The notes: generated by a model from the sequence alone, not told the origin. DNA of 44,716 nucleotides from a virus (IMGVR_UViG_3300041809_000655:1-44716); one strand, 5' to 3'; positions 1 through 44,716 are shown, counted from the stretch's first letter. Numbers and translations: made by a program.

Positions 1-549
1 GTGTTCTTTACGGGCCGTATTGACCTCGCTATCACTGACACCACTGGTGACTGGATACTCGACCACAAATCCGCTTATCAATTCGGCTCCAACTTCACCG
101 CCGACATGATGTCCTCACCACAATTCATCGGCTATGCGTGGGAATTTAAACAATACTACGGCCACCTTCCCGCTGGCTACATCATCAATGCATTTCGACC
201 ACGTTCACCGGTTAAAAATGCTGCTTATGACACATCACTGTTATGGCGCACAACTGGTAAAGACCCCGACTTCATCCGTTTGCAAAAACATATCTCACAG
301 CAAGACCTTGACGAATGGGAACAGAACACATTTAGTTTGCTTGAAGAAGTGATGTATCACTATAGTCGTGGCACATTTGGAAAACACAAGAAATCCTGCG
401 TCGGCAAATACGGCAAATGCCAGTTTTACGAACTCTGTAATGAAGTCGCGCCAGAGTATCGTGATGCCTACCTCGCCGGTGCGAATTTTATGGATAATAC
501 CTGGTCAGCTTTAAACAAACCCGAACAAAGAAAGGAACCTGTAACATGA
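1..549 (+). CDS. PD-(D/E)XK nuclease, RecB/Cas4-like, C-terminal part (continues from 44085)
   Basis: This is the C-terminal half of a nuclease that begins at 44085 and is cut by the contig ends; joined, it has 360 residues. The catalytic core is visible here: GRID (D186 of the full protein), then D199-H-K201, the D...(D/E)xK signature, followed by a QxxxY motif (QFIGY), as in RecB-family nucleases. Near the end three cysteines (C311, C318, C324) and C23 at the N-terminus match the split four-cysteine Fe-S pattern of AddB and Cas4 nucleases. The likely role is 5'-3' exonuclease work in recombination with the Sak4-like ATPase at 858. The GTG at position 1 is an internal codon, not a start. The stop overlaps the next ATG (ATGA). 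Confidence 0.85.
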   Translation: MFFTGRIDLAITDTTGDWILDHKSAYQFGSNFTADMMSSPQFIGYAWEFKQYYGHLPAGYIINAFRPRSPVKNAAYDTSLLWRTTGKDPDFIRLQKHISQQDLDEWEQNTFSLLEEVMYHYSRGTFGKHKKSCVGKYGKCQFYELCNEVAPEYRDAYLAGANFMDNTWSALNKPEQRKEPVT

Positions 550-854
550 ACCTACAAGAGCAAATACAAAACGAAATAGAAAATTTGGAAAAACGAAAAA
601 AAATATATCAAGCTGTTAAGGAAAACTTGGTAAATATAAAGTTTACTACACAAAGTTCTGACAGTTTTTATATGTCAGCTGACTCCAACTATGTAGATAT
701 TAACTCACCAACGCGTGAAGAAGCAAAACTAATTGTAGAAGGCACTCCCGATTTACAATGGGAAAGTTCTACCCCCGAATTTTTTCTCTGTTACACTGCA
801 AAGGAAAGCAATTTTGATGGTCGAAAACTACGTCTTTGGGCGGTGAAAGGTTAA
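546..854 (+). CDS. Hypothetical protein, 102 aa
   Basis: I do not recognise this protein. The start overlaps the nuclease stop by four bases (ATGA), so it is likely co-translated. Residues 1-27 are charged and probably helical or coiled coil (EQIQNEIENLEKRKK); the rest looks like a small mixed alpha/beta domain ending in a basic strand. It lies between the Fe-S nuclease and the Sak4-like ATPase, so an accessory role in phage recombination is possible, but this rests only on position. Confidence 0.7.
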   Translation: MNLQEQIQNEIENLEKRKKIYQAVKENLVNIKFTTQSSDSFYMSADSNYVDINSPTREEAKLIVEGTPDLQWESSTPEFFLCYTAKESNFDGRKLRLWAVKG

Positions 855-857
855 CAT

Positions 858-1595
858 ATGCCTATAACCCTTCCCACAGAACCATCAAAGGTCACACGAC
901 GTGACCCGCGCCTATTGCTACTATATGGTCAGCAAAAACTCGGCAAATCAACCTGGCTTTCGGAACTCCCCGGACGCCATATGGTAATCAGCACCGACCC
1001 TCGTGGTTGGGAATACATCGGCGGTTATCATGTGCAAGTGAATAACATGCTTGAATACTGTCAAGCCGCCGACCTTATCAAGAAAGCAACACCGCGGTAT
1101 GATTTCGTCGGCATTGACACCATTGATTTGATCGACGATTGGAGTAAAGAAGAGGCGACTCGCTTATACAAGGCGTCGCCGATTGGCAAGAACTTCCTCG
1201 GCACAAGTATCGTAAACGATCTCTCAAAAGGTGGTGGCTACCCACTCTATTGGGAAGTGTTCAATAAGGTCATCACCGGCTTGCTTGGTCTTGCCGAACA
1301 AGTAATCATCATTGGCCATATACGCGACAAGCTCATCGGTCAAATCGCCGGTCAAACCGAAGTATTCTCAAAAGACCTTGCTCTCACTGGTAAAGTTTGT
1401 TCAATGCTTACATCAACTGTGGACACCACCGGCTATATCACTCGCAAGGACAACAACATCCTTGTCAACTTTCAAACCCATGAGCTTATTACCAATGGCT
1501 CACGTTGCCCGCATCTCAAAGGTAAAAACTTCACCATGAAGGATAAGTTTGACTGGAGCGTGATCTTTCCTGATTGGTATGAAACACATAAGTAG
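858..1595 (+). CDS. Sak4-like RecA-fold ATPase (phage recombination)
   Basis: A 245-residue P-loop ATPase. The Walker A motif is GQQKLGKST (residues 24-32), preceded by a hydrophobic strand (LLLLY), and the Walker B-like strand is YDFVGIDTID (81-90). The length, the early Walker A and the position beside a RecB/Cas4-type exonuclease fit the Sak4 group of phage single-strand annealing/RecA-like proteins (AAA_24-type domain). Proteins of this group bind single-stranded DNA and promote annealing or exchange, often together with a phage SSB; a candidate SSB lies at 2540. It follows the preceding gene after three bases. Confidence 0.75.
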   Translation: MPITLPTEPSKVTRRDPRLLLLYGQQKLGKSTWLSELPGRHMVISTDPRGWEYIGGYHVQVNNMLEYCQAADLIKKATPRYDFVGIDTIDLIDDWSKEEATRLYKASPIGKNFLGTSIVNDLSKGGGYPLYWEVFNKVITGLLGLAEQVIIIGHIRDKLIGQIAGQTEVFSKDLALTGKVCSMLTSTVDTTGYITRKDNNILVNFQTHELITNGSRCPHLKGKNFTMKDKFDWSVIFPDWYETHK

Positions 1596-1603
1596 AATAA
1601 AGT

Positions 1604-1771
1604 ATGAAGCTATGTCACTATCGCCACGATGAAGTATGTTTCGACGACGGGGAATGTCCCTGTTGTCAACTATTAGATGAGATAAAAGATAATGAAAACG
1701 AAATTAACAATCTTCAAAATGAAGTTTCTCGTTTAGAAACAGAAATAGAAGAATTAAAGAGTTCTATATGA
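1604..1771 (+). CDS. Small Cys-rich/coiled-coil protein, 55 aa
   Basis: This short ORF fills the gap after the Sak4-like gene. The first 21 residues hold five cysteines (C4, C12, C18, C20, C21) and two histidines in a zinc-knuckle-like arrangement. Residues 24-52 form an acidic heptad-like stretch (EIKDNENEINNLQNEVSRL), a likely coiled coil. Its TGA overlaps the next ATG (ATGA), which supports real translation. The function is unknown; a small metal-binding oligomeric adaptor is possible. Confidence 0.6.
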   Translation: MKLCHYRHDEVCFDDGECPCCQLLDEIKDNENEINNLQNEVSRLETEIEELKSSI

Positions 1772-2127
1772 TCACCCAATATCTCGAAATCCACCACGAC
1801 AAGGACAACAGTCGCAACCTTGTCCCCATCGAATCAATCGGCGGTGTTGCAGAGGTGCATATTGAAGAAAACGTGCTTGAAGCAGGACAACACGTCAAGC
1901 GCGACATTCTCAAGACACGCATCCTTATCAACAACGTTCCTTTTCTCGTCAAAGAAACCTACGACGACATCAAGAAACAAATCAACATGGCTCGTTGGAA
2001 ACTTGACGAAGTGAAAGAACAGCGAATTGAACTCATTGTAAACTGGCCAGAACCGAAACCAACATGGTATCAATGTCTATTGAAAGGAAAACAAAAAGAA
2101 ACAAATCAACATGGCTCGTATGACTAA
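1768..2127 (+). CDS. Hypothetical protein, 119 aa
   Basis: Unrecognised. It starts in an ATGA overlap with the preceding 55-aa ORF and its last 17 bases overlap the next gene. Residues 1-65 look like beta strands with acidic residues; 65-95 are probably helical (TYDDIKKQINMARWKLDEVK). The region carries basic recombination genes on both sides, so a DNA-metabolism accessory role is possible only by context. Confidence 0.65.
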   Translation: MITQYLEIHHDKDNSRNLVPIESIGGVAEVHIEENVLEAGQHVKRDILKTRILINNVPFLVKETYDDIKKQINMARWKLDEVKEQRIELIVNWPEPKPTWYQCLLKGKQKETNQHGSYD

Positions 2128-2482
2128 CAACAGACAGCCCCCCGACATGCCATCACCTGACGATCTCCGCCGTGCCACAGCCTATGCACTGAAAAACTCG
2201 AAATGGGCAAGTGGTGCAGTTGAAGAACCGCGCCTTTCTGACGAGGACAAAGCACGTATGCGTCTCGAAGAATTCGTGGTTAAAACAATGAAAACATGCT
2301 CTGAGGTAAAACGCCTCGACGAAGAAAAAACTGGCTTGCCGTTTGATGAAGTCGCAATGTCACGGCTTGTGATGTCACTGTTCCAAGACTTCACAAACAA
2401 CGAATCAAAAGAAGCGTTGCGATTTATGCTCTCAATGGTTCATACTGGCCTTGTTATAGACGCCCTGAAAGAACTACCTTAA
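2111..2482 (+). CDS. Hypothetical protein, 123 aa
   Basis: Unrecognised, mostly helical protein. The ATG lies inside the 3' end of the previous gene; that gene ends in a Lys/Gln-rich tail and the sequence AAAGGAAAAC about 25 bases upstream is the only purine-rich stretch. The charged N-terminal half (DDLRRATAYALKNSK) and the C-terminal LVMSLFQDF helix give no family match I can name. Confidence 0.65.
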   Translation: MARMTNNRQPPDMPSPDDLRRATAYALKNSKWASGAVEEPRLSDEDKARMRLEEFVVKTMKTCSEVKRLDEEKTGLPFDEVAMSRLVMSLFQDFTNNESKEALRFMLSMVHTGLVIDALKELP

Positions 2483-2487
2483 TACTT

Positions 2488-2505
2488 TCGTGCTATGTGG
2501 CACGA
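2488..2505 (+). other. Small hairpin upstream of the SSB-like gene
   Basis: TCGTGC and GCACGA pair as six base pairs around the loop TATGTG in the 57-base gap before the gene at 2540. No T-run follows, so it is more likely an RNA-processing or stability element than an intrinsic terminator. Confidence 0.3.
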
Positions 2506-2539
2506 GAAACAAAAGTAAACAAGAATAAAACAAAAGCAT

Positions 2540-3016
2540 ATGAAAGACGAACAAATTGACACAACAAACCCCTTGGACGTGGATGTTTCCAATCTGGACA
2601 CTTCCTTTCCTCTGGTTAAATCCGGCGCACTTGCAGAGGTGAAGCTAACAAAGGTCACACTGCTCAACAACGCCGCCAACACGCTCTCTATTGAAATAGA
2701 GAGTCTCGCAGAACTTCCCGGACAAGAAGAAGGTAAGACCTTCCCAGCGGGACATAAGTTCTACGGTAACATCAACACCGAGCCAACCGGCGAATCCAAC
2801 TGGGACATCATCAAGCGCGGCTTTGCGGAGTTTGTGCAATTCACGGGACAGTCTGTGACGATCCGGCAAGCTCGTGAGAATTCAGGACAATTCCAAGGTA
2901 TCACCGGCACGATTCGTGTCGGTCTCCGTCCTGCTGGAACCGGCAAAGACGGTGTCTATCGCAAGGCGCAGAACCAAGTCGCCGAGTGGATCAAGAAACA
3001 ATCATCAACGAACTAA
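2540..3016 (+). CDS. Possible SSB-like protein (158 aa)
   Basis: A 158-residue protein with an acidic N-terminus (DTTNPLDVDVSNLDTSFPLV), then a strand-rich core from about 27 to 135 (AEVKLTKVTLLNNAANTLSI, then FPAGHKFYGNI) resembling the small OB-fold/DUF669-like proteins phages encode next to Sak4-type recombinases. The C-terminus is basic. An ssDNA-binding role would complete the nuclease, annealase and SSB set, but I cannot confirm the fold by eye. It is preceded by a purine-rich leader (AATAAAACAAAAGCAT) and a hairpin. Confidence 0.45.
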   Translation: MKDEQIDTTNPLDVDVSNLDTSFPLVKSGALAEVKLTKVTLLNNAANTLSIEIESLAELPGQEEGKTFPAGHKFYGNINTEPTGESNWDIIKRGFAEFVQFTGQSVTIRQARENSGQFQGITGTIRVGLRPAGTGKDGVYRKAQNQVAEWIKKQSSTN

Positions 3017-3019
3017 TCT

Positions 3020-3217
3020 ATGAATACACTACAGAAAGCACCGACAAATTATGATATGGAATTATCATCATCACAACATCCTACAACAAAAGAGGCACTT
3101 CAAATAAAGAAAGCTACCCTTGAAGTGAAACTTGAGAAGGTTAACAAAGCACTCAAGTTTTTTGAAGAGAACCCCAAGATTGAAGAAGGTTTCACACTGC
3201 TTCAACAAACCATATAA
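3020..3217 (+). CDS. Small coiled-coil protein, 65 aa
   Basis: Starts three bases after the SSB-like gene. Residues 23-50 are a lysine/glutamate-rich helix (ALQIKKATLEVKLEKVNKAL) with heptad spacing of Leu, Ile and Val, so a short coiled coil is likely. No function can be assigned. It ends the recombination block; a hairpin and the first dispersed palindrome follow. Confidence 0.6.
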   Translation: MNTLQKAPTNYDMELSSSQHPTTKEALQIKKATLEVKLEKVNKALKFFEENPKIEEGFTLLQQTI

Positions 3218-3273
3218 CCACCCAGGTGCACGTGCTTGTTACGTCGCGTCAACGCAACAGGGTTACACCTACG

Positions 3274-3299
3274 GCTGACCGGTGCACGTGACGGTCAGC
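3274..3299 (+). terminator. Hairpin after the recombination block, possible terminator
   Basis: GCTGACCG (3274-3281) and CGGTCAGC (3292-3299) form a perfect eight-base-pair stem around a ten-base loop. TATTTCTC follows, a weak U-rich tail. The loop contains GTGCACGTG, which also occurs at 3226-3234. It sits in the 120-base gap between two transcription blocks, so termination or attenuation is plausible. Confidence 0.45.
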
Positions 3300-3313
3300 T
3301 ATTTCTCTCGTGA

Positions 3314-3330
3314 GATTCACAATGTGAATA
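3314..3330 (+). repeat. Dispersed palindrome, site 1
   Basis: GATTCACA-A-TGTGAATA, one mismatch from the consensus. It ends seven bases before the ATG of the acidic micro-ORF at 3338, in the place where a Shine-Dalgarno sequence would be expected. Confidence 0.85.
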
Positions 3331-3337
3331 TAACTAT

Positions 3338-3403
3338 ATGCCAGAAGGCGAAACAGATGAAGATGGAAATGACTGCACAGATGATATTGAAGACGAGCTA
3401 TGA
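3338..3403 (+). CDS. Acidic micro-ORF, 21 aa
   Basis: An ORF of 21 codons coding for an extremely acidic peptide (ten Asp/Glu, one Cys, two Thr, no Lys or Arg). It begins right after palindrome site 1 and its stop overlaps the next start (ATGA), so it looks like the first member of a coupled set of three: acidic peptide, membrane peptide, ATP-grasp ligase. It could be a leader peptide or a substrate of the ligase; no family is known to me. Confidence 0.4.
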   Translation: MPEGETDEDGNDCTDDIEDEL

Positions 3404-3483
3404 ACCCAAACACCACTTTCATGCTATTCATACTAGCACTTATTCTAATAGCATTACTTAACACCTGGAGGAACGAAGAATGA
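3400..3483 (+). CDS. Single-pass membrane micro-protein, 27 aa
   Basis: Starts in an ATGA overlap with the acidic micro-ORF and ends in an ATGA overlap with the ATP-grasp gene. Residues 6-21 are one hydrophobic segment (TFMLFILALILIALL) followed by a charged tail (NTWRNEE), so an inner-membrane peptide with a short cytoplasmic or periplasmic tail is expected. The GGAGGAACG sequence inside its 3' end is a good Shine-Dalgarno for the ligase gene downstream. Confidence 0.5.
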   Translation: MNPNTTFMLFILALILIALLNTWRNEE

Positions 3484-4721
3484 AAATCTCAGTAATCGAG
3501 CCTGGCGGACTTAACATCGAACTCGCCATCCTATTCGCCAGCAAAGGTCACGACGTTGGCTACTACAGCGAGTTTCGAGAAGCCTTCCCTGCTGGCATAA
3601 GGGAAAAAATGGGCACGGGTTTTCCCGGCGTTACCCGTTTCATCATGATCTCCGAAGCACTTGAACATGGTGACATTATCATTTGTCCCGACACCTACTC
3701 TCAAGACTACCTCGCGCTTGCACGTAAATATAGCAAACCCACATGGGGTGCAGGACATGCCGAACGGCTTGAACAAGACCGTTTGTTCGGCAAGCAAATG
3801 TTCAAATCGCTTGGTTTACCCGTTGGAAAATACTACCACGGCACAGGCGTCGATGAACTTGAATACTGTCTTAAACATAATAAAGACCTCTACATCAAGT
3901 TTCCCGGCGCTTTTCGTGGCACAATGGAAACAAAGCATCACTATGACTGGCAGAAAACAAAGCGTGAGTGGTGGGGACAGCTTCTCTCTGACCTAGGACC
4001 AGAAATGGACAAGATTAACTGGCTTGCCGAAGAACCAGTTGACAACGTTATGGAAGTTGCGGTTGACCAGATGAACATATTAGGCATCGGTAGCCTACCC
4101 ACCTTAATCGGCATCGAAGCAAAGGACGTTGCTTATCTAGGTAAGATATTTAACACTGTTCCACCTATTCTACAGTATACAACCGACGCTCTTACACCCT
4201 TCCTACGTTCCTGTCAAGCTAAAACATTCTTCTCGCCGGAAGGTTTCATCACCAAAGACAAGAAATTCATTCTTAGTGATCCTTGTCTACGCACCGGTCA
4301 TCCTGTAAGTTCTGTGCAATTAAAAATCTACGGAAATTTATGTGAATATATGTGTCGTGCTGCATTAAACAACCTACCTGAGGGGTTCCTCATCAAGCCG
4401 ACACACACCTATGGCATCGCACTCGAAATAGAATCCGAGGCGTTGGACGATTCATGGCTCGAAGTTCAATTTGATCCGAAGCGGCGCAAGAACGTGCATT
4501 TGCAATGCGCTCGACAGGACGGTGATGCTTACTTTGTCATCCCGAAAGCCTTTCTTGCCGCGACGATTGTTGGTCTCGGCAACACAATAGAAGCCGCCGA
4601 AAAAGAAGTGCATGATACTCTCAAAGACTTTTCATGTGAAGGTATTCACTATGATCTCGATGCTTTGAATGGTATCAAGGAACAAATGAAACTTGGAAAA
4701 ACAGTTGGTATTAACTTTTAA
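3480..4721 (+). CDS. ATP-grasp ligase, PurD-like, unknown substrate
   Basis: 413 residues. The N-terminus (KISVIEPGGLNIELAILFAS) looks like the Rossmann-type pre-ATP-grasp domain of PurD/biotin carboxylase-type enzymes. RLFGKQMFKSLGLPV (about 100-114) resembles the conserved segment entering the ATP-grasp fold (compare K-x-x-M-x-x-x-G-I-P), followed by YIKFPGAFRGT as a possible ATP-binding lysine strand and glycine turn, and FSPEGFITKDKKFILSDP where family members carry metal ligands. Such enzymes join a carboxylate to an amine or thiol through an acyl phosphate. The substrate is unknown: nucleotide, DNA base or peptide modification are all open. It has a strong SD (GGAGGAACG) and is coupled to the two micro-ORFs upstream. 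Confidence 0.65.
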   Translation: MKISVIEPGGLNIELAILFASKGHDVGYYSEFREAFPAGIREKMGTGFPGVTRFIMISEALEHGDIIICPDTYSQDYLALARKYSKPTWGAGHAERLEQDRLFGKQMFKSLGLPVGKYYHGTGVDELEYCLKHNKDLYIKFPGAFRGTMETKHHYDWQKTKREWWGQLLSDLGPEMDKINWLAEEPVDNVMEVAVDQMNILGIGSLPTLIGIEAKDVAYLGKIFNTVPPILQYTTDALTPFLRSCQAKTFFSPEGFITKDKKFILSDPCLRTGHPVSSVQLKIYGNLCEYMCRAALNNLPEGFLIKPTHTYGIALEIESEALDDSWLEVQFDPKRRKNVHLQCARQDGDAYFVIPKAFLAATIVGLGNTIEAAEKEVHDTLKDFSCEGIHYDLDALNGIKEQMKLGKTVGINF

Positions 4722-4725
4722 TCTT

Positions 4726-4893
4726 ATGGATATAATATACGACGATTTCAAACGTTGGTGGATTGATGTAGGACAAACTGTTCCACCTCTCGATAAAATG
4801 TCTCAACCAGAGCGTGATAACCTAGAACTACTCGCTTTTGAAATATGGAAAACCGCTTACGAAAAAGAAGAAAATGAGAATAAACCCGAATGA
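4726..4893 (+). CDS. Hypothetical protein, 55 aa
   Basis: I choose the ATG at 4726 (MDIIYDDFKRWWIDVG), just after the ligase stop, instead of the upstream in-frame ATG at 4693, which would lie inside the ligase gene. The protein is a small acidic helical domain with tryptophans at 12, 13 and 43 or nearby. Its last 20 bases overlap the ParB-like gene. Function unknown. Confidence 0.55.
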   Translation: MDIIYDDFKRWWIDVGQTVPPLDKMSQPERDNLELLAFEIWKTAYEKEENENKPE

Positions 4894-6082
4894 TATAGTA
4901 GTCAACGAACGCCAACGCATTGACATTGGCAATCTCGACGAACTATGTGATAGCATTAAGCGTCTCGGACAACTACAAGCCGTTCTTGTCGAACGACGTT
5001 TTAACGATCTGCGTGTTCTCGAATACCATCTTGTCGACGGCTTTCGACGTCTCGCTGCAATTAAAAAACTTGACTTGCCTGTAATCGAATGTATCGAGAA
5101 GGAAAACCTTTCCGAACTTCAACGTCAAGAGATGGAACTTGAAGCAGACACCAAACGCAAGGATCGCACATGGCAAGAACGTTGTCTTGCATACCTAAAA
5201 CTCCACAAACTAAAGGGCTTCGGCGACCGCACATGGAGTCAAGAAAAGCTCGCTGACGTCCTCGGCAAATCAGTTGGCCATGTTAACGAAACTCTCTCTG
5301 TCGCTCGCACATTAGAACGCACCAAAACTCAAGACGATGACTGGAGCAAAGGTCTCTGGGGATGTGAGACCTTCCACAACGCCTGTCAATACATCGCTCT
5401 CCGTTGCGAAGATGCATTTTATACTGAAATCTTACGCCGTAAGAAAGAACGTGATCTTGCTACTGGTATGGCAAAGCCCGCCTCATGTGAGATTCAAAGT
5501 GTGAATCCAACTGAGGAATTATTCACTGTTCCAACACGCAAAGTGCAATGGAACAAGCGTGTGCCAGAACAAGATGAATGTAAGGCGGCTTTAGCGTTCC
5601 TTCCTATGGAAGATGATGAACTTAAACTTCTTCATCCTGAAGGTTGTGCTATAATATGGCTCAAACATCTTGATTCTTGGTTAGTTGAAAGAAATTGTCT
5701 TGAAAGCAACGAAAATGATTGTTTAGCCTTTCCCATCATCTGGAATATCCTACAAGGTGAACAAATTGCAAACTCTCCTTTTCAATTGTCCTACCGTCTC
5801 GGCTTATTCACTTGGCGCAGCGGCTATAAATCACCCTTCCCAACACCAAAGCCCGCGGTCTTCACCGAATACATGCCACCAGAACAGGACTGGATACCAC
5901 CGAAGGCTGTTTTACAAATGCTTGACTACATCTCCCAAGAAGGTGACAAAATCTGGCTACCATTCGGTGGCCCCATCGTTGACGTGTATCGCGCAGGTCG
6001 TATACCTATCTGGCAGGGTGAAGACGATGAAAAAATAAAAGCTGACTTCATTAAACAATTCGGAAAGGTTGACTTCATATGA
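4874..6082 (+). CDS. ParB-like DNA-binding protein with degenerate methyltransferase-like C-terminus
   Basis: The start at 4874 (MRINPNDIVV) begins exactly at a typical ParB domain; the earlier in-frame ATG would add a Lys-rich leader inside the previous gene. Residues 1-75 form the ParB/Srx domain with the box G56-F-R-R59. Residues 121-145 (WSQEKLADVLGKSVGHVNET) are a KorB/Spo0J-type helix-turn-helix. Residues 245-385 resemble the second half of ParB-fused DNA methylases: LHPEGCAIIW, then FPIIWNIL, then GDKIWLPFGG where active enzymes have VLDPF-GSG. No DPPY-type motif is present and the Asp of DPF is replaced, so catalysis is unlikely. No parA gene occurs. One palindrome (site 2) lies inside the gene between the HTH and the C-terminal domain. 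Confidence 0.75.
   Translation: MRINPNDIVVNERQRIDIGNLDELCDSIKRLGQLQAVLVERRFNDLRVLEYHLVDGFRRLAAIKKLDLPVIECIEKENLSELQRQEMELEADTKRKDRTWQERCLAYLKLHKLKGFGDRTWSQEKLADVLGKSVGHVNETLSVARTLERTKTQDDDWSKGLWGCETFHNACQYIALRCEDAFYTEILRRKKERDLATGMAKPASCEIQSVNPTEELFTVPTRKVQWNKRVPEQDECKAALAFLPMEDDELKLLHPEGCAIIWLKHLDSWLVERNCLESNENDCLAFPIIWNILQGEQIANSPFQLSYRLGLFTWRSGYKSPFPTPKPAVFTEYMPPEQDWIPPKAVLQMLDYISQEGDKIWLPFGGPIVDVYRAGRIPIWQGEDDEKIKADFIKQFGKVDFI
5491..5507 (+). repeat. Dispersed palindrome, site 2 (inside the ParB-like gene)
   Basis: GATTCAAA-G-TGTGAATC, one mismatch. It lies in the linker region of the ParB-like coding sequence, which is the only site in the forward arm that is not between genes. Confidence 0.75.
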
Positions 6083-6237
6083 AAGAAGATGTTTTGATTT
6101 TTAATGTCAAGGTTGGTGAAATCGTTAAAGAAGTAGATGGTATTTATGTTTTTTATCCAACACCTAATAATGGTGCTTTTACTTCTTGGGTATTAAATCA
6201 GATTATTAAAAGGCTAGATGATTTAAATAAAATATGA
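6079..6237 (+). CDS. Hypothetical protein, 52 aa
   Basis: Starts in an ATGA overlap with the ParB-like gene and ends in an ATGA overlap with the Lar-like gene. The N-terminal half is strand-rich (VLIFNVKVGEIVKEVDGIYV), the C-terminal half helical (WVLNQIIKRLDDLNK). Both overlaps argue that it is translated. No family recognised. Confidence 0.6.
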   Translation: MKEDVLIFNVKVGEIVKEVDGIYVFYPTPNNGAFTSWVLNQIIKRLDDLNKI

Positions 6238-6434
6238 CACTCAAACCCTGTCCTTTCTGTTCCTCAATCGACGTCCTACCACGTTTCTCCGGCTCGTATT
6301 ACTTTGTTCAATGCACACAATGTCTTGCGCGTGGCCCTGCAATAGCGTCATTTGAAGAAGATGACAAATACGAAAAACAAAAAGCGATTGATTTGTGGAA
6401 TCAGTTTAAAAACGCAACAAAAGAAAAAAAATGA
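6234..6434 (+). CDS. Lar-like zinc-ribbon protein (restriction alleviation family)
   Basis: 66 residues with the Lar-type signature: LKPCPFC (C6, C9), then C27-x-x-C30, a Gly-Pro after the second knuckle (ARGP), and a C-terminal AIDLWN motif. Rac prophage Lar lowers type I restriction, and proteins of this family are common in phages as possible anti-restriction factors. It is placed between the ParB-like gene and the Dam-type methylase, overlapping both neighbours, which fits a DNA-protection function. Cytoplasmic. Confidence 0.75.
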   Translation: MTLKPCPFCSSIDVLPRFSGSYYFVQCTQCLARGPAIASFEEDDKYEKQKAIDLWNQFKNATKEKK

Positions 6435-6898
6435 AAAAGAACCCTGATCTGGTAACACGCGCTGACGTCCTTAACAGTAGTAAAGAGGAAGATTGGCCTA
6501 CGAACCAAGAATGGTTCAACGAATGGAATAGTGAATTCCACTTCACACTCGATGCTGCTGCCAATCATGTTAATCATAAATGTGCTAAATACTACACCGT
6601 TGAAACCAGCGGCTTGACAAACACATGGCATGGCGAACGTGTTTTCATTAACCCTCCATATAACAACATGTATGAATGGGTCAAGAAAGCTCACGATGAG
6701 TGTTTTACAAACGGTGTCTTTTCTGTCATGTTCGGCCCCGTTCGCACACAGAACAACTATTGGCATGACTTTGTATGGGATGAGACAATACACCGCTTTC
6801 GGCCCTGCGTTTCAGTTCGTTTTCTAAGACGTATGCAATTTGCCGACAGCGCGGGTGCGTGTCCGTTTGGTTTAATGTTACTAATTCATCAACCGTAA
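6431..6898 (+). CDS. dam: Phage DNA N6-adenine methyltransferase (Dam-type)
   Basis: 155 residues matching the phage N6-adenine methyltransferase family: DWPTNQEWFNEWNSEFHFTL near residue 21, the DAA motif at 41-43, and the catalytic NPPY at 74-77, followed by WVKKAHDE. It should methylate adenine in double-stranded DNA with S-adenosylmethionine, probably to protect phage DNA or mark it; the target site cannot be read from sequence. It overlaps the Lar-like gene by four bases (ATGA). Confidence 0.85.
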   Translation: MKKNPDLVTRADVLNSSKEEDWPTNQEWFNEWNSEFHFTLDAAANHVNHKCAKYYTVETSGLTNTWHGERVFINPPYNNMYEWVKKAHDECFTNGVFSVMFGPVRTQNNYWHDFVWDETIHRFRPCVSVRFLRRMQFADSAGACPFGLMLLIHQP

Positions 6899-6904
6899 AA
6901 AATT

Positions 6905-7198
6905 ATGAATACCGATCAATTAAAAGAAATAATTAACTTACTGAATAACACAACTGTTCAAGCCAAAACAGCTTTTTTCGTTTGGCTTGGGTATAACTTA
7001 CTTGTTGACTTGTTAGTCGAAGGTTCAATTTTATTTGTTATTGTATACATAACACGAACAATAAGCAACCACTTTTTTGACAATAACTGTTTGTATGAAT
7101 TATATCAAACAGCACGAAAAAAAGTTGGAAAAGAACCAACAAGAAATGTTTGGAGTTTTGAAGTAAAAGAAGTCATAAACCTTCTTGAGAAGAAATGA
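6905..7198 (+). CDS. Membrane protein, 97 aa
   Basis: A small protein with hydrophobic stretches at about residues 22-37 (AFFVWLGYNLLVDLLV) and 40-51 (SILFVIVYITRT), probably one or two membrane passes, then a charged soluble C-terminus. The sequence is notably A+T-rich compared with neighbouring genes. The last bases overlap the next start (ATGA). Possible roles such as superinfection exclusion cannot be distinguished. Confidence 0.6.
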   Translation: MNTDQLKEIINLLNNTTVQAKTAFFVWLGYNLLVDLLVEGSILFVIVYITRTISNHFFDNNCLYELYQTARKKVGKEPTRNVWSFEVKEVINLLEKK

Positions 7199-7512
7199 CT
7201 ACCTATCATATTCCAACCGGCTACATCACCGTCTCCTGTGATACAGTTCTTGAAACACCGTCGTGCCTCGAACTATACCTTTCTAAACCCTGGGAAACAC
7301 TCCGGCTCATGCTTGAACAAAACGGCATCGAAATCGAACCCATTATCACTGAATCTCGTTCCGAATGGGTGCGAGTAAAAGGTATCCTATACGAACTAAG
7401 ATGGTCAGACAATCATAACTATCTAAAACGAATATCGAAACATGTTGATGGTAAGGTTACCGACATTTCATACAATTCCCTTCCACCTTTAATCAGAAAC
7501 GCTTTACAATGA
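7195..7512 (+). CDS. Hypothetical protein, 105 aa
   Basis: Unrecognised. It overlaps both neighbours by four bases (ATGA at 7195 and at 7509). The sequence looks like a compact alpha/beta domain (WVRVKGILYELRW). It is translated together with the UDG-exonuclease gene, so a replication link is likely by position only. Confidence 0.6.
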   Translation: MTTYHIPTGYITVSCDTVLETPSCLELYLSKPWETLRLMLEQNGIEIEPIITESRSEWVRVKGILYELRWSDNHNYLKRISKHVDGKVTDISYNSLPPLIRNALQ

Positions 7513-8591
7513 ACCCCGTTCCTAACAAATTCCCAACTATTGATCCTGGAAACCAAAGAATTGCCTTAATTGGCGAAAGTCCCGGCGAAGTAGAATGTTC
7601 ACTCGGTGAACCATTTGTTGGCTCATCAGGCAACCACCTCTCTGGTCAACTCAGCACTGCCGGTTTCTCTATTGCTTGTTGCTTCAAAGGAAACATTTGT
7701 CAATTCCATCCCGACAAAAATCGCATCTCTACTTTCAAGTGGAACGAACCTGAAATACAAGAAGGGCTTGCAGCATTAGCACTTGACCTTGATAGGTTCA
7801 AACCAAACATTTGTGTTCTTCTCGGTAACACACCCTTAAAAGCCGCAAAAGACCCAGACAGTGTTCATGTCCTGATTCCCAAACTATTCCGCTACAAGGT
7901 TGGCTCATGGCGTGGTTCATTATTTCTCGGCACTGGTATATTTAAAAACCGCAAGTGCATGGCCGCTTATCACCCAGCTTACATTTTACGCGACTACAAA
8001 GTCGCACCACTACTCCAATTCGACCTACGTCGTGCTATCAAAGAAAGCACTACAAATGAACTCATACTCCCACAACGTCTGCTCAAAACAAACCTATCTT
8101 ATGAAGACATTATTGAAACATTATCAACTATACGCTCACTCAAGCAACCTGTCGCACTTGACATCGAAGGTGGACTCAACACTATGTCGTGCATCAGTTT
8201 TGCAACTTCTGAAAACATGGCGTTTATTCTTCCCTTTACACGCAAAGACGGTTCGTCTGTCTGGAGCGAGTCTCAGGAGTGCAAGATACTTAAAGAGCTT
8301 GCGATAACTCTCGAAGATCCGGCTGTGCCGAAGATATTACAAAATGCAATGTATGATACGTTTGTATTACAATACTCATATCGTATCCGTGTGCGTAACA
8401 TTGCTGACGACACAATGCTAAAACATTGGTCACTTAATGCTGAACTTAAAAAATCTCTTGCCTTGCAAACAAGCATTTATACGCGCGAACCATATTACAA
8501 GCATGAACGTCTCCAAGCCAGTGATCCACAAGAGAAACTCGACGCAGAAGAAAATAAAGAAGAAGGTGAGGAACCTAATGAAAGTGAATAA
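7509..8591 (+). CDS. Uracil-DNA glycosylase (family 4/5-like) fused to the front part of a 3'-5' exonuclease domain
   Basis: Residues 1-175 are a UDG-superfamily domain: ALIGESPGE (19-27) matches GEAPGxxE of family 4, EPFVGSSG follows, LLGNTPLKA is the middle strand, and HPAYILR (155-161) is the second active motif. The cysteines that bind the Fe-S cluster at the N-terminus of family 4 are missing. Residues 213-335 are a DnaQ/PolA-type exonuclease front: ALDIE (D218, E220, Exo I), QNAMYD (N279, D283, Exo II) and DDTML. The Exo III motif lies on the next ORF. A Glu-rich tail precedes a TAA that is in the same frame as the polymerase gene, with only AAA between stop and the next ATG. Role: removal of uracil and proofreading at the phage fork. 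Confidence 0.7.
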   Translation: MNPVPNKFPTIDPGNQRIALIGESPGEVECSLGEPFVGSSGNHLSGQLSTAGFSIACCFKGNICQFHPDKNRISTFKWNEPEIQEGLAALALDLDRFKPNICVLLGNTPLKAAKDPDSVHVLIPKLFRYKVGSWRGSLFLGTGIFKNRKCMAAYHPAYILRDYKVAPLLQFDLRRAIKESTTNELILPQRLLKTNLSYEDIIETLSTIRSLKQPVALDIEGGLNTMSCISFATSENMAFILPFTRKDGSSVWSESQECKILKELAITLEDPAVPKILQNAMYDTFVLQYSYRIRVRNIADDTMLKHWSLNAELKKSLALQTSIYTREPYYKHERLQASDPQEKLDAEENKEEGEEPNESE

Positions 8592-8594
8592 AAA

Positions 8595-10265
8595 ATGCAA
8601 ACACAATTTAGCGAAACCGACAAACGATTCTACGAATACTGTTGTAAGGATTCAGCAGTTACTTACGAAATCAATAGCTACTTGGACCCCCGAATTAAAG
8701 CAACTGCCCGGCAACAATATCTTTTTAACGTTAACCTACTCTTGCCTTTCCGATACATGGAGTTGCGAGGTATTCAATATGACCACGAAAAAGCACGGCT
8801 TCGTTGTAACATTCTCAAGCAAAAAATGTTCGCCTGTCAAGCCACCCTCAACGCTCTCTGTGGCTTCGGATTCACCTTTACTAATCTTAAAGAAATTACA
8901 GAAAGAGCAAAACAGGTCTGTCTTACAGTTAAACAAGACCGCGAACGCAAGGCATATATTGAAACCTACGCCCGTATCGAAACCTTGCTTCGAGAACCTC
9001 ACCCAAGCCTCGAAACAGTGGGAGAACTCGAAGACCTTTGTGAAGTCTCTCTTAACGCAGGAAGCAAATCCCAGTTGAGTGAGTTTCTATATGGCACATT
9101 AAAGTTACCAACACAATGGACAAAGAAACGCAATGAAACACCACGCATCACAATAGACTATGAAGCACTCCTCAACCTCTCGAAGTATTGCCAACAAGAA
9201 AATCTCGGCTTCCAAGGTAAAATCATACTTGCTCTTATTGAACTTCGGGCCTTATCAACGCGCTGCACTAATCTTAACTGCAATTTTGATCAAGACACCA
9301 GGATGCGGTTCGGGTATAACATCGTCGGTTCAAATACTGGACGAACCCAATGTTATATCTCTCCAACAGGCAGAGGTCGTGCTGGTCAAGGTATTCCAAA
9401 ATATGCAACGAATGAAGAAGCACCCGGTGGAATTAAAGGTGACCGTGACTTGTTTACAGCGGACAATGGAAACTTTATCTTCGAGTGTGATCTTGAAGGT
9501 GCCGACTCCTGGACAGTTGCAGCATATTGTGCAATGCTTGGTGATAGCACGATGCTTACTGACTTACAACTCGGTATTCGTCCCGCCAAACGCATCTGCT
9601 TAAAAATGCGTGGTGTTCAAATTGACTACCACAATCCTCAAGCTGTTCTTGAAGCAAGTGCCGCCGTTAGTAAATCCTCCTGGGATTACTTTGCTTGCAA
9701 GCGTGTTGTCCACGGCGGTTCCTACCTGGAAGGTGCTCGCACCATTGTGCGTAACATTCTCAAAGACTCCGAGGGTAAAATGTTTCTTCCAGAGAGTGAA
9801 GGCAAGGCATTAAAAGACTTACTATTGCGTGAGTGCTATCCCGGTATTACTCGCTATCATCGTTACATTGAAACCCAACTTTCCAAATCCCGCACCTTAA
9901 TCGCCGCTAGCGGCCAAGTTCGCTTATTCAACGGCAGATCAGATGAAATACTAACAAAAGCGGTTGCCTTCGAACCGCAAGCAAACACAACATATGCAAC
10001 TAATAAAGCACTATGGCGTCTCTGGAGTGACCCAGAAAATCGGCAACAGTGTCCTTATAATCAGCATCTCATCATTGAACCCTTGCACCAAGTGCACGAT
10101 GCCCTGCTTGGTCAGTTTTCAATTACCTCTGTGGTATGGGCGATTGAAAAAATCAAGTCTTATTTCAATAATCCGATAACAATTGCGGGACAAACTATCA
10201 CGATACCGTTTGAAGGAACATATGGTAAGTATTGGGGTGACAAGGTTGGGGAAATAAAACCATGA
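8595..10265 (+). CDS. Family A DNA polymerase, with Exo III motif at its N-terminus
   Basis: 556 residues. Y15-x3-D19 in YEYCCKDSAVTYE is the Exo III motif that belongs to the exonuclease domain of the previous ORF. The polymerase palm follows: TGRTQ near 248, motif A ECDLEGADSW (D299), motif B CKRVVHGGSY (from 368), PQANTTY near 461, and motif C QVHDALL (H501, D502). This variant of motifs A and B is known from phage PolA enzymes. It is in the same reading frame as the preceding gene, separated by TAA-AAA, and no clear Shine-Dalgarno sits at the usual distance, so coupled re-initiation or readthrough may supply it. The last four bases overlap the helicase start (ATGA). Confidence 0.85.
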   Translation: MQTQFSETDKRFYEYCCKDSAVTYEINSYLDPRIKATARQQYLFNVNLLLPFRYMELRGIQYDHEKARLRCNILKQKMFACQATLNALCGFGFTFTNLKEITERAKQVCLTVKQDRERKAYIETYARIETLLREPHPSLETVGELEDLCEVSLNAGSKSQLSEFLYGTLKLPTQWTKKRNETPRITIDYEALLNLSKYCQQENLGFQGKIILALIELRALSTRCTNLNCNFDQDTRMRFGYNIVGSNTGRTQCYISPTGRGRAGQGIPKYATNEEAPGGIKGDRDLFTADNGNFIFECDLEGADSWTVAAYCAMLGDSTMLTDLQLGIRPAKRICLKMRGVQIDYHNPQAVLEASAAVSKSSWDYFACKRVVHGGSYLEGARTIVRNILKDSEGKMFLPESEGKALKDLLLRECYPGITRYHRYIETQLSKSRTLIAASGQVRLFNGRSDEILTKAVAFEPQANTTYATNKALWRLWSDPENRQQCPYNQHLIIEPLHQVHDALLGQFSITSVVWAIEKIKSYFNNPITIAGQTITIPFEGTYGKYWGDKVGEIKP

Positions 10266-11551
10266 CACCAAACTTCCACTCCGACTACCTATATCGTTTT
10301 TCCTCTGATGAGTGTCACCATGACTTTCACTTCTGGTCAGCCTGTTCACTAATCGGCGCAATGCTAGGACGTCGTGTCTGGGTTCAACATGGACGTTTCA
10401 TACTCAATCCGAACCTCTACATTGTATTATGTGGCATCGCTGGCTCCGGCAAAGATAGCGCACGAAAAGTTGTAGTAAACATCATGGAACGTTTATTTCC
10501 TGTATACATGCTATCTGCATCAATACAAAGCCGTGAAGACATTGCTAACCTTATGGCGTCACCGGATTGCTTACGTATATACAAATGTAAAACCTCTGGT
10601 CAGATTCTCGAATATCGACCCTTCTACCTAATCATCTCTGAAATGGCGGGATTTTTTTCTGTCGACTGTCGTAAAATGATCGAAATGCTTGTGGAAATGT
10701 TCGACTCCGACTACTTCTCAACCGGCTTCAAGAAAGACCGTGCCGCCGGTTTAAAACAAGGTGTTCGTAACCCTTGTATGTCCATGCTTGGCTGTGTGCA
10801 GCCTGATTGGTTTATGTCAAATATGAAGATTGACCTATTCCAGCGGGGCCTCGGACGTCGGATGATTATTGTGTATCGTGATAAGGAAAAACTCAACCCT
10901 TTTCCTTCGTATCCTGACGATTCAGAAGCTGGCTGGAACCGAGTTATAACACATGCAAAACATCTTCATGACGAAAAAACACAAGGACGTGTTATTCTCA
11001 CCAAAGAAGCTAATGATTGGTGGCTTGACTATTACATGACAAAGGACAAGAATCGTTCCGACGATCCAATCATCTTTCAGTTTCAGGAAACACGACACGT
11101 AATCCTGTTAAAGCTCGCAGCAATACTTTCCTTTGTGCATTATGAGTTTAACTATACCATAACCCCCACCGAACTTCAAGTCGCCCTTGCGTTACTTGAT
11201 TCTCTTGAACCTGACATCCGACGACTCACCGGCGGCATTGGCACGAATCCGATGGCTGGTGTGCAAACACTAATGCTCGAACAAATACGTCTAAAAGGAA
11301 TGATTCGGTGGGTGGAGGTTTATAGAACCTTCTACAAACAATGTCCCCGCGGCGAACCCGACTTCAACGAAGCAATCAATTCCTTGCAAACACAAGGTGA
11401 AATTGTGCAAATGGAGTTTCCCGGTTCTGCGGGAACGCCTATTAAATGGTTGTTTACTGAACCTGGTTGGACTAAATATATCGAAGGAAAACAGGTGAGA
11501 CCAGAGGTGCTTCTTCAAGCACGTGAGATATTTGCGCGCCGGAAAGGTTAG
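10262..11551 (+). CDS. DUF3987-type P-loop ATPase, probable replicative helicase
   Basis: 429 residues with Walker A GIAGSGKDS (58-66) and a Walker B-like strand FYLIISEMAG (121-130). The pattern of a short N-terminal domain, Walker A near 60, and ALALLDSLE near the C-terminus is that of the DUF3987/YfjI group, found as helicase or primase-helicase subunits in plasmids and phages. It follows polymerase with an ATGA overlap and is the last gene of the early arm; its stop is directly followed by palindrome site 3. A separate primase is not seen. Confidence 0.65.
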   Translation: MTPNFHSDYLYRFSSDECHHDFHFWSACSLIGAMLGRRVWVQHGRFILNPNLYIVLCGIAGSGKDSARKVVVNIMERLFPVYMLSASIQSREDIANLMASPDCLRIYKCKTSGQILEYRPFYLIISEMAGFFSVDCRKMIEMLVEMFDSDYFSTGFKKDRAAGLKQGVRNPCMSMLGCVQPDWFMSNMKIDLFQRGLGRRMIIVYRDKEKLNPFPSYPDDSEAGWNRVITHAKHLHDEKTQGRVILTKEANDWWLDYYMTKDKNRSDDPIIFQFQETRHVILLKLAAILSFVHYEFNYTITPTELQVALALLDSLEPDIRRLTGGIGTNPMAGVQTLMLEQIRLKGMIRWVEVYRTFYKQCPRGEPDFNEAINSLQTQGEIVQMEFPGSAGTPIKWLFTEPGWTKYIEGKQVRPEVLLQAREIFARRKG

Positions 11552-11567
11552 ATTCACAATGTGAATC
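11551..11567. repeat. Dispersed palindrome, site 3 (between convergent arms)
   Basis: GATTCACA-A-TGTGAATC, a perfect palindrome apart from the centre. It fills the whole gap between the stop of the early operon (ending 11551) and the stop of the late operon (starting 11568). As RNA it would form a hairpin from either strand, extended by TTA/TTA flanks, so a two-way terminator is one reading. Confidence 0.9.
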
Positions 11568-14500
11568 TTACTGCTGCTTATCAATTAAATTACGCATCTT
11601 ATTCCTTGCTATTCCGTGTGCCTTGTTTATGAACATTTCCAACTCTTTCTTCTTACGTTCAGGCGTCGTCGCTCTCTCGACAAATGGCTTTGCTTTACGT
11701 ATGGCATCCTCATAACATGACACCCTTATTTTCTCATACTCATCACGTTCCTTTGGCAGAAGGTAAACCTTCACACCTGTCTTCGTTAAATACTCCGCAA
11801 AACCTGGCACTTCCAAATGTTGTGCCTTCAGCCATGCCCTGGTTTCCGACTTTAGATCACTACTCACCTGTTGCTGAACTTGATAAGCACGAGCAACCTC
11901 ATCTTGCTCCATCGTTAGACGTTGACGAGGAGACATACTTGAGGAATCACGCGCGATAGACTTCTGTAACTTCGCCCTCTGTGCAAGGTTCATTTTTTCT
12001 ACACCCGGCACATTGCGTTCTTGTTCAAACAAACTTGGTTTACGTCCCTCTCCAACACCCGACGCCGCAAGAAGTTGCGAACCAAGTGCTTTTGTAGTTG
12101 CCTTACCCTTACCTTCACCGGCTTCACGTGACTGAAAATACCGCGCAATAGCAGGATTACTTTGACGCAAAGCTGCAAGCAAGTTTTGACCTAAACTATG
12201 TGGATCATCACTTTCTAAATACAAACCAACATCATGTCCTGTTAAAGCTATCGCACCCTCACGCACAACCGGCCCTTCCCACGGGGAAGCATACCCTCTC
12301 ACCATATCCATGAAGGCATCATGTATAATGTCCTTTTCACCACGACCCTGACTCATGTCTTTATATGCTGACATTACACCGACATTTCGCAATCCCCTTC
12401 GTATCAATATATTCTGCACAAGGTCAATCTGTATCGGTTTACCTTGTTCATCATTTTTCCCTGTGTCAATAGCGCCGGGTGATACACCAGGTCGCCCAAA
12501 CACATTACCAGTGGTATAATAATTCACCACCATCGGCATAGCCATTAAAGTGCTAACAAGACCAACAGCTTCTACAAGACGCATCCTCATTGCTGCTTCA
12601 CGATTAGCGGCTTCAACACCGGGATTAAGTGTAAGTCTCTGCAAGGCGAGACGATTAAAATTCTTACCTGCCACGATAAACGGTGACACACTTGACTGCT
12701 TTGCAAACTGTTCAATTTTACCCATGAGTCTTGTATTATACTGTCCCATTCTATTGATAAACTCACGTCGACCTTCTTGCGTATCTTTTGCAAGGTCTCG
12801 TTCAACAAGATTGTCATACATACGTGAGAGTGTCAAACGCGACGCCTTATCAATCAACTGCACAAGACGTCCTGTTCCAATCTTACCAGCCAATCCTGCA
12901 TGAACTACAGCACCGCGTCCTGCACCGATACGTGCAAATTCCGCTAGTTCCTTTTGCACATCTGGTGTATCAAGCATTACATCTTTCGTTGCTTTTGCAA
13001 CACGCACAATGGTATCAAGACCTCGCACACCAGGTATTTTCCTTGCAAGGTCAACAGCGAGATTCTCACCTCCCTGTGATCCTGCTATTGCAGAAAACAT
13101 GTTTCGCAAATGCACTGTCACATCAACCGGTCCAATAAGTTGAGCATCGGTAAACCGGTCAATAAGCCATTGTCGTGCACCTTGTTCAACTTTACTATCA
13201 GTTTGAAGAACTTGTCTTAGTTCACTATGAACATCATTTCGCACCCAGAGGTTTAACGGTGTTCCGCTGCGTCTATCAATAGCTATTTTTGTTTTACCTT
13301 CTGGTGCTTCAACGCCCGGCCTGACAACTTCGGCAAGGCCAGCTTTTACATACTCTTGATACATATGTTGCTTGGTGTATTCTTCATAATTTCCCTGTAC
13401 CATGCGTTCCATAATGTTACGAAAATTGAAATCATAATTTTTACCTGTGCCTTTGATTTCCTTGCCAAACGCTGTGCCTCTTTTCAAAGGATTGGTAATA
13501 TCACCTTGTTTCGCACCACCACGGAGTGCAGCATCAAACCTATCACCAAGAATGTTTTTCAGGTTCACAAAGGCACCACTTTCCAGCCCGGACAAGGCTA
13601 TTTTGCCACCAAGACGAACATGCATTTCACGCGCCGGTGCTTCGACTAACCTCTTAAATCGTTCAATAGCCGCTTTCACCTCTGGATCATTAAGCACAGT
13701 GGAAACCTCTGCTTGTGTATGTAACGGTGAATCGGGTGAATCCCATATATGTTGCACCTTTGCTGCTGCTGCGTCGTTACCTTCTTCTTTAAACTTATAC
13801 CATACAGCTCTAAGTCTATCTTCAACAAGTGCTGCACCGACTTTATTCTGCCACTCGACATCATTCCATCGTGCTTTACCTTCTGATGCTGTTTGTCCTG
13901 ACTTTGCAACAGCACTACCAATATAAGGTTCCGTTCCAAGCACTTCACTTGCAAGAGACCTAGCCATCAATGGTGCTGCTATTCTTGCACTCGCGTAACG
14001 TATCGCAGCATTACCGACATCTCTACTCAACGCCATTGTTTTCGGCATCGACCAACCGGCAATTTGTTTTAGTTTCTGATTATACCAATCACTGAACTTA
14101 CTCTTAGGTGGATCAGTAAAAACACTATCCGCTATCCATAATACATCTTCACCGGGTAACGCTTTCTGTTCTTCACTTGGCATCTTACGTGGTGCTTGTT
14201 TCATATCACCACCACGTTGTTCAATCTCCCAACGTTCCTTAATGGCTTGGAGTGAGTCAGGGAGTTCGTTTGGTTTCTTCGATCTCTCACTAAGTTCCAA
14301 GATACTATCCATTGCGGATTCGAGTGCAGAGCCTTTGGTGATACCAAATAGTTTCTTCACCACATCAGTGACATGTTCCCACAAGGTTTTACCTTCATAG
14401 GGTGTATGGTTTAACATGTCACGAAAGTTACCCTTTGGTGTAAAAATCCCTGCTGCCATTTCACTATCGCCGGTGAGAAAGTAAAGCGGGTCTTTCCAGA

Positions 14501-17255
14501 CGGTCGGATCAAGATCATACGCATGAAACAAAGATGCTTCGTCTTCATAACTAGCATTGGAGTTTTTCCTGTTCCAACCTTTATATACCTCGTTGTAAAA
14601 CTTTCTCACCCTTGCCGGCAATGTATCAATCATATGCTGCCGCAATTCGCCGAACCTTGTCGCCGCAACTTTTTGCTCAGCTGTCTGTGGACTCTCAAGA
14701 AGATGATCAAGTGCAGCGTGACCAGCTTCATGTAAAATGGTATCAATTAAATTACCCTGCTCACCATGAACATCGAGGTAAGATGTATGCACCGTCGGCT
14801 CATAACTTGCTCGATCAGAACCCGCAGCTTTGCCAAGTTCGATGTTTGAGAATGATAAAATATGTCCAAAGTGCTTGTTCAAAAACTCCGCGAAGTCAGT
14901 TTGCTGCTTCGTAGCACCTTCAAGCTTTGTAACCCTGTCAAGCACTTCACTCATCGTGCTTTTCTTGTTAAGTTGTAAACGAGCAGCTTGCATTGGAAGG
15001 TTGTGGAGTTTGTCAATCTGTTCCTTGTTGCTGGTTGGTGTTTGTTTCACCTCCACCGGCATTTTATCTTTGTCGAACAAAGAAAAAGCATAGCGGTCTT
15101 TAACCTTTGAAAGGTCAAACGATTTTGCGGTGATGTCGGTTTTAAATGTGCCGTCGGGGTTGCGGAAGATGAGGTTAGTTCTTAATGGTATGTCTGATTC
15201 TTGACCATAACCATAACCATGCGCCATTTTATGCTCACCAAAACTCACCTTTTCTCCCTCACTTCCGGTGAGTTCTTTCAAGATACGAGGAATGATGGTG
15301 TCGTAGTGAAGACGCATACCTTTGCCCTGTTTAATGCTTTCAACTTGTTCTGCGGGTAACCGGTCAGCAACTTGACTAATACGATCATGCCCCTCCATCA
15401 TCATCGCACTCTCAGCATCTTGCACCGCGATATGTTTTGCACCTTGAGCAAGCGCTTGTTGTATAGCGGCTTTAAGTGTGAGACGCTCCCAGTCTTTGAG
15501 AAGGGGGTGTTGTGGTTGAACACCACTACTTACAACATTTTCGGGGTCTTTAACACCAAAAGTTTCTTGTGCTTCTCGATACTGTTGCGCCCAATCACTC
15601 TGCACCTCGATGATATGAAATGTATCACCTTCCATGTAACCGCGGAAGAAGCCGATGGTGTTAGGGGGAAAGGAGTGCGTGGAGGAAAATAAAATACCAC
15701 GCGCTTTGTTATGTATTAAAGTTGTTCCTTGATCATTATGTCCTGGAGGCGGTTCATGGGTTGGTAGCACCACCGCTCCCTCAACATACCCCGGCATTTC
15801 ATTTTCTGGTTTGGGTGAGATTGATTGCCAGCGAGTTTTATTTTCCTGTTCTAGATTACCATACTTATCATGCAACTCAAAAAACCTTTTTGCTTTAGGC
15901 CCAAGTTGTTGTTCAAATTTAACACGAGTTTCTTGTGCTTTTGCAAGTATTTCTTTGTTTAACTGTTGTTTAAGTTGTGTTCTTAGTTCTGGAGTGTTGG
16001 CAGCTAAAAATCTTTTTTTGTATTCTTGGTATTTCGCATCCGCATCAGCAACCGCATTCGCATACGCATTCGCATACGCATCCGCATACGCTTCCGCATC
16101 CGCATCCGCATACGCATACGCATACGCAAGACTGTTTTTTACACTAAGCAACCAACCAATTTTTCTTTTTTCTGGTATGTTATCTAACCATTCATGTTGT
16201 AACTTTGCAAATTCTTCTTGTTCAGGTTTTTGTTTAACAGCACCTTTCATTTTAATCTCCACCCTCGGCATCACTTCACTTATCTTACTCGCCAACTCCT
16301 CACGTGTCGGATGTTTTGACAACTCTTCTTTCAACACTGGTTCCATCAGTTTCCACTCCGTTGGAGTTAACTCCCCCCTCTGCACCTGGTTCTTTAATGT
16401 ATTATAAAGCTGTTCCGGCGCAATGTTTTTGTTCGCAGGATCAAGGGCCATGTTGCGCACAAGATATGCACCAGTAGACACTATATCTCTTTCTTGTAAC
16501 TTCTTCTCCGGCGTCTTCGGCTTGGTGGGTATTTGCTTATACTCCGGCAACACATCAATCGGGGCCTTTGCAACGGTTTCACTTGGTTTAGCTTGTGCAG
16601 CTTCCTGTGCTTGCATGTTGCGAAGGCGCATACGTGCTACTTGATCAGGTGTAATCTGCAAGCCGGGTTTCTCAATAGCTTGTGTTGGTTCAGCCTTCAA
16701 CCCCTCATGCACACCTGCACCAAGTGCACCAACCATCGGTGCACCGAGAACTTCAGATGTAACACCTTGTGCAATTTGTCCAACATCGCGTTGCGCTGGT
16801 GCTTTACCCATCTCTGTGCCAAGTTCCTTTGGCACATCAACTGCAACATTCTTACCCATTTGCAAAGCAAAAGCACTACCTAATAAGGCACTAAGTTTCG
16901 GCAGCGTTGCAAGACCCAAAGTGCCAGCACCAAGTAGTGAGGTAAAAGACGACAAGAAATCATCAGCAGCTTGTCTAACACCCATCGCGGCTTTTACCGT
17001 CGGACTCTTACTTTCCTCTGCTTCTTTAACAGCAGCAGCTGGTGGTTCAGCCTTAATGATTGGTGTGTTTACAAGTTGCCACAATGAATCCAAAGGATGA
17101 TTCATGATGTTGCCGGTAGGAACACCTGTGTTCCAAGGAATCTGCCGGTTAGATTCAAACTGTGAATTTAACCTACGAGAAGCAGGCACCACAATCGGGT
17201 CAGAGGCAATACCACTTTGAGCCGGTGTTACAATAGGATCGTCTGTAATAGGCAT
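11568..17255 (-). CDS. Giant polyvalent internal virion/ejection protein, 1895 aa
   Basis: The last and largest late gene. Recognisable parts: an N-terminal Pro/Ala-rich region; an (Ala-x)n repeat at about 375-407; a domain with IIEVQSDWAQQ near 550 and LKDWERLTLKAAIQQAL, the large polyvalent-protein motif seen in many phage ejection proteins; a zincin-like HEAGH at 842-846; and a C-terminal helical region (about 1360-1560) of the type found in the same giant proteins. Such proteins are packed in the head and enter the cell with DNA. It follows three coiled-coil core-type genes, as gp16 follows gp14 and gp15 in T7. TAATG joins it to the upstream gene. Confidence 0.75.
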   Translation of the reverse strand: MPITDDPIVTPAQSGIASDPIVVPASRRLNSQFESNRQIPWNTGVPTGNIMNHPLDSLWQLVNTPIIKAEPPAAAVKEAEESKSPTVKAAMGVRQAADDFLSSFTSLLGAGTLGLATLPKLSALLGSAFALQMGKNVAVDVPKELGTEMGKAPAQRDVGQIAQGVTSEVLGAPMVGALGAGVHEGLKAEPTQAIEKPGLQITPDQVARMRLRNMQAQEAAQAKPSETVAKAPIDVLPEYKQIPTKPKTPEKKLQERDIVSTGAYLVRNMALDPANKNIAPEQLYNTLKNQVQRGELTPTEWKLMEPVLKEELSKHPTREELASKISEVMPRVEIKMKGAVKQKPEQEEFAKLQHEWLDNIPEKRKIGWLLSVKNSLAYAYAYADADAEAYADAYANAYANAVADADAKYQEYKKRFLAANTPELRTQLKQQLNKEILAKAQETRVKFEQQLGPKAKRFFELHDKYGNLEQENKTRWQSISPKPENEMPGYVEGAVVLPTHEPPPGHNDQGTTLIHNKARGILFSSTHSFPPNTIGFFRGYMEGDTFHIIEVQSDWAQQYREAQETFGVKDPENVVSSGVQPQHPLLKDWERLTLKAAIQQALAQGAKHIAVQDAESAMMMEGHDRISQVADRLPAEQVESIKQGKGMRLHYDTIIPRILKELTGSEGEKVSFGEHKMAHGYGYGQESDIPLRTNLIFRNPDGTFKTDITAKSFDLSKVKDRYAFSLFDKDKMPVEVKQTPTSNKEQIDKLHNLPMQAARLQLNKKSTMSEVLDRVTKLEGATKQQTDFAEFLNKHFGHILSFSNIELGKAAGSDRASYEPTVHTSYLDVHGEQGNLIDTILHEAGHAALDHLLESPQTAEQKVAATRFGELRQHMIDTLPARVRKFYNEVYKGWNRKNSNASYEDEASLFHAYDLDPTVWKDPLYFLTGDSEMAAGIFTPKGNFRDMLNHTPYEGKTLWEHVTDVVKKLFGITKGSALESAMDSILELSERSKKPNELPDSLQAIKERWEIEQRGGDMKQAPRKMPSEEQKALPGEDVLWIADSVFTDPPKSKFSDWYNQKLKQIAGWSMPKTMALSRDVGNAAIRYASARIAAPLMARSLASEVLGTEPYIGSAVAKSGQTASEGKARWNDVEWQNKVGAALVEDRLRAVWYKFKEEGNDAAAAKVQHIWDSPDSPLHTQAEVSTVLNDPEVKAAIERFKRLVEAPAREMHVRLGGKIALSGLESGAFVNLKNILGDRFDAALRGGAKQGDITNPLKRGTAFGKEIKGTGKNYDFNFRNIMERMVQGNYEEYTKQHMYQEYVKAGLAEVVRPGVEAPEGKTKIAIDRRSGTPLNLWVRNDVHSELRQVLQTDSKVEQGARQWLIDRFTDAQLIGPVDVTVHLRNMFSAIAGSQGGENLAVDLARKIPGVRGLDTIVRVAKATKDVMLDTPDVQKELAEFARIGAGRGAVVHAGLAGKIGTGRLVQLIDKASRLTLSRMYDNLVERDLAKDTQEGRREFINRMGQYNTRLMGKIEQFAKQSSVSPFIVAGKNFNRLALQRLTLNPGVEAANREAAMRMRLVEAVGLVSTLMAMPMVVNYYTTGNVFGRPGVSPGAIDTGKNDEQGKPIQIDLVQNILIRRGLRNVGVMSAYKDMSQGRGEKDIIHDAFMDMVRGYASPWEGPVVREGAIALTGHDVGLYLESDDPHSLGQNLLAALRQSNPAIARYFQSREAGEGKGKATTKALGSQLLAASGVGEGRKPSLFEQERNVPGVEKMNLAQRAKLQKSIARDSSSMSPRQRLTMEQDEVARAYQVQQQVSSDLKSETRAWLKAQHLEVPGFAEYLTKTGVKVYLLPKERDEYEKIRVSCYEDAIRKAKPFVERATTPERKKKELEMFINKAHGIARNKMRNLIDKQQ
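16035..16130 (-). repeat. Hexanucleotide tandem repeat coding for (Ala-Tyr/Asp/Asn)n
   Basis: Inside the giant gene, GCATAC, GCATCC and GCATTC-type hexamers (plus strand view CGCATA/CGCATC) repeat about fifteen times and code for an alternating Ala-x stretch at residues 375-407. The unit length keeps the reading frame, so slippage would only change the number of dipeptides. Confidence 0.8.
17152..17168. repeat. Dispersed palindrome, site 4 (inside the giant gene)
   Basis: GATTCAAA-C-TGTGAATT within the wider inverted repeat GGTTA...TAACC. It lies about 30 codons inside the giant ejection-protein gene, so it is constrained by coding sequence yet keeps the extended symmetry. Confidence 0.75.
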
Positions 17256-18424
17256 TATTGTTGATTCCTAAAAGATTCAGCACGTTCCTGTAAAACACGC
17301 AACTGAACAGCACGTTGTTGCGGAGTGAACTGTGCAAGATATTGAACCACGGTTGGATCATCAAGACCACCATAACGTAAAGCCTGTGCAGCTTTGTCAA
17401 GTTCCTCGCTGCTTGTAACAGTTTCATCACTGTGTGCTTGACGTTGTGCTGTTATAGCACCAGCGGCACTTTGTTGTTGTCTTTGCGTTGCCGCCTGCTG
17501 GTTACGTTGTTTTACATATTGAGCATACTCATCATGCTGCCACGTTTCAGGTGGATTAGATTGCTGTTGAGGTTTCGGTGTTAATGCTGCACCGATACTT
17601 TGTGGTTGAGGTTTCGGCTGTGCTGCCCCACCTTGCTTCATTCTCACATTCCCTTGTGAATCAAGATACTGTGTTCCCGGTGGCAACGCATCACGCTCTG
17701 CGTCGGATGATACTTTTGGTGTTTGCGTTGACCCGGTGTTCCAAGAAGGGCCACCTTGTCTCTGTCCCGGCGGTTGCAATGCGCTACCCATATCTTTACC
17801 CGGTATCTCACGTGCTGGTATCTGCACTTGTCCACCCTGCTGTTTCTGCTTTGCGTTACTTTCAATATGCGTATAATACTCCTTCCACGCAGCTTGAACA
17901 TCTGGCGGCAACTCTGCAATGTCTTCATCTTTCATCTTTGATATTTGCAGGGCCGACCTACCATGAAACTCAGCACGAGGTTCATTCAACGCTTTAGGCC
18001 CAATCTTCGCGTGTTCGATTGCAATACGAGCACCAGTGTTTCCTTCATCGACTTTGTTATGCCGTGCTGTTTCATCTAAACGTTGCCGTTCAAGTTCATT
18101 ATGAGTTGTATTTTGTATATACTCTGCATGTGCTTTTTCCTTACCAAGTTCCTCAGCAGACTGCACACGCTTTGCACCAGTGGTATCTTGACGTAACCAA
18201 TGTTCTTGTTCCGCACCATAATGTTGTCGCTGCTCCGCAATACGCTGCTGTTCCAACCCAAACTGCTGTTGTCTCTGCGCCAACGCAACTTTCTGTTCAA
18301 GCAACTGTTGCACCACGGCTTGTCTTTTCAATGGCAAGTTAATCAACGCCTCGGCGAGCCGATCACCGATACCTGAACCTAAATTCGCTGCGTCTTGCCA
18401 GGGGGATGTGTATACGTATGGCAT
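17255..18424 (-). CDS. Internal virion-like coiled-coil protein, 389 aa
   Basis: Begins MPYVYTSPWQDAANLGSG, then a long Gln/Ala/Glu-rich helical region (about 35-130) with strong coiled-coil character (VVQQLLEQKVALAQRQQQF), and a Pro/Gln-rich disordered second half. Position between the small Q-rich proteins and the giant ejection protein suggests a core or ejection protein, the place of T7 gp15, though no sequence match is visible to me. Confidence 0.6.
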   Translation of the reverse strand: MPYVYTSPWQDAANLGSGIGDRLAEALINLPLKRQAVVQQLLEQKVALAQRQQQFGLEQQRIAEQRQHYGAEQEHWLRQDTTGAKRVQSAEELGKEKAHAEYIQNTTHNELERQRLDETARHNKVDEGNTGARIAIEHAKIGPKALNEPRAEFHGRSALQISKMKDEDIAELPPDVQAAWKEYYTHIESNAKQKQQGGQVQIPAREIPGKDMGSALQPPGQRQGGPSWNTGSTQTPKVSSDAERDALPPGTQYLDSQGNVRMKQGGAAQPKPQPQSIGAALTPKPQQQSNPPETWQHDEYAQYVKQRNQQAATQRQQQSAAGAITAQRQAHSDETVTSSEELDKAAQALRYGGLDDPTVVQYLAQFTPQQRAVQLRVLQERAESFRNQQ

Positions 18425-18428
18425 ATTA

Positions 18429-19079
18429 TTAGAAATCTATACTACCTATTGTTGTTGGATTTGAAGTTGGTGTTCCACCTGGTTGCAAAGCATTAAGTAA
18501 TGCTTGATAACTACCTTGTGTTCTCTGTGCTGCACCGGCTGTGCCTATCACACCACCAACAGAACCAATGGCACCACCAACTGCTTGTCCTTGTGTTCCG
18601 GCTTCTTGTGCCGCCAGTAGATTCGGCTGCAACGTCGAAGCAATCGAAGACCCAATCGAAGAGATATTTCCAAGCTGTGCATTAGTGCCAGCATTATTAA
18701 CACTCCAAGCTGTCTGCTGTGCGGGGTATTGTGCCAACGCTGCATTTGCTTGTTGCTGTCGTGCAATGTCTGCTTGTGTTCTTGCATCAACTTCCTTACT
18801 CGGCGGCGCATCGACAATAGGTTGCGTGCTCACTGGAGCTTGTGCTGCTCGCCGATACCCTTGCAAGGCTTGTGCAATTCCTTGTTGAGCAGGTTGTTGT
18901 GAAACTGACTTAGCAAGGTTCTGCTGATATATCGGCGTCGCTTGTCTTTGCAAGGCTTCTTCCTGGCTGACAGTGTTCTGCACATCTGCGTTCATCTGAT
19001 TCTGAGCCTCTGATGACTGATCAATACTATAGGCCGTGCCAGCGGCTGCGATTATGGCTGAAAGTGCTGCTAATGGCAT
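18429..19079 (-). CDS. Internal virion-like protein, 216 aa
   Basis: The N-terminus (MPLAALSAIIAAAGTAYSID) is a short Ala-rich hydrophobic helix, like the start of many T7 gp14-type and P22 ejection proteins that form a channel in the inner membrane. A Gln/Ala-rich helical middle and a Gly-rich segment (GGAIGSVGGVIGTAGAAQ) near 165-185 follow. Function by context: internal core/ejection protein. Confidence 0.55.
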   Translation of the reverse strand: MPLAALSAIIAAAGTAYSIDQSSEAQNQMNADVQNTVSQEEALQRQATPIYQQNLAKSVSQQPAQQGIAQALQGYRRAAQAPVSTQPIVDAPPSKEVDARTQADIARQQQANAALAQYPAQQTAWSVNNAGTNAQLGNISSIGSSIASTLQPNLLAAQEAGTQGQAVGGAIGSVGGVIGTAGAAQRTQGSYQALLNALQPGGTPTSNPTTIGSIDF

Positions 19080-19090
19080 AGTTTATTCTC

Positions 19091-19702
19091 CTATTGATTA
19101 GTGGGTAAAGCTCCACTGTTTTGACTAAGTTGATTCAAGTAAGGTGCATACAAAGCCAACGCAAGTTCGTTCTGCGTATTTGCCGTGTTCGCTGTCTGGT
19201 TCGCCAGATACAAATTTGTCCAGTTTGAGAACATGTTGCCGAGAGGTGCCACGACAGACGGGGCAGATGTCTCAGCGGCAGCATTGGCGGCGGCTTGTGC
19301 TGTTTGTGTAGGATTCTGTGACACTTGCAGTTGTCCATAAAGTTGCGACTCCTGATTTGCGACGTTTTCTTGTTGCGTTTGCGCCGCTTGTTGAGCATTG
19401 TTTACAACCTGTTGCTCACCTTGAGCAAGTTGACTCTGTAAAGATGAGCCAAGATTCTGTGCGGTTGAAGATTGTGAGAGACCTTTATCAGCAAGATTAT
19501 AATTTGTTGCTTGACCCGTCTGCCGATACTGCGAAAGCAACTGCGGCATTTGCTGATTCTCGACGTTGGTTTCGAGGTTCTGATAATACTGCGGCGTGAA
19601 GGTCTGCCCAAATTGTTGTTGTATTGCAGCACCACCAGCAGACAAAGCTGCTTGTTGCTGTTGCTGTAATTGATTTAACGCGTTGTTGTTTCCTGACGGC
19701 AT
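19091..19702 (-). CDS. Gln-rich internal virion-like protein, 203 aa
   Basis: Strongly Gln/Asn/Ala-rich protein (QLQQQQQ at 12-18, repeated QNL, QLAQ, QQAAQ). Such low-complexity helical proteins between the tail hub and the giant ejection protein are typical of internal core components. It ends with an aromatic segment (MFSNWTNLYLANQ) that could touch membrane. No enzyme motif. Starts four bases after the GNAT-like gene. Confidence 0.55.
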   Translation of the reverse strand: MPSGNNNALNQLQQQQQAALSAGGAAIQQQFGQTFTPQYYQNLETNVENQQMPQLLSQYRQTGQATNYNLADKGLSQSSTAQNLGSSLQSQLAQGEQQVVNNAQQAAQTQQENVANQESQLYGQLQVSQNPTQTAQAAANAAAETSAPSVVAPLGNMFSNWTNLYLANQTANTANTQNELALALYAPYLNQLSQNSGALPTNQ

Positions 19703-19705
19703 AAA

Positions 19706-20089
19706 TTATCCTAGATGTTTAAAAAACATATTATCAAGTGGTGTTTTTGTATAACCAAGTTTCTCAACAAACGGCAACAGCTTCGATGTGCTTTCACATG
19801 GAAGCCAGAAATCATGTATTTGATTACGAGCCAACACACCTTCCCAATAAGCCATAGCAGTTAAATAATCCTGATGCACCGCTTTTCGTGGATCAAAATA
19901 CATATGCACCGTAGGCATTGAACCAATGGAAACATAGCCAATAATTTCGCCACCACGTTCAAGAATATCTGTAGCATGGATAACTTGCACATTATTCTCT
20001 TTTGCGTTGGCAATAAGACGTGCAAGCAAGCCTTTTGTTGATGGACGTATTTGTAATAAAGCAGAGCTTGTCATATTAGTTTGACTCAT
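19706..20089 (-). CDS. GNAT-like acetyltransferase-fold protein, 127 aa
   Basis: The order of elements fits a small GNAT fold: EIIGYVSIGSMPTVHMYF (beta4-beta5), then a helix with AMAYWEGVLARN, and LPCESTSKLLPFVEKLGYTK, the usual C-terminal motif of N-acetyltransferases (phase: strand, helix, LGY/LGF). The acetyl-CoA loop (Q/RxxGxG/A) is not clearly conserved, so activity is uncertain. T7 gp13 and many podovirus late operons carry a GNAT-like protein at this same place. Confidence 0.65.
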   Translation of the reverse strand: MSQTNMTSSALLQIRPSTKGLLARLIANAKENNVQVIHATDILERGGEIIGYVSIGSMPTVHMYFDPRKAVHQDYLTAMAYWEGVLARNQIHDFWLPCESTSKLLPFVEKLGYTKTPLDNMFFKHLG

Positions 20090-21374
20090 TTAATGCAGCG
20101 AAGTGAATGTTTGCTTCACTGAATGTCGCGGGACCACCAGCATTAGCGTTGCCGTCGCCATTTGATTGTGCATAGAGTGAAATATGCGATCCCTGACATG
20201 ATGCTGGCTGTGCACCAGTGTCAAATGACGATGTCTTGTTTGTATAAATTGTCTGAAACTTTGCCGCATCAATGCCTTGTGTTGGATCACCCGCACTAAT
20301 CGGATCGGTTGAAATAGCAACTGTCCATGAATCAGGCAACGTCAAACTAAGCGATCCTTGTGCAGCATTGATGACAGTATCAACCGCATTGATCTGTTTT
20401 ATTGTTCCCGGTGTTTTAGCGTCGAGAAAGCCAGTTTGAAACTTGGCTTGTGTTTTATCGTAGGTGTTATTATTCGCTCCACCATACTGCCAAGCAGCAG
20501 GATTACCGTTACTGTCTGTGCCATATGCCCAGACTTGGCCATTGTAAACTTGAAAGTTTGTAATAGTCATTGTATTACCATCACTATCAACTGGTGTATA
20601 TGTCGACCACGCAAGGATTTTATTCGACGGATAGTAGGATAAAACATAAATAACACCATTAAGATAAAGCCAATACCGGTCGGAAAGAGGTTCAACAACA
20701 CTAACGGCGGCAGCATTACTTGTTGCTGTGCCAGCAAGCAACGATGCTTGTATCAAGGCGTCAATTGGACTACCGATGTCATTGATAAAAGCCGCGAGTG
20801 TAATGTTCAACGCTCGCAACGACCTTATGCCGGTGTCACTCAAAAACGGCACATCCAAATTTCCAAGTGGTTGTGCAGACAAAGGCGCAACAATACCGAT
20901 GTTTGTGAGTATCTGCTGCAAGTTCCAATTTGCGGGGTTCGCATCGGTTTGCCATATTTGTATCGTGCGACGAGAAAAGAAAGCTGCATAACCCTGATAA
21001 GCCGCCATCGCAACAATTGGTTCTGGTGTGCCATACCAATTAGTCATTGTAACAAAGCCGTTGCCAGAAGCGTTCGGGTCGTTCCAAATAGTTGGTCGAT
21101 TGATAGCAGAGAAATAAACTGAAGGCCCACCCATAGCATAGACTTTGTTTTCAAAGGTAAGTAAAAAGGAAGGCACAAACTCAGTGACATTGCCAGCACC
21201 AATGAGTGTTTGTAAGCCAGATAAGGTATCAGTGAGTATAAGAGAAAACTCCTCTGCTGCTGCCCATGTGCCACCAAAAGCTAGTTGAACAACAGCACCT
21301 GAACCTGTTGTGGAGGCCACGCCACCTTGGAAGGCGGTTACAGTGTTTTGTAACGATAAAGAATAAGTAGCCAT
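20076..21374 (-). CDS. Tail hub/nozzle-type protein, 432 aa
   Basis: I take ATG at 21374 (MATYSLSLQN), placed one base after the TAA of the upstream gene; upstream in-frame ATGs at 21383 and 21395 are alternatives. The protein is strand-rich and carries features of beta-propeller-like tail hubs such as P22 gp10 and T7-like gp12: FFSRRTIQIWQTDANPANW, then PFLSDTGIRSLRAL, and DRYWLYLNGVIYVLSYYP. It should be part of the tail tube exit. It may be the second half of one ancestral nozzle protein with the gene upstream. Confidence 0.6.
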   Translation of the reverse strand: MATYSLSLQNTVTAFQGGVASTTGSGAVVQLAFGGTWAAAEEFSLILTDTLSGLQTLIGAGNVTEFVPSFLLTFENKVYAMGGPSVYFSAINRPTIWNDPNASGNGFVTMTNWYGTPEPIVAMAAYQGYAAFFSRRTIQIWQTDANPANWNLQQILTNIGIVAPLSAQPLGNLDVPFLSDTGIRSLRALNITLAAFINDIGSPIDALIQASLLAGTATSNAAAVSVVEPLSDRYWLYLNGVIYVLSYYPSNKILAWSTYTPVDSDGNTMTITNFQVYNGQVWAYGTDSNGNPAAWQYGGANNNTYDKTQAKFQTGFLDAKTPGTIKQINAVDTVINAAQGSLSLTLPDSWTVAISTDPISAGDPTQGIDAAKFQTIYTNKTSSFDTGAQPASCQGSHISLYAQSNGDGNANAGGPATFSEANIHFAALNESN

Positions 21375-21375
21375 A

Positions 21376-23622
21376 TTAGACATCTCTAGCAACAAAGTTC
21401 ACCTGAACAGATGGTGTGTAAGCCGTAAAAGGCCCATCGTTGACAGAAGGAGTGCTATCGGTTATTAGGCAATAAAAAGTTGTGCTGCCGCCTGCTGCTA
21501 TATATGTGATATTGCCGTTTACATATGTCTTTTGTATAACAGCAGGTAATAAAAAAGTAGTCTTTGCTTTTGTTGGAGTGACAGCAGTTATTAAATTATT
21601 CGCTCCAGTGTTTTGCCATAGATAACTATACGGTGGTGTGCCACCAATAGGTGTAGCAAGAACACTTCCGGTAACATCGCTTGGTGTGCGACCACTAACT
21701 GTATTAGTCACCGATGTTTTTGAAACACTTGCCGTAAAACCAGCATTTGTAACTGCCATGTTAACCGAACCATTCCAACTACTCGCTGAAGTGTAGGTGA
21801 TTACAACAGGCAAAGATGAAGATGTGGTAGAGGTTAAACTAGAACCAACAGGTGCGCCCGGCGCAGAGAATTCAGGACTACGTGATATGTAAATATAAGC
21901 ACTTGCACCGACGTCGTTGGCAGCGTTATGAATTCCAATATAACCTTGTCCACCAGAATTGATAGCCGTTACAATAGCGTCGGCCCATTGGTCTAATGTG
22001 TCACCCGAAGAATTAACAGTAACACCATTTAGAATATCAACTGTTCCAACTTTGATTGGCCCAATTTTACATGTGCCAGTGACTCCAATGTTAATAATAA
22101 AATAACAATTATCAATGGCTATTCCAGTAGTGTTAATAGTTAAATTAAAATCATTGTATTGCACACCCACAGGTGCTGTTACTTGAACAACACCCGCGCT
22201 AATTGCTTGTGCAGTGTAACCGCCATTACTTCCTGCGTTTTCTGTTATGTTCTGTGCAATCGCCGTTGCAAGGGCTTGGATACTTGTTGTATAGTCAACA
22301 GCGGCAGAAAGAAGATTTACATTATCAACTGCATTAATATGAATACTATTGATCGCAGGAGTGCCGGAACCAGAAATAGCAACTATTTGAAACTGTGCTG
22401 TGGCTGCTTCGCCGGTGACAGATGCTACTGCCTGTGCTATTGGGGTTTCAGTAAAAGTGCCTGATGCTGTTGTAGTAGAAACCGATGCAGCGAAGTTATC
22501 ACCGGGAATTGATTTAGTTGTGTCATTTGGATTAACCGATGTGCAGGTAACAGAAGCGCCGTTAACGGTGGCGAGATAACCTGTCGTGGCGTTGATGTAG
22601 TTACATAATTGTGTGGCAAGATCGTCGTTTGATGTAGCGTTGGAAAAGACTGCACCGTTGAAAAAGTCGTTAACGAGAGAACCGTTATTGAAAATACCAA
22701 CGTCACCATCACCAAAGCGAGCCACAACAAAAGGATTACCATTGAATAAACAAGCGGCTACTATAGCTACCATTGCATTTCCGGTGCCTGTTCCTAGCGA
22801 AAGCGTGCCCACAGGACTACCAGTAATATCACCAGAAAAAGACGCTGCTACTTTTATGTAAGATGTTGTTCCAGAAATGGAGTAAGCAGTAGCAGTTTGT
22901 GTTCCATTTAAAAATGTTATTTGTGGGTCGGTAAAACCAAAGACGTTAAACACAGAACCAATACCGAATCCAGAAGGCATTGTGGATGAGACTGTTAATT
23001 GAGCAGCGGCATAGGTTGTTTGTGTAATTGTTCCTCCTATTCCATTTGTGTTGGTGGAAGAATGTGGAATGGTAAAATACACGATATAGTAACTTCCAAA
23101 AAAACCCAAGATGTTGATAATTGGAAAAGTATTGCCGTCAAGAACACTACTTCCAGTTCCCGTTATAACTATATTGTTACCCACAACAAAGCCTGGGTTT
23201 ACTCCACTAGAATCATAAACAGTCACACCACCGTGAGATGTCGAGCCGTAAACTTGCCATGTTGTTATAGTATCTGAAACAACAGTAGAAACGCCTTTAA
23301 CCTCGGTAATATTAAACAGACTAAATCCCTCATTAGGGTCAACAAGCTGTTGATATATGAAAGGACTAGGTAAGGCTCCAATAGCTGCGGCACTTTCACT
23401 TCCGAAGGTCATCAGTCCGTTTGAAGTCGCTAACAATCCAAACGTATTAGCAGGTAAGGCTGTTTTCGGAAACGCCTTCCGCTTCTCAATCTCTGCACCT
23501 TGATTTATATGACAATCAACAGCCCGCATCAATGTGCCGGGCTGTGACGTCAACTCACTCCTCCTCGCATCGAGACCGAAGCGAAAGTTCTGCAATGCGA
23601 GGTAAGGAGTTTGTTTAGGCAT
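21376..23622 (-). CDS. Tail nozzle-type structural protein with Ig-like C-terminus, 748 aa
   Basis: The N-terminus (ALQNFRFGLDARRSELTSQP, then INQGAEIEKRKAF) resembles the opening of T7 gp12-like nozzle proteins, where a GG-S-x-QP and a KRP-like motif occur. The middle has repeated beta-rich Ser/Thr/Gly segments, and the C-terminus (GGTPPYSYLWQNTG followed by TTFYCLITDS) looks like an Ig/PKD-type domain that could bind surface sugars. Palindrome site 5 lies just upstream of the ATG instead of a Shine-Dalgarno. Confidence 0.6.
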   Translation of the reverse strand: MPKQTPYLALQNFRFGLDARRSELTSQPGTLMRAVDCHINQGAEIEKRKAFPKTALPANTFGLLATSNGLMTFGSESAAAIGALPSPFIYQQLVDPNEGFSLFNITEVKGVSTVVSDTITTWQVYGSTSHGGVTVYDSSGVNPGFVVGNNIVITGTGSSVLDGNTFPIINILGFFGSYYIVYFTIPHSSTNTNGIGGTITQTTYAAAQLTVSSTMPSGFGIGSVFNVFGFTDPQITFLNGTQTATAYSISGTTSYIKVAASFSGDITGSPVGTLSLGTGTGNAMVAIVAACLFNGNPFVVARFGDGDVGIFNNGSLVNDFFNGAVFSNATSNDDLATQLCNYINATTGYLATVNGASVTCTSVNPNDTTKSIPGDNFAASVSTTTASGTFTETPIAQAVASVTGEAATAQFQIVAISGSGTPAINSIHINAVDNVNLLSAAVDYTTSIQALATAIAQNITENAGSNGGYTAQAISAGVVQVTAPVGVQYNDFNLTINTTGIAIDNCYFIINIGVTGTCKIGPIKVGTVDILNGVTVNSSGDTLDQWADAIVTAINSGGQGYIGIHNAANDVGASAYIYISRSPEFSAPGAPVGSSLTSTTSSSLPVVITYTSASSWNGSVNMAVTNAGFTASVSKTSVTNTVSGRTPSDVTGSVLATPIGGTPPYSYLWQNTGANNLITAVTPTKAKTTFLLPAVIQKTYVNGNITYIAAGGSTTFYCLITDSTPSVNDGPFTAYTPSVQVNFVARDV

Positions 23623-23631
23623 ATTGTGTTA

Positions 23632-23648
23632 GATTCACAGTGTGAATC
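23632..23648. repeat. Dispersed palindrome, site 5
   Basis: GATTCACA-G-TGTGAATC, perfect. It lies between the stop of the holin/barrel gene and the ATG of the nozzle gene (23622), nine bases from that start. Confidence 0.9.
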
Positions 23649-23658
23649 AAACCGTTCC

Positions 23659-24588
23659 TCATGGATTCAGCAAATGAACCACCGGGTTGAAGTTCTTGCC
23701 CACGCGCGCCCCGCCAAACCAACTGCTGCCCGGCGCGCCGGTCTGCGTCAGAAATAAGCGCCCGCCGTCTCCGGCCAGATACCAGTTCTTGCCCAGGTTC
23801 ACCACCACCGCCTCGCCAATCAAGGTCTGGTCGCCCGTCGCGCTATCCCGCACCCGCATGGACAAACCGGTGCCGATAAACGAATAGGCCGGGATGTTCA
23901 ACAAAGGCACGTTATACGTGATGCCCAGCTTCGCGTCCACCGGAGCGACATAGAAGCCAGTGCCGACATACTCACCCGCCACGCCTAGCGAGAGATAGTT
24001 CGTGGCGCCGGGCACGGACACATTCAAGGCCAGTATTCCCCCCAGCCGGTTTCCGGAGGAGTAGATGCCATCGAAGTCCACAGATGCGCCGGTGATATTG
24101 GTCAGGTAGGGAACGATCTGTTCCACCATCGGCAGGATGTCATTGGCTGCGGTAGCGATATTTGTCGGCAGGATGCCCCCCAGCGACAAACCCGGAACCG
24201 TCAGACCCGGCGGCGGGTTCGTGCTCAAGCTAGTCTGCGCCAGTGCCGGGAAGGCCAGAAACAAACCTAGCAGAATCAATGCCACACCACCGGCGCTTCT
24301 GGGATACGACGAAGCCGGCGGCGTGGCGGCAGATGCGATGGTGCCGCCCTGGGTCATCACCAGATCCGTGATTTGTTTCTTTTGCTCGAACTTCTGGATG
24401 ACGCTCTTGCTGATCGCAATCAGAACGGCGACTGCCCCCCAGGTGGAATTCGACATGGCGAAATCACTCAGCGTTTTGATCTGGTCCGTGGAAGCAAAAC
24501 CCTTTGCCATTAAAATGCCGCCTCCGAAACCGAGCACGTGCCGCAGCACGGCCATGATGACTTCTTTTGTTAGGAATTGTTTTATCAT
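23659..24588 (-). CDS. Holin-like domain fused to a predicted exported, barrel-like domain, 309 aa
   Basis: Residues 8-70 resemble the small Pam3-gp28-type phage holin family: AVLRHVLGFGGGILMAKG, then a second hydrophobic segment (WGAVAVLIAISKSVI) and a basic end. A second export-like segment lies at 96-117 (RSAGGVALILLGLFLAFPALA, here abbreviated as Arg then hydrophobic then ALA), a typical signal peptidase site. Residues 118-309 are Gly/aromatic strand-rich (SLGVAGEYVGTGFYVAP) and look like an outer-membrane barrel or periplasmic beta domain. The gene is clearly more GC-rich than its neighbours, suggesting recent acquisition. It has a strong SD (AAAGGAAACAAA). Probable lysis role. Confidence 0.55.
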   Translation of the reverse strand: MIKQFLTKEVIMAVLRHVLGFGGGILMAKGFASTDQIKTLSDFAMSNSTWGAVAVLIAISKSVIQKFEQKKQITDLVMTQGGTIASAATPPASSYPRSAGGVALILLGLFLAFPALAQTSLSTNPPPGLTVPGLSLGGILPTNIATAANDILPMVEQIVPYLTNITGASVDFDGIYSSGNRLGGILALNVSVPGATNYLSLGVAGEYVGTGFYVAPVDAKLGITYNVPLLNIPAYSFIGTGLSMRVRDSATGDQTLIGEAVVVNLGKNWYLAGDGGRLFLTQTGAPGSSWFGGARVGKNFNPVVHLLNP

Positions 24589-24615
24589 TTTGTTTCCTTT
24601 CTTTATTTTTGTTGT

Positions 24616-24912
24616 TTAGTGATGTCCTAAAATGGGTTGTGGTTCAACATGTCCATCCCATAATGCTCCACGTATTTGAGCTATGTCTTGTTGAACTTGA
24701 TTAACTTTATTGTCAAGATTATCAAGTTTCAACAAAAGCGCTTTGTGTTCTTCAAGACTAATCCCAAGCACTTGATGCCGTGTAGGTTCTCCAGCAAAGG
24801 CTGATATGACACGATCACCAACGGTGCCACTGCCAAGAACCGCTACAGATATAATCAAAGCCCACTTCAAAGGGATATGGACAACAGCTTCGTTTGAGTT
24901 TCTTTCGCTCAT
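24616..24912 (-). CDS. Single-pass membrane/coiled-coil protein, 98 aa
   Basis: Residues 14-31 form one hydrophobic segment (LKWALIISVAVLGSGTVG), followed by a coiled-coil region (EEHKALLLKLDNLDNKVNQV). The arrangement recalls phage holin-like or i-spanin-like proteins (N-in, C-out, periplasmic coiled coil). It lies between a tiny membrane ORF and the holin-like fusion gene, which supports a lysis cassette. Start ATG 24912 with AGGAG just upstream. Confidence 0.55.
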   Translation of the reverse strand: MSERNSNEAVVHIPLKWALIISVAVLGSGTVGDRVISAFAGEPTRHQVLGISLEEHKALLLKLDNLDNKVNQVQQDIAQIRGALWDGHVEPQPILGHH

Positions 24913-24917
24913 AGGAG

Positions 24918-25043
24918 TTATTTTTTGTTTTTCTTATACCAATACCATGACCATGTTATCACGAGGGTAATTAAAGCAGGCCACACGGCCCATGATAGCC
25001 AGCGATAACAGAAAAGCCAAAATTGAGTATCAGTTGGTTGCAT
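24918..25043 (-). CDS. Small Trp-rich membrane protein, 41 aa
   Basis: An ORF of 41 codons with a hydrophobic, Trp-rich stretch (FWLFCYRWLSWAVWPALIT) and a basic tail (KKNKK), so one or two membrane passes with positive end inside are expected. Its stop is five bases before the next gene. Holin, antiholin or Rz1-like roles are possible. Confidence 0.5.
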   Translation of the reverse strand: MQPTDTQFWLFCYRWLSWAVWPALITLVITWSWYWYKKNKK

Positions 25044-25086
25044 TGTTCAATCTGCGTGTTCTCCGGTTATCGTCACTGTGCCGCTG

Positions 25087-27252
25087 TTAATGGTTGTGCC
25101 ACCAGGGGATGCTTCCGTTTGTTCCGTTGACTGTAACGGGAATCCATCCATCGGGGGCGGTTATGCCAACCGTTACGCCTGTTGGCACTGTTTTCGGCAA
25201 TGGAAGAATAAGTTGGTTGCTGATGGTGGTGCTGGTTCCTCCCAAGACAACCGGCTCCTGGCTTCCCAATGGGTCATAACCAAGTAATATGCCGCTCCCA
25301 CCGCCATAAATCTCCATGCCAGGATAGGTTACACCAGTGCCCATGATAACCGTTTCAAGGTCTGAATAACCATCTGCGGTAGCGCTTGTGGTGGCAATTG
25401 TTCCTGATGGGTCGAAACCAGATAAAGATACAGTTAGCCCGGTAACACTAATGCTTCCCGCAACCGGGCCGCTTTGCCCGTCTGTGTCCCCGGAAACGGT
25501 ATAAGACCGATTTCCATAATAGACGAGACCACCACCAAAAGTCCCCAAGATGGTGCTCCAATTCCCCCCGTATAGATTGTTTATGAAAAAGTTTACACCT
25601 GTGTTTGTGATGGAAAAAGGCTGGTCAATCATGCAGTCCACAAACTTGATGCCGGCGCAATTAAACATGGTGATTCCCGCCCCCGCTGGCATGGCGCGTA
25701 TTTGACAATGACTATATGTTTCACCCGATGATATTCCTGCCATGATTATCGGGGTCAGGGTGGGGTGGTTAAAGGTGCATCCGCTAACCTCGCCGTGATG
25801 GTCGTTGGGGCTTCCGCCATACTCCAAGTCATTGATATAATTACCGCTCATGTCGCTGTTTTCAAGTGTGCAATTAGCGGCTTCAAACGTCATCCCCACA
25901 ACATTTTGGCCGCAGGTTATTTTGCTCCAATGGGTGTATTCTGGCGACTGGGCGTTTGGAACGTAATTTGTCTGCCAGTTGGTAATGTTCCCCGCCGTAA
26001 AAGGTTGCTCCAGATAAAAACCCACAAGGTTGGAATAACAGTTGACAGCCCCAATAATAGCCTTTGGCGTCCCCTCACTGCTTGAGCCGTTGACAGAGAG
26101 AGGGATTAGTCCACAACCGTTAAAGCCATGAATGGTAACACTGTCTGTATGCCCGTGTGATTCAGTGTTATACTGGAATCCATGACGCAGGCCATAGCCG
26201 TTCCAATAGTTCCAGAGCAGATTGTTTGTCGGTGTGGAGAAAAGCATGTTCCCCATGTAGGTGTGAAAGGCATTGGTCGCCCCGCTTGGATTAAACGAGC
26301 TTCCGCCGTAGAGTTCCAAATTGCCAAAGATGTTGATGTTGGTATTCAGCATCTCACGAATGAAGATGTTGGTGTTGGCCGCGCCTGTGGCGTACTTCAA
26401 AACTGCTCCGCGAAACAACAGGCTGACATTGTTTGTGATGGTCATTTCCTGAAGAAGATAGGTGTTGCTGCCCAAATCCCAACATGACCCCGGCGTGTTC
26501 CAAAGGGCTTGCATCGCCGTTGTATCATCCGTGCTGCCGTCCCCTTTCACTCCGTAATTCGTGACCATCAAAAAGGTTTGTGAAGGCAAATTCGCCACCG
26601 GGACTGTGCCGGTCAGGTTGGAGGTGGAAAGGTTGGTCAATCCATTCCCGTTCAAACCATTGAGGCTGTTGCTTGTGACGGTTGCACTGATATTGGTCAG
26701 GCCGCCGCCATTGCCGGAAAACGAAGTGGCGGTCACTGTTCCGAAGTTTATCAAATTGCCATACTCATCGAGTTGCTGAACAAGATTGGTCCCATAATAT
26801 ATTTGATCGAGATAGGTTGAAAACGCTTCATTCCAATCTAGCAATCCACCAAAAAACATTTCCCGATTTGCCGTTCCCCCAAAGCTGTTGCTGACCAATA
26901 TCGGGCCGCCTGAGACGACCAGGCCATTCGTTGCGACAAGACCAGCCGCCGTCCCATTGGTCGCGGCAACGAATTGGCCCGCCGGCAAATTCGTCGCGGG
27001 AATGGTGCCAACAAGACTAAAGGTATTCGTTGTCCCTGTGCTACCAGAGGTAACAGTGTTACTCCACGGAGCGTTAACCTTGAACAAGTTTGTTCCTCCA
27101 ACACCATAAACTGTTTCAACATTAACCACACCCTGACCACCAGATGGTGTTATTGCTATAGTTCCACCCTTGCTAGTAATCCTAGCAACCGGTGCAGGTT
27201 GGGCAAGACACATGCTTGCCGAAGTAAGCAAGGTAAGTAGTATATTCTTCAT
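25087..27252 (-). CDS. Tailspike, pectate-lyase-type beta-helix with signal peptide, 721 aa
   Basis: Start at 27252 (MKNILLTLLTSASMCLAQ), in an ATGA overlap with the upstream gene. Residues 1-17 are a Sec-like signal peptide. Repeats of the GNGxGLTN type follow at about 182 and 197 (NGLTNLSTSNLTGTVP), then the beta-helix entry motif GVKGDGSTDDTTAMQ (about 235-250) of Pectate_lyase_3-type tailspikes and many short rungs with Asn and Gly turns. The end (IPVTVNGTNGSIPWW) is a common phage fibre C-terminal segment. It should bind and perhaps cleave a host surface polysaccharide. A signal peptide on a tailspike is odd. Confidence 0.7.
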   Translation of the reverse strand: MKNILLTLLTSASMCLAQPAPVARITSKGGTIAITPSGGQGVVNVETVYGVGGTNLFKVNAPWSNTVTSGSTGTTNTFSLVGTIPATNLPAGQFVAATNGTAAGLVATNGLVVSGGPILVSNSFGGTANREMFFGGLLDWNEAFSTYLDQIYYGTNLVQQLDEYGNLINFGTVTATSFSGNGGGLTNISATVTSNSLNGLNGNGLTNLSTSNLTGTVPVANLPSQTFLMVTNYGVKGDGSTDDTTAMQALWNTPGSCWDLGSNTYLLQEMTITNNVSLLFRGAVLKYATGAANTNIFIREMLNTNINIFGNLELYGGSSFNPSGATNAFHTYMGNMLFSTPTNNLLWNYWNGYGLRHGFQYNTESHGHTDSVTIHGFNGCGLIPLSVNGSSSEGTPKAIIGAVNCYSNLVGFYLEQPFTAGNITNWQTNYVPNAQSPEYTHWSKITCGQNVVGMTFEAANCTLENSDMSGNYINDLEYGGSPNDHHGEVSGCTFNHPTLTPIIMAGISSGETYSHCQIRAMPAGAGITMFNCAGIKFVDCMIDQPFSITNTGVNFFINNLYGGNWSTILGTFGGGLVYYGNRSYTVSGDTDGQSGPVAGSISVTGLTVSLSGFDPSGTIATTSATADGYSDLETVIMGTGVTYPGMEIYGGGSGILLGYDPLGSQEPVVLGGTSTTISNQLILPLPKTVPTGVTVGITAPDGWIPVTVNGTNGSIPWWHNH

Positions 27253-28073
27253 ACAGTTGGTGTGCAAAAACGAGCAGTTAGTTTAGCAGAATTAGCGGCT
27301 GGTGCGGTATAGGTTACTGGAGTTAAAGATACATAGAAATAACAAGCAGAGGTGTTAATGCCAGTGTTGCCGTTTCCGATTGTGCCCCCTTGTTGTAAAG
27401 GCGTCAAGCCACCACGTTCGGCATCGCCAAAGTTAAGATACAAGCAGCCTTCACAGTTGATGTTAACACCTGCTGCGTTGTAGGCCGGTATCGCCCATGA
27501 ACGTTGTGCTTGTGTTGTGGTGTTGGATGCCTGCGGCGCAGCGAACAGGAGAAGATAAAGCTGTGCACCGGCGTTAGCGTTAAGGTCACACGCAAGAACA
27601 TCATACAACGCCTTCGCAGCACTCGGTGCAGCGAGAGTGTCAGTCCAGACAGTAATAGTGTTTCCCGTTGTCGGGCCAACAGTTGTCAGTGTCGACGGTT
27701 CGATTTCCCATTCCTCAACTTCAATGTATAAATCAGCCACCTGCCCCGAAGCAACAGCGGTATAAGTTGCCTCTGTTGTAGACAAGGCGCAACAAACTGG
27801 CCCAGGTATGAGTTCCAAACCGGAGTTAAAAAGCTCGGCGAACTCATAATCCGCGATCATTAGGAATGATGCTAGTGGCACTTGTGACACAGTAGGTGTA
27901 TTCACTGTGCCATCATTAGCGACGGTAGTGGTGAAGAACTGTAACCAGACAGGGGTGTTTGGATTGCTGTTACTGTTGAAATAACCAGACACACGAGAAA
28001 GCCGCAATGACTGTCTCGCAACAGCAAACGTAGCAACCTGTGCGCCGGAACGATATGTGCGGGTGATACTCAT
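27249..28073 (-). CDS. Structural protein, 274 aa
   Basis: Strand-rich protein with many Ala, Thr and Asn, located between the head-tail adaptor-like gene and tailspike. Segments such as RLSRVSGYFNSNSNPNTPVW and VWLQFFTTTVANDG look like virion beta domains. I do not know the family. Possible tail or adaptor ring protein by position. Confidence 0.5.
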   Translation of the reverse strand: MSITRTYRSGAQVATFAVARQSLRLSRVSGYFNSNSNPNTPVWLQFFTTTVANDGTVNTPTVSQVPLASFLMIADYEFAELFNSGLELIPGPVCCALSTTEATYTAVASGQVADLYIEVEEWEIEPSTLTTVGPTTGNTITVWTDTLAAPSAAKALYDVLACDLNANAGAQLYLLLFAAPQASNTTTQAQRSWAIPAYNAAGVNINCEGCLYLNFGDAERGGLTPLQQGGTIGNGNTGINTSACYFYVSLTPVTYTAPAANSAKLTARFCTPTV

Positions 28074-28077
28074 AATT

Positions 28078-28881
28078 TTATTTTGTGTAGCCTCCAGCTA
28101 CAAGTATTGGAATTTGCATTGATACTACTCGTTTCTTAGTTTGAAGTTTCGCGCCGTTCATAGCACAAGGTTGGTCTCGTTTGGGATAGCAACCACGAAT
28201 TTGTGCCATTCTTGCTTGTGCACGTGCCATAACAGATGGCGCGTTGCCCTTGCCAAGTTCTTGAAGATGCTCTGCCGCCGTGAAAAGCATAACCATCACA
28301 TCGTCAAGCATGAGAGTGTTAGCATATTGGGCTGCAACAGTTGATGGTTGACCGGTATTGGCTGTGAAAGTAAGCAACGGCGTCATGGCCGATTGACCAC
28401 GAAAGCGAAAGATAGTCTGCACAGAAGGCACTGGCCACACTTCAAACTCGTTCTCGGCAGCAAAACGCCAACGTTGGATTGGATCGAGAACCTGTGGTGG
28501 ACCCGTGCCGGGGCCAGCGGAGCCGTCGGAGTCGATGTAGTTAAATTCATCTTCGTTAATACCATAAACTACATCTTGCCAGTTGCCGGAATAGTATACC
28601 TTTGTAATCATTGGTCTCTCGAAGTTAATTGCAACAGCAGAACCGTAACCCGGTATTGTCGGAAAAGCGTTGTAGCGACCAGTGCCGCCGCCGGGCACAA
28701 TTACATCCCATGTATCCTCTAAAAATGGCCAGTCGTAGGAGTCGGCAAGCCAACGTTGCTTTGCCGCGATGAGAGACGCGTATTGCAAATCGTTGGCTGC
28801 CGACACCCCGACCGTCATATTGGCAGACAACTCCGCCTTGAGCATCGTGACTACGTTACCAAGTGGAGTTTGTCTTGCCAT
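28078..28881 (-). CDS. Head-tail adaptor-like protein, 267 aa
   Basis: The opening (VVTMLKAELSANMTVGVS, then AAKQRWLADSYDWPFLED) carries the YDWPFL-type motif shared by phage adaptor/tail-tubular-A proteins, which begin with helices LL..El....A.....L..aQ..L....dWpfL. The remainder is mixed alpha/beta. Place after the capsid genes fits a connector ring under the portal. Confidence 0.6.
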   Translation of the reverse strand: MARQTPLGNVVTMLKAELSANMTVGVSAANDLQYASLIAAKQRWLADSYDWPFLEDTWDVIVPGGGTGRYNAFPTIPGYGSAVAINFERPMITKVYYSGNWQDVVYGINEDEFNYIDSDGSAGPGTGPPQVLDPIQRWRFAAENEFEVWPVPSVQTIFRFRGQSAMTPLLTFTANTGQPSTVAAQYANTLMLDDVMVMLFTAAEHLQELGKGNAPSVMARAQARMAQIRGCYPKRDQPCAMNGAKLQTKKRVVSMQIPILVAGGYTK

Positions 28882-28882
28882 A

Positions 28883-29401
28883 TTATACCTTTGCGGTTAA
28901 GGAAACAGGCGCACCCTTCGGCAGTGGGCCGGGTTCGTCTGTCCAATTGCCGACCTGTTCAGCGTTGGTAACGGGAACAGGAACCCATGTTTTCTCGGCG
29001 TCAGCGAAGGTGTCAGGAACAACGGTGCTTCCCGAAGGAAATACCTTGTCAAGATACTGTTTCTGATACTTTGTTTTCAACCGTGCGAGTTCTTCAAGCG
29101 CAGTGCGCGCCCGATACTTAGCGGCCTTTGTAACAGTGCCAGCACGGATCGTCTCACCTTTTGCAATAGTGCGTCCGTCGGGTAATGTTATATCACTCTG
29201 TGCCATTTCATCCATCGGTTGAACTTCTGCCGCAACAGCAACAGATTGCGCTGTGCCAATGAATTTCAGGTCAACCAACGGATGTTTCTTCGCCCGGTCT
29301 TTGTGCATCGAGACGAGAAGCATCGCCTCGGCTGGTGTGATGGAACGCAGAGGTGTTAAACTCTCGTTCCCGATGTGAAGGAAGCAATTAGCAAGTTCCA
29401 T
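28883..29401 (-). CDS. Hypothetical structural protein, 172 aa
   Basis: Starts MELANCFLHIGNESL. TPAEAMLLVSMHKDRAKKHP (about 22-41) is a basic helix; a Lys/Arg-rich helix near 105-125 (ALEELARLKTKYQKQYLD) follows. It sits between the signal-peptide protein and the adaptor-like gene, a place where many podovirus operons have a small head completion or assembly gene. Palindrome site 6 lies 21 bases upstream. Confidence 0.5.
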   Translation of the reverse strand: MELANCFLHIGNESLTPLRSITPAEAMLLVSMHKDRAKKHPLVDLKFIGTAQSVAVAAEVQPMDEMAQSDITLPDGRTIAKGETIRAGTVTKAAKYRARTALEELARLKTKYQKQYLDKVFPSGSTVVPDTFADAEKTWVPVPVTNAEQVGNWTDEPGPLPKGAPVSLTAKV

Positions 29402-29422
29402 ATGTTTTTCTTTCTTTTGTTA

Positions 29423-29439
29423 GATTCACAGTGTGAATC
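29423..29439. repeat. Dispersed palindrome, site 6
   Basis: GATTCACA-G-TGTGAATC, perfect, with extended TTA/TGA flanks. Located in the 45-base gap upstream of the gene starting at 29401. Confidence 0.9.
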
Positions 29440-29446
29440 TGACTGA

Positions 29447-30253
29447 TTAGGGAACCCAACCAGATAGGACACAGGTTTGAATATAAACATTTGTTGGTGC
29501 TGGTGATCCCAGGTCGGCGGCAGTGGCGACACTAAACAAAGCCAGTTGTTCGAAACCTGTGTTAAGATTAGCCGGTATATTTGTCGTGATGATTGTCGCA
29601 TTTGTGCCGTTGGGCAAGGCTGTTACCGTAAATGCACAACTGGAATCATAGAAACCGGTTAATGAATTATATGGTTCCCATACAAGAGTAACAGTGTTAG
29701 TGAACTTAGAACTATCGCCACTTAGTCGCACAGCCAGTTTGTAATTCTGACTAATGTTACCAAGCGCGTCAGCACTCAAGCTAGCCGGCACAAGTGGATA
29801 ACCAACAACAGCACCTGATGGTAAAGAAACACCAGAGATATATTGTAGGTATACAGAATTTGAGCCGATTAACGGTGACCCACCGATTGTTCCTTGATTG
29901 TTCGATGTGCCATACTGTGCCGCCCACACAATTGGATCAATATAAGGTTGATTAGAGATTATATTGAATGCATTGGTGACGTTATAGCTTGCCGGTGGTG
30001 TTCCGATAAGTGGAGAAGGATAGACACCAGTTAACAATTTGAAATATGTTAAATTGGTGATACCATTAGTCACATAATTAGTTGTGCCGCCGGCTCCCGA
30101 AGGAAACGCAAGCACAACCTGTGGATTCACAGAACCGGTCGTCGAGGAAAAAGCCCCTTGAATGAAGGACTGTGTTGAATGTGTCGCAGCATAGACAAGG
30201 GAAAGCCCCGCGATAAATGCGATACCGATAATGAATTTAATTATTTTTTTCAT
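29447..30253 (-). CDS. Protein with signal peptide next to the capsid gene, 268 aa
   Basis: Start chosen at 30253 (MKKIIKFIIGIAFIAGLSLV), one base after the capsid stop. Residues 1-24 are a clear Sec-like signal peptide (basic, hydrophobic core, YAAT end). The mature part is Asn/Thr/Ser-rich beta sequence (TNYVTNGITNLTYFKLLTG) like a capsid decoration or fibre domain. Why a virion-operon product should be exported is unclear; a surface-located or superinfection-related protein is possible. Confidence 0.5.
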   Translation of the reverse strand: MKKIIKFIIGIAFIAGLSLVYAATHSTQSFIQGAFSSTTGSVNPQVVLAFPSGAGGTTNYVTNGITNLTYFKLLTGVYPSPLIGTPPASYNVTNAFNIISNQPYIDPIVWAAQYGTSNNQGTIGGSPLIGSNSVYLQYISGVSLPSGAVVGYPLVPASLSADALGNISQNYKLAVRLSGDSSKFTNTVTLVWEPYNSLTGFYDSSCAFTVTALPNGTNATIITTNIPANLNTGFEQLALFSVATAADLGSPAPTNVYIQTCVLSGWVP

Positions 30254-30254
30254 A

Positions 30255-31310
30255 TTACATGGCCACGGCATACACCGCGCTGGAGTTAAGTTGAGTCATG
30301 GTGACTGCAAAGGTTGAAGTGCAGGAACGGAAAAACACCATGTAGTTGTAGGGCCTTTCCGGTGTCACCAGTTTCTTATCTTCACCCTGCATTGGACGCA
30401 TACGAAGACGCCGTGTGTCAATCATGTAGCAACGATTGCTATAACCAAGATCATCAAGAGTGGGGTCGTATTTGAATTTTCCAACACCACGCATCGAGAT
30501 GTCAGCCATGCCGATGTCAGTGTTACCCTCGTTCTTGAAGCCTTCTTGAGTGTATACGCCTTTCGCTTGCACTTCGAGTTCAAGAGCATCAATGAACTTC
30601 GAGCCGCAAGGCAGGTAGTCGGGCTTGCCGCCGTAACGACGAAGCTGACGTTGATCAGTGCGAAGGTAGCGAGTGAGCGACTGATTCTCGGCTGAAGCCG
30701 TGAGAGTCAGATTCATACGATGTTGCCACCACGGATAAGTTTGACGGGAAAGACCACCAGTTGAACCAAGCGTAGGTGTATCTGTGAGTATAGAAAGAAT
30801 ACCCGGTGTTACAAGCGGGTCTTGCGACCCGTCTTTCCAAAGGGTAAAATTCTCACCACGATTATACGATTCGCCAAAGTCCTCAAGACGGTTTTCTAGC
30901 AGGTCTGTAAGAACAGTCGCAGCACGATCTGAGTGATTAGACATTTTGTTATTGTCGGTGATAGTAATACCATCCTCCTTCAGTTCCGTCCAGGTGATAG
31001 CAAGACCTGCGTGCATTTCATAACCGGTGTAAATAGCACGCAAGATGTTTTGCGCCTGTGTAAATTGAAGTTGTTGATCCTGTGTATAACCAGCAAAGAA
31101 ACCGGGCACATCGGACATATATGCACCCTGCAAAGGTTCGCTGATTTGAAACGATTTACCAGAAGGAAAGGTTTTCGCCTTGTTGCGAAACATCGCAAGA
31201 GTCGGTCTTTCCTCGGTAGTTTGTGAAAGGACTTTACCTTTCATGTAAAAGATAAGCGCAGCGGAGATTATATCACCCGCTACTTGCATACCTAAAGTTG
31301 CAACTGCCAT
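30255..31310 (-). CDS. Major capsid protein, 351 aa
   Basis: Directly after the scaffold gene and of usual length for an HK97-fold coat. The sequence shows the expected features: an N-terminal helical arm, SDVPGFFAGYTQDQQLQFTQ and a long alpha helix, MRGVGKFKYDPTLDDLGYSN, and a C-terminal RPYNYMVFFRSCTSTFAVTM strand similar to coat C-termini. I cannot match it to a named family. Confidence 0.65.
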   Translation of the reverse strand: MAVATLGMQVAGDIISAALIFYMKGKVLSQTTEERPTLAMFRNKAKTFPSGKSFQISEPLQGAYMSDVPGFFAGYTQDQQLQFTQAQNILRAIYTGYEMHAGLAITWTELKEDGITITDNNKMSNHSDRAATVLTDLLENRLEDFGESYNRGENFTLWKDGSQDPLVTPGILSILTDTPTLGSTGGLSRQTYPWWQHRMNLTLTASAENQSLTRYLRTDQRQLRRYGGKPDYLPCGSKFIDALELEVQAKGVYTQEGFKNEGNTDIGMADISMRGVGKFKYDPTLDDLGYSNRCYMIDTRRLRMRPMQGEDKKLVTPERPYNYMVFFRSCTSTFAVTMTQLNSSAVYAVAM

Positions 31311-31326
31311 AAGATGTTATTCCTTA

Positions 31327-32424
31327 TTAGTGAGACTCCACCGAGAAACCATGCCGTCTTCCAGCAGTTCGCTGAATGAATTGCGACATAGTTTCACCCG
31401 GTTTCGGCTCACCGTTTGTTGTGTTATCGGAAGATGAGATGTCTGTGGTGCGCAAGGTGCGTCTTGCGCGTTGAGGCTGCGTGGGAACATAAACAGATTG
31501 TGCCCATTTGTAAGCACGATTAAGCAAGTCAACAGCTTCGGCTGGTGTCTTAGGATATTTTTCCATAGACATCAGTTGAATCTTACCATAAGTGAGTTCG
31601 TATAATCCATCCTTCACAGTGTTAGGGTCAACACCTTGCGGTATGACCTTCGGCTTGAAGTCAGGATTAGTGCGAACTATCACTTCGGCGGCTTGATTCA
31701 TCGCCGTTGCAAGAGCCTGTTGCTGCTGTGCTTGTGCAGAGGTTTGTTGAACCTTTGATTGTTGCTGTTGTGCAGCAAGTTTCATCCGGTTCATATGAAG
31801 CTCATTAGCACGTTCTTTGGAAATCGTGCCTTCTTCAACTTCCTTTGCAAGATCGGGTGGCAGGAGTTTACCCGTCGAGAGTTTGATATTCTCGACTAGT
31901 TTTTCCAACTGCACGAGAGCTGCATCGGGATTCGTGTTCAGCAAAGCACAAAGCTCCATTGCAGTTTTCTTTTGCTCTGGAGGAATGTTGTATTGCTGAC
32001 AGAATTGCTCGTCAAGTTTCGCGTTTTCGGCGTAAGGCTTTAAGGCGTTACGTTCTTGGATAAGTTCCTGAAATCGTGGATGCTTGTCGAGCCGTTTGTC
32101 AACCTCGGCTTGTAGTTTCTGTTCTTCTTCGGTAGGAAGTTGTGCGGTAGAGTCTTCCTTTTTCTCATCGGACTTCTCCTCACCTTTAACCTCGTCAGCG
32201 GGTTTCTGTTCCTGCTGTGTATCGGAGGCAGACGATTCCTCCAGTTGGGCTTCTTTCGCTTGTGCGTTCAGTTGTTCCTGAACACCAGCTTGGAATGAAC
32301 CTTCCTTGTTAGCGTCTTCAAGATGAACCGTGCCGTCAGTGGAAGTCGTAGGGTTGTTCGCCAACGCTGCGATTTCGGCCAGCTTGCCGGTGTCATCGTT
32401 GATTATTGCTTTTTGTTCTGGCAT
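31327..32424 (-). CDS. Scaffolding protein, 365 aa
   Basis: Highly acidic and charged, with Glu/Lys/Gln-rich helices (KGEEKSDEKKEDSTAQLPT near 75-95) and a disordered start, ending in a basic region with RRTLRTTDISSSDN. Such charged coiled proteins between portal and coat are phage scaffolds that shape the procapsid and leave before packaging. RBS and gap to portal are short. Confidence 0.7.
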   Translation of the reverse strand: MPEQKAIINDDTGKLAEIAALANNPTTSTDGTVHLEDANKEGSFQAGVQEQLNAQAKEAQLEESSASDTQQEQKPADEVKGEEKSDEKKEDSTAQLPTEEEQKLQAEVDKRLDKHPRFQELIQERNALKPYAENAKLDEQFCQQYNIPPEQKKTAMELCALLNTNPDAALVQLEKLVENIKLSTGKLLPPDLAKEVEEGTISKERANELHMNRMKLAAQQQQSKVQQTSAQAQQQQALATAMNQAAEVIVRTNPDFKPKVIPQGVDPNTVKDGLYELTYGKIQLMSMEKYPKTPAEAVDLLNRAYKWAQSVYVPTQPQRARRTLRTTDISSSDNTTNGEPKPGETMSQFIQRTAGRRHGFSVESH

Positions 32425-32427
32425 AAA

Positions 32428-34524
32428 TTATTGTTGTTGCACGGGCTGTGCCTGACGTTGCTGGCCCTGTTGTGGTATACCAGCATTAGATTGCGGCTGA
32501 CTTGGCTGGTTAATCTCCTCATTCGGTGCCATCATGGGCATTTGCAGTGGGTATAGTTTTGAAATATCAAACCTATCATCGTAGGCTTTCGTGACAATCT
32601 CACAGACACCAATGGGATTTGCACCGCACTTGAGCCATAAAGGAGTAAGCTGTGTGACCTTGCTAATCTCAAGTGCTTGGTTAGGCCGTCCAGACGAGGC
32701 AGCTTTCACAGACAACATGATTTCATTCAAAAAGTCCTCGCGGTTTTGCTGTGGCAACACGGCACCACGACCTGCAATACGTTTTACAGTATCGAGCTTG
32801 AAGTATCGCAAAATAATCTCACCTTCCATTTGAGCTATTTCTGACAGGAAGTCGTCAAGGTCATCGGTGTTAGAAGCCGCCACCGTATTCTTCGACTGCT
32901 CTGCGATTGTTGCGCCCGTTGCTGTGACCTTTGGAACTGGACGACCTAAGTCAGTTTCCTGGGTTCCGGCAGCAAGTTGTATATCCTGAGCAAGCGGTGC
33001 GGTGTCATAGAGTTGTGGCTGTAAAGGTGAATGCTGAAATGGCGCGAGAAGTTTGTTAATGTCTGTGCCCATTTGAGCACCTTCAAATTGAACTACTGCT
33101 GAGTCCTCGTGATCATTGATAGCCGCGATGTCATTGTCTGTAAGCCACCCCTTCCCCGTGAAATATGCGGGAGTGTTAGCGATTCGATGAGAACGTAACG
33201 CTTCCCGCGTGCGATTCCATTCCTTTTGCGGTGAACGCATGAGCGTGACATCCGAAGGTGGAAAGATAGAACCACATTCTTTGGAAGATGGTTCAGTCTC
33301 GACGTCATTGAAGGTGACAGCAACAACGGGCCAAAAATGGTTTGTTTCGGGAACTACGGGTTGTGGTTCTTGAACAAACTCTTTCCAGCCGTCACAGATG
33401 ACGAAGCAAGATTTAGTGTCGAGGTCGTAAATGTCCCAAATGCAAACGCGCGTCTTCGCTGCATCATCGGTGGAAGCGGCGGTGTCGGACGCGTTGTCTT
33501 GTCGAACACCGTTTTCGTCATAGGCTTTGACTTCGTTCTTGGGAATTTTTGTTTCATAGAAAAGGTTGACTAGGTCGAGACTCTCAATACGTTCAATGGC
33601 GAGCCAACGTGCGCCGACGAAGCCTTTAAGATGTCGACAGCGTGGATCAACAATAACAGAGGTTGAGGGAAGAAAGTCAAAGGTGATACGCTGGTTAATG
33701 TTCTGCGTGTCGCCGGTGCTAATGCTTGACAGAACACTCATTGCTGATGATGCAAGTGTGAGAACCTCTGATGAATTCTCGTCAATCTCTTGCTCAGAAA
33801 GTTTCTCAGCGATGTGTTTGATACGCTTAACACGGTCAACAATGGTCGATTCAGTTTCCGATGTTGACAAAGTTCCCTCAAGGCCGTCGACATAGTTAAC
33901 TTGGACATAGGCGACTCCACAGGTTTTAACTCGACGCACGAGTTGTTTCATTTGAATTTTAAACGTCGGTTGTAAACTATCCCACATGTATTGAGCAACA
34001 AAGCGAACCGTCTTGCCGACGCGGTCAACTAGGTCACGCCAAAGTTGTCCCTCGGAGTAATCCTTGAGCAAGGCCATTGCAAGAGGATTGATTTGACCAG
34101 TTTGTGTGCCGAGGTTAATAGCAGCAGCGGCAGCCGCGATACTAGCTTCTTTGCCATCCCACAGTTCGAAGTCGAGCCGGTCTCGGCGCACAGCTTCGAC
34201 CTCAGGATTACGTGCATATAGTTGTGCGACGCCGTTGGAAAGATTACGTAACGTGAGATTCGCCACATACCTATCATCCATCAGGTTCTTCTGGTCGGGC
34301 CATTGCAAACCTCGTGCGAATTTCATATCCTCACGCATTGTTTTGAAATCGGGTTCCCACTTTTCCCGCGCCTTTATGATCTTCTTTGTCCATTGGTCGA
34401 CGAGTTTTTTCTCGCGTTGCTTAGTCGCGTCGTCGCCGTCTTGCTTGTTGATAGATGTATCGAGGACAGAACGGTCCTGCGGGGCGTCAGCTTGCACCAC
34501 TTGCTGTTGTTTATCATCAGGCAT
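32428..34524 (-). CDS. Portal protein, 698 aa
   Basis: Between terminase and scaffold. Typical portal sequence: an acidic N-terminus, KKIIKAREKWEPDFKTMRED, then FARGLQWPDQK, LTLRNLSNGVAQLYARNPEV and a C-terminal Gln/Pro-rich tail. The length matches P22-type portals. The ring should form the DNA entry vertex and dock TerL. Palindrome site 7 occupies the place of a Shine-Dalgarno. Confidence 0.8.
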   Translation of the reverse strand: MPDDKQQQVVQADAPQDRSVLDTSINKQDGDDATKQREKKLVDQWTKKIIKAREKWEPDFKTMREDMKFARGLQWPDQKNLMDDRYVANLTLRNLSNGVAQLYARNPEVEAVRRDRLDFELWDGKEASIAAAAAAINLGTQTGQINPLAMALLKDYSEGQLWRDLVDRVGKTVRFVAQYMWDSLQPTFKIQMKQLVRRVKTCGVAYVQVNYVDGLEGTLSTSETESTIVDRVKRIKHIAEKLSEQEIDENSSEVLTLASSAMSVLSSISTGDTQNINQRITFDFLPSTSVIVDPRCRHLKGFVGARWLAIERIESLDLVNLFYETKIPKNEVKAYDENGVRQDNASDTAASTDDAAKTRVCIWDIYDLDTKSCFVICDGWKEFVQEPQPVVPETNHFWPVVAVTFNDVETEPSSKECGSIFPPSDVTLMRSPQKEWNRTREALRSHRIANTPAYFTGKGWLTDNDIAAINDHEDSAVVQFEGAQMGTDINKLLAPFQHSPLQPQLYDTAPLAQDIQLAAGTQETDLGRPVPKVTATGATIAEQSKNTVAASNTDDLDDFLSEIAQMEGEIILRYFKLDTVKRIAGRGAVLPQQNREDFLNEIMLSVKAASSGRPNQALEISKVTQLTPLWLKCGANPIGVCEIVTKAYDDRFDISKLYPLQMPMMAPNEEINQPSQPQSNAGIPQQGQQRQAQPVQQQ

Positions 34525-34530
34525 AAGTTA

Positions 34531-34547
34531 TATTCAAAGTGTGAATC
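34531..34547. repeat. Dispersed palindrome, site 7
   Basis: TATTCAAA-G-TGTGAATC, two mismatches. It fills the space between the TerL stop (34547) and the portal ATG (34524); the transcribed-strand form reads GATTCACA then TTTGAATATAACTT directly before ATG. Confidence 0.8.
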
Positions 34548-36127
34548 TAACGCCCATCCCATTTTTCATGTGCCGAGTGTTCGAGCCGTCTTGCTGACTC
34601 TTTCATCCAACCCATTGTCGGAACAAAAGCAACTTGCAAAGGCTGTGGTTGCTCGACTTTGATTGGTGTAGCATGAAGCATTGTATCAACCATCATACCG
34701 ATGTGACCAAGACAATCACAAAGGTCATCGCTTTTGTCGTCGCCGGAACCCGTGAAGGACATCATCTCGTATAAAGCATCGGAAAACCACGGTGCATAGA
34801 GTGGCAAATGCACCATACCTTGTTGGAAACGTCCCGCGATTGAACGACACCTGTCGCCTTTTGATTTGGCCGGTGTTACCTGTTCAAGCATAAAATACAC
34901 CCCCCGTTCTTGCATTGTCTTGTTGATAAGAGGTTCAAGCGACTGGGAGATGTGTCCCTTCTCTGCACGCCATTTGATAGGATGTCGCCGTGTGACCATT
35001 GCAAACATGGCTTCGACGGCTTCAAGAGGTGAACACTGCTGCCAGAACAAATCAGGATGTATCCAGATGTGATTATCCTCGTCAACGCCAAAGTTCATAT
35101 AACAAGTCTTGTTCGCACCACGCGCTTTTGAAGTTGTATGATCGGAGACTGTATACATACGCAGGTTCTTCGGCATATCGTCGGGACCGTTGTAGCCAAA
35201 AGGCTCAACCCATTCACGCTTGAAGAAGTCACCGCTTTCGGGTGTCGGATGCTGTTGATAGAGACCAGCAAACACACGAGGATTCTTCTTCGCATCGTCA
35301 ACCATTTTTTGATTGAACCACTCTGGCCAGAGTCGCTCGCCGATAGTGCGACCTAACACGTCACCAGCTTCCGCTTCCATTGGTATTGATAGCACATACC
35401 AATCTTCGGCTTCGTTGCCGAGTTGTTTGGGATTAAGAAGCCGACCGGCAAGGTCATCCTCGTGGCGACGATTGCATATTAGCACGCGATATGCGTTAGG
35501 TTTAAGCCGCGGCACAAAGTCCGAATGATACCATTCCCAAAGTTTGTCACGAAACAGTTTCGACTGTGCTTGTTCTTCTGTGCCAATAGGATCGTCGATG
35601 AGTCCCAGATCAGCACGATGCCCTGCGATACCAGCATTGACTCCAGCGCAGAAGTATCGACCGTCGTTTGTAGTTTCCCACACGCCAGCGGCCTTGCTAT
35701 CAGATTTAAGAGTATAACCAAGCAGCCGACCAAGCAACTCAATAGTATTACGACAACGGCGACCAAAGGATTCAACGAGATCATATGAATAGGAACAGGC
35801 TAAGATGCATAGTCCTTTCCGTAAGTTTAAAAACCACGGCGGAAATAGCCATGAGGTGTAAGTGGATTTCGCAGAACCCGGCGGCAACATGATAAGAAGG
35901 CGACGTGCAATTTGTCCGTTTGAAAGATGTAGCTTACCGTTGACTAACTTCTGCAACGTTTCAATAATAAGAAGTTGGTGCTTGGCGGGTTCGAGACCTT
36001 CGGGCAAAGATGCACGACACCATGACTCGAAGGATTCACGTATCTCGATGAGACGCCAAGCTTCGATACGTAGTCGTTCTCGCCGACGTAGAGCTTCAGC
36101 ACAAAGTTGTTCTTGCTGTGGTATCAT
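34547..36127 (-). CDS. terL: Terminase large subunit
   Basis: 526 residues. Walker A is LPPGSAKST (81-89), Walker B LGLIDDP (174-180), a coupling-type motif follows, and nuclease aspartates are likely D329 (TVSDHTT) and the pair in DDKSDDLCD near 470. This packaging ATPase/nuclease cuts and pumps DNA through the portal. It overlaps TerS by four bases (ATGA). Confidence 0.9.
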   Translation of the reverse strand: MIPQQEQLCAEALRRRERLRIEAWRLIEIRESFESWCRASLPEGLEPAKHQLLIIETLQKLVNGKLHLSNGQIARRLLIMLPPGSAKSTYTSWLFPPWFLNLRKGLCILACSYSYDLVESFGRRCRNTIELLGRLLGYTLKSDSKAAGVWETTNDGRYFCAGVNAGIAGHRADLGLIDDPIGTEEQAQSKLFRDKLWEWYHSDFVPRLKPNAYRVLICNRRHEDDLAGRLLNPKQLGNEAEDWYVLSIPMEAEAGDVLGRTIGERLWPEWFNQKMVDDAKKNPRVFAGLYQQHPTPESGDFFKREWVEPFGYNGPDDMPKNLRMYTVSDHTTSKARGANKTCYMNFGVDEDNHIWIHPDLFWQQCSPLEAVEAMFAMVTRRHPIKWRAEKGHISQSLEPLINKTMQERGVYFMLEQVTPAKSKGDRCRSIAGRFQQGMVHLPLYAPWFSDALYEMMSFTGSGDDKSDDLCDCLGHIGMMVDTMLHATPIKVEQPQPLQVAFVPTMGWMKESARRLEHSAHEKWDGR

Positions 36128-36702
36128 GAATCAAAGGTAATACGTTTGTTGCCGCCGAGCAATTCGTCTTTGATTTCCTCAAGAGTCATTTCGTTAGGAT
36201 TCTTTGTATTTGTGCTGATAGGTTGCACTGCCTTACCGAGCCAACGGTCAACAAGAGCGTGGTCATCTTTTTGTTTGATGGCAACCGGCACAAGTTCGTC
36301 GGTAGCACGTTCGCAGATACGAACAAAAGCTGCCTGTCCCTCGGCAATGATGCGCTCGCGGAAGTCTTCACTTGCCGCCGCTAGTTCATTCTGCATGAAC
36401 TCCTGTGCCCAGGTTTGACGCAACACCGAACCTACATGTTGTTCAGAACACTCCATTGTTAGCGCAATCTGTTTATTTGTTATACCAGCAATACTCATTT
36501 GACACATGAGTCGGTGTTTGGCACGTTCCTTTTTAATCTCAACATATGGATCAGTTGCGCCGTGAAAAGCATTAGGCAAGGAAGCGTTAACACCGATAGT
36601 GCCGGGATTGTGTGTTAGTCCCGCTTGTCCCGTAGGAGTCATACCCCGCCTGTTGCCGGCACGATTTAAACTTATCGTTGGGTTGGTGGTATCAGTTACC
36701 AT
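36124..36702 (-). CDS. terS: Terminase small subunit, 192 aa
   Basis: The start is set at 36702 (MVTDTTNPTI); AGGATACAGGT is just upstream and the previous small ORF ends here. The longer reading frame upstream would overlap that ORF fully. Residues 69-97 (MSIAGITNKQIALTMECSEQ and on) form a helix-turn-helix of the TerS type that reads the packaging site. The gene precedes TerL in the standard order. Confidence 0.75.
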   Translation of the reverse strand: MVTDTTNPTISLNRAGNRRGMTPTGQAGLTHNPGTIGVNASLPNAFHGATDPYVEIKKERAKHRLMCQMSIAGITNKQIALTMECSEQHVGSVLRQTWAQEFMQNELAAASEDFRERIIAEGQAAFVRICERATDELVPVAIKQKDDHALVDRWLGKAVQPISTNTKNPNEMTLEEIKDELLGGNKRITFDS

Positions 36703-36824
36703 ACCTGTATCCTTTTCCTCTTGCCGCCGTGTTTGTTCTGATGTGCGCGATACATACCAGCACACTTACCAACAGCAGCATTATGCGGTGTGCCTTCTTT
36801 TTGAACTTGTGGTATGCAGCGCAT
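36696..36824 (-). CDS. Small basic protein, 42 aa
   Basis: Opens with MRCIPQVQKEGTPHNAAVG and ends in a Lys/Arg-rich tail. A good Shine-Dalgarno (AAAGGAG) lies eleven bases before the ATG and the stop overlaps the TerS start by a few bases, which supports real translation. Two cysteines and three histidines could bind a metal ion. Unknown function; first clear gene of the late operon. Confidence 0.6.
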   Translation of the reverse strand: MRCIPQVQKEGTPHNAAVGKCAGMYRAHQNKHGGKRKRIQVW

Positions 36825-36853
36825 TAAGTATGACTCCTTTGATTCACCTGGTT

Positions 36854-37012
36854 TCACGGCTGGCATAGCTCTCCTTCACGCAAGTCCTGCGCCGCCAGCA
36901 CCTCGGTGATCGAACACCCCTCAAACAGAGGCTCTCTTGCTGGTTCGTGCTGTGGCACTCTAACCGGCATGTCAATCGCTGCTATAGCGGCATGTTGCAT
37001 CTCATCTGCCAT
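36854..37012 (-). CDS. Hypothetical protein, 52 aa (start uncertain)
   Basis: The reading frame from ATG 37012 codes for an acidic, protein-like sequence (PVRVPQHEPAREPLFEGCSI) ending in ELCQP. No clear Shine-Dalgarno is present and a longer form from 37096 is possible. It would be the first gene of the late arm. Confidence 0.35.
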   Translation of the reverse strand: MADEMQHAAIAAIDMPVRVPQHEPAREPLFEGCSITEVLAAQDLREGELCQP

Positions 37013-37470
37013 GATGCTAATATGCCACAGGCGCGTGGCGGCGCAAGGGATTTTTGAAAAAATCTTAGCCGCCATAGCAGCAAGAGTGACCGACATAGCT
37101 GTCAGTCACACAGCCTATATATCAATATGCAAGCTGCCCGCTATAAGCCTGTCTTTAAGCTGTCTTGGCCTAAGACAGCAAGAGACAGCAAGCCGCCCTA
37201 ATGAGATGGCGATCCGGCTTGCGGCAAGCCTATATCTCGCCGCCAAGGTAGCACACCGGTATACTCACATCTTGCAAAACGGCCTAAGCTGATTCTAACT
37301 GGGAGAAGTTGAAAATTTGCTGGTGGAGTGTGTGGGGAGGCTCCACAACACGTGCCTATGCCTGCATGGGGGTGTAGGCGGGGTGGGTCACCCCCGACTC
37401 CATTACGCGTGTGCGCGTCATATGCGAGTGGCACGCATCATGCTGCACAGCATAAGATGTGCCAAGGTTA

Positions 37471-37487
37471 GATTCACAGTGTGAAAG
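37471..37487. repeat. Dispersed palindrome, site 8
   Basis: GATTCACA-G-TGTGAAAG; the left arm with GGTTA flank is perfect and the right arm has two changes at its end. It lies in the control region and not close to a start codon. Confidence 0.7.
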
Positions 37488-37584
37488 CAACGATGGCATG
37501 GGATATGCTGCATAGTGAAGCATAAGCTATGCCAAGGACGTTGGCATGATTCTTGCTCTGACTGTATAATGGCGGCGCAATCGG

Positions 37585-37689
37585 TGCGCAATAATTGCGC
37601 AGTGCCTATGCAATAATTGCACAGTCGTAAAGCATTGCAGCGCAGGGACTTAGAGAAAATTGCCTTTTATGGTGCGCAAAAATTGCACA
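37585..37689. promoter_or_regulatory. Three operator-like palindromes TGCRCAATAATTGYGCA
   Basis: TGCGCAATAATTGCGCA (37585-37601) is a perfect 17-base palindrome; TGCAATAATTGCA (37609-37621) is a shorter perfect copy; TGCGCAAAAATTGCACA (37673-37689) is an imperfect copy. Centres lie 22 and 66 bases apart, close to whole helical turns, as expected for cooperative binding of a dimeric regulator. The regulator is not identified. Confidence 0.6.
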
Positions 37690-37786
37690 GGGAAAAATCG
37701 TCCGGCCCCATATATAGCGGTCTTGCGCCGCCATGCCCCAACATATAGATAGCAGCAACATGGCATGAGGACTGCTATTATGCGTT

Positions 37787-37823
37787 CCGGCGGCAATGCA
37801 GGCAATGAGCCAAGCACCGCCGG
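37787..37823 (+). other. GC-rich leader hairpin before gene 37840
   Basis: CCGGCGG (37787-37793) and CCGCCGG (37817-37823) pair as seven base pairs just upstream of the AGGAG Shine-Dalgarno. No T-run follows, so it may act on translation or mRNA stability. Confidence 0.35.
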
Positions 37824-37839
37824 ATAGGAGACAGATAAA

Positions 37840-38166
37840 ATGAGTGAACCCAAAACAGAAAAAAAGCCATTATTGATTGACATGAGTGAAATCTTCCCTA
37901 TTGTCGACGCAATTCTGGCACAAGATGAAACGCCGAACTGGAGCAACGTTAATCACGTTTCTCTCGTAGCGCGAACGGCAAGACTGGCAATCGACCGGGC
38001 GATTGACCTTGAGTTAAACGATGATGAACAACGCTTGTTCGTTTGCCGGACGCTAGACCAGCATGGCATAGCGGGAAATGCGAGTCAATTCCGCCAATAC
38101 CTCGCAAGCGAAAAGGGCGGCAAACGTATACCCGAGGGTAGCGCAAAAGCAAATCAATACAAATGA
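37840..38166 (+). CDS. Hypothetical protein, 108 aa
   Basis: First gene of the early arm, with a strong Shine-Dalgarno (AGGAG, nine bases before ATG). Helical charged protein (LAIDRAIDLELNDDEQRLFV) with an acidic N-terminus and a C-terminal KANQYK, similar to the KYK ends of later small proteins. Early placement suggests a host-takeover or regulatory role. Not recognised. Confidence 0.65.
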   Translation: MSEPKTEKKPLLIDMSEIFPIVDAILAQDETPNWSNVNHVSLVARTARLAIDRAIDLELNDDEQRLFVCRTLDQHGIAGNASQFRQYLASEKGGKRIPEGSAKANQYK

Positions 38167-38259
38167 TTGACCTATAGGTTAGGCTTAAAATCCTAGCCTA
38201 AAGTCGATTATTTGAAAAACTTTGGAGAAAAAAAGATGGCATAGGATATGCTTAGGACA

Positions 38260-38481
38260 GTCGTAACAGTCGTATGACAAGCATAGGCTATATCAGCCTA
38301 TGGATGCCATAATCAGAAACAAAAGCTCAGTTATGGACAAGAGCGAGCGGGCAGGGTTAGTGGGTGTGTCAGTGTTATATATATATATATTTATTACCGG
38401 ACATGTCCCCCCCAGTCAATCAGCTTGTCCCCCCCTATGCGGCTTTGCGCCCCTCCCCCTTTGTCATACGACTGTTACGAC
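38260..38481. repeat. 21-base perfect inverted repeat pair
   Basis: The left arm 38260-38280 (GTCGTAACAGTCGTATGACA plus A) is the exact reverse complement of 38461-38481. Similarity extends outward on both sides (GGCAT...TATGCTT), giving imperfect arms of about 43 bases. The arms are separated by 180 bases. Confidence 0.8.
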
Positions 38482-38606
38482 GGTCGCAAGCATAAGCCAT
38501 GCCAAGCGGGAATATGCGTAAATGCCTATGTCGCAAGGATTTAGCTATGGCGGCATATTAAAGTCAATTTAGCTTGCCATGTGGCAAGCAAAGCAAAGCA
38601 AGGTGA

Positions 38607-38623
38607 GATTCACAGTGTGAATA
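38607..38623 (+). repeat. Dispersed palindrome, site 9
   Basis: GATTCACA-G-TGTGAATA followed by TAACAAGGAAAGG. It lies 27 bases before ATG 38651 and directly before that gene's Shine-Dalgarno. Confidence 0.9.
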
Positions 38624-38650
38624 TAACAAGGAAAGGAAAGCATTGAAAGT

Positions 38651-38758
38651 ATGAAACTAAAAGATAACCTAACAAAAGAACAACTCGACAAGCTGGAAAA
38701 GGCCATAGTAGGCATGGCAAGTGACCCCAGACATCATTGCGTTGGTCAAAAGTATTGA
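38651..38758 (+). CDS. Small ORF, 35 aa, possibly the first part of a +1 frameshifted gene
   Basis: It has the best Shine-Dalgarno in the region (AAGGAAAGGAAAG) and codes for a charged helix (KLKDNLTKEQLDKLEKAIVG). After GMASDP the frame runs out, while the +1 frame continues with DIIALVKSIES and stays open to 38921. The junction GAC CCC AGA has a slippery CCC followed by a usually slow AGA codon. It is either a short real gene or the start of a 90-residue frameshift product. Confidence 0.45.
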   Translation: MKLKDNLTKEQLDKLEKAIVGMASDPRHHCVGQKY

Positions 38759-38921
38759 AAGCAAACCAGCAACTACGCAATATCACTATGGTGACTACGG
38801 CGGCACAATCAGCCGCTTGTGTCATGGTTCAAAGCTAACGGCTTACATTCTCGGTGAAGCCATGAAACGTTGCGGCGCACATCCTCTTGGCGTTGACAAT
38901 GGCATAGCATTATTCCTGTGA
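38721..38921 (+). CDS. Hypothetical protein, 66 aa from GTG, or C-terminal part of a frameshift product
   Basis: The frame opens at GTG 38721 without a good Shine-Dalgarno. The sequence is protein-like (YGGTISRLCHGSKLTAYILG). Its stop overlaps the following GTG (GTGA). It may be made by +1 frameshift from the ORF at 38651. No family recognised. Confidence 0.5.
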   Translation: MTPDIIALVKSIESKPATTQYHYGDYGGTISRLCHGSKLTAYILGEAMKRCGAHPLGVDNGIALFL

Positions 38922-39235
38922 TCCTCACTCTCATCACCACAAACTTGCTGTGCTTAACCACACAGCAAGTTTCTCAAATCGCCGATGCGATTTATGTTGC
39001 GGAAGGTAGTGGCACAACACACCATCCCTATGGTGTGATGTGTCATACATCAAACCCTCGGCATACATGCTGTGTGACGATAGAACATGTTTTTAAAGAC
39101 TGGCGGCGCATAGGTAAGCCTGACTTCATTGACTTCCTTGGTAACCGATATTGTCCAGCATCATGCGATCCCGTTGGTAATAAAGCATGGCGGTATAATG
39201 TGAAATGGATACTTGAACATGAACATGATAGGTGA
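38918..39235 (+). CDS. Possible small lysozyme-like endolysin, 105 aa
   Basis: GTG start in a GTGA overlap. Residues 1-14 are hydrophobic (ILTLITTNLLCL), perhaps a weak signal or anchor. The core is IADAIYVAEGSGTTHHPYGV, where E29 in AEG lies where lysozyme/transglycosylase folds place the catalytic Glu, followed by PYG, a Cys/Arg/Thr segment, KPDFIDFLGNRYCP and WRYNVKWIL. I recall a phage family with this pattern (AEGG...PYGI...FL..RY.P...WVRNV), usually annotated as hypothetical or peptidoglycan-degrading. It is in the early arm, away from the membrane genes at 23659-25043. Confidence 0.4.
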   Translation: MILTLITTNLLCLTTQQVSQIADAIYVAEGSGTTHHPYGVMCHTSNPRHTCCVTIEHVFKDWRRIGKPDFIDFLGNRYCPASCDPVGNKAWRYNVKWILEHEHDR

Positions 39236-39479
39236 AATGAGATTGGCCCGATTTATGCTCATATATCTATGGCCAAAAAGCCATAGCAGCTTTTATGCCA
39301 ATCCCCTGCCGCTATGCAAAATATAGTCACTTTTTTAGCTTGCCGCTATGGCGGCCTTCTGGCAAGCTGGCAGCATGAGATCGAGGCACACATATATGGC
39401 CAATAGCAGCAAGCCGCTCATCCTATGGCCTATGCCAACTCACTTTCATGTGCAAGTCAACCGAACCACTTTTCCTTTT

Positions 39480-39549
39480 AAGGTCGCAATCAGGCTAGGC
39501 ACTCACTCAAACGGTAATAAGATAGCCGTTAGCCAAGTGCGACCTTTTT
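39480..39549 (+). ncRNA. Structured RNA element ending in a U-run, next to the tRNA
   Basis: AAGGTCGCA (39480-39488) pairs with TGCGACCTT (39538-39546) as nine base pairs, and TTT follows. Inside, GGCT pairs with AGCC and AACGG with CCGTT. The compound stem with a terminal U-run could be a small RNA with its terminator, or a terminator/processing signal in front of the tRNA three bases later. Confidence 0.45.
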
Positions 39550-39552
39550 CTT

Positions 39553-39627
39553 TGCAGGGTATAGTTCGAGGAACTAAGCAGCCTCATAAACTGCTACAGG
39601 TGGGTGCGACTCCCTCCCCTGCAACCA
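39553..39627 (+). tRNA. tRNA-Met-like (anticodon CAT), with encoded CCA
   Basis: Folds as a cloverleaf: acceptor TGCAGGG/CCCTGCA (seven pairs), D stem TAGT/ACTA with loop containing GG, anticodon stem GCAGC/ACTGC with one C-A mismatch, loop CTCATAA (anticodon CAT, T33 and A37 in place), variable loop of five, T stem GTGGG/CCCTC with one T-T mismatch, loop TGCGACT, then A and CCA. The T loop has G instead of the usual T at position 55. It could be elongator Met, initiator-like or Ile2 (CAT changed to lysidine). The two mismatches leave the possibility of a decaying or odd tRNA. Confidence 0.7.
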
Positions 39628-39738
39628 CTTTAGAGGCGCAACCTGTTATGACCAGCCCTTTAAACGAGGGCGGAACAAAAGCGGAAGCTGCGTTGCCGTT
39701 GCGTCTTACTTTAAACGGCTAACCCGAAAGAAAAAAAT

Positions 39739-40230
39739 ATGAAAATGACGATTGACGATCTCGCTGCCATGTCGCCGTGTGCCGACGGGCTGGCGTTTGC
39801 ACGAAAATGTGGCTCGCTCAAAAGGGCATGGGCGACGTGCCGGGAACCTTCCTGGCTCTTTTGGTTTGCGCAGCGCACAAAAATTATTGACAAGCCACAA
39901 GCCATCGAACTCGCGGTGGCGTTTGCAGAACGTGTGTTGCCCCTGTATGAGCGCAAATACCCCGACGATCTCCGTCCCCGAAAGGCACTGGAAGCGGCTA
40001 AAAAATGGTTGAAGGCACCGACCGAAGAAAATAGAACCGCCGCCGCCTCCGCCGACGCCTGCGCCGCCACCGCCTACGCCGTCGCCGACGCAGCCAACGC
40101 CGACGACGCCGCCTACGCCGCCGCCAAGAACGAGGAAAAAAAGTGGCAATGCGACAAAATCCGGGAAGTATTAGGAAACCCTTTTTTACCGCGAAGAAAA
40201 GTTAGCGAAAGCGACATTCGCCCTGCATAG
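39739..40230 (+). CDS. Imm-5-like alanine-repeat protein, 163 aa
   Basis: The pattern fits a family common in phages and as putative immunity proteins: C14, then KRAWATCREPSWLFWFAQR, AVAFAERVLPLYERKYPDDL and ALEAAKKWL, then an (Ala-x)n region (about 97-130) with Ala-Asp, Ala-Tyr and Ala-Asn, and a C-terminal CDKIREVLGNPF. Function unknown; Imm-5-like proteins are often found near toxins. The gene is visibly more GC-rich than its neighbours, suggesting a separate origin. SD is AAGAAAAAA only. Confidence 0.6.
   Translation: MKMTIDDLAAMSPCADGLAFARKCGSLKRAWATCREPSWLFWFAQRTKIIDKPQAIELAVAFAERVLPLYERKYPDDLRPRKALEAAKKWLKAPTEENRTAAASADACAATAYAVADAANADDAAYAAAKNEEKKWQCDKIREVLGNPFLPRRKVSESDIRPA
40028..40130 (+). 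repeat. GCC-rich alanine codon repeat
   Basis: GCCGCC, GCCGAC, GCCTAC and similar triplet pairs code for an alternating Ala-x segment in the Imm-5-like gene, parallel to the GCATAC/GCATCC repeat in the giant virion gene at 16035-16130. Confidence 0.7.
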
Positions 40231-40236
40231 TGATTT

Positions 40237-40584
40237 ATGACTATTCTCCTACCAAACCATGTCAAGTTGGTCGACTACGACCCATCAGCATCATGCGACA
40301 CCCTTGGGCCTGTTATGGAGTGTTTTGCAAAACATGGTGTAACATGCCGCAACGCGCATCAATGGCGTATTGCGATACGCAACAATATAATCCAGCCCTA
40401 CGGCGGCACAATCAAAGGTCTCCCTGCCTTGCGTGGCCGTGCCCTATGCACAGATGGTATTCAAGTGCTAGTTGAAACCGCTACTGGCTATTATATTGGC
40501 CACTGGGGTTGGTTTGTGCCTGATGAGATTGTGAAAAAGAAAAAAGAAACACGTGCAAGTAAACTCAAAGACAAATATAAATAA
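40237..40584 (+). CDS. Hypothetical protein, 115 aa, KYK end
   Basis: Starts seven bases after the Imm-5-like stop. The middle (CFAKHGVTCRNAHQWRIAIR) could hold a small helical DNA-binding segment, and GYYIGHWGWFVPDEIV is aromatic and strand-like. The C-terminus is Lys-rich and ends LKDKYK, with the codons giving TATAAATAA. Not recognised. Confidence 0.6.
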   Translation: MTILLPNHVKLVDYDPSASCDTLGPVMECFAKHGVTCRNAHQWRIAIRNNIIQPYGGTIKGLPALRGRALCTDGIQVLVETATGYYIGHWGWFVPDEIVKKKKETRASKLKDKYK

Positions 40585-40669
40585 CACTTTCAGCGTTTCG
40601 CAACGCTGCATATGCAGTAACATAAAACAAACGGCTCACAAGCCTACAAAAGAAAGCAAGTATAAGTAA
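40553..40669 (+). CDS. Overlapping small ORF, 38 aa, KYK end (weak)
   Basis: A GTG-initiated frame that overlaps the last 32 bases of the gene before and ends in ESKYK, the same end as three neighbours, one base before the ATG of the next gene. A hairpin (40591-40608) lies inside. It may be a real coupled ORF or only a leader with a TATAAGTAA motif. Confidence 0.25.
   Translation: MQVNSKTNINNTFSVSQRCICSNIKQTAHKPTKESKYK
40591..40608 (+). other. Intergenic hairpin
   Basis: CAGCGTT and AACGCTG pair as seven base pairs around the loop TCGC, just after the gene ending 40584. No U-run follows. A palindrome TGCATATGCA is directly downstream. Confidence 0.4.
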
Positions 40670-40670
40670 A

Positions 40671-41429
40671 ATGCAAAACAGAATAGAAAAACGGTTCAAT
40701 AGCCTGGACTTACCCTTCGGCTTCCGGTTCGGGTTTTACCCCGACCTGGCCACGATACAAAGCGAACTCGGAGAAAACTTCGAGGAAAAAATGCTCGGTA
40801 TTATTAATAAGCAACTGTCAGCGCATGTCACTGGCAGTTGGTCACGGGATCAGTTCACCACTGACCTTGAACGTATTAGCGGTTTCTCGTATCTTACAAA
40901 GGAAAAGACAACGAAATCCGGCAAGACGATCAATGTAGCTGCTGAAACACCAGCAGAGTATGTCGACCGCTTTCGTGCTGCTGTAAAGGACGGTTTCACC
41001 CTGGTCCCCGTGCCCGACCTCGGCAAACTGGTCGGTAAGCCGGAAGATAATGACAATGAAATCGAGATTGTAAATGAACTGCACAGTCTCGTGAAAAACC
41101 CGCCCGATCCCACCGAGGAGTCAATCAACGCATGGTTACAAAAGCTCGCCGACCTGCGTGTGTATCCTCTCGACGCACGTGTCACTGAGCGTGTCGGCAA
41201 GGCAAAGGGTTTGCCGCAGTATGCTGTTGAAGGTGCGGCTGCGATATACGCCGGCAATGAGGCCAAAGGCCGTGACAGTGAAGCAAACTGGGCGCACTGG
41301 GCAAAGCAGTTTGCAAAGAATAGTGTCATCTTGCCTGATCGCACAGGTGATAGTGCTGTCGATCTCAAAGTGCTGGCGCAAGCTATCGTTGCCAACGAAG
41401 CGGCAGAGGCCAAGAACAAGTATAAATAA
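40671..41429 (+). CDS. Hypothetical protein, 252 aa, KYK end
   Basis: The largest early gene in this block. The N-terminus is aromatic (LDLPFGFRFGFYPDL), the rest is helical and charged with no catalytic motif I can name. The end is EAKNKYK with a TATAAATAA stop region, as in its neighbours. Possible early phage protein with a structural or host-binding role. Confidence 0.65.
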   Translation: MQNRIEKRFNSLDLPFGFRFGFYPDLATIQSELGENFEEKMLGIINKQLSAHVTGSWSRDQFTTDLERISGFSYLTKEKTTKSGKTINVAAETPAEYVDRFRAAVKDGFTLVPVPDLGKLVGKPEDNDNEIEIVNELHSLVKNPPDPTEESINAWLQKLADLRVYPLDARVTERVGKAKGLPQYAVEGAAAIYAGNEAKGRDSEANWAHWAKQFAKNSVILPDRTGDSAVDLKVLAQAIVANEAAEAKNKYK

Positions 41430-41643
41430 CCTTTGCATCGGAATAATGGGACATGTTGCAACGTGTCATTCAACCGTTAAACCGACAAAACTTATAGTAT
41501 GGTGTTAAGTATAACCCGTGTGGCTAAAGGCCACAAGATGTTGAAGGCAGTGTTCAACTACTATATTTATGTTCACTCACCCACCAGCTTGGAAACTGGC
41601 TGGTGGTATGAATGAACACGTGGTGGAAAAGAGACACACGATA
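41430..41643 (+). other. Structured leader region
   Basis: No clear gene. It contains several stems: ACATG/CGTGT near 41450, GTGGC/GCCAC near 41519-41534, and CCACCAGC (41581-41588) with GCTGGTGG (41599-41606), which is extended by GTTCA/TGAAC further out. A short coding frame through it has no Shine-Dalgarno. It may be a structured 5' leader for the ORF at 41644. Confidence 0.4.
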
Positions 41644-41763
41644 ATGAGCACCGAGATTACACTAACAGTGCCCACGCTACAAGGCGGAGTCGCAACGACG
41701 GACTCATTTCGGCTGTATTCGCAGCAGTGCTGGTTGAAATGGCCAGCCGTGTTCGCCTTTTAG
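41644..41763 (+). CDS. Small protein, 39 aa
   Basis: ATG 41644 lies after GGAAAAGAGACACACGATA, a usable Shine-Dalgarno at slightly long distance. The product begins STEITLTVPTLQGGVATTDS and ends in a Trp/Phe-rich tail. An in-frame start at 41569 inside the structured leader is less likely. One base separates it from the next ATG. Unknown function. Confidence 0.4.
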   Translation: MSTEITLTVPTLQGGVATTDSFRLYSQQCWLKWPAVFAF

Positions 41764-41764
41764 T

Positions 41765-42019
41765 ATGCAAACCCTAACATACGATAAAATCGCTGGTATT
41801 ACGGCACCACTTGGTAAAATCACCGGGTTTCCAAAGCCACATGTGCGTTCACCGTGGCCGACATGCGCGACAGCATGTAAGCTACTCACTGACAAACGTA
41901 TCGCTTTCTATCAAGCACGTGGCTACTACAACGGTATACCACTTGACCCTAAAACGAAACCCAAAAAACATGAAAGTGGCCCGGCTCGTATGGCACGGCT
42001 GCTTAGAAAGTATAAATGA
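41765..42019 (+). CDS. Hypothetical protein, 84 aa, KYK end
   Basis: Basic protein with HVRSPWPTCATACKLLTDKR and a Lys-rich end (LLRKYK). The stop region reads TATAAATGA, and ATGA starts the next gene. The basic charge suggests nucleic-acid or acidic-partner binding. Not recognised. Confidence 0.6.
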   Translation: MQTLTYDKIAGITAPLGKITGFPKPHVRSPWPTCATACKLLTDKRIAFYQARGYYNGIPLDPKTKPKKHESGPARMARLLRKYK

Positions 42020-42261
42020 CACAAACTTTATACATGCCTGATCCTGATGAAACAGATGGTAAAGCACGTATTCAAGTTGAAGTTGAATATGAGCTTGAAA
42101 CCGATGGTAACAAGGTCGAATCAATCACGATTATATCTGTCACCGACATGACCGGCACACAATATATCGTGCCAGAGTATGTCGAACAACAACTCATAGA
42201 AGACCTATGGGAAAAAGTGAATCAAGAACGTATCTGTGATAAGCCCAATTTTCATGGTTAA
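42016..42261 (+). CDS. Hypothetical acidic protein, 81 aa
   Basis: Starts in an ATGA overlap. Strand-rich acidic sequence (ARIQVEVEYELETDGNKVES, then ITIISVTDM), possibly a small beta-domain; acidic early proteins often bind host enzymes as DNA mimics, which is only a guess. Its stop is the first base of palindrome site 10. Confidence 0.6.
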   Translation: MTQTLYMPDPDETDGKARIQVEVEYELETDGNKVESITIISVTDMTGTQYIVPEYVEQQLIEDLWEKVNQERICDKPNFHG

Positions 42262-42277
42262 ATTCACATTGTGAATC
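42261..42277 (+). repeat. Dispersed palindrome, site 10
   Basis: AATTCACA-T-TGTGAATC, one mismatch, followed by CAACAAGGAAAGAAT. It lies fifteen bases upstream of ATG 42293 and just before that gene's Shine-Dalgarno, as for site 9. Confidence 0.85.
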
Positions 42278-42292
42278 CAACAAGGAAAGAAT

Positions 42293-42487
42293 ATGATTAT
42301 TTTTGAAATTCTAATTGAACAAACCGAGAATGGTCACATCAGTATTCAAGGTTCTGGCGGTGGACTAAAACGATCAATCACAAAACGTGAATATGAAATG
42401 GCACAAAAAATCAATCAAGCGATTCAAAAAATTTGTAACGAAGAACACCTTAATGGTGTTTCTGTCGAACACAACCCTCTAGAATGA
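42293..42487 (+). CDS. Hypothetical protein, 64 aa
   Basis: Good Shine-Dalgarno (AAGGAAAG) seven bases before ATG, after palindrome site 10. Short strand pair (IIFEILIEQTENGHISIQGS) followed by a helix (EYEMAQKINQAIQKIC). The stop overlaps the next ATG (ATGA). No function assigned. Confidence 0.6.
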   Translation: MIIFEILIEQTENGHISIQGSGGGLKRSITKREYEMAQKINQAIQKICNEEHLNGVSVEHNPLE

Positions 42488-42996
42488 ACCTTCCATATTA
42501 CAAAAGCGAAAAATCTTTTCAACGTTTCACCAAGCTAATCGCTCGTGCCGTTAACATATACCCCGCCGCGTTTGACCATGTGCCTAACGTCGCACTTGAA
42601 ACATTTAATCGCGACTTCCGCTACGCGATTAAATCGGCGGCGGAGTTTGGCTATACATCACCTGACATCAACATGGCCCGTTTTGCCATCATCGGACAAA
42701 GCATCAAATGTGTCATGCGTAATGGTTACGTTCTAATCGGCACAGAACAAGGTATTAAAATGTTTGATGAAGTAAAAGCAACACAACCTAGTTCTATTGA
42801 GCCAACAGCAACACGGTTTGAAACTGAATGGAACGGTAAAGATGTTCTTGGTATGTTAAACATCATTAACAATATGAAACCAAGACCTATTGTTATTCTT
42901 TCAATAAGTCCTGAAGAAGCAGCAACTATCTCTGATATTGCTGATGTTCTTTTTGAACCACATCCAACACAACCTGGAAAGTGGAGAATTCTATGA
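42484..42996 (+). CDS. Hypothetical protein, 170 aa
   Basis: ATGA overlap at both ends. N-terminal half helical and basic (FQRFTKLIARAVNIYPAAFD), a strand-like middle, and PIVILSISPEEAATISDIAD near the end. No catalytic motif seen. Confidence 0.6.
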   Translation: MNLPYYKSEKSFQRFTKLIARAVNIYPAAFDHVPNVALETFNRDFRYAIKSAAEFGYTSPDINMARFAIIGQSIKCVMRNGYVLIGTEQGIKMFDEVKATQPSSIEPTATRFETEWNGKDVLGMLNIINNMKPRPIVILSISPEEAATISDIADVLFEPHPTQPGKWRIL

Positions 42997-43078
42997 CCGA
43001 CATTGAAATGCGTTTTGGTCAAAAGTGACCTGTAAAAATTGTCTCAAGCACAAACCCAAAAGGAAAGGAACGAAATGA
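42993..43078 (+). CDS. Two overlapping micro-ORFs or one frameshifted CxxC peptide
   Basis: An 11-codon ORF (42993-43028, MTDIEMRFGQK) ends in a GTGA overlap with a 17-codon ORF (43025-43078) of sequence MTCKNCLKHKPKRKGTK, whose stop overlaps the next ATG. Every junction is a four-base overlap. The first frame ends in CAA AAG TGA; a -1 slip on AAG would join it to the CxxC frame and give a 27-residue zinc-knuckle peptide. Confidence 0.35.
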
Positions 43079-43311
43079 AAACAGCAGAACAACTTTTTAC
43101 AGAGCTTCCGCCTGTTCAAAGTGGGAATGGCCCACTTGAAGTGGCTATTACCCTTGATGAACTACAACAATTGGAGCAAGACTCCTGCAACGCTACGCTC
43201 AAAGAAGCAATAGCTGGATGTGAACAATCACCAATTCCAGCCAATTTTCGACCGGGTGTTACATTGTGCCTCTCTCGTTTGAAAGCCCTGCGCGACAAAG
43301 AAAAGGAATAA
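43075..43311 (+). CDS. Hypothetical protein, 78 aa
   Basis: I choose ATG 43075 (MKTAEQLFTELPPVQ), with AAGGAAAGGAACG just upstream, over 43039. The sequence suggests a strand-turn (GPLEVAITLDELQQLEQ) and a helical C-terminus. Only three cysteines; no family recognised. Confidence 0.6.
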   Translation: MKTAEQLFTELPPVQSGNGPLEVAITLDELQQLEQDSCNATLKEAIAGCEQSPIPANFRPGVTLCLSRLKALRDKEKE

Positions 43312-43314
43312 AGA

Positions 43315-43578
43315 ATGCAAGCAGAACTTGAGTTCCTACACACGATTCTGATTTCCCGCTCGCAGGACGATATGCTCCGACAAGTCCGAGAACGCGATGC
43401 AGAAGTTCGCGAAGTTGCGCTAAAGGAGGCGGCTACAAAATGTAAGTCCATCTCTGTTAATCCTTGTGCATCACAGTTTAGCCCATCATACGGCATGGGT
43501 TTCATGACAGGATGCAATGTTTGTGTCACAGAAATCGAATCCCTGCTTACCAATCTCGCCCCGAACGGCAAAGCCTAG
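43315..43578 (+). CDS. Hypothetical protein, 87 aa
   Basis: Starts four bases after the previous stop with AAGGAATAAAG as Shine-Dalgarno. A coiled-coil-like N-terminus (MLRQVRERDAEVREVALKEA) and a Cys-containing Gly-rich end (SYGMGFMTGCNVCVTE). Not recognised. Confidence 0.6.
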   Translation: MQAELEFLHTILISRSQDDMLRQVRERDAEVREVALKEAATKCKSISVNPCASQFSPSYGMGFMTGCNVCVTEIESLLTNLAPNGKA

Positions 43579-43613
43579 TAGGGGCAACAATTTAAACAAA
43601 AGAAAGACAAACA

Positions 43614-44066
43614 ATGTCTAGTAAACATCCCACATTTATCGACCCCTACGCCACGGGCGACACTCTCCAACGTTGCTCAATATGGCTTGACAAAGAACAC
43701 TGGCAATTCCTAGAACGTCTTGACCCGAATAATACTCACTTCCGTCAAACTACAATCTCAATACTATTCTCACGTCTCATTGAACAACTTACACAACATG
43801 GACTTACACAATATGACCCCACAAACGCAAAAGCCGCCATTGGTGGACTTACAATCACCCTCGGAAAACACGACGGACATGAATCACCTGGAAGGGCCGT
43901 TACTCACTGTGATGCCGGACAAACCACTAGTGGAAATGTCGGACGAGGAACTATCAGTGTGGCACAGCCGGCATCGAACACATCGGTTAAGTATGCAAGC
44001 GTTGAGCGAACATCTCGCTGCACGAAGCCAGAAAAAAGAAAGCGTGACGGCGCAAAAACAAAATGA
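43614..44066 (+). CDS. Hypothetical protein, up to 150 aa
   Basis: RBS AAAAGAAAGACAAAC before ATG 43614. The first 85 residues look protein-like (RCSIWLDKEHWQFLERLDPN, then FRQTTISILFSRLIEQ), perhaps a ribbon-helix-helix-like regulator. The remainder is Ser/Thr/Arg-rich and overlaps another frame that looks more natural, so the true product may end sooner or shift frame. Confidence 0.55.
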   Translation: MSSKHPTFIDPYATGDTLQRCSIWLDKEHWQFLERLDPNNTHFRQTTISILFSRLIEQLTQHGLTQYDPTNAKAAIGGLTITLGKHDGHESPGRAVTHCDAGQTTSGNVGRGTISVAQPASNTSVKYASVERTSRCTKPEKRKRDGAKTK

Positions 44067-44088
44067 ACTGAAAGAGAAATACCAATGA
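43879..44088 (+). CDS. Hypothetical protein, 69 aa, overlapping frame
   Basis: The frame codes for PDKPLVEMSDEELSVWHSRH, a helical charged sequence of a style common in small phage proteins, and ends in LKEKYQ with an ATGA overlap into the nuclease gene. Start codon is unclear (43879, 43912 or upstream); it overlaps the previous gene in the +1 frame for nearly its full length. Confidence 0.45.
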   Translation: MNHLEGPLLTVMPDKPLVEMSDEELSVWHSRHRTHRLSMQALSEHLAARSQKKESVTAQKQNELKEKYQ

Positions 44089-44716
44089 ACATTCCACTCC
44101 TCGACGGCTGTTTTGTATTCGACAACAGCAGTCTTGAGAAATTTCAATCTTGTCCATACGAATACTATCTCTCACAATGGCAGAGACGTATCAGCACGGA
44201 AAATCGTGCGGGATTGAATTTCGGCTCCGCGTGCCATCATGTGCTTAGATATCGTTATTTAAACTGTGACAGTAAAGAATGTTTCTGGCCACCGCATTAT
44301 GAAGCGATCACAAGTATTCTTGAGCAACATTTCCTTGAAAACCCTGAACCGCCGGGTGATTATCGTAATCTCAACCTCGCTATTGAATGGGCTGCGGCAT
44401 ACAATAACACGTATAAAATCGAGCCGTTTGAGATATTGAAACTCAAAGATGGCAAGCCGATGATTGAACGTAGCTTTATGAGGCCGTTTTGTGCAATAGT
44501 TTGGGATAATAAACCAACTCCGCTCATACCTTTGTCCAAAGGTTCACAAGAATGGATTAATAAAAACGGAGGTTCTGCAATGTGGGCAGAACGTCTTAAA
44601 AAACAAGGTTACATCCCCGTGTTCTTTACGGGCCGTATTGACCTCGCTATCACTGACACCACTGGTGACTGGATACTCGACCACAAATCCGCTTATCAAT
44701 TCGGCTCCAACTTCAC
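44085..44716 (+). CDS. PD-(D/E)XK nuclease, RecB/Cas4-like, N-terminal part (continues at 1)
   Basis: True start of the nuclease whose C-terminus is at 1-549. Residues visible: FQSCPYEYY with C23, the first Fe-S ligand, then NFGSACHH with G47 and H51, the GxxxH motif of RecB-family nucleases. The frame runs through 44716 and continues at base 1 plus 98 of the repeat, giving 360 residues. It starts in an ATGA overlap. Confidence 0.85.
   Translation, partial: MNIPLLDGCFVFDNSSLEKFQSCPYEYYLSQWQRRISTENRAGLNFGSACHHVLRYRYLNCDSKECFWPPHYEAITSILEQHFLENPEPPGDYRNLNLAIEWAAAYNNTYKIEPFEILKLKDGKPMIERSFMRPFCAIVWDNKPTPLIPLSKGSQEWINKNGGSAMWAERLKKQGYIPVFFTGRIDLAITDTTGDWILDHKSAYQFGSNF
44619..44716 (+). repeat. 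Terminal direct repeat, 98 bp
   Basis: Identical to bases 1-98. The nuclease frame runs through the junction without change, so the repeat marks the closing point of a circular assembly (or circularly permuted genome) and not a biological terminal repeat inside a gene. Confidence 0.95.

What the first reader, a model, noticed from the sequence alone, without database searches (positions are those of the whole stretch)
7509..10265. UDG-exonuclease-polymerase frame split by one in-frame TAA inside the exonuclease domain
The UDG/exo ORF (ends 8591) and the polymerase ORF (starts 8595) are in the same reading frame, separated by TAA-AAA. Exo I and Exo II are upstream of the stop, Exo III (Y15-x3-D19 of the second ORF) is downstream. 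A functional proofreading domain needs either association of both polypeptides or readthrough giving a protein of about 918 residues. A Glu-rich linker sits at the split.
Basis: seen in the sequence. Interest (0 to 1): 0.75.

Follow-up and report, generated by a model that had tools for sequence, protein, structure and literature searches.

The report
Phage DNA polymerase split across proofreading domain
A phage DNA polymerase is made as two proteins because its gene is cut in two inside the proofreading (error-correcting) part; the cut is real and inherited, has arisen several times at this same spot in related phages (often with a DNA-cutting homing gene sitting in it), and the two halves very probably reassemble into one working enzyme.

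Summary
ORF1 (7509-8591) carries a family-4-like UDG domain plus Exo I and II. After TAA-AAA, in the same frame, ORF2 (8595-10265) carries Exo III plus a family A polymerase. It is not a read error: an independent virus, 66% identical in the polymerase (L001), has the same split. Intact relatives are single proteins of about 810-995 residues.

The junction is a recurrent fission site. Within the window's own family the tree forces at least three separate split changes. In two of those lineages (L018; L166 and L175) an HNH homing-endonuclease gene sits exactly between the halves. A second clade, including the cultured Caulobacter phage Kuura, is entirely split there (39 of 39 distinct loci), with gaps of -1 to 1745 nt; HNH genes come and go in that gap. 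Catalytic residues of Exo I, II and III are conserved in essentially all split loci although they lie on two genes.

Best reading: a "genes-in-pieces" proofreading polymerase working as two chains, probably opened by a homing endonuclease that the window lineage has lost. Readthrough is unlikely: most split relatives are out of frame or separated by other genes. Association of the two chains is inferred, not tested.

The parts
7509..8591 (+). ORF1, 360 aa: UDG-fold domain plus N-terminal part of the 3'-5' exonuclease domain (Exo I, Exo II)
   Evidence: ATG overlaps the stop of the preceding ORF 7195-7512
7533..8000 (+). UDG superfamily domain (PF03167), residues 9-164
   Evidence: 61.5 bits, cut-off 24.3
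8160..8168 (+). Exo I motif D218-I-E220
   Evidence: column invariant in alignment A4
8343..8357 (+). Exo II motif N279-A-M-Y-D283
8517..8588 (+). acidic, disordered C-terminal tail of ORF1, absent from intact relatives
   Evidence: pLDDT below about 70 over residues about 331-368 in the model
8589..8594 (+). stop TAA and spacer AAA between the two ORFs
8595..10265 (+). ORF2, 556 aa: last helix of the exonuclease domain (Exo III) plus family A polymerase
   Evidence: TGA overlaps the ATG of the next ORF at 10262
8637..8651 (+). Exo III motif Y15-C-C-K-D19
9489..9491 (+). polymerase motif A Asp (DLEGAD), D299 of ORF2
   Evidence: invariant in A4 (fused residue D661)
9699..9701 (+). polymerase motif B Lys, K369 of ORF2
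   Evidence: invariant in A4 (fused residue K731)
10095..10100 (+). polymerase motif C His-Asp, H501-D502 of ORF2
   Evidence: invariant in A4 (fused residues H863, D864)
8578..8580 (+). out-of-frame ATG with the best Shine-Dalgarno-like sequence near the junction (AGGTGAGGA); possible relic of an inserted gene's start, or chance
   Evidence: compare HNH starts at this position in L018, L166 and L175

Best explanation
The two ORFs encode the two chains of one family A replicative polymerase that proofreads. Chain 1 brings a UDG-fold domain and most of the 3'-5' exonuclease (Exo I and II). Chain 2 brings the last exonuclease helix with Exo III and the whole polymerase. Both are made from one operon, ORF2 by re-initiation just after the TAA, and they assemble so that the exonuclease site is completed in trans. 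The gene was split at a surface loop between Exo II and Exo III that is a recurrent target of HNH homing endonucleases in these phages. The window and L001 most likely descend from a form with such an insert and now lack the endonuclease. Shown: the split, its inheritance, its repeated origin, HNH genes in the same gap of relatives, conservation of all catalytic residues. Inferred: physical assembly, proofreading activity, re-initiation, and that the window's own split began with an HNH insertion (about 0.55 for that last step; about 0.85 for two-chain function).
For: Split confirmed and shared with L001. Intact homologues: 64 loci. Split changes at this junction: the careful tree forces at least 3 within the window family, and one clade for all five split rows is rejected (p-AU 9.7e-58). 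The Kuura-type clade is all split (39/39 rows, support 99). HNH genes lie exactly in the gap: L018 (PF13392 3.7e-6, phrog_99 3.7e-21), L166 and L175 with ATGA overlaps on both sides, and L083, L096, L102, L087, L136, L137. Pairs with and without the HNH gene and otherwise 85-97% identical flanks (L083/L088, L096/L100, L102/L099) show that it is lost or gained while the split stays. Exo residues: Exo I D and E 67/67, Exo II N and D 68/68, Exo III Y and D 68/68 in split loci (67 of these at this junction). Purifying selection on both halves, dN/dS 0.06-0.25 in three Kuura-type pairs. Window against L001: exo part 68% identical, polymerase 67%, UDG part 42%. The read-through form folds with pLDDT 92.5 and pTM 0.89, and the split lies in the only long low-confidence segment; best solved matches are DNA polymerase I (TM 0.77 by target). 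Published precedent: split 43A/43B of Aeromonas phage 25 co-purify and polymerise; split NrdA of phage Aeh1 is active (PMC2988022). Kuura, a plaque-forming isolate (PMC9959647), has the halves separated by two genes.
Against: No direct evidence of association. AlphaFold was run on the joined chain only, so it locates the split but does not test binding. The window itself has no HNH remnant that can be recognised securely. The HNH step is documented in sister lineages, not in the window's own ancestor. A separate origin of window+L001 and L018 is only weakly required (p-AU 0.044, 0.073), so one gain followed by re-fusion remains possible there. All loci except Kuura are metagenomic.
Confidence: 0.78

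Rival explanations
1. Programmed or leaky readthrough of the TAA gives a working protein of 918 residues; the split products are by-products.
For: The halves are in frame in both the window and L001. The joined chain folds with high confidence.
Against: 43 of 67 loci split here are out of frame, and the in-frame share (24/67) is what chance gives; gaps reach 1745 nt and hold other genes. TAA followed by A is not a known leaky context (general knowledge), and no hairpin follows it (z about 0.2). ORF2 has its own ATG 3 nt after the stop. The sequence after the stop is not alike in L001 (TAAGAAAACCCAATG).
Confidence: 0.06
2. The split arose by ordinary mutation (a stop plus an internal start in a tolerant loop) without any homing endonuclease; two-chain function as in the best explanation.
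For: The window and L001 have no insert; the loop is disordered and tolerates length change. Two Kuura-type loci (L111, L113) have gaps of -1 nt with no insert.
Against: HNH genes occupy exactly this junction in two other split lineages of the same family and repeatedly in the Kuura clade, and are lost or gained while flanks stay. ORF1 tails of window and L001 (ERLQ.., MRLQ..) resemble those of the HNH-bearing L166 and L175 (ERIQ..) more than the usual intact ERK/DRK sequences.
Confidence: 0.33
3. The split has abolished proofreading: ORF1 is now just a UDG-type protein and ORF2 a polymerase without exonuclease.
For: Exonuclease-less family A polymerases exist (general knowledge). ORF1 on its own lacks Exo III.
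Against: Exo residues are conserved on both chains in all split loci. In window against L001 the exo part is as conserved as the polymerase while the UDG part decays and loses its GESPG motif. dN/dS is low on both halves of the Kuura clade.
Confidence: 0.06
4. Sequencing or assembly error creates a false stop.
For: Reads cannot be inspected here; single-record metagenomic contig.
Against: Same split in L001, a separate contig; about 32 extra residues and a new start codon, not a single-base change.
Confidence: 0.01

Closest known systems
Split gene 43 (43A/43B, family B polymerase) of Aeromonas phages 25 and 44RR
   Same: Phage replicative polymerase encoded as two cistrons; in phage 25 a homing endonuclease gene is associated with the split; the halves co-purify and polymerise (PMC2988022).
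   Different: Family B, not family A; its split position relative to the exonuclease motifs was not checked here; no UDG domain; no endonuclease in the window's gap.
Aeh1 split nrdA with mobE (genes-in-pieces ribonucleotide reductase)
   Same: HNH homing endonuclease inserted in an essential coding region, two chains that form an active enzyme (PMC2988022); same logic as L018, L166 and L175.
   Different: Different enzyme; in the window the endonuclease is absent.
Split DNAP of OM43 phages MEP401/MEP402
   Same: Family A phage polymerase in two ORFs with a small ORF between them (PMC10580990).
   Different: Split inside the polymerase domain; the exonuclease domain is in the first ORF. Resembles the second split site seen here in L067-L069.
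Caulobacter phage Kuura Kuura_029 + Kuura_026 (OQ067476)
   Same: Same domain content and same junction: UDG+Exo I/II, then Exo III+polymerase.
   Different: Distant clade (separate in the tree), two genes between the halves, annotated as 'hypothetical protein' and 'DNA polymerase'; the split is not mentioned in the passages of its paper retrieved here (PMC9959647).
Intact UDG-exonuclease-PolA phage polymerases (e.g. L002, Microcystis phage Mel-JY34, MW202489)
   Same: Same domains in the same order.
   Different: One chain of about 780-995 residues.

Membership tests
Family A DNA polymerase (PolA) with DEDDy 3'-5' exonuclease | Exo I D-x-E, Exo II N-x3-Y/F-D, Exo III Y-x3-D | tested here: met
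   All present in the window, but on two chains
Family A DNA polymerase (PolA) with DEDDy 3'-5' exonuclease | Polymerase motifs A (Asp), B (Lys), C (His-Asp) and fold | tested here: met
   Invariant in A4; Foldseek best hits are DNA polymerase I, TM 0.77 by target. PF00476 only 20.7 bits, below its cut-off of 34.3
Family 4 uracil-DNA glycosylase | UDG superfamily fold and family match | tested here: inconclusive
   PF03167 61.5 bits, above cut-off; TIGR00758 UDG_fam4 67.3 bits, below its cut-off of 125.3
Family 4 uracil-DNA glycosylase | Four Fe-S cluster cysteines including an N-terminal C-x2-C | tested here: not met
   No C-x2-C before GESPG in ORF1, whereas distant relatives L011 and L013 keep one; so not filed as a member, only as a UDG-fold domain of unknown activity
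Genes-in-pieces enzymes made by homing endonuclease insertion | Contiguous gene in relatives, two ORFs here at an internal position | tested here: met
Genes-in-pieces enzymes made by homing endonuclease insertion | Homing endonuclease gene between the halves | tested here: not met
   Absent in window and L001 (gaps 3 and 9 nt); present in L018, L166, L175 and several Kuura-type loci. So the window is filed as a two-chain split enzyme, with HNH origin only inferred
Genes-in-pieces enzymes made by homing endonuclease insertion | The two chains form an active enzyme | not testable with these tools
   Only conservation and selection are available
Split intein / intein-mediated trans-splicing | Intein sequences at the junction | tested here: not met
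   By inspection: ORF1 ends in an acidic tail and ORF2 starts at its ATG about 12 residues before the Exo III segment; no intein motif at the junction

The most novel reading that the evidence does not exclude
The Exo II-Exo III loop of phage UDG-PolA enzymes is a general fission hot spot where HNH homing endonucleases repeatedly turn a one-chain polymerase into an obligate two-subunit one; in the Kuura clade this is fixed, the two halves behave as separate genes with cargo between them, and the UDG+Exo chain has become a detachable editing subunit with a newly evolved interface (the conserved charged C-terminal tail of chain 1 and the M-x-I-I-x-T-like start of chain 2), loosely comparable to a separate proofreading subunit.
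Probability: 0.4. Interest if true: 0.75.

Novelty: new variant of a known kind. Interest (0 to 1): 0.6.

Why it matters
Split phage enzymes are usually single curiosities. Here one structural position, in the middle of the proofreading active site, has been split several times independently, and the same position holds homing endonuclease genes in some relatives, lacks them in others and is intact in still others. That gives a natural series (intact, occupied, emptied, permanently split with cargo) for watching a mobile gene create a multi-subunit enzyme. It also predicts a proofreading site built from two chains that can be tested at the bench with two short genes.

Tried and rejected
Readthrough signal: no structure after the TAA. 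Out-of-frame ORF starting at 8578 as a real gene: it overlaps the conserved polymerase region and there is no sign that it is one; kept only as a possible relic. AlphaFold of ORF1 alone without alignment gave pLDDT 34 and is uninformative. Alignment A2 was too diverse for a collection scan. Scan of bacterial genomes gave one relative, in a Rickettsiales MAG. Plasmid search found only partial matches of UDG type. phmmer against the PDB found no match for ORF2; the fold search did. L004's upstream ORF matches endonuclease VII/HNH PHROGs but lies outside the polymerase. dN/dS of window against L001 is saturated. Paper searches found no description of this split; most subscription journals are not held.

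Full report
CHECK. The sequence is as described. ORF1 7509-8591 and ORF2 8595-10265 are in one frame, separated by TAA AAA. ORF1 matches UDG (PF03167, 1.2e-16) and the PolA exonuclease (PF01612, 3.3e-8); ORF1 and ORF2 match successive parts of the phage polymerase family phrog_17. Exo I (D218, E220) and Exo II (N279, D283) lie in ORF1, Exo III (Y15, D19) in ORF2. ORF1 starts in an ATGA overlap with the gene before it and ORF2 ends in an ATGA overlap with the primase-like gene after it, so this is a tightly packed replication operon. The window is a viral record of IMG/VR.

NOT AN ERROR. Contig L001, 66% identical in the polymerase, has the same two ORFs at the same place, also in frame, with TAA GAA AAC CCA ATG at the junction. 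The halves are separated by more than a stop: almost all intact relatives have exactly 28 residues between the conserved S-I-Y-T and the Exo III Asp, the window has 39+19 plus two codons. The extra sequence is the acidic tail of ORF1 and a short new N-terminus of ORF2.

INTACT RELATIVES. A scan with the polymerase of the window and three relatives found 66 loci. In 64 of the loci fetched, UDG, exonuclease and polymerase are one ORF. In the trees window and L001 form a pair (100/100) nested among intact polymerases.

OTHER SPLITS AT THE SAME JUNCTION. In the window's own family L018, L166/L167 and L175 are also split between Exo II and Exo III. In each, the gap is filled by one small gene: 131, 143 and 157 aa, all HNH endonucleases (PF13392 above its cut-off; phrog_99 for L018). 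In L166 and L175 the HNH gene overlaps the upstream stop and the downstream start by ATGA on both sides. The careful tree forces at least three split changes in this family; holding all five split rows as one clade is rejected (p-AU 9.7e-58), holding window, L001, L166 and L175 together is rejected (9.8e-5), and holding window, L001 and L018 together is only marginally rejected (0.044; 0.073 in the smaller set).

THE KUURA CLADE. Caulobacter phage Kuura, a cultured plaque-forming phage, has UDG+Exo I/II (369 aa, annotated hypothetical), two small genes, then Exo III+polymerase (560 aa). A scan with this polymerase type found about 60 further loci, and every Kuura-type one with both halves visible is split at this junction. 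They form one clade, 39 of 39 distinct rows, support 99. Gaps run from -1 to 1745 nt (one pair of half-genes even overlaps by 175 nt in the mechanical ORF list), and 43 of the 67 loci split at this junction are out of frame. The gap holds HNH genes of several kinds (L083, L096, L102, L087, L136, L137) or small nucleotide-metabolism genes (DUF1937/DUF7768 deoxyribosyltransferase-like, RNase H). Three pairs of close relatives differ by the presence of the HNH gene directly at the end of the first half-gene while the flanks are 85-97% identical. So the HNH gene can be gained or lost while the split remains, which is the step needed for the window. Whether the Kuura split itself began with an HNH gene is not shown.

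FUNCTION KEPT. Across 68 split loci (one of them, L007, is split just after Exo III; several are near-copies) Exo I D and E are present in 67/67 readable, Exo II N and D in 68/68, Exo III Y and D in 68/68. dN/dS is 0.06-0.25 on both halves in three Kuura-type pairs. Between window and L001 the exo part is 68% identical, the polymerase 67%, the UDG part 42%, and L001 has lost the GESPG motif. The exonuclease is therefore constrained like the polymerase, the UDG is not. These are inferences from conservation; no activity or binding was measured.

STRUCTURE. AlphaFold of the joined chain (stop read as Gln, 45 homologues) gave pLDDT 92.5, pTM 0.89. The only long low-confidence segment is residues about 331-368, and the stop is residue 361. 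Foldseek finds DNA polymerase I first (8oo6, TM 0.77 by target). The split thus removes no folded element; it cuts a loop and leaves the last exonuclease helix, with Exo III, on chain 2. This locates the split but does not test association.

EXPRESSION. ORF2 has no good Shine-Dalgarno sequence of its own; about half of the genes of the window have none either. Re-initiation after the TAA is the simplest route (inference). An AGGTGAGGA-ATG at 8578 in the +1 frame is the best initiation site nearby; HNH genes of L018, L166 and L175 begin at the equivalent place, so it may be a relic, but this could be chance.

READTHROUGH. Unlikely for the reasons above. The in-frame state of window and L001 is what inheritance from one frame or chance would give.

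COMPARISON. The logic is that of the genes-in-pieces ribonucleotide reductase of phage Aeh1 (mobE insertion, active enzyme) and of the two-cistron gene 43 of Aeromonas phage 25 (halves co-purify and polymerise) (PMC2988022). A split family A polymerase is known in OM43 phages, but inside the polymerase domain (PMC10580990). I found no description of a split between Exo II and Exo III in the papers held. I therefore rate it a new variant of a known kind.

UNCERTAIN. Whether the window's own split began with an HNH insertion (about 0.55) or by plain mutation; whether the UDG domain is active (no N-terminal C-x2-C; TIGR00758 below cut-off).

Noticed in passing
L133:4857-7334, L136:4971-7382 (also L134, L135, L137): Polymerase half is 804-854 aa because of an intein-like insert (starts CLTxDHEVLT, ends KISITGN before S/T-N-Y) in the motif B region (GHG|SNY) (sequence read for L133 and L136 only). 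No Pfam intein hit was obtained.
   Followed up: partly
L067:3885-6555 (also L068, L069): A second split site just before polymerase motif A: ORF 594 aa and ORF 299 aa overlap by 14 nt in different frames.
   Followed up: partly
L144:3956-7090 (Vibrio phage vB_VspS_VS-ABTNL-3): UDG-exo-polymerase N part, a 184-aa gene of unknown family, then the polymerase C part: another split in the polymerase domain of a named phage.
   Followed up: partly
L007:1727-4364 (MW202554): Two polymerase ORFs split after Exo III, with an NrdR-type zinc-ribbon ORF between them.
   Followed up: partly
L001:4996-5982: UDG domain of the sister virus is shortened and has lost the GESPG motif while the exonuclease part stays intact.
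   Followed up: partly
Kuura-type gaps, e.g. L108:4624-4965, L098:3114-3452, L080:4157-4678, L126:4510-4950: Cargo genes between the two polymerase halves: DUF1937/DUF7768 deoxyribosyltransferase-like, RNase H, a cysteine dioxygenase-like protein.
   Followed up: no
window 39739-40230: ORF matching Imm5-like putative immunity protein (PF21805, 1.7e-8) in a phage record.
   Followed up: no
window 11568-17255 (- strand): One ORF of 1895 aa, not analysed; L001 has a large ORF on the same strand next to the primase-like gene.
   Followed up: no
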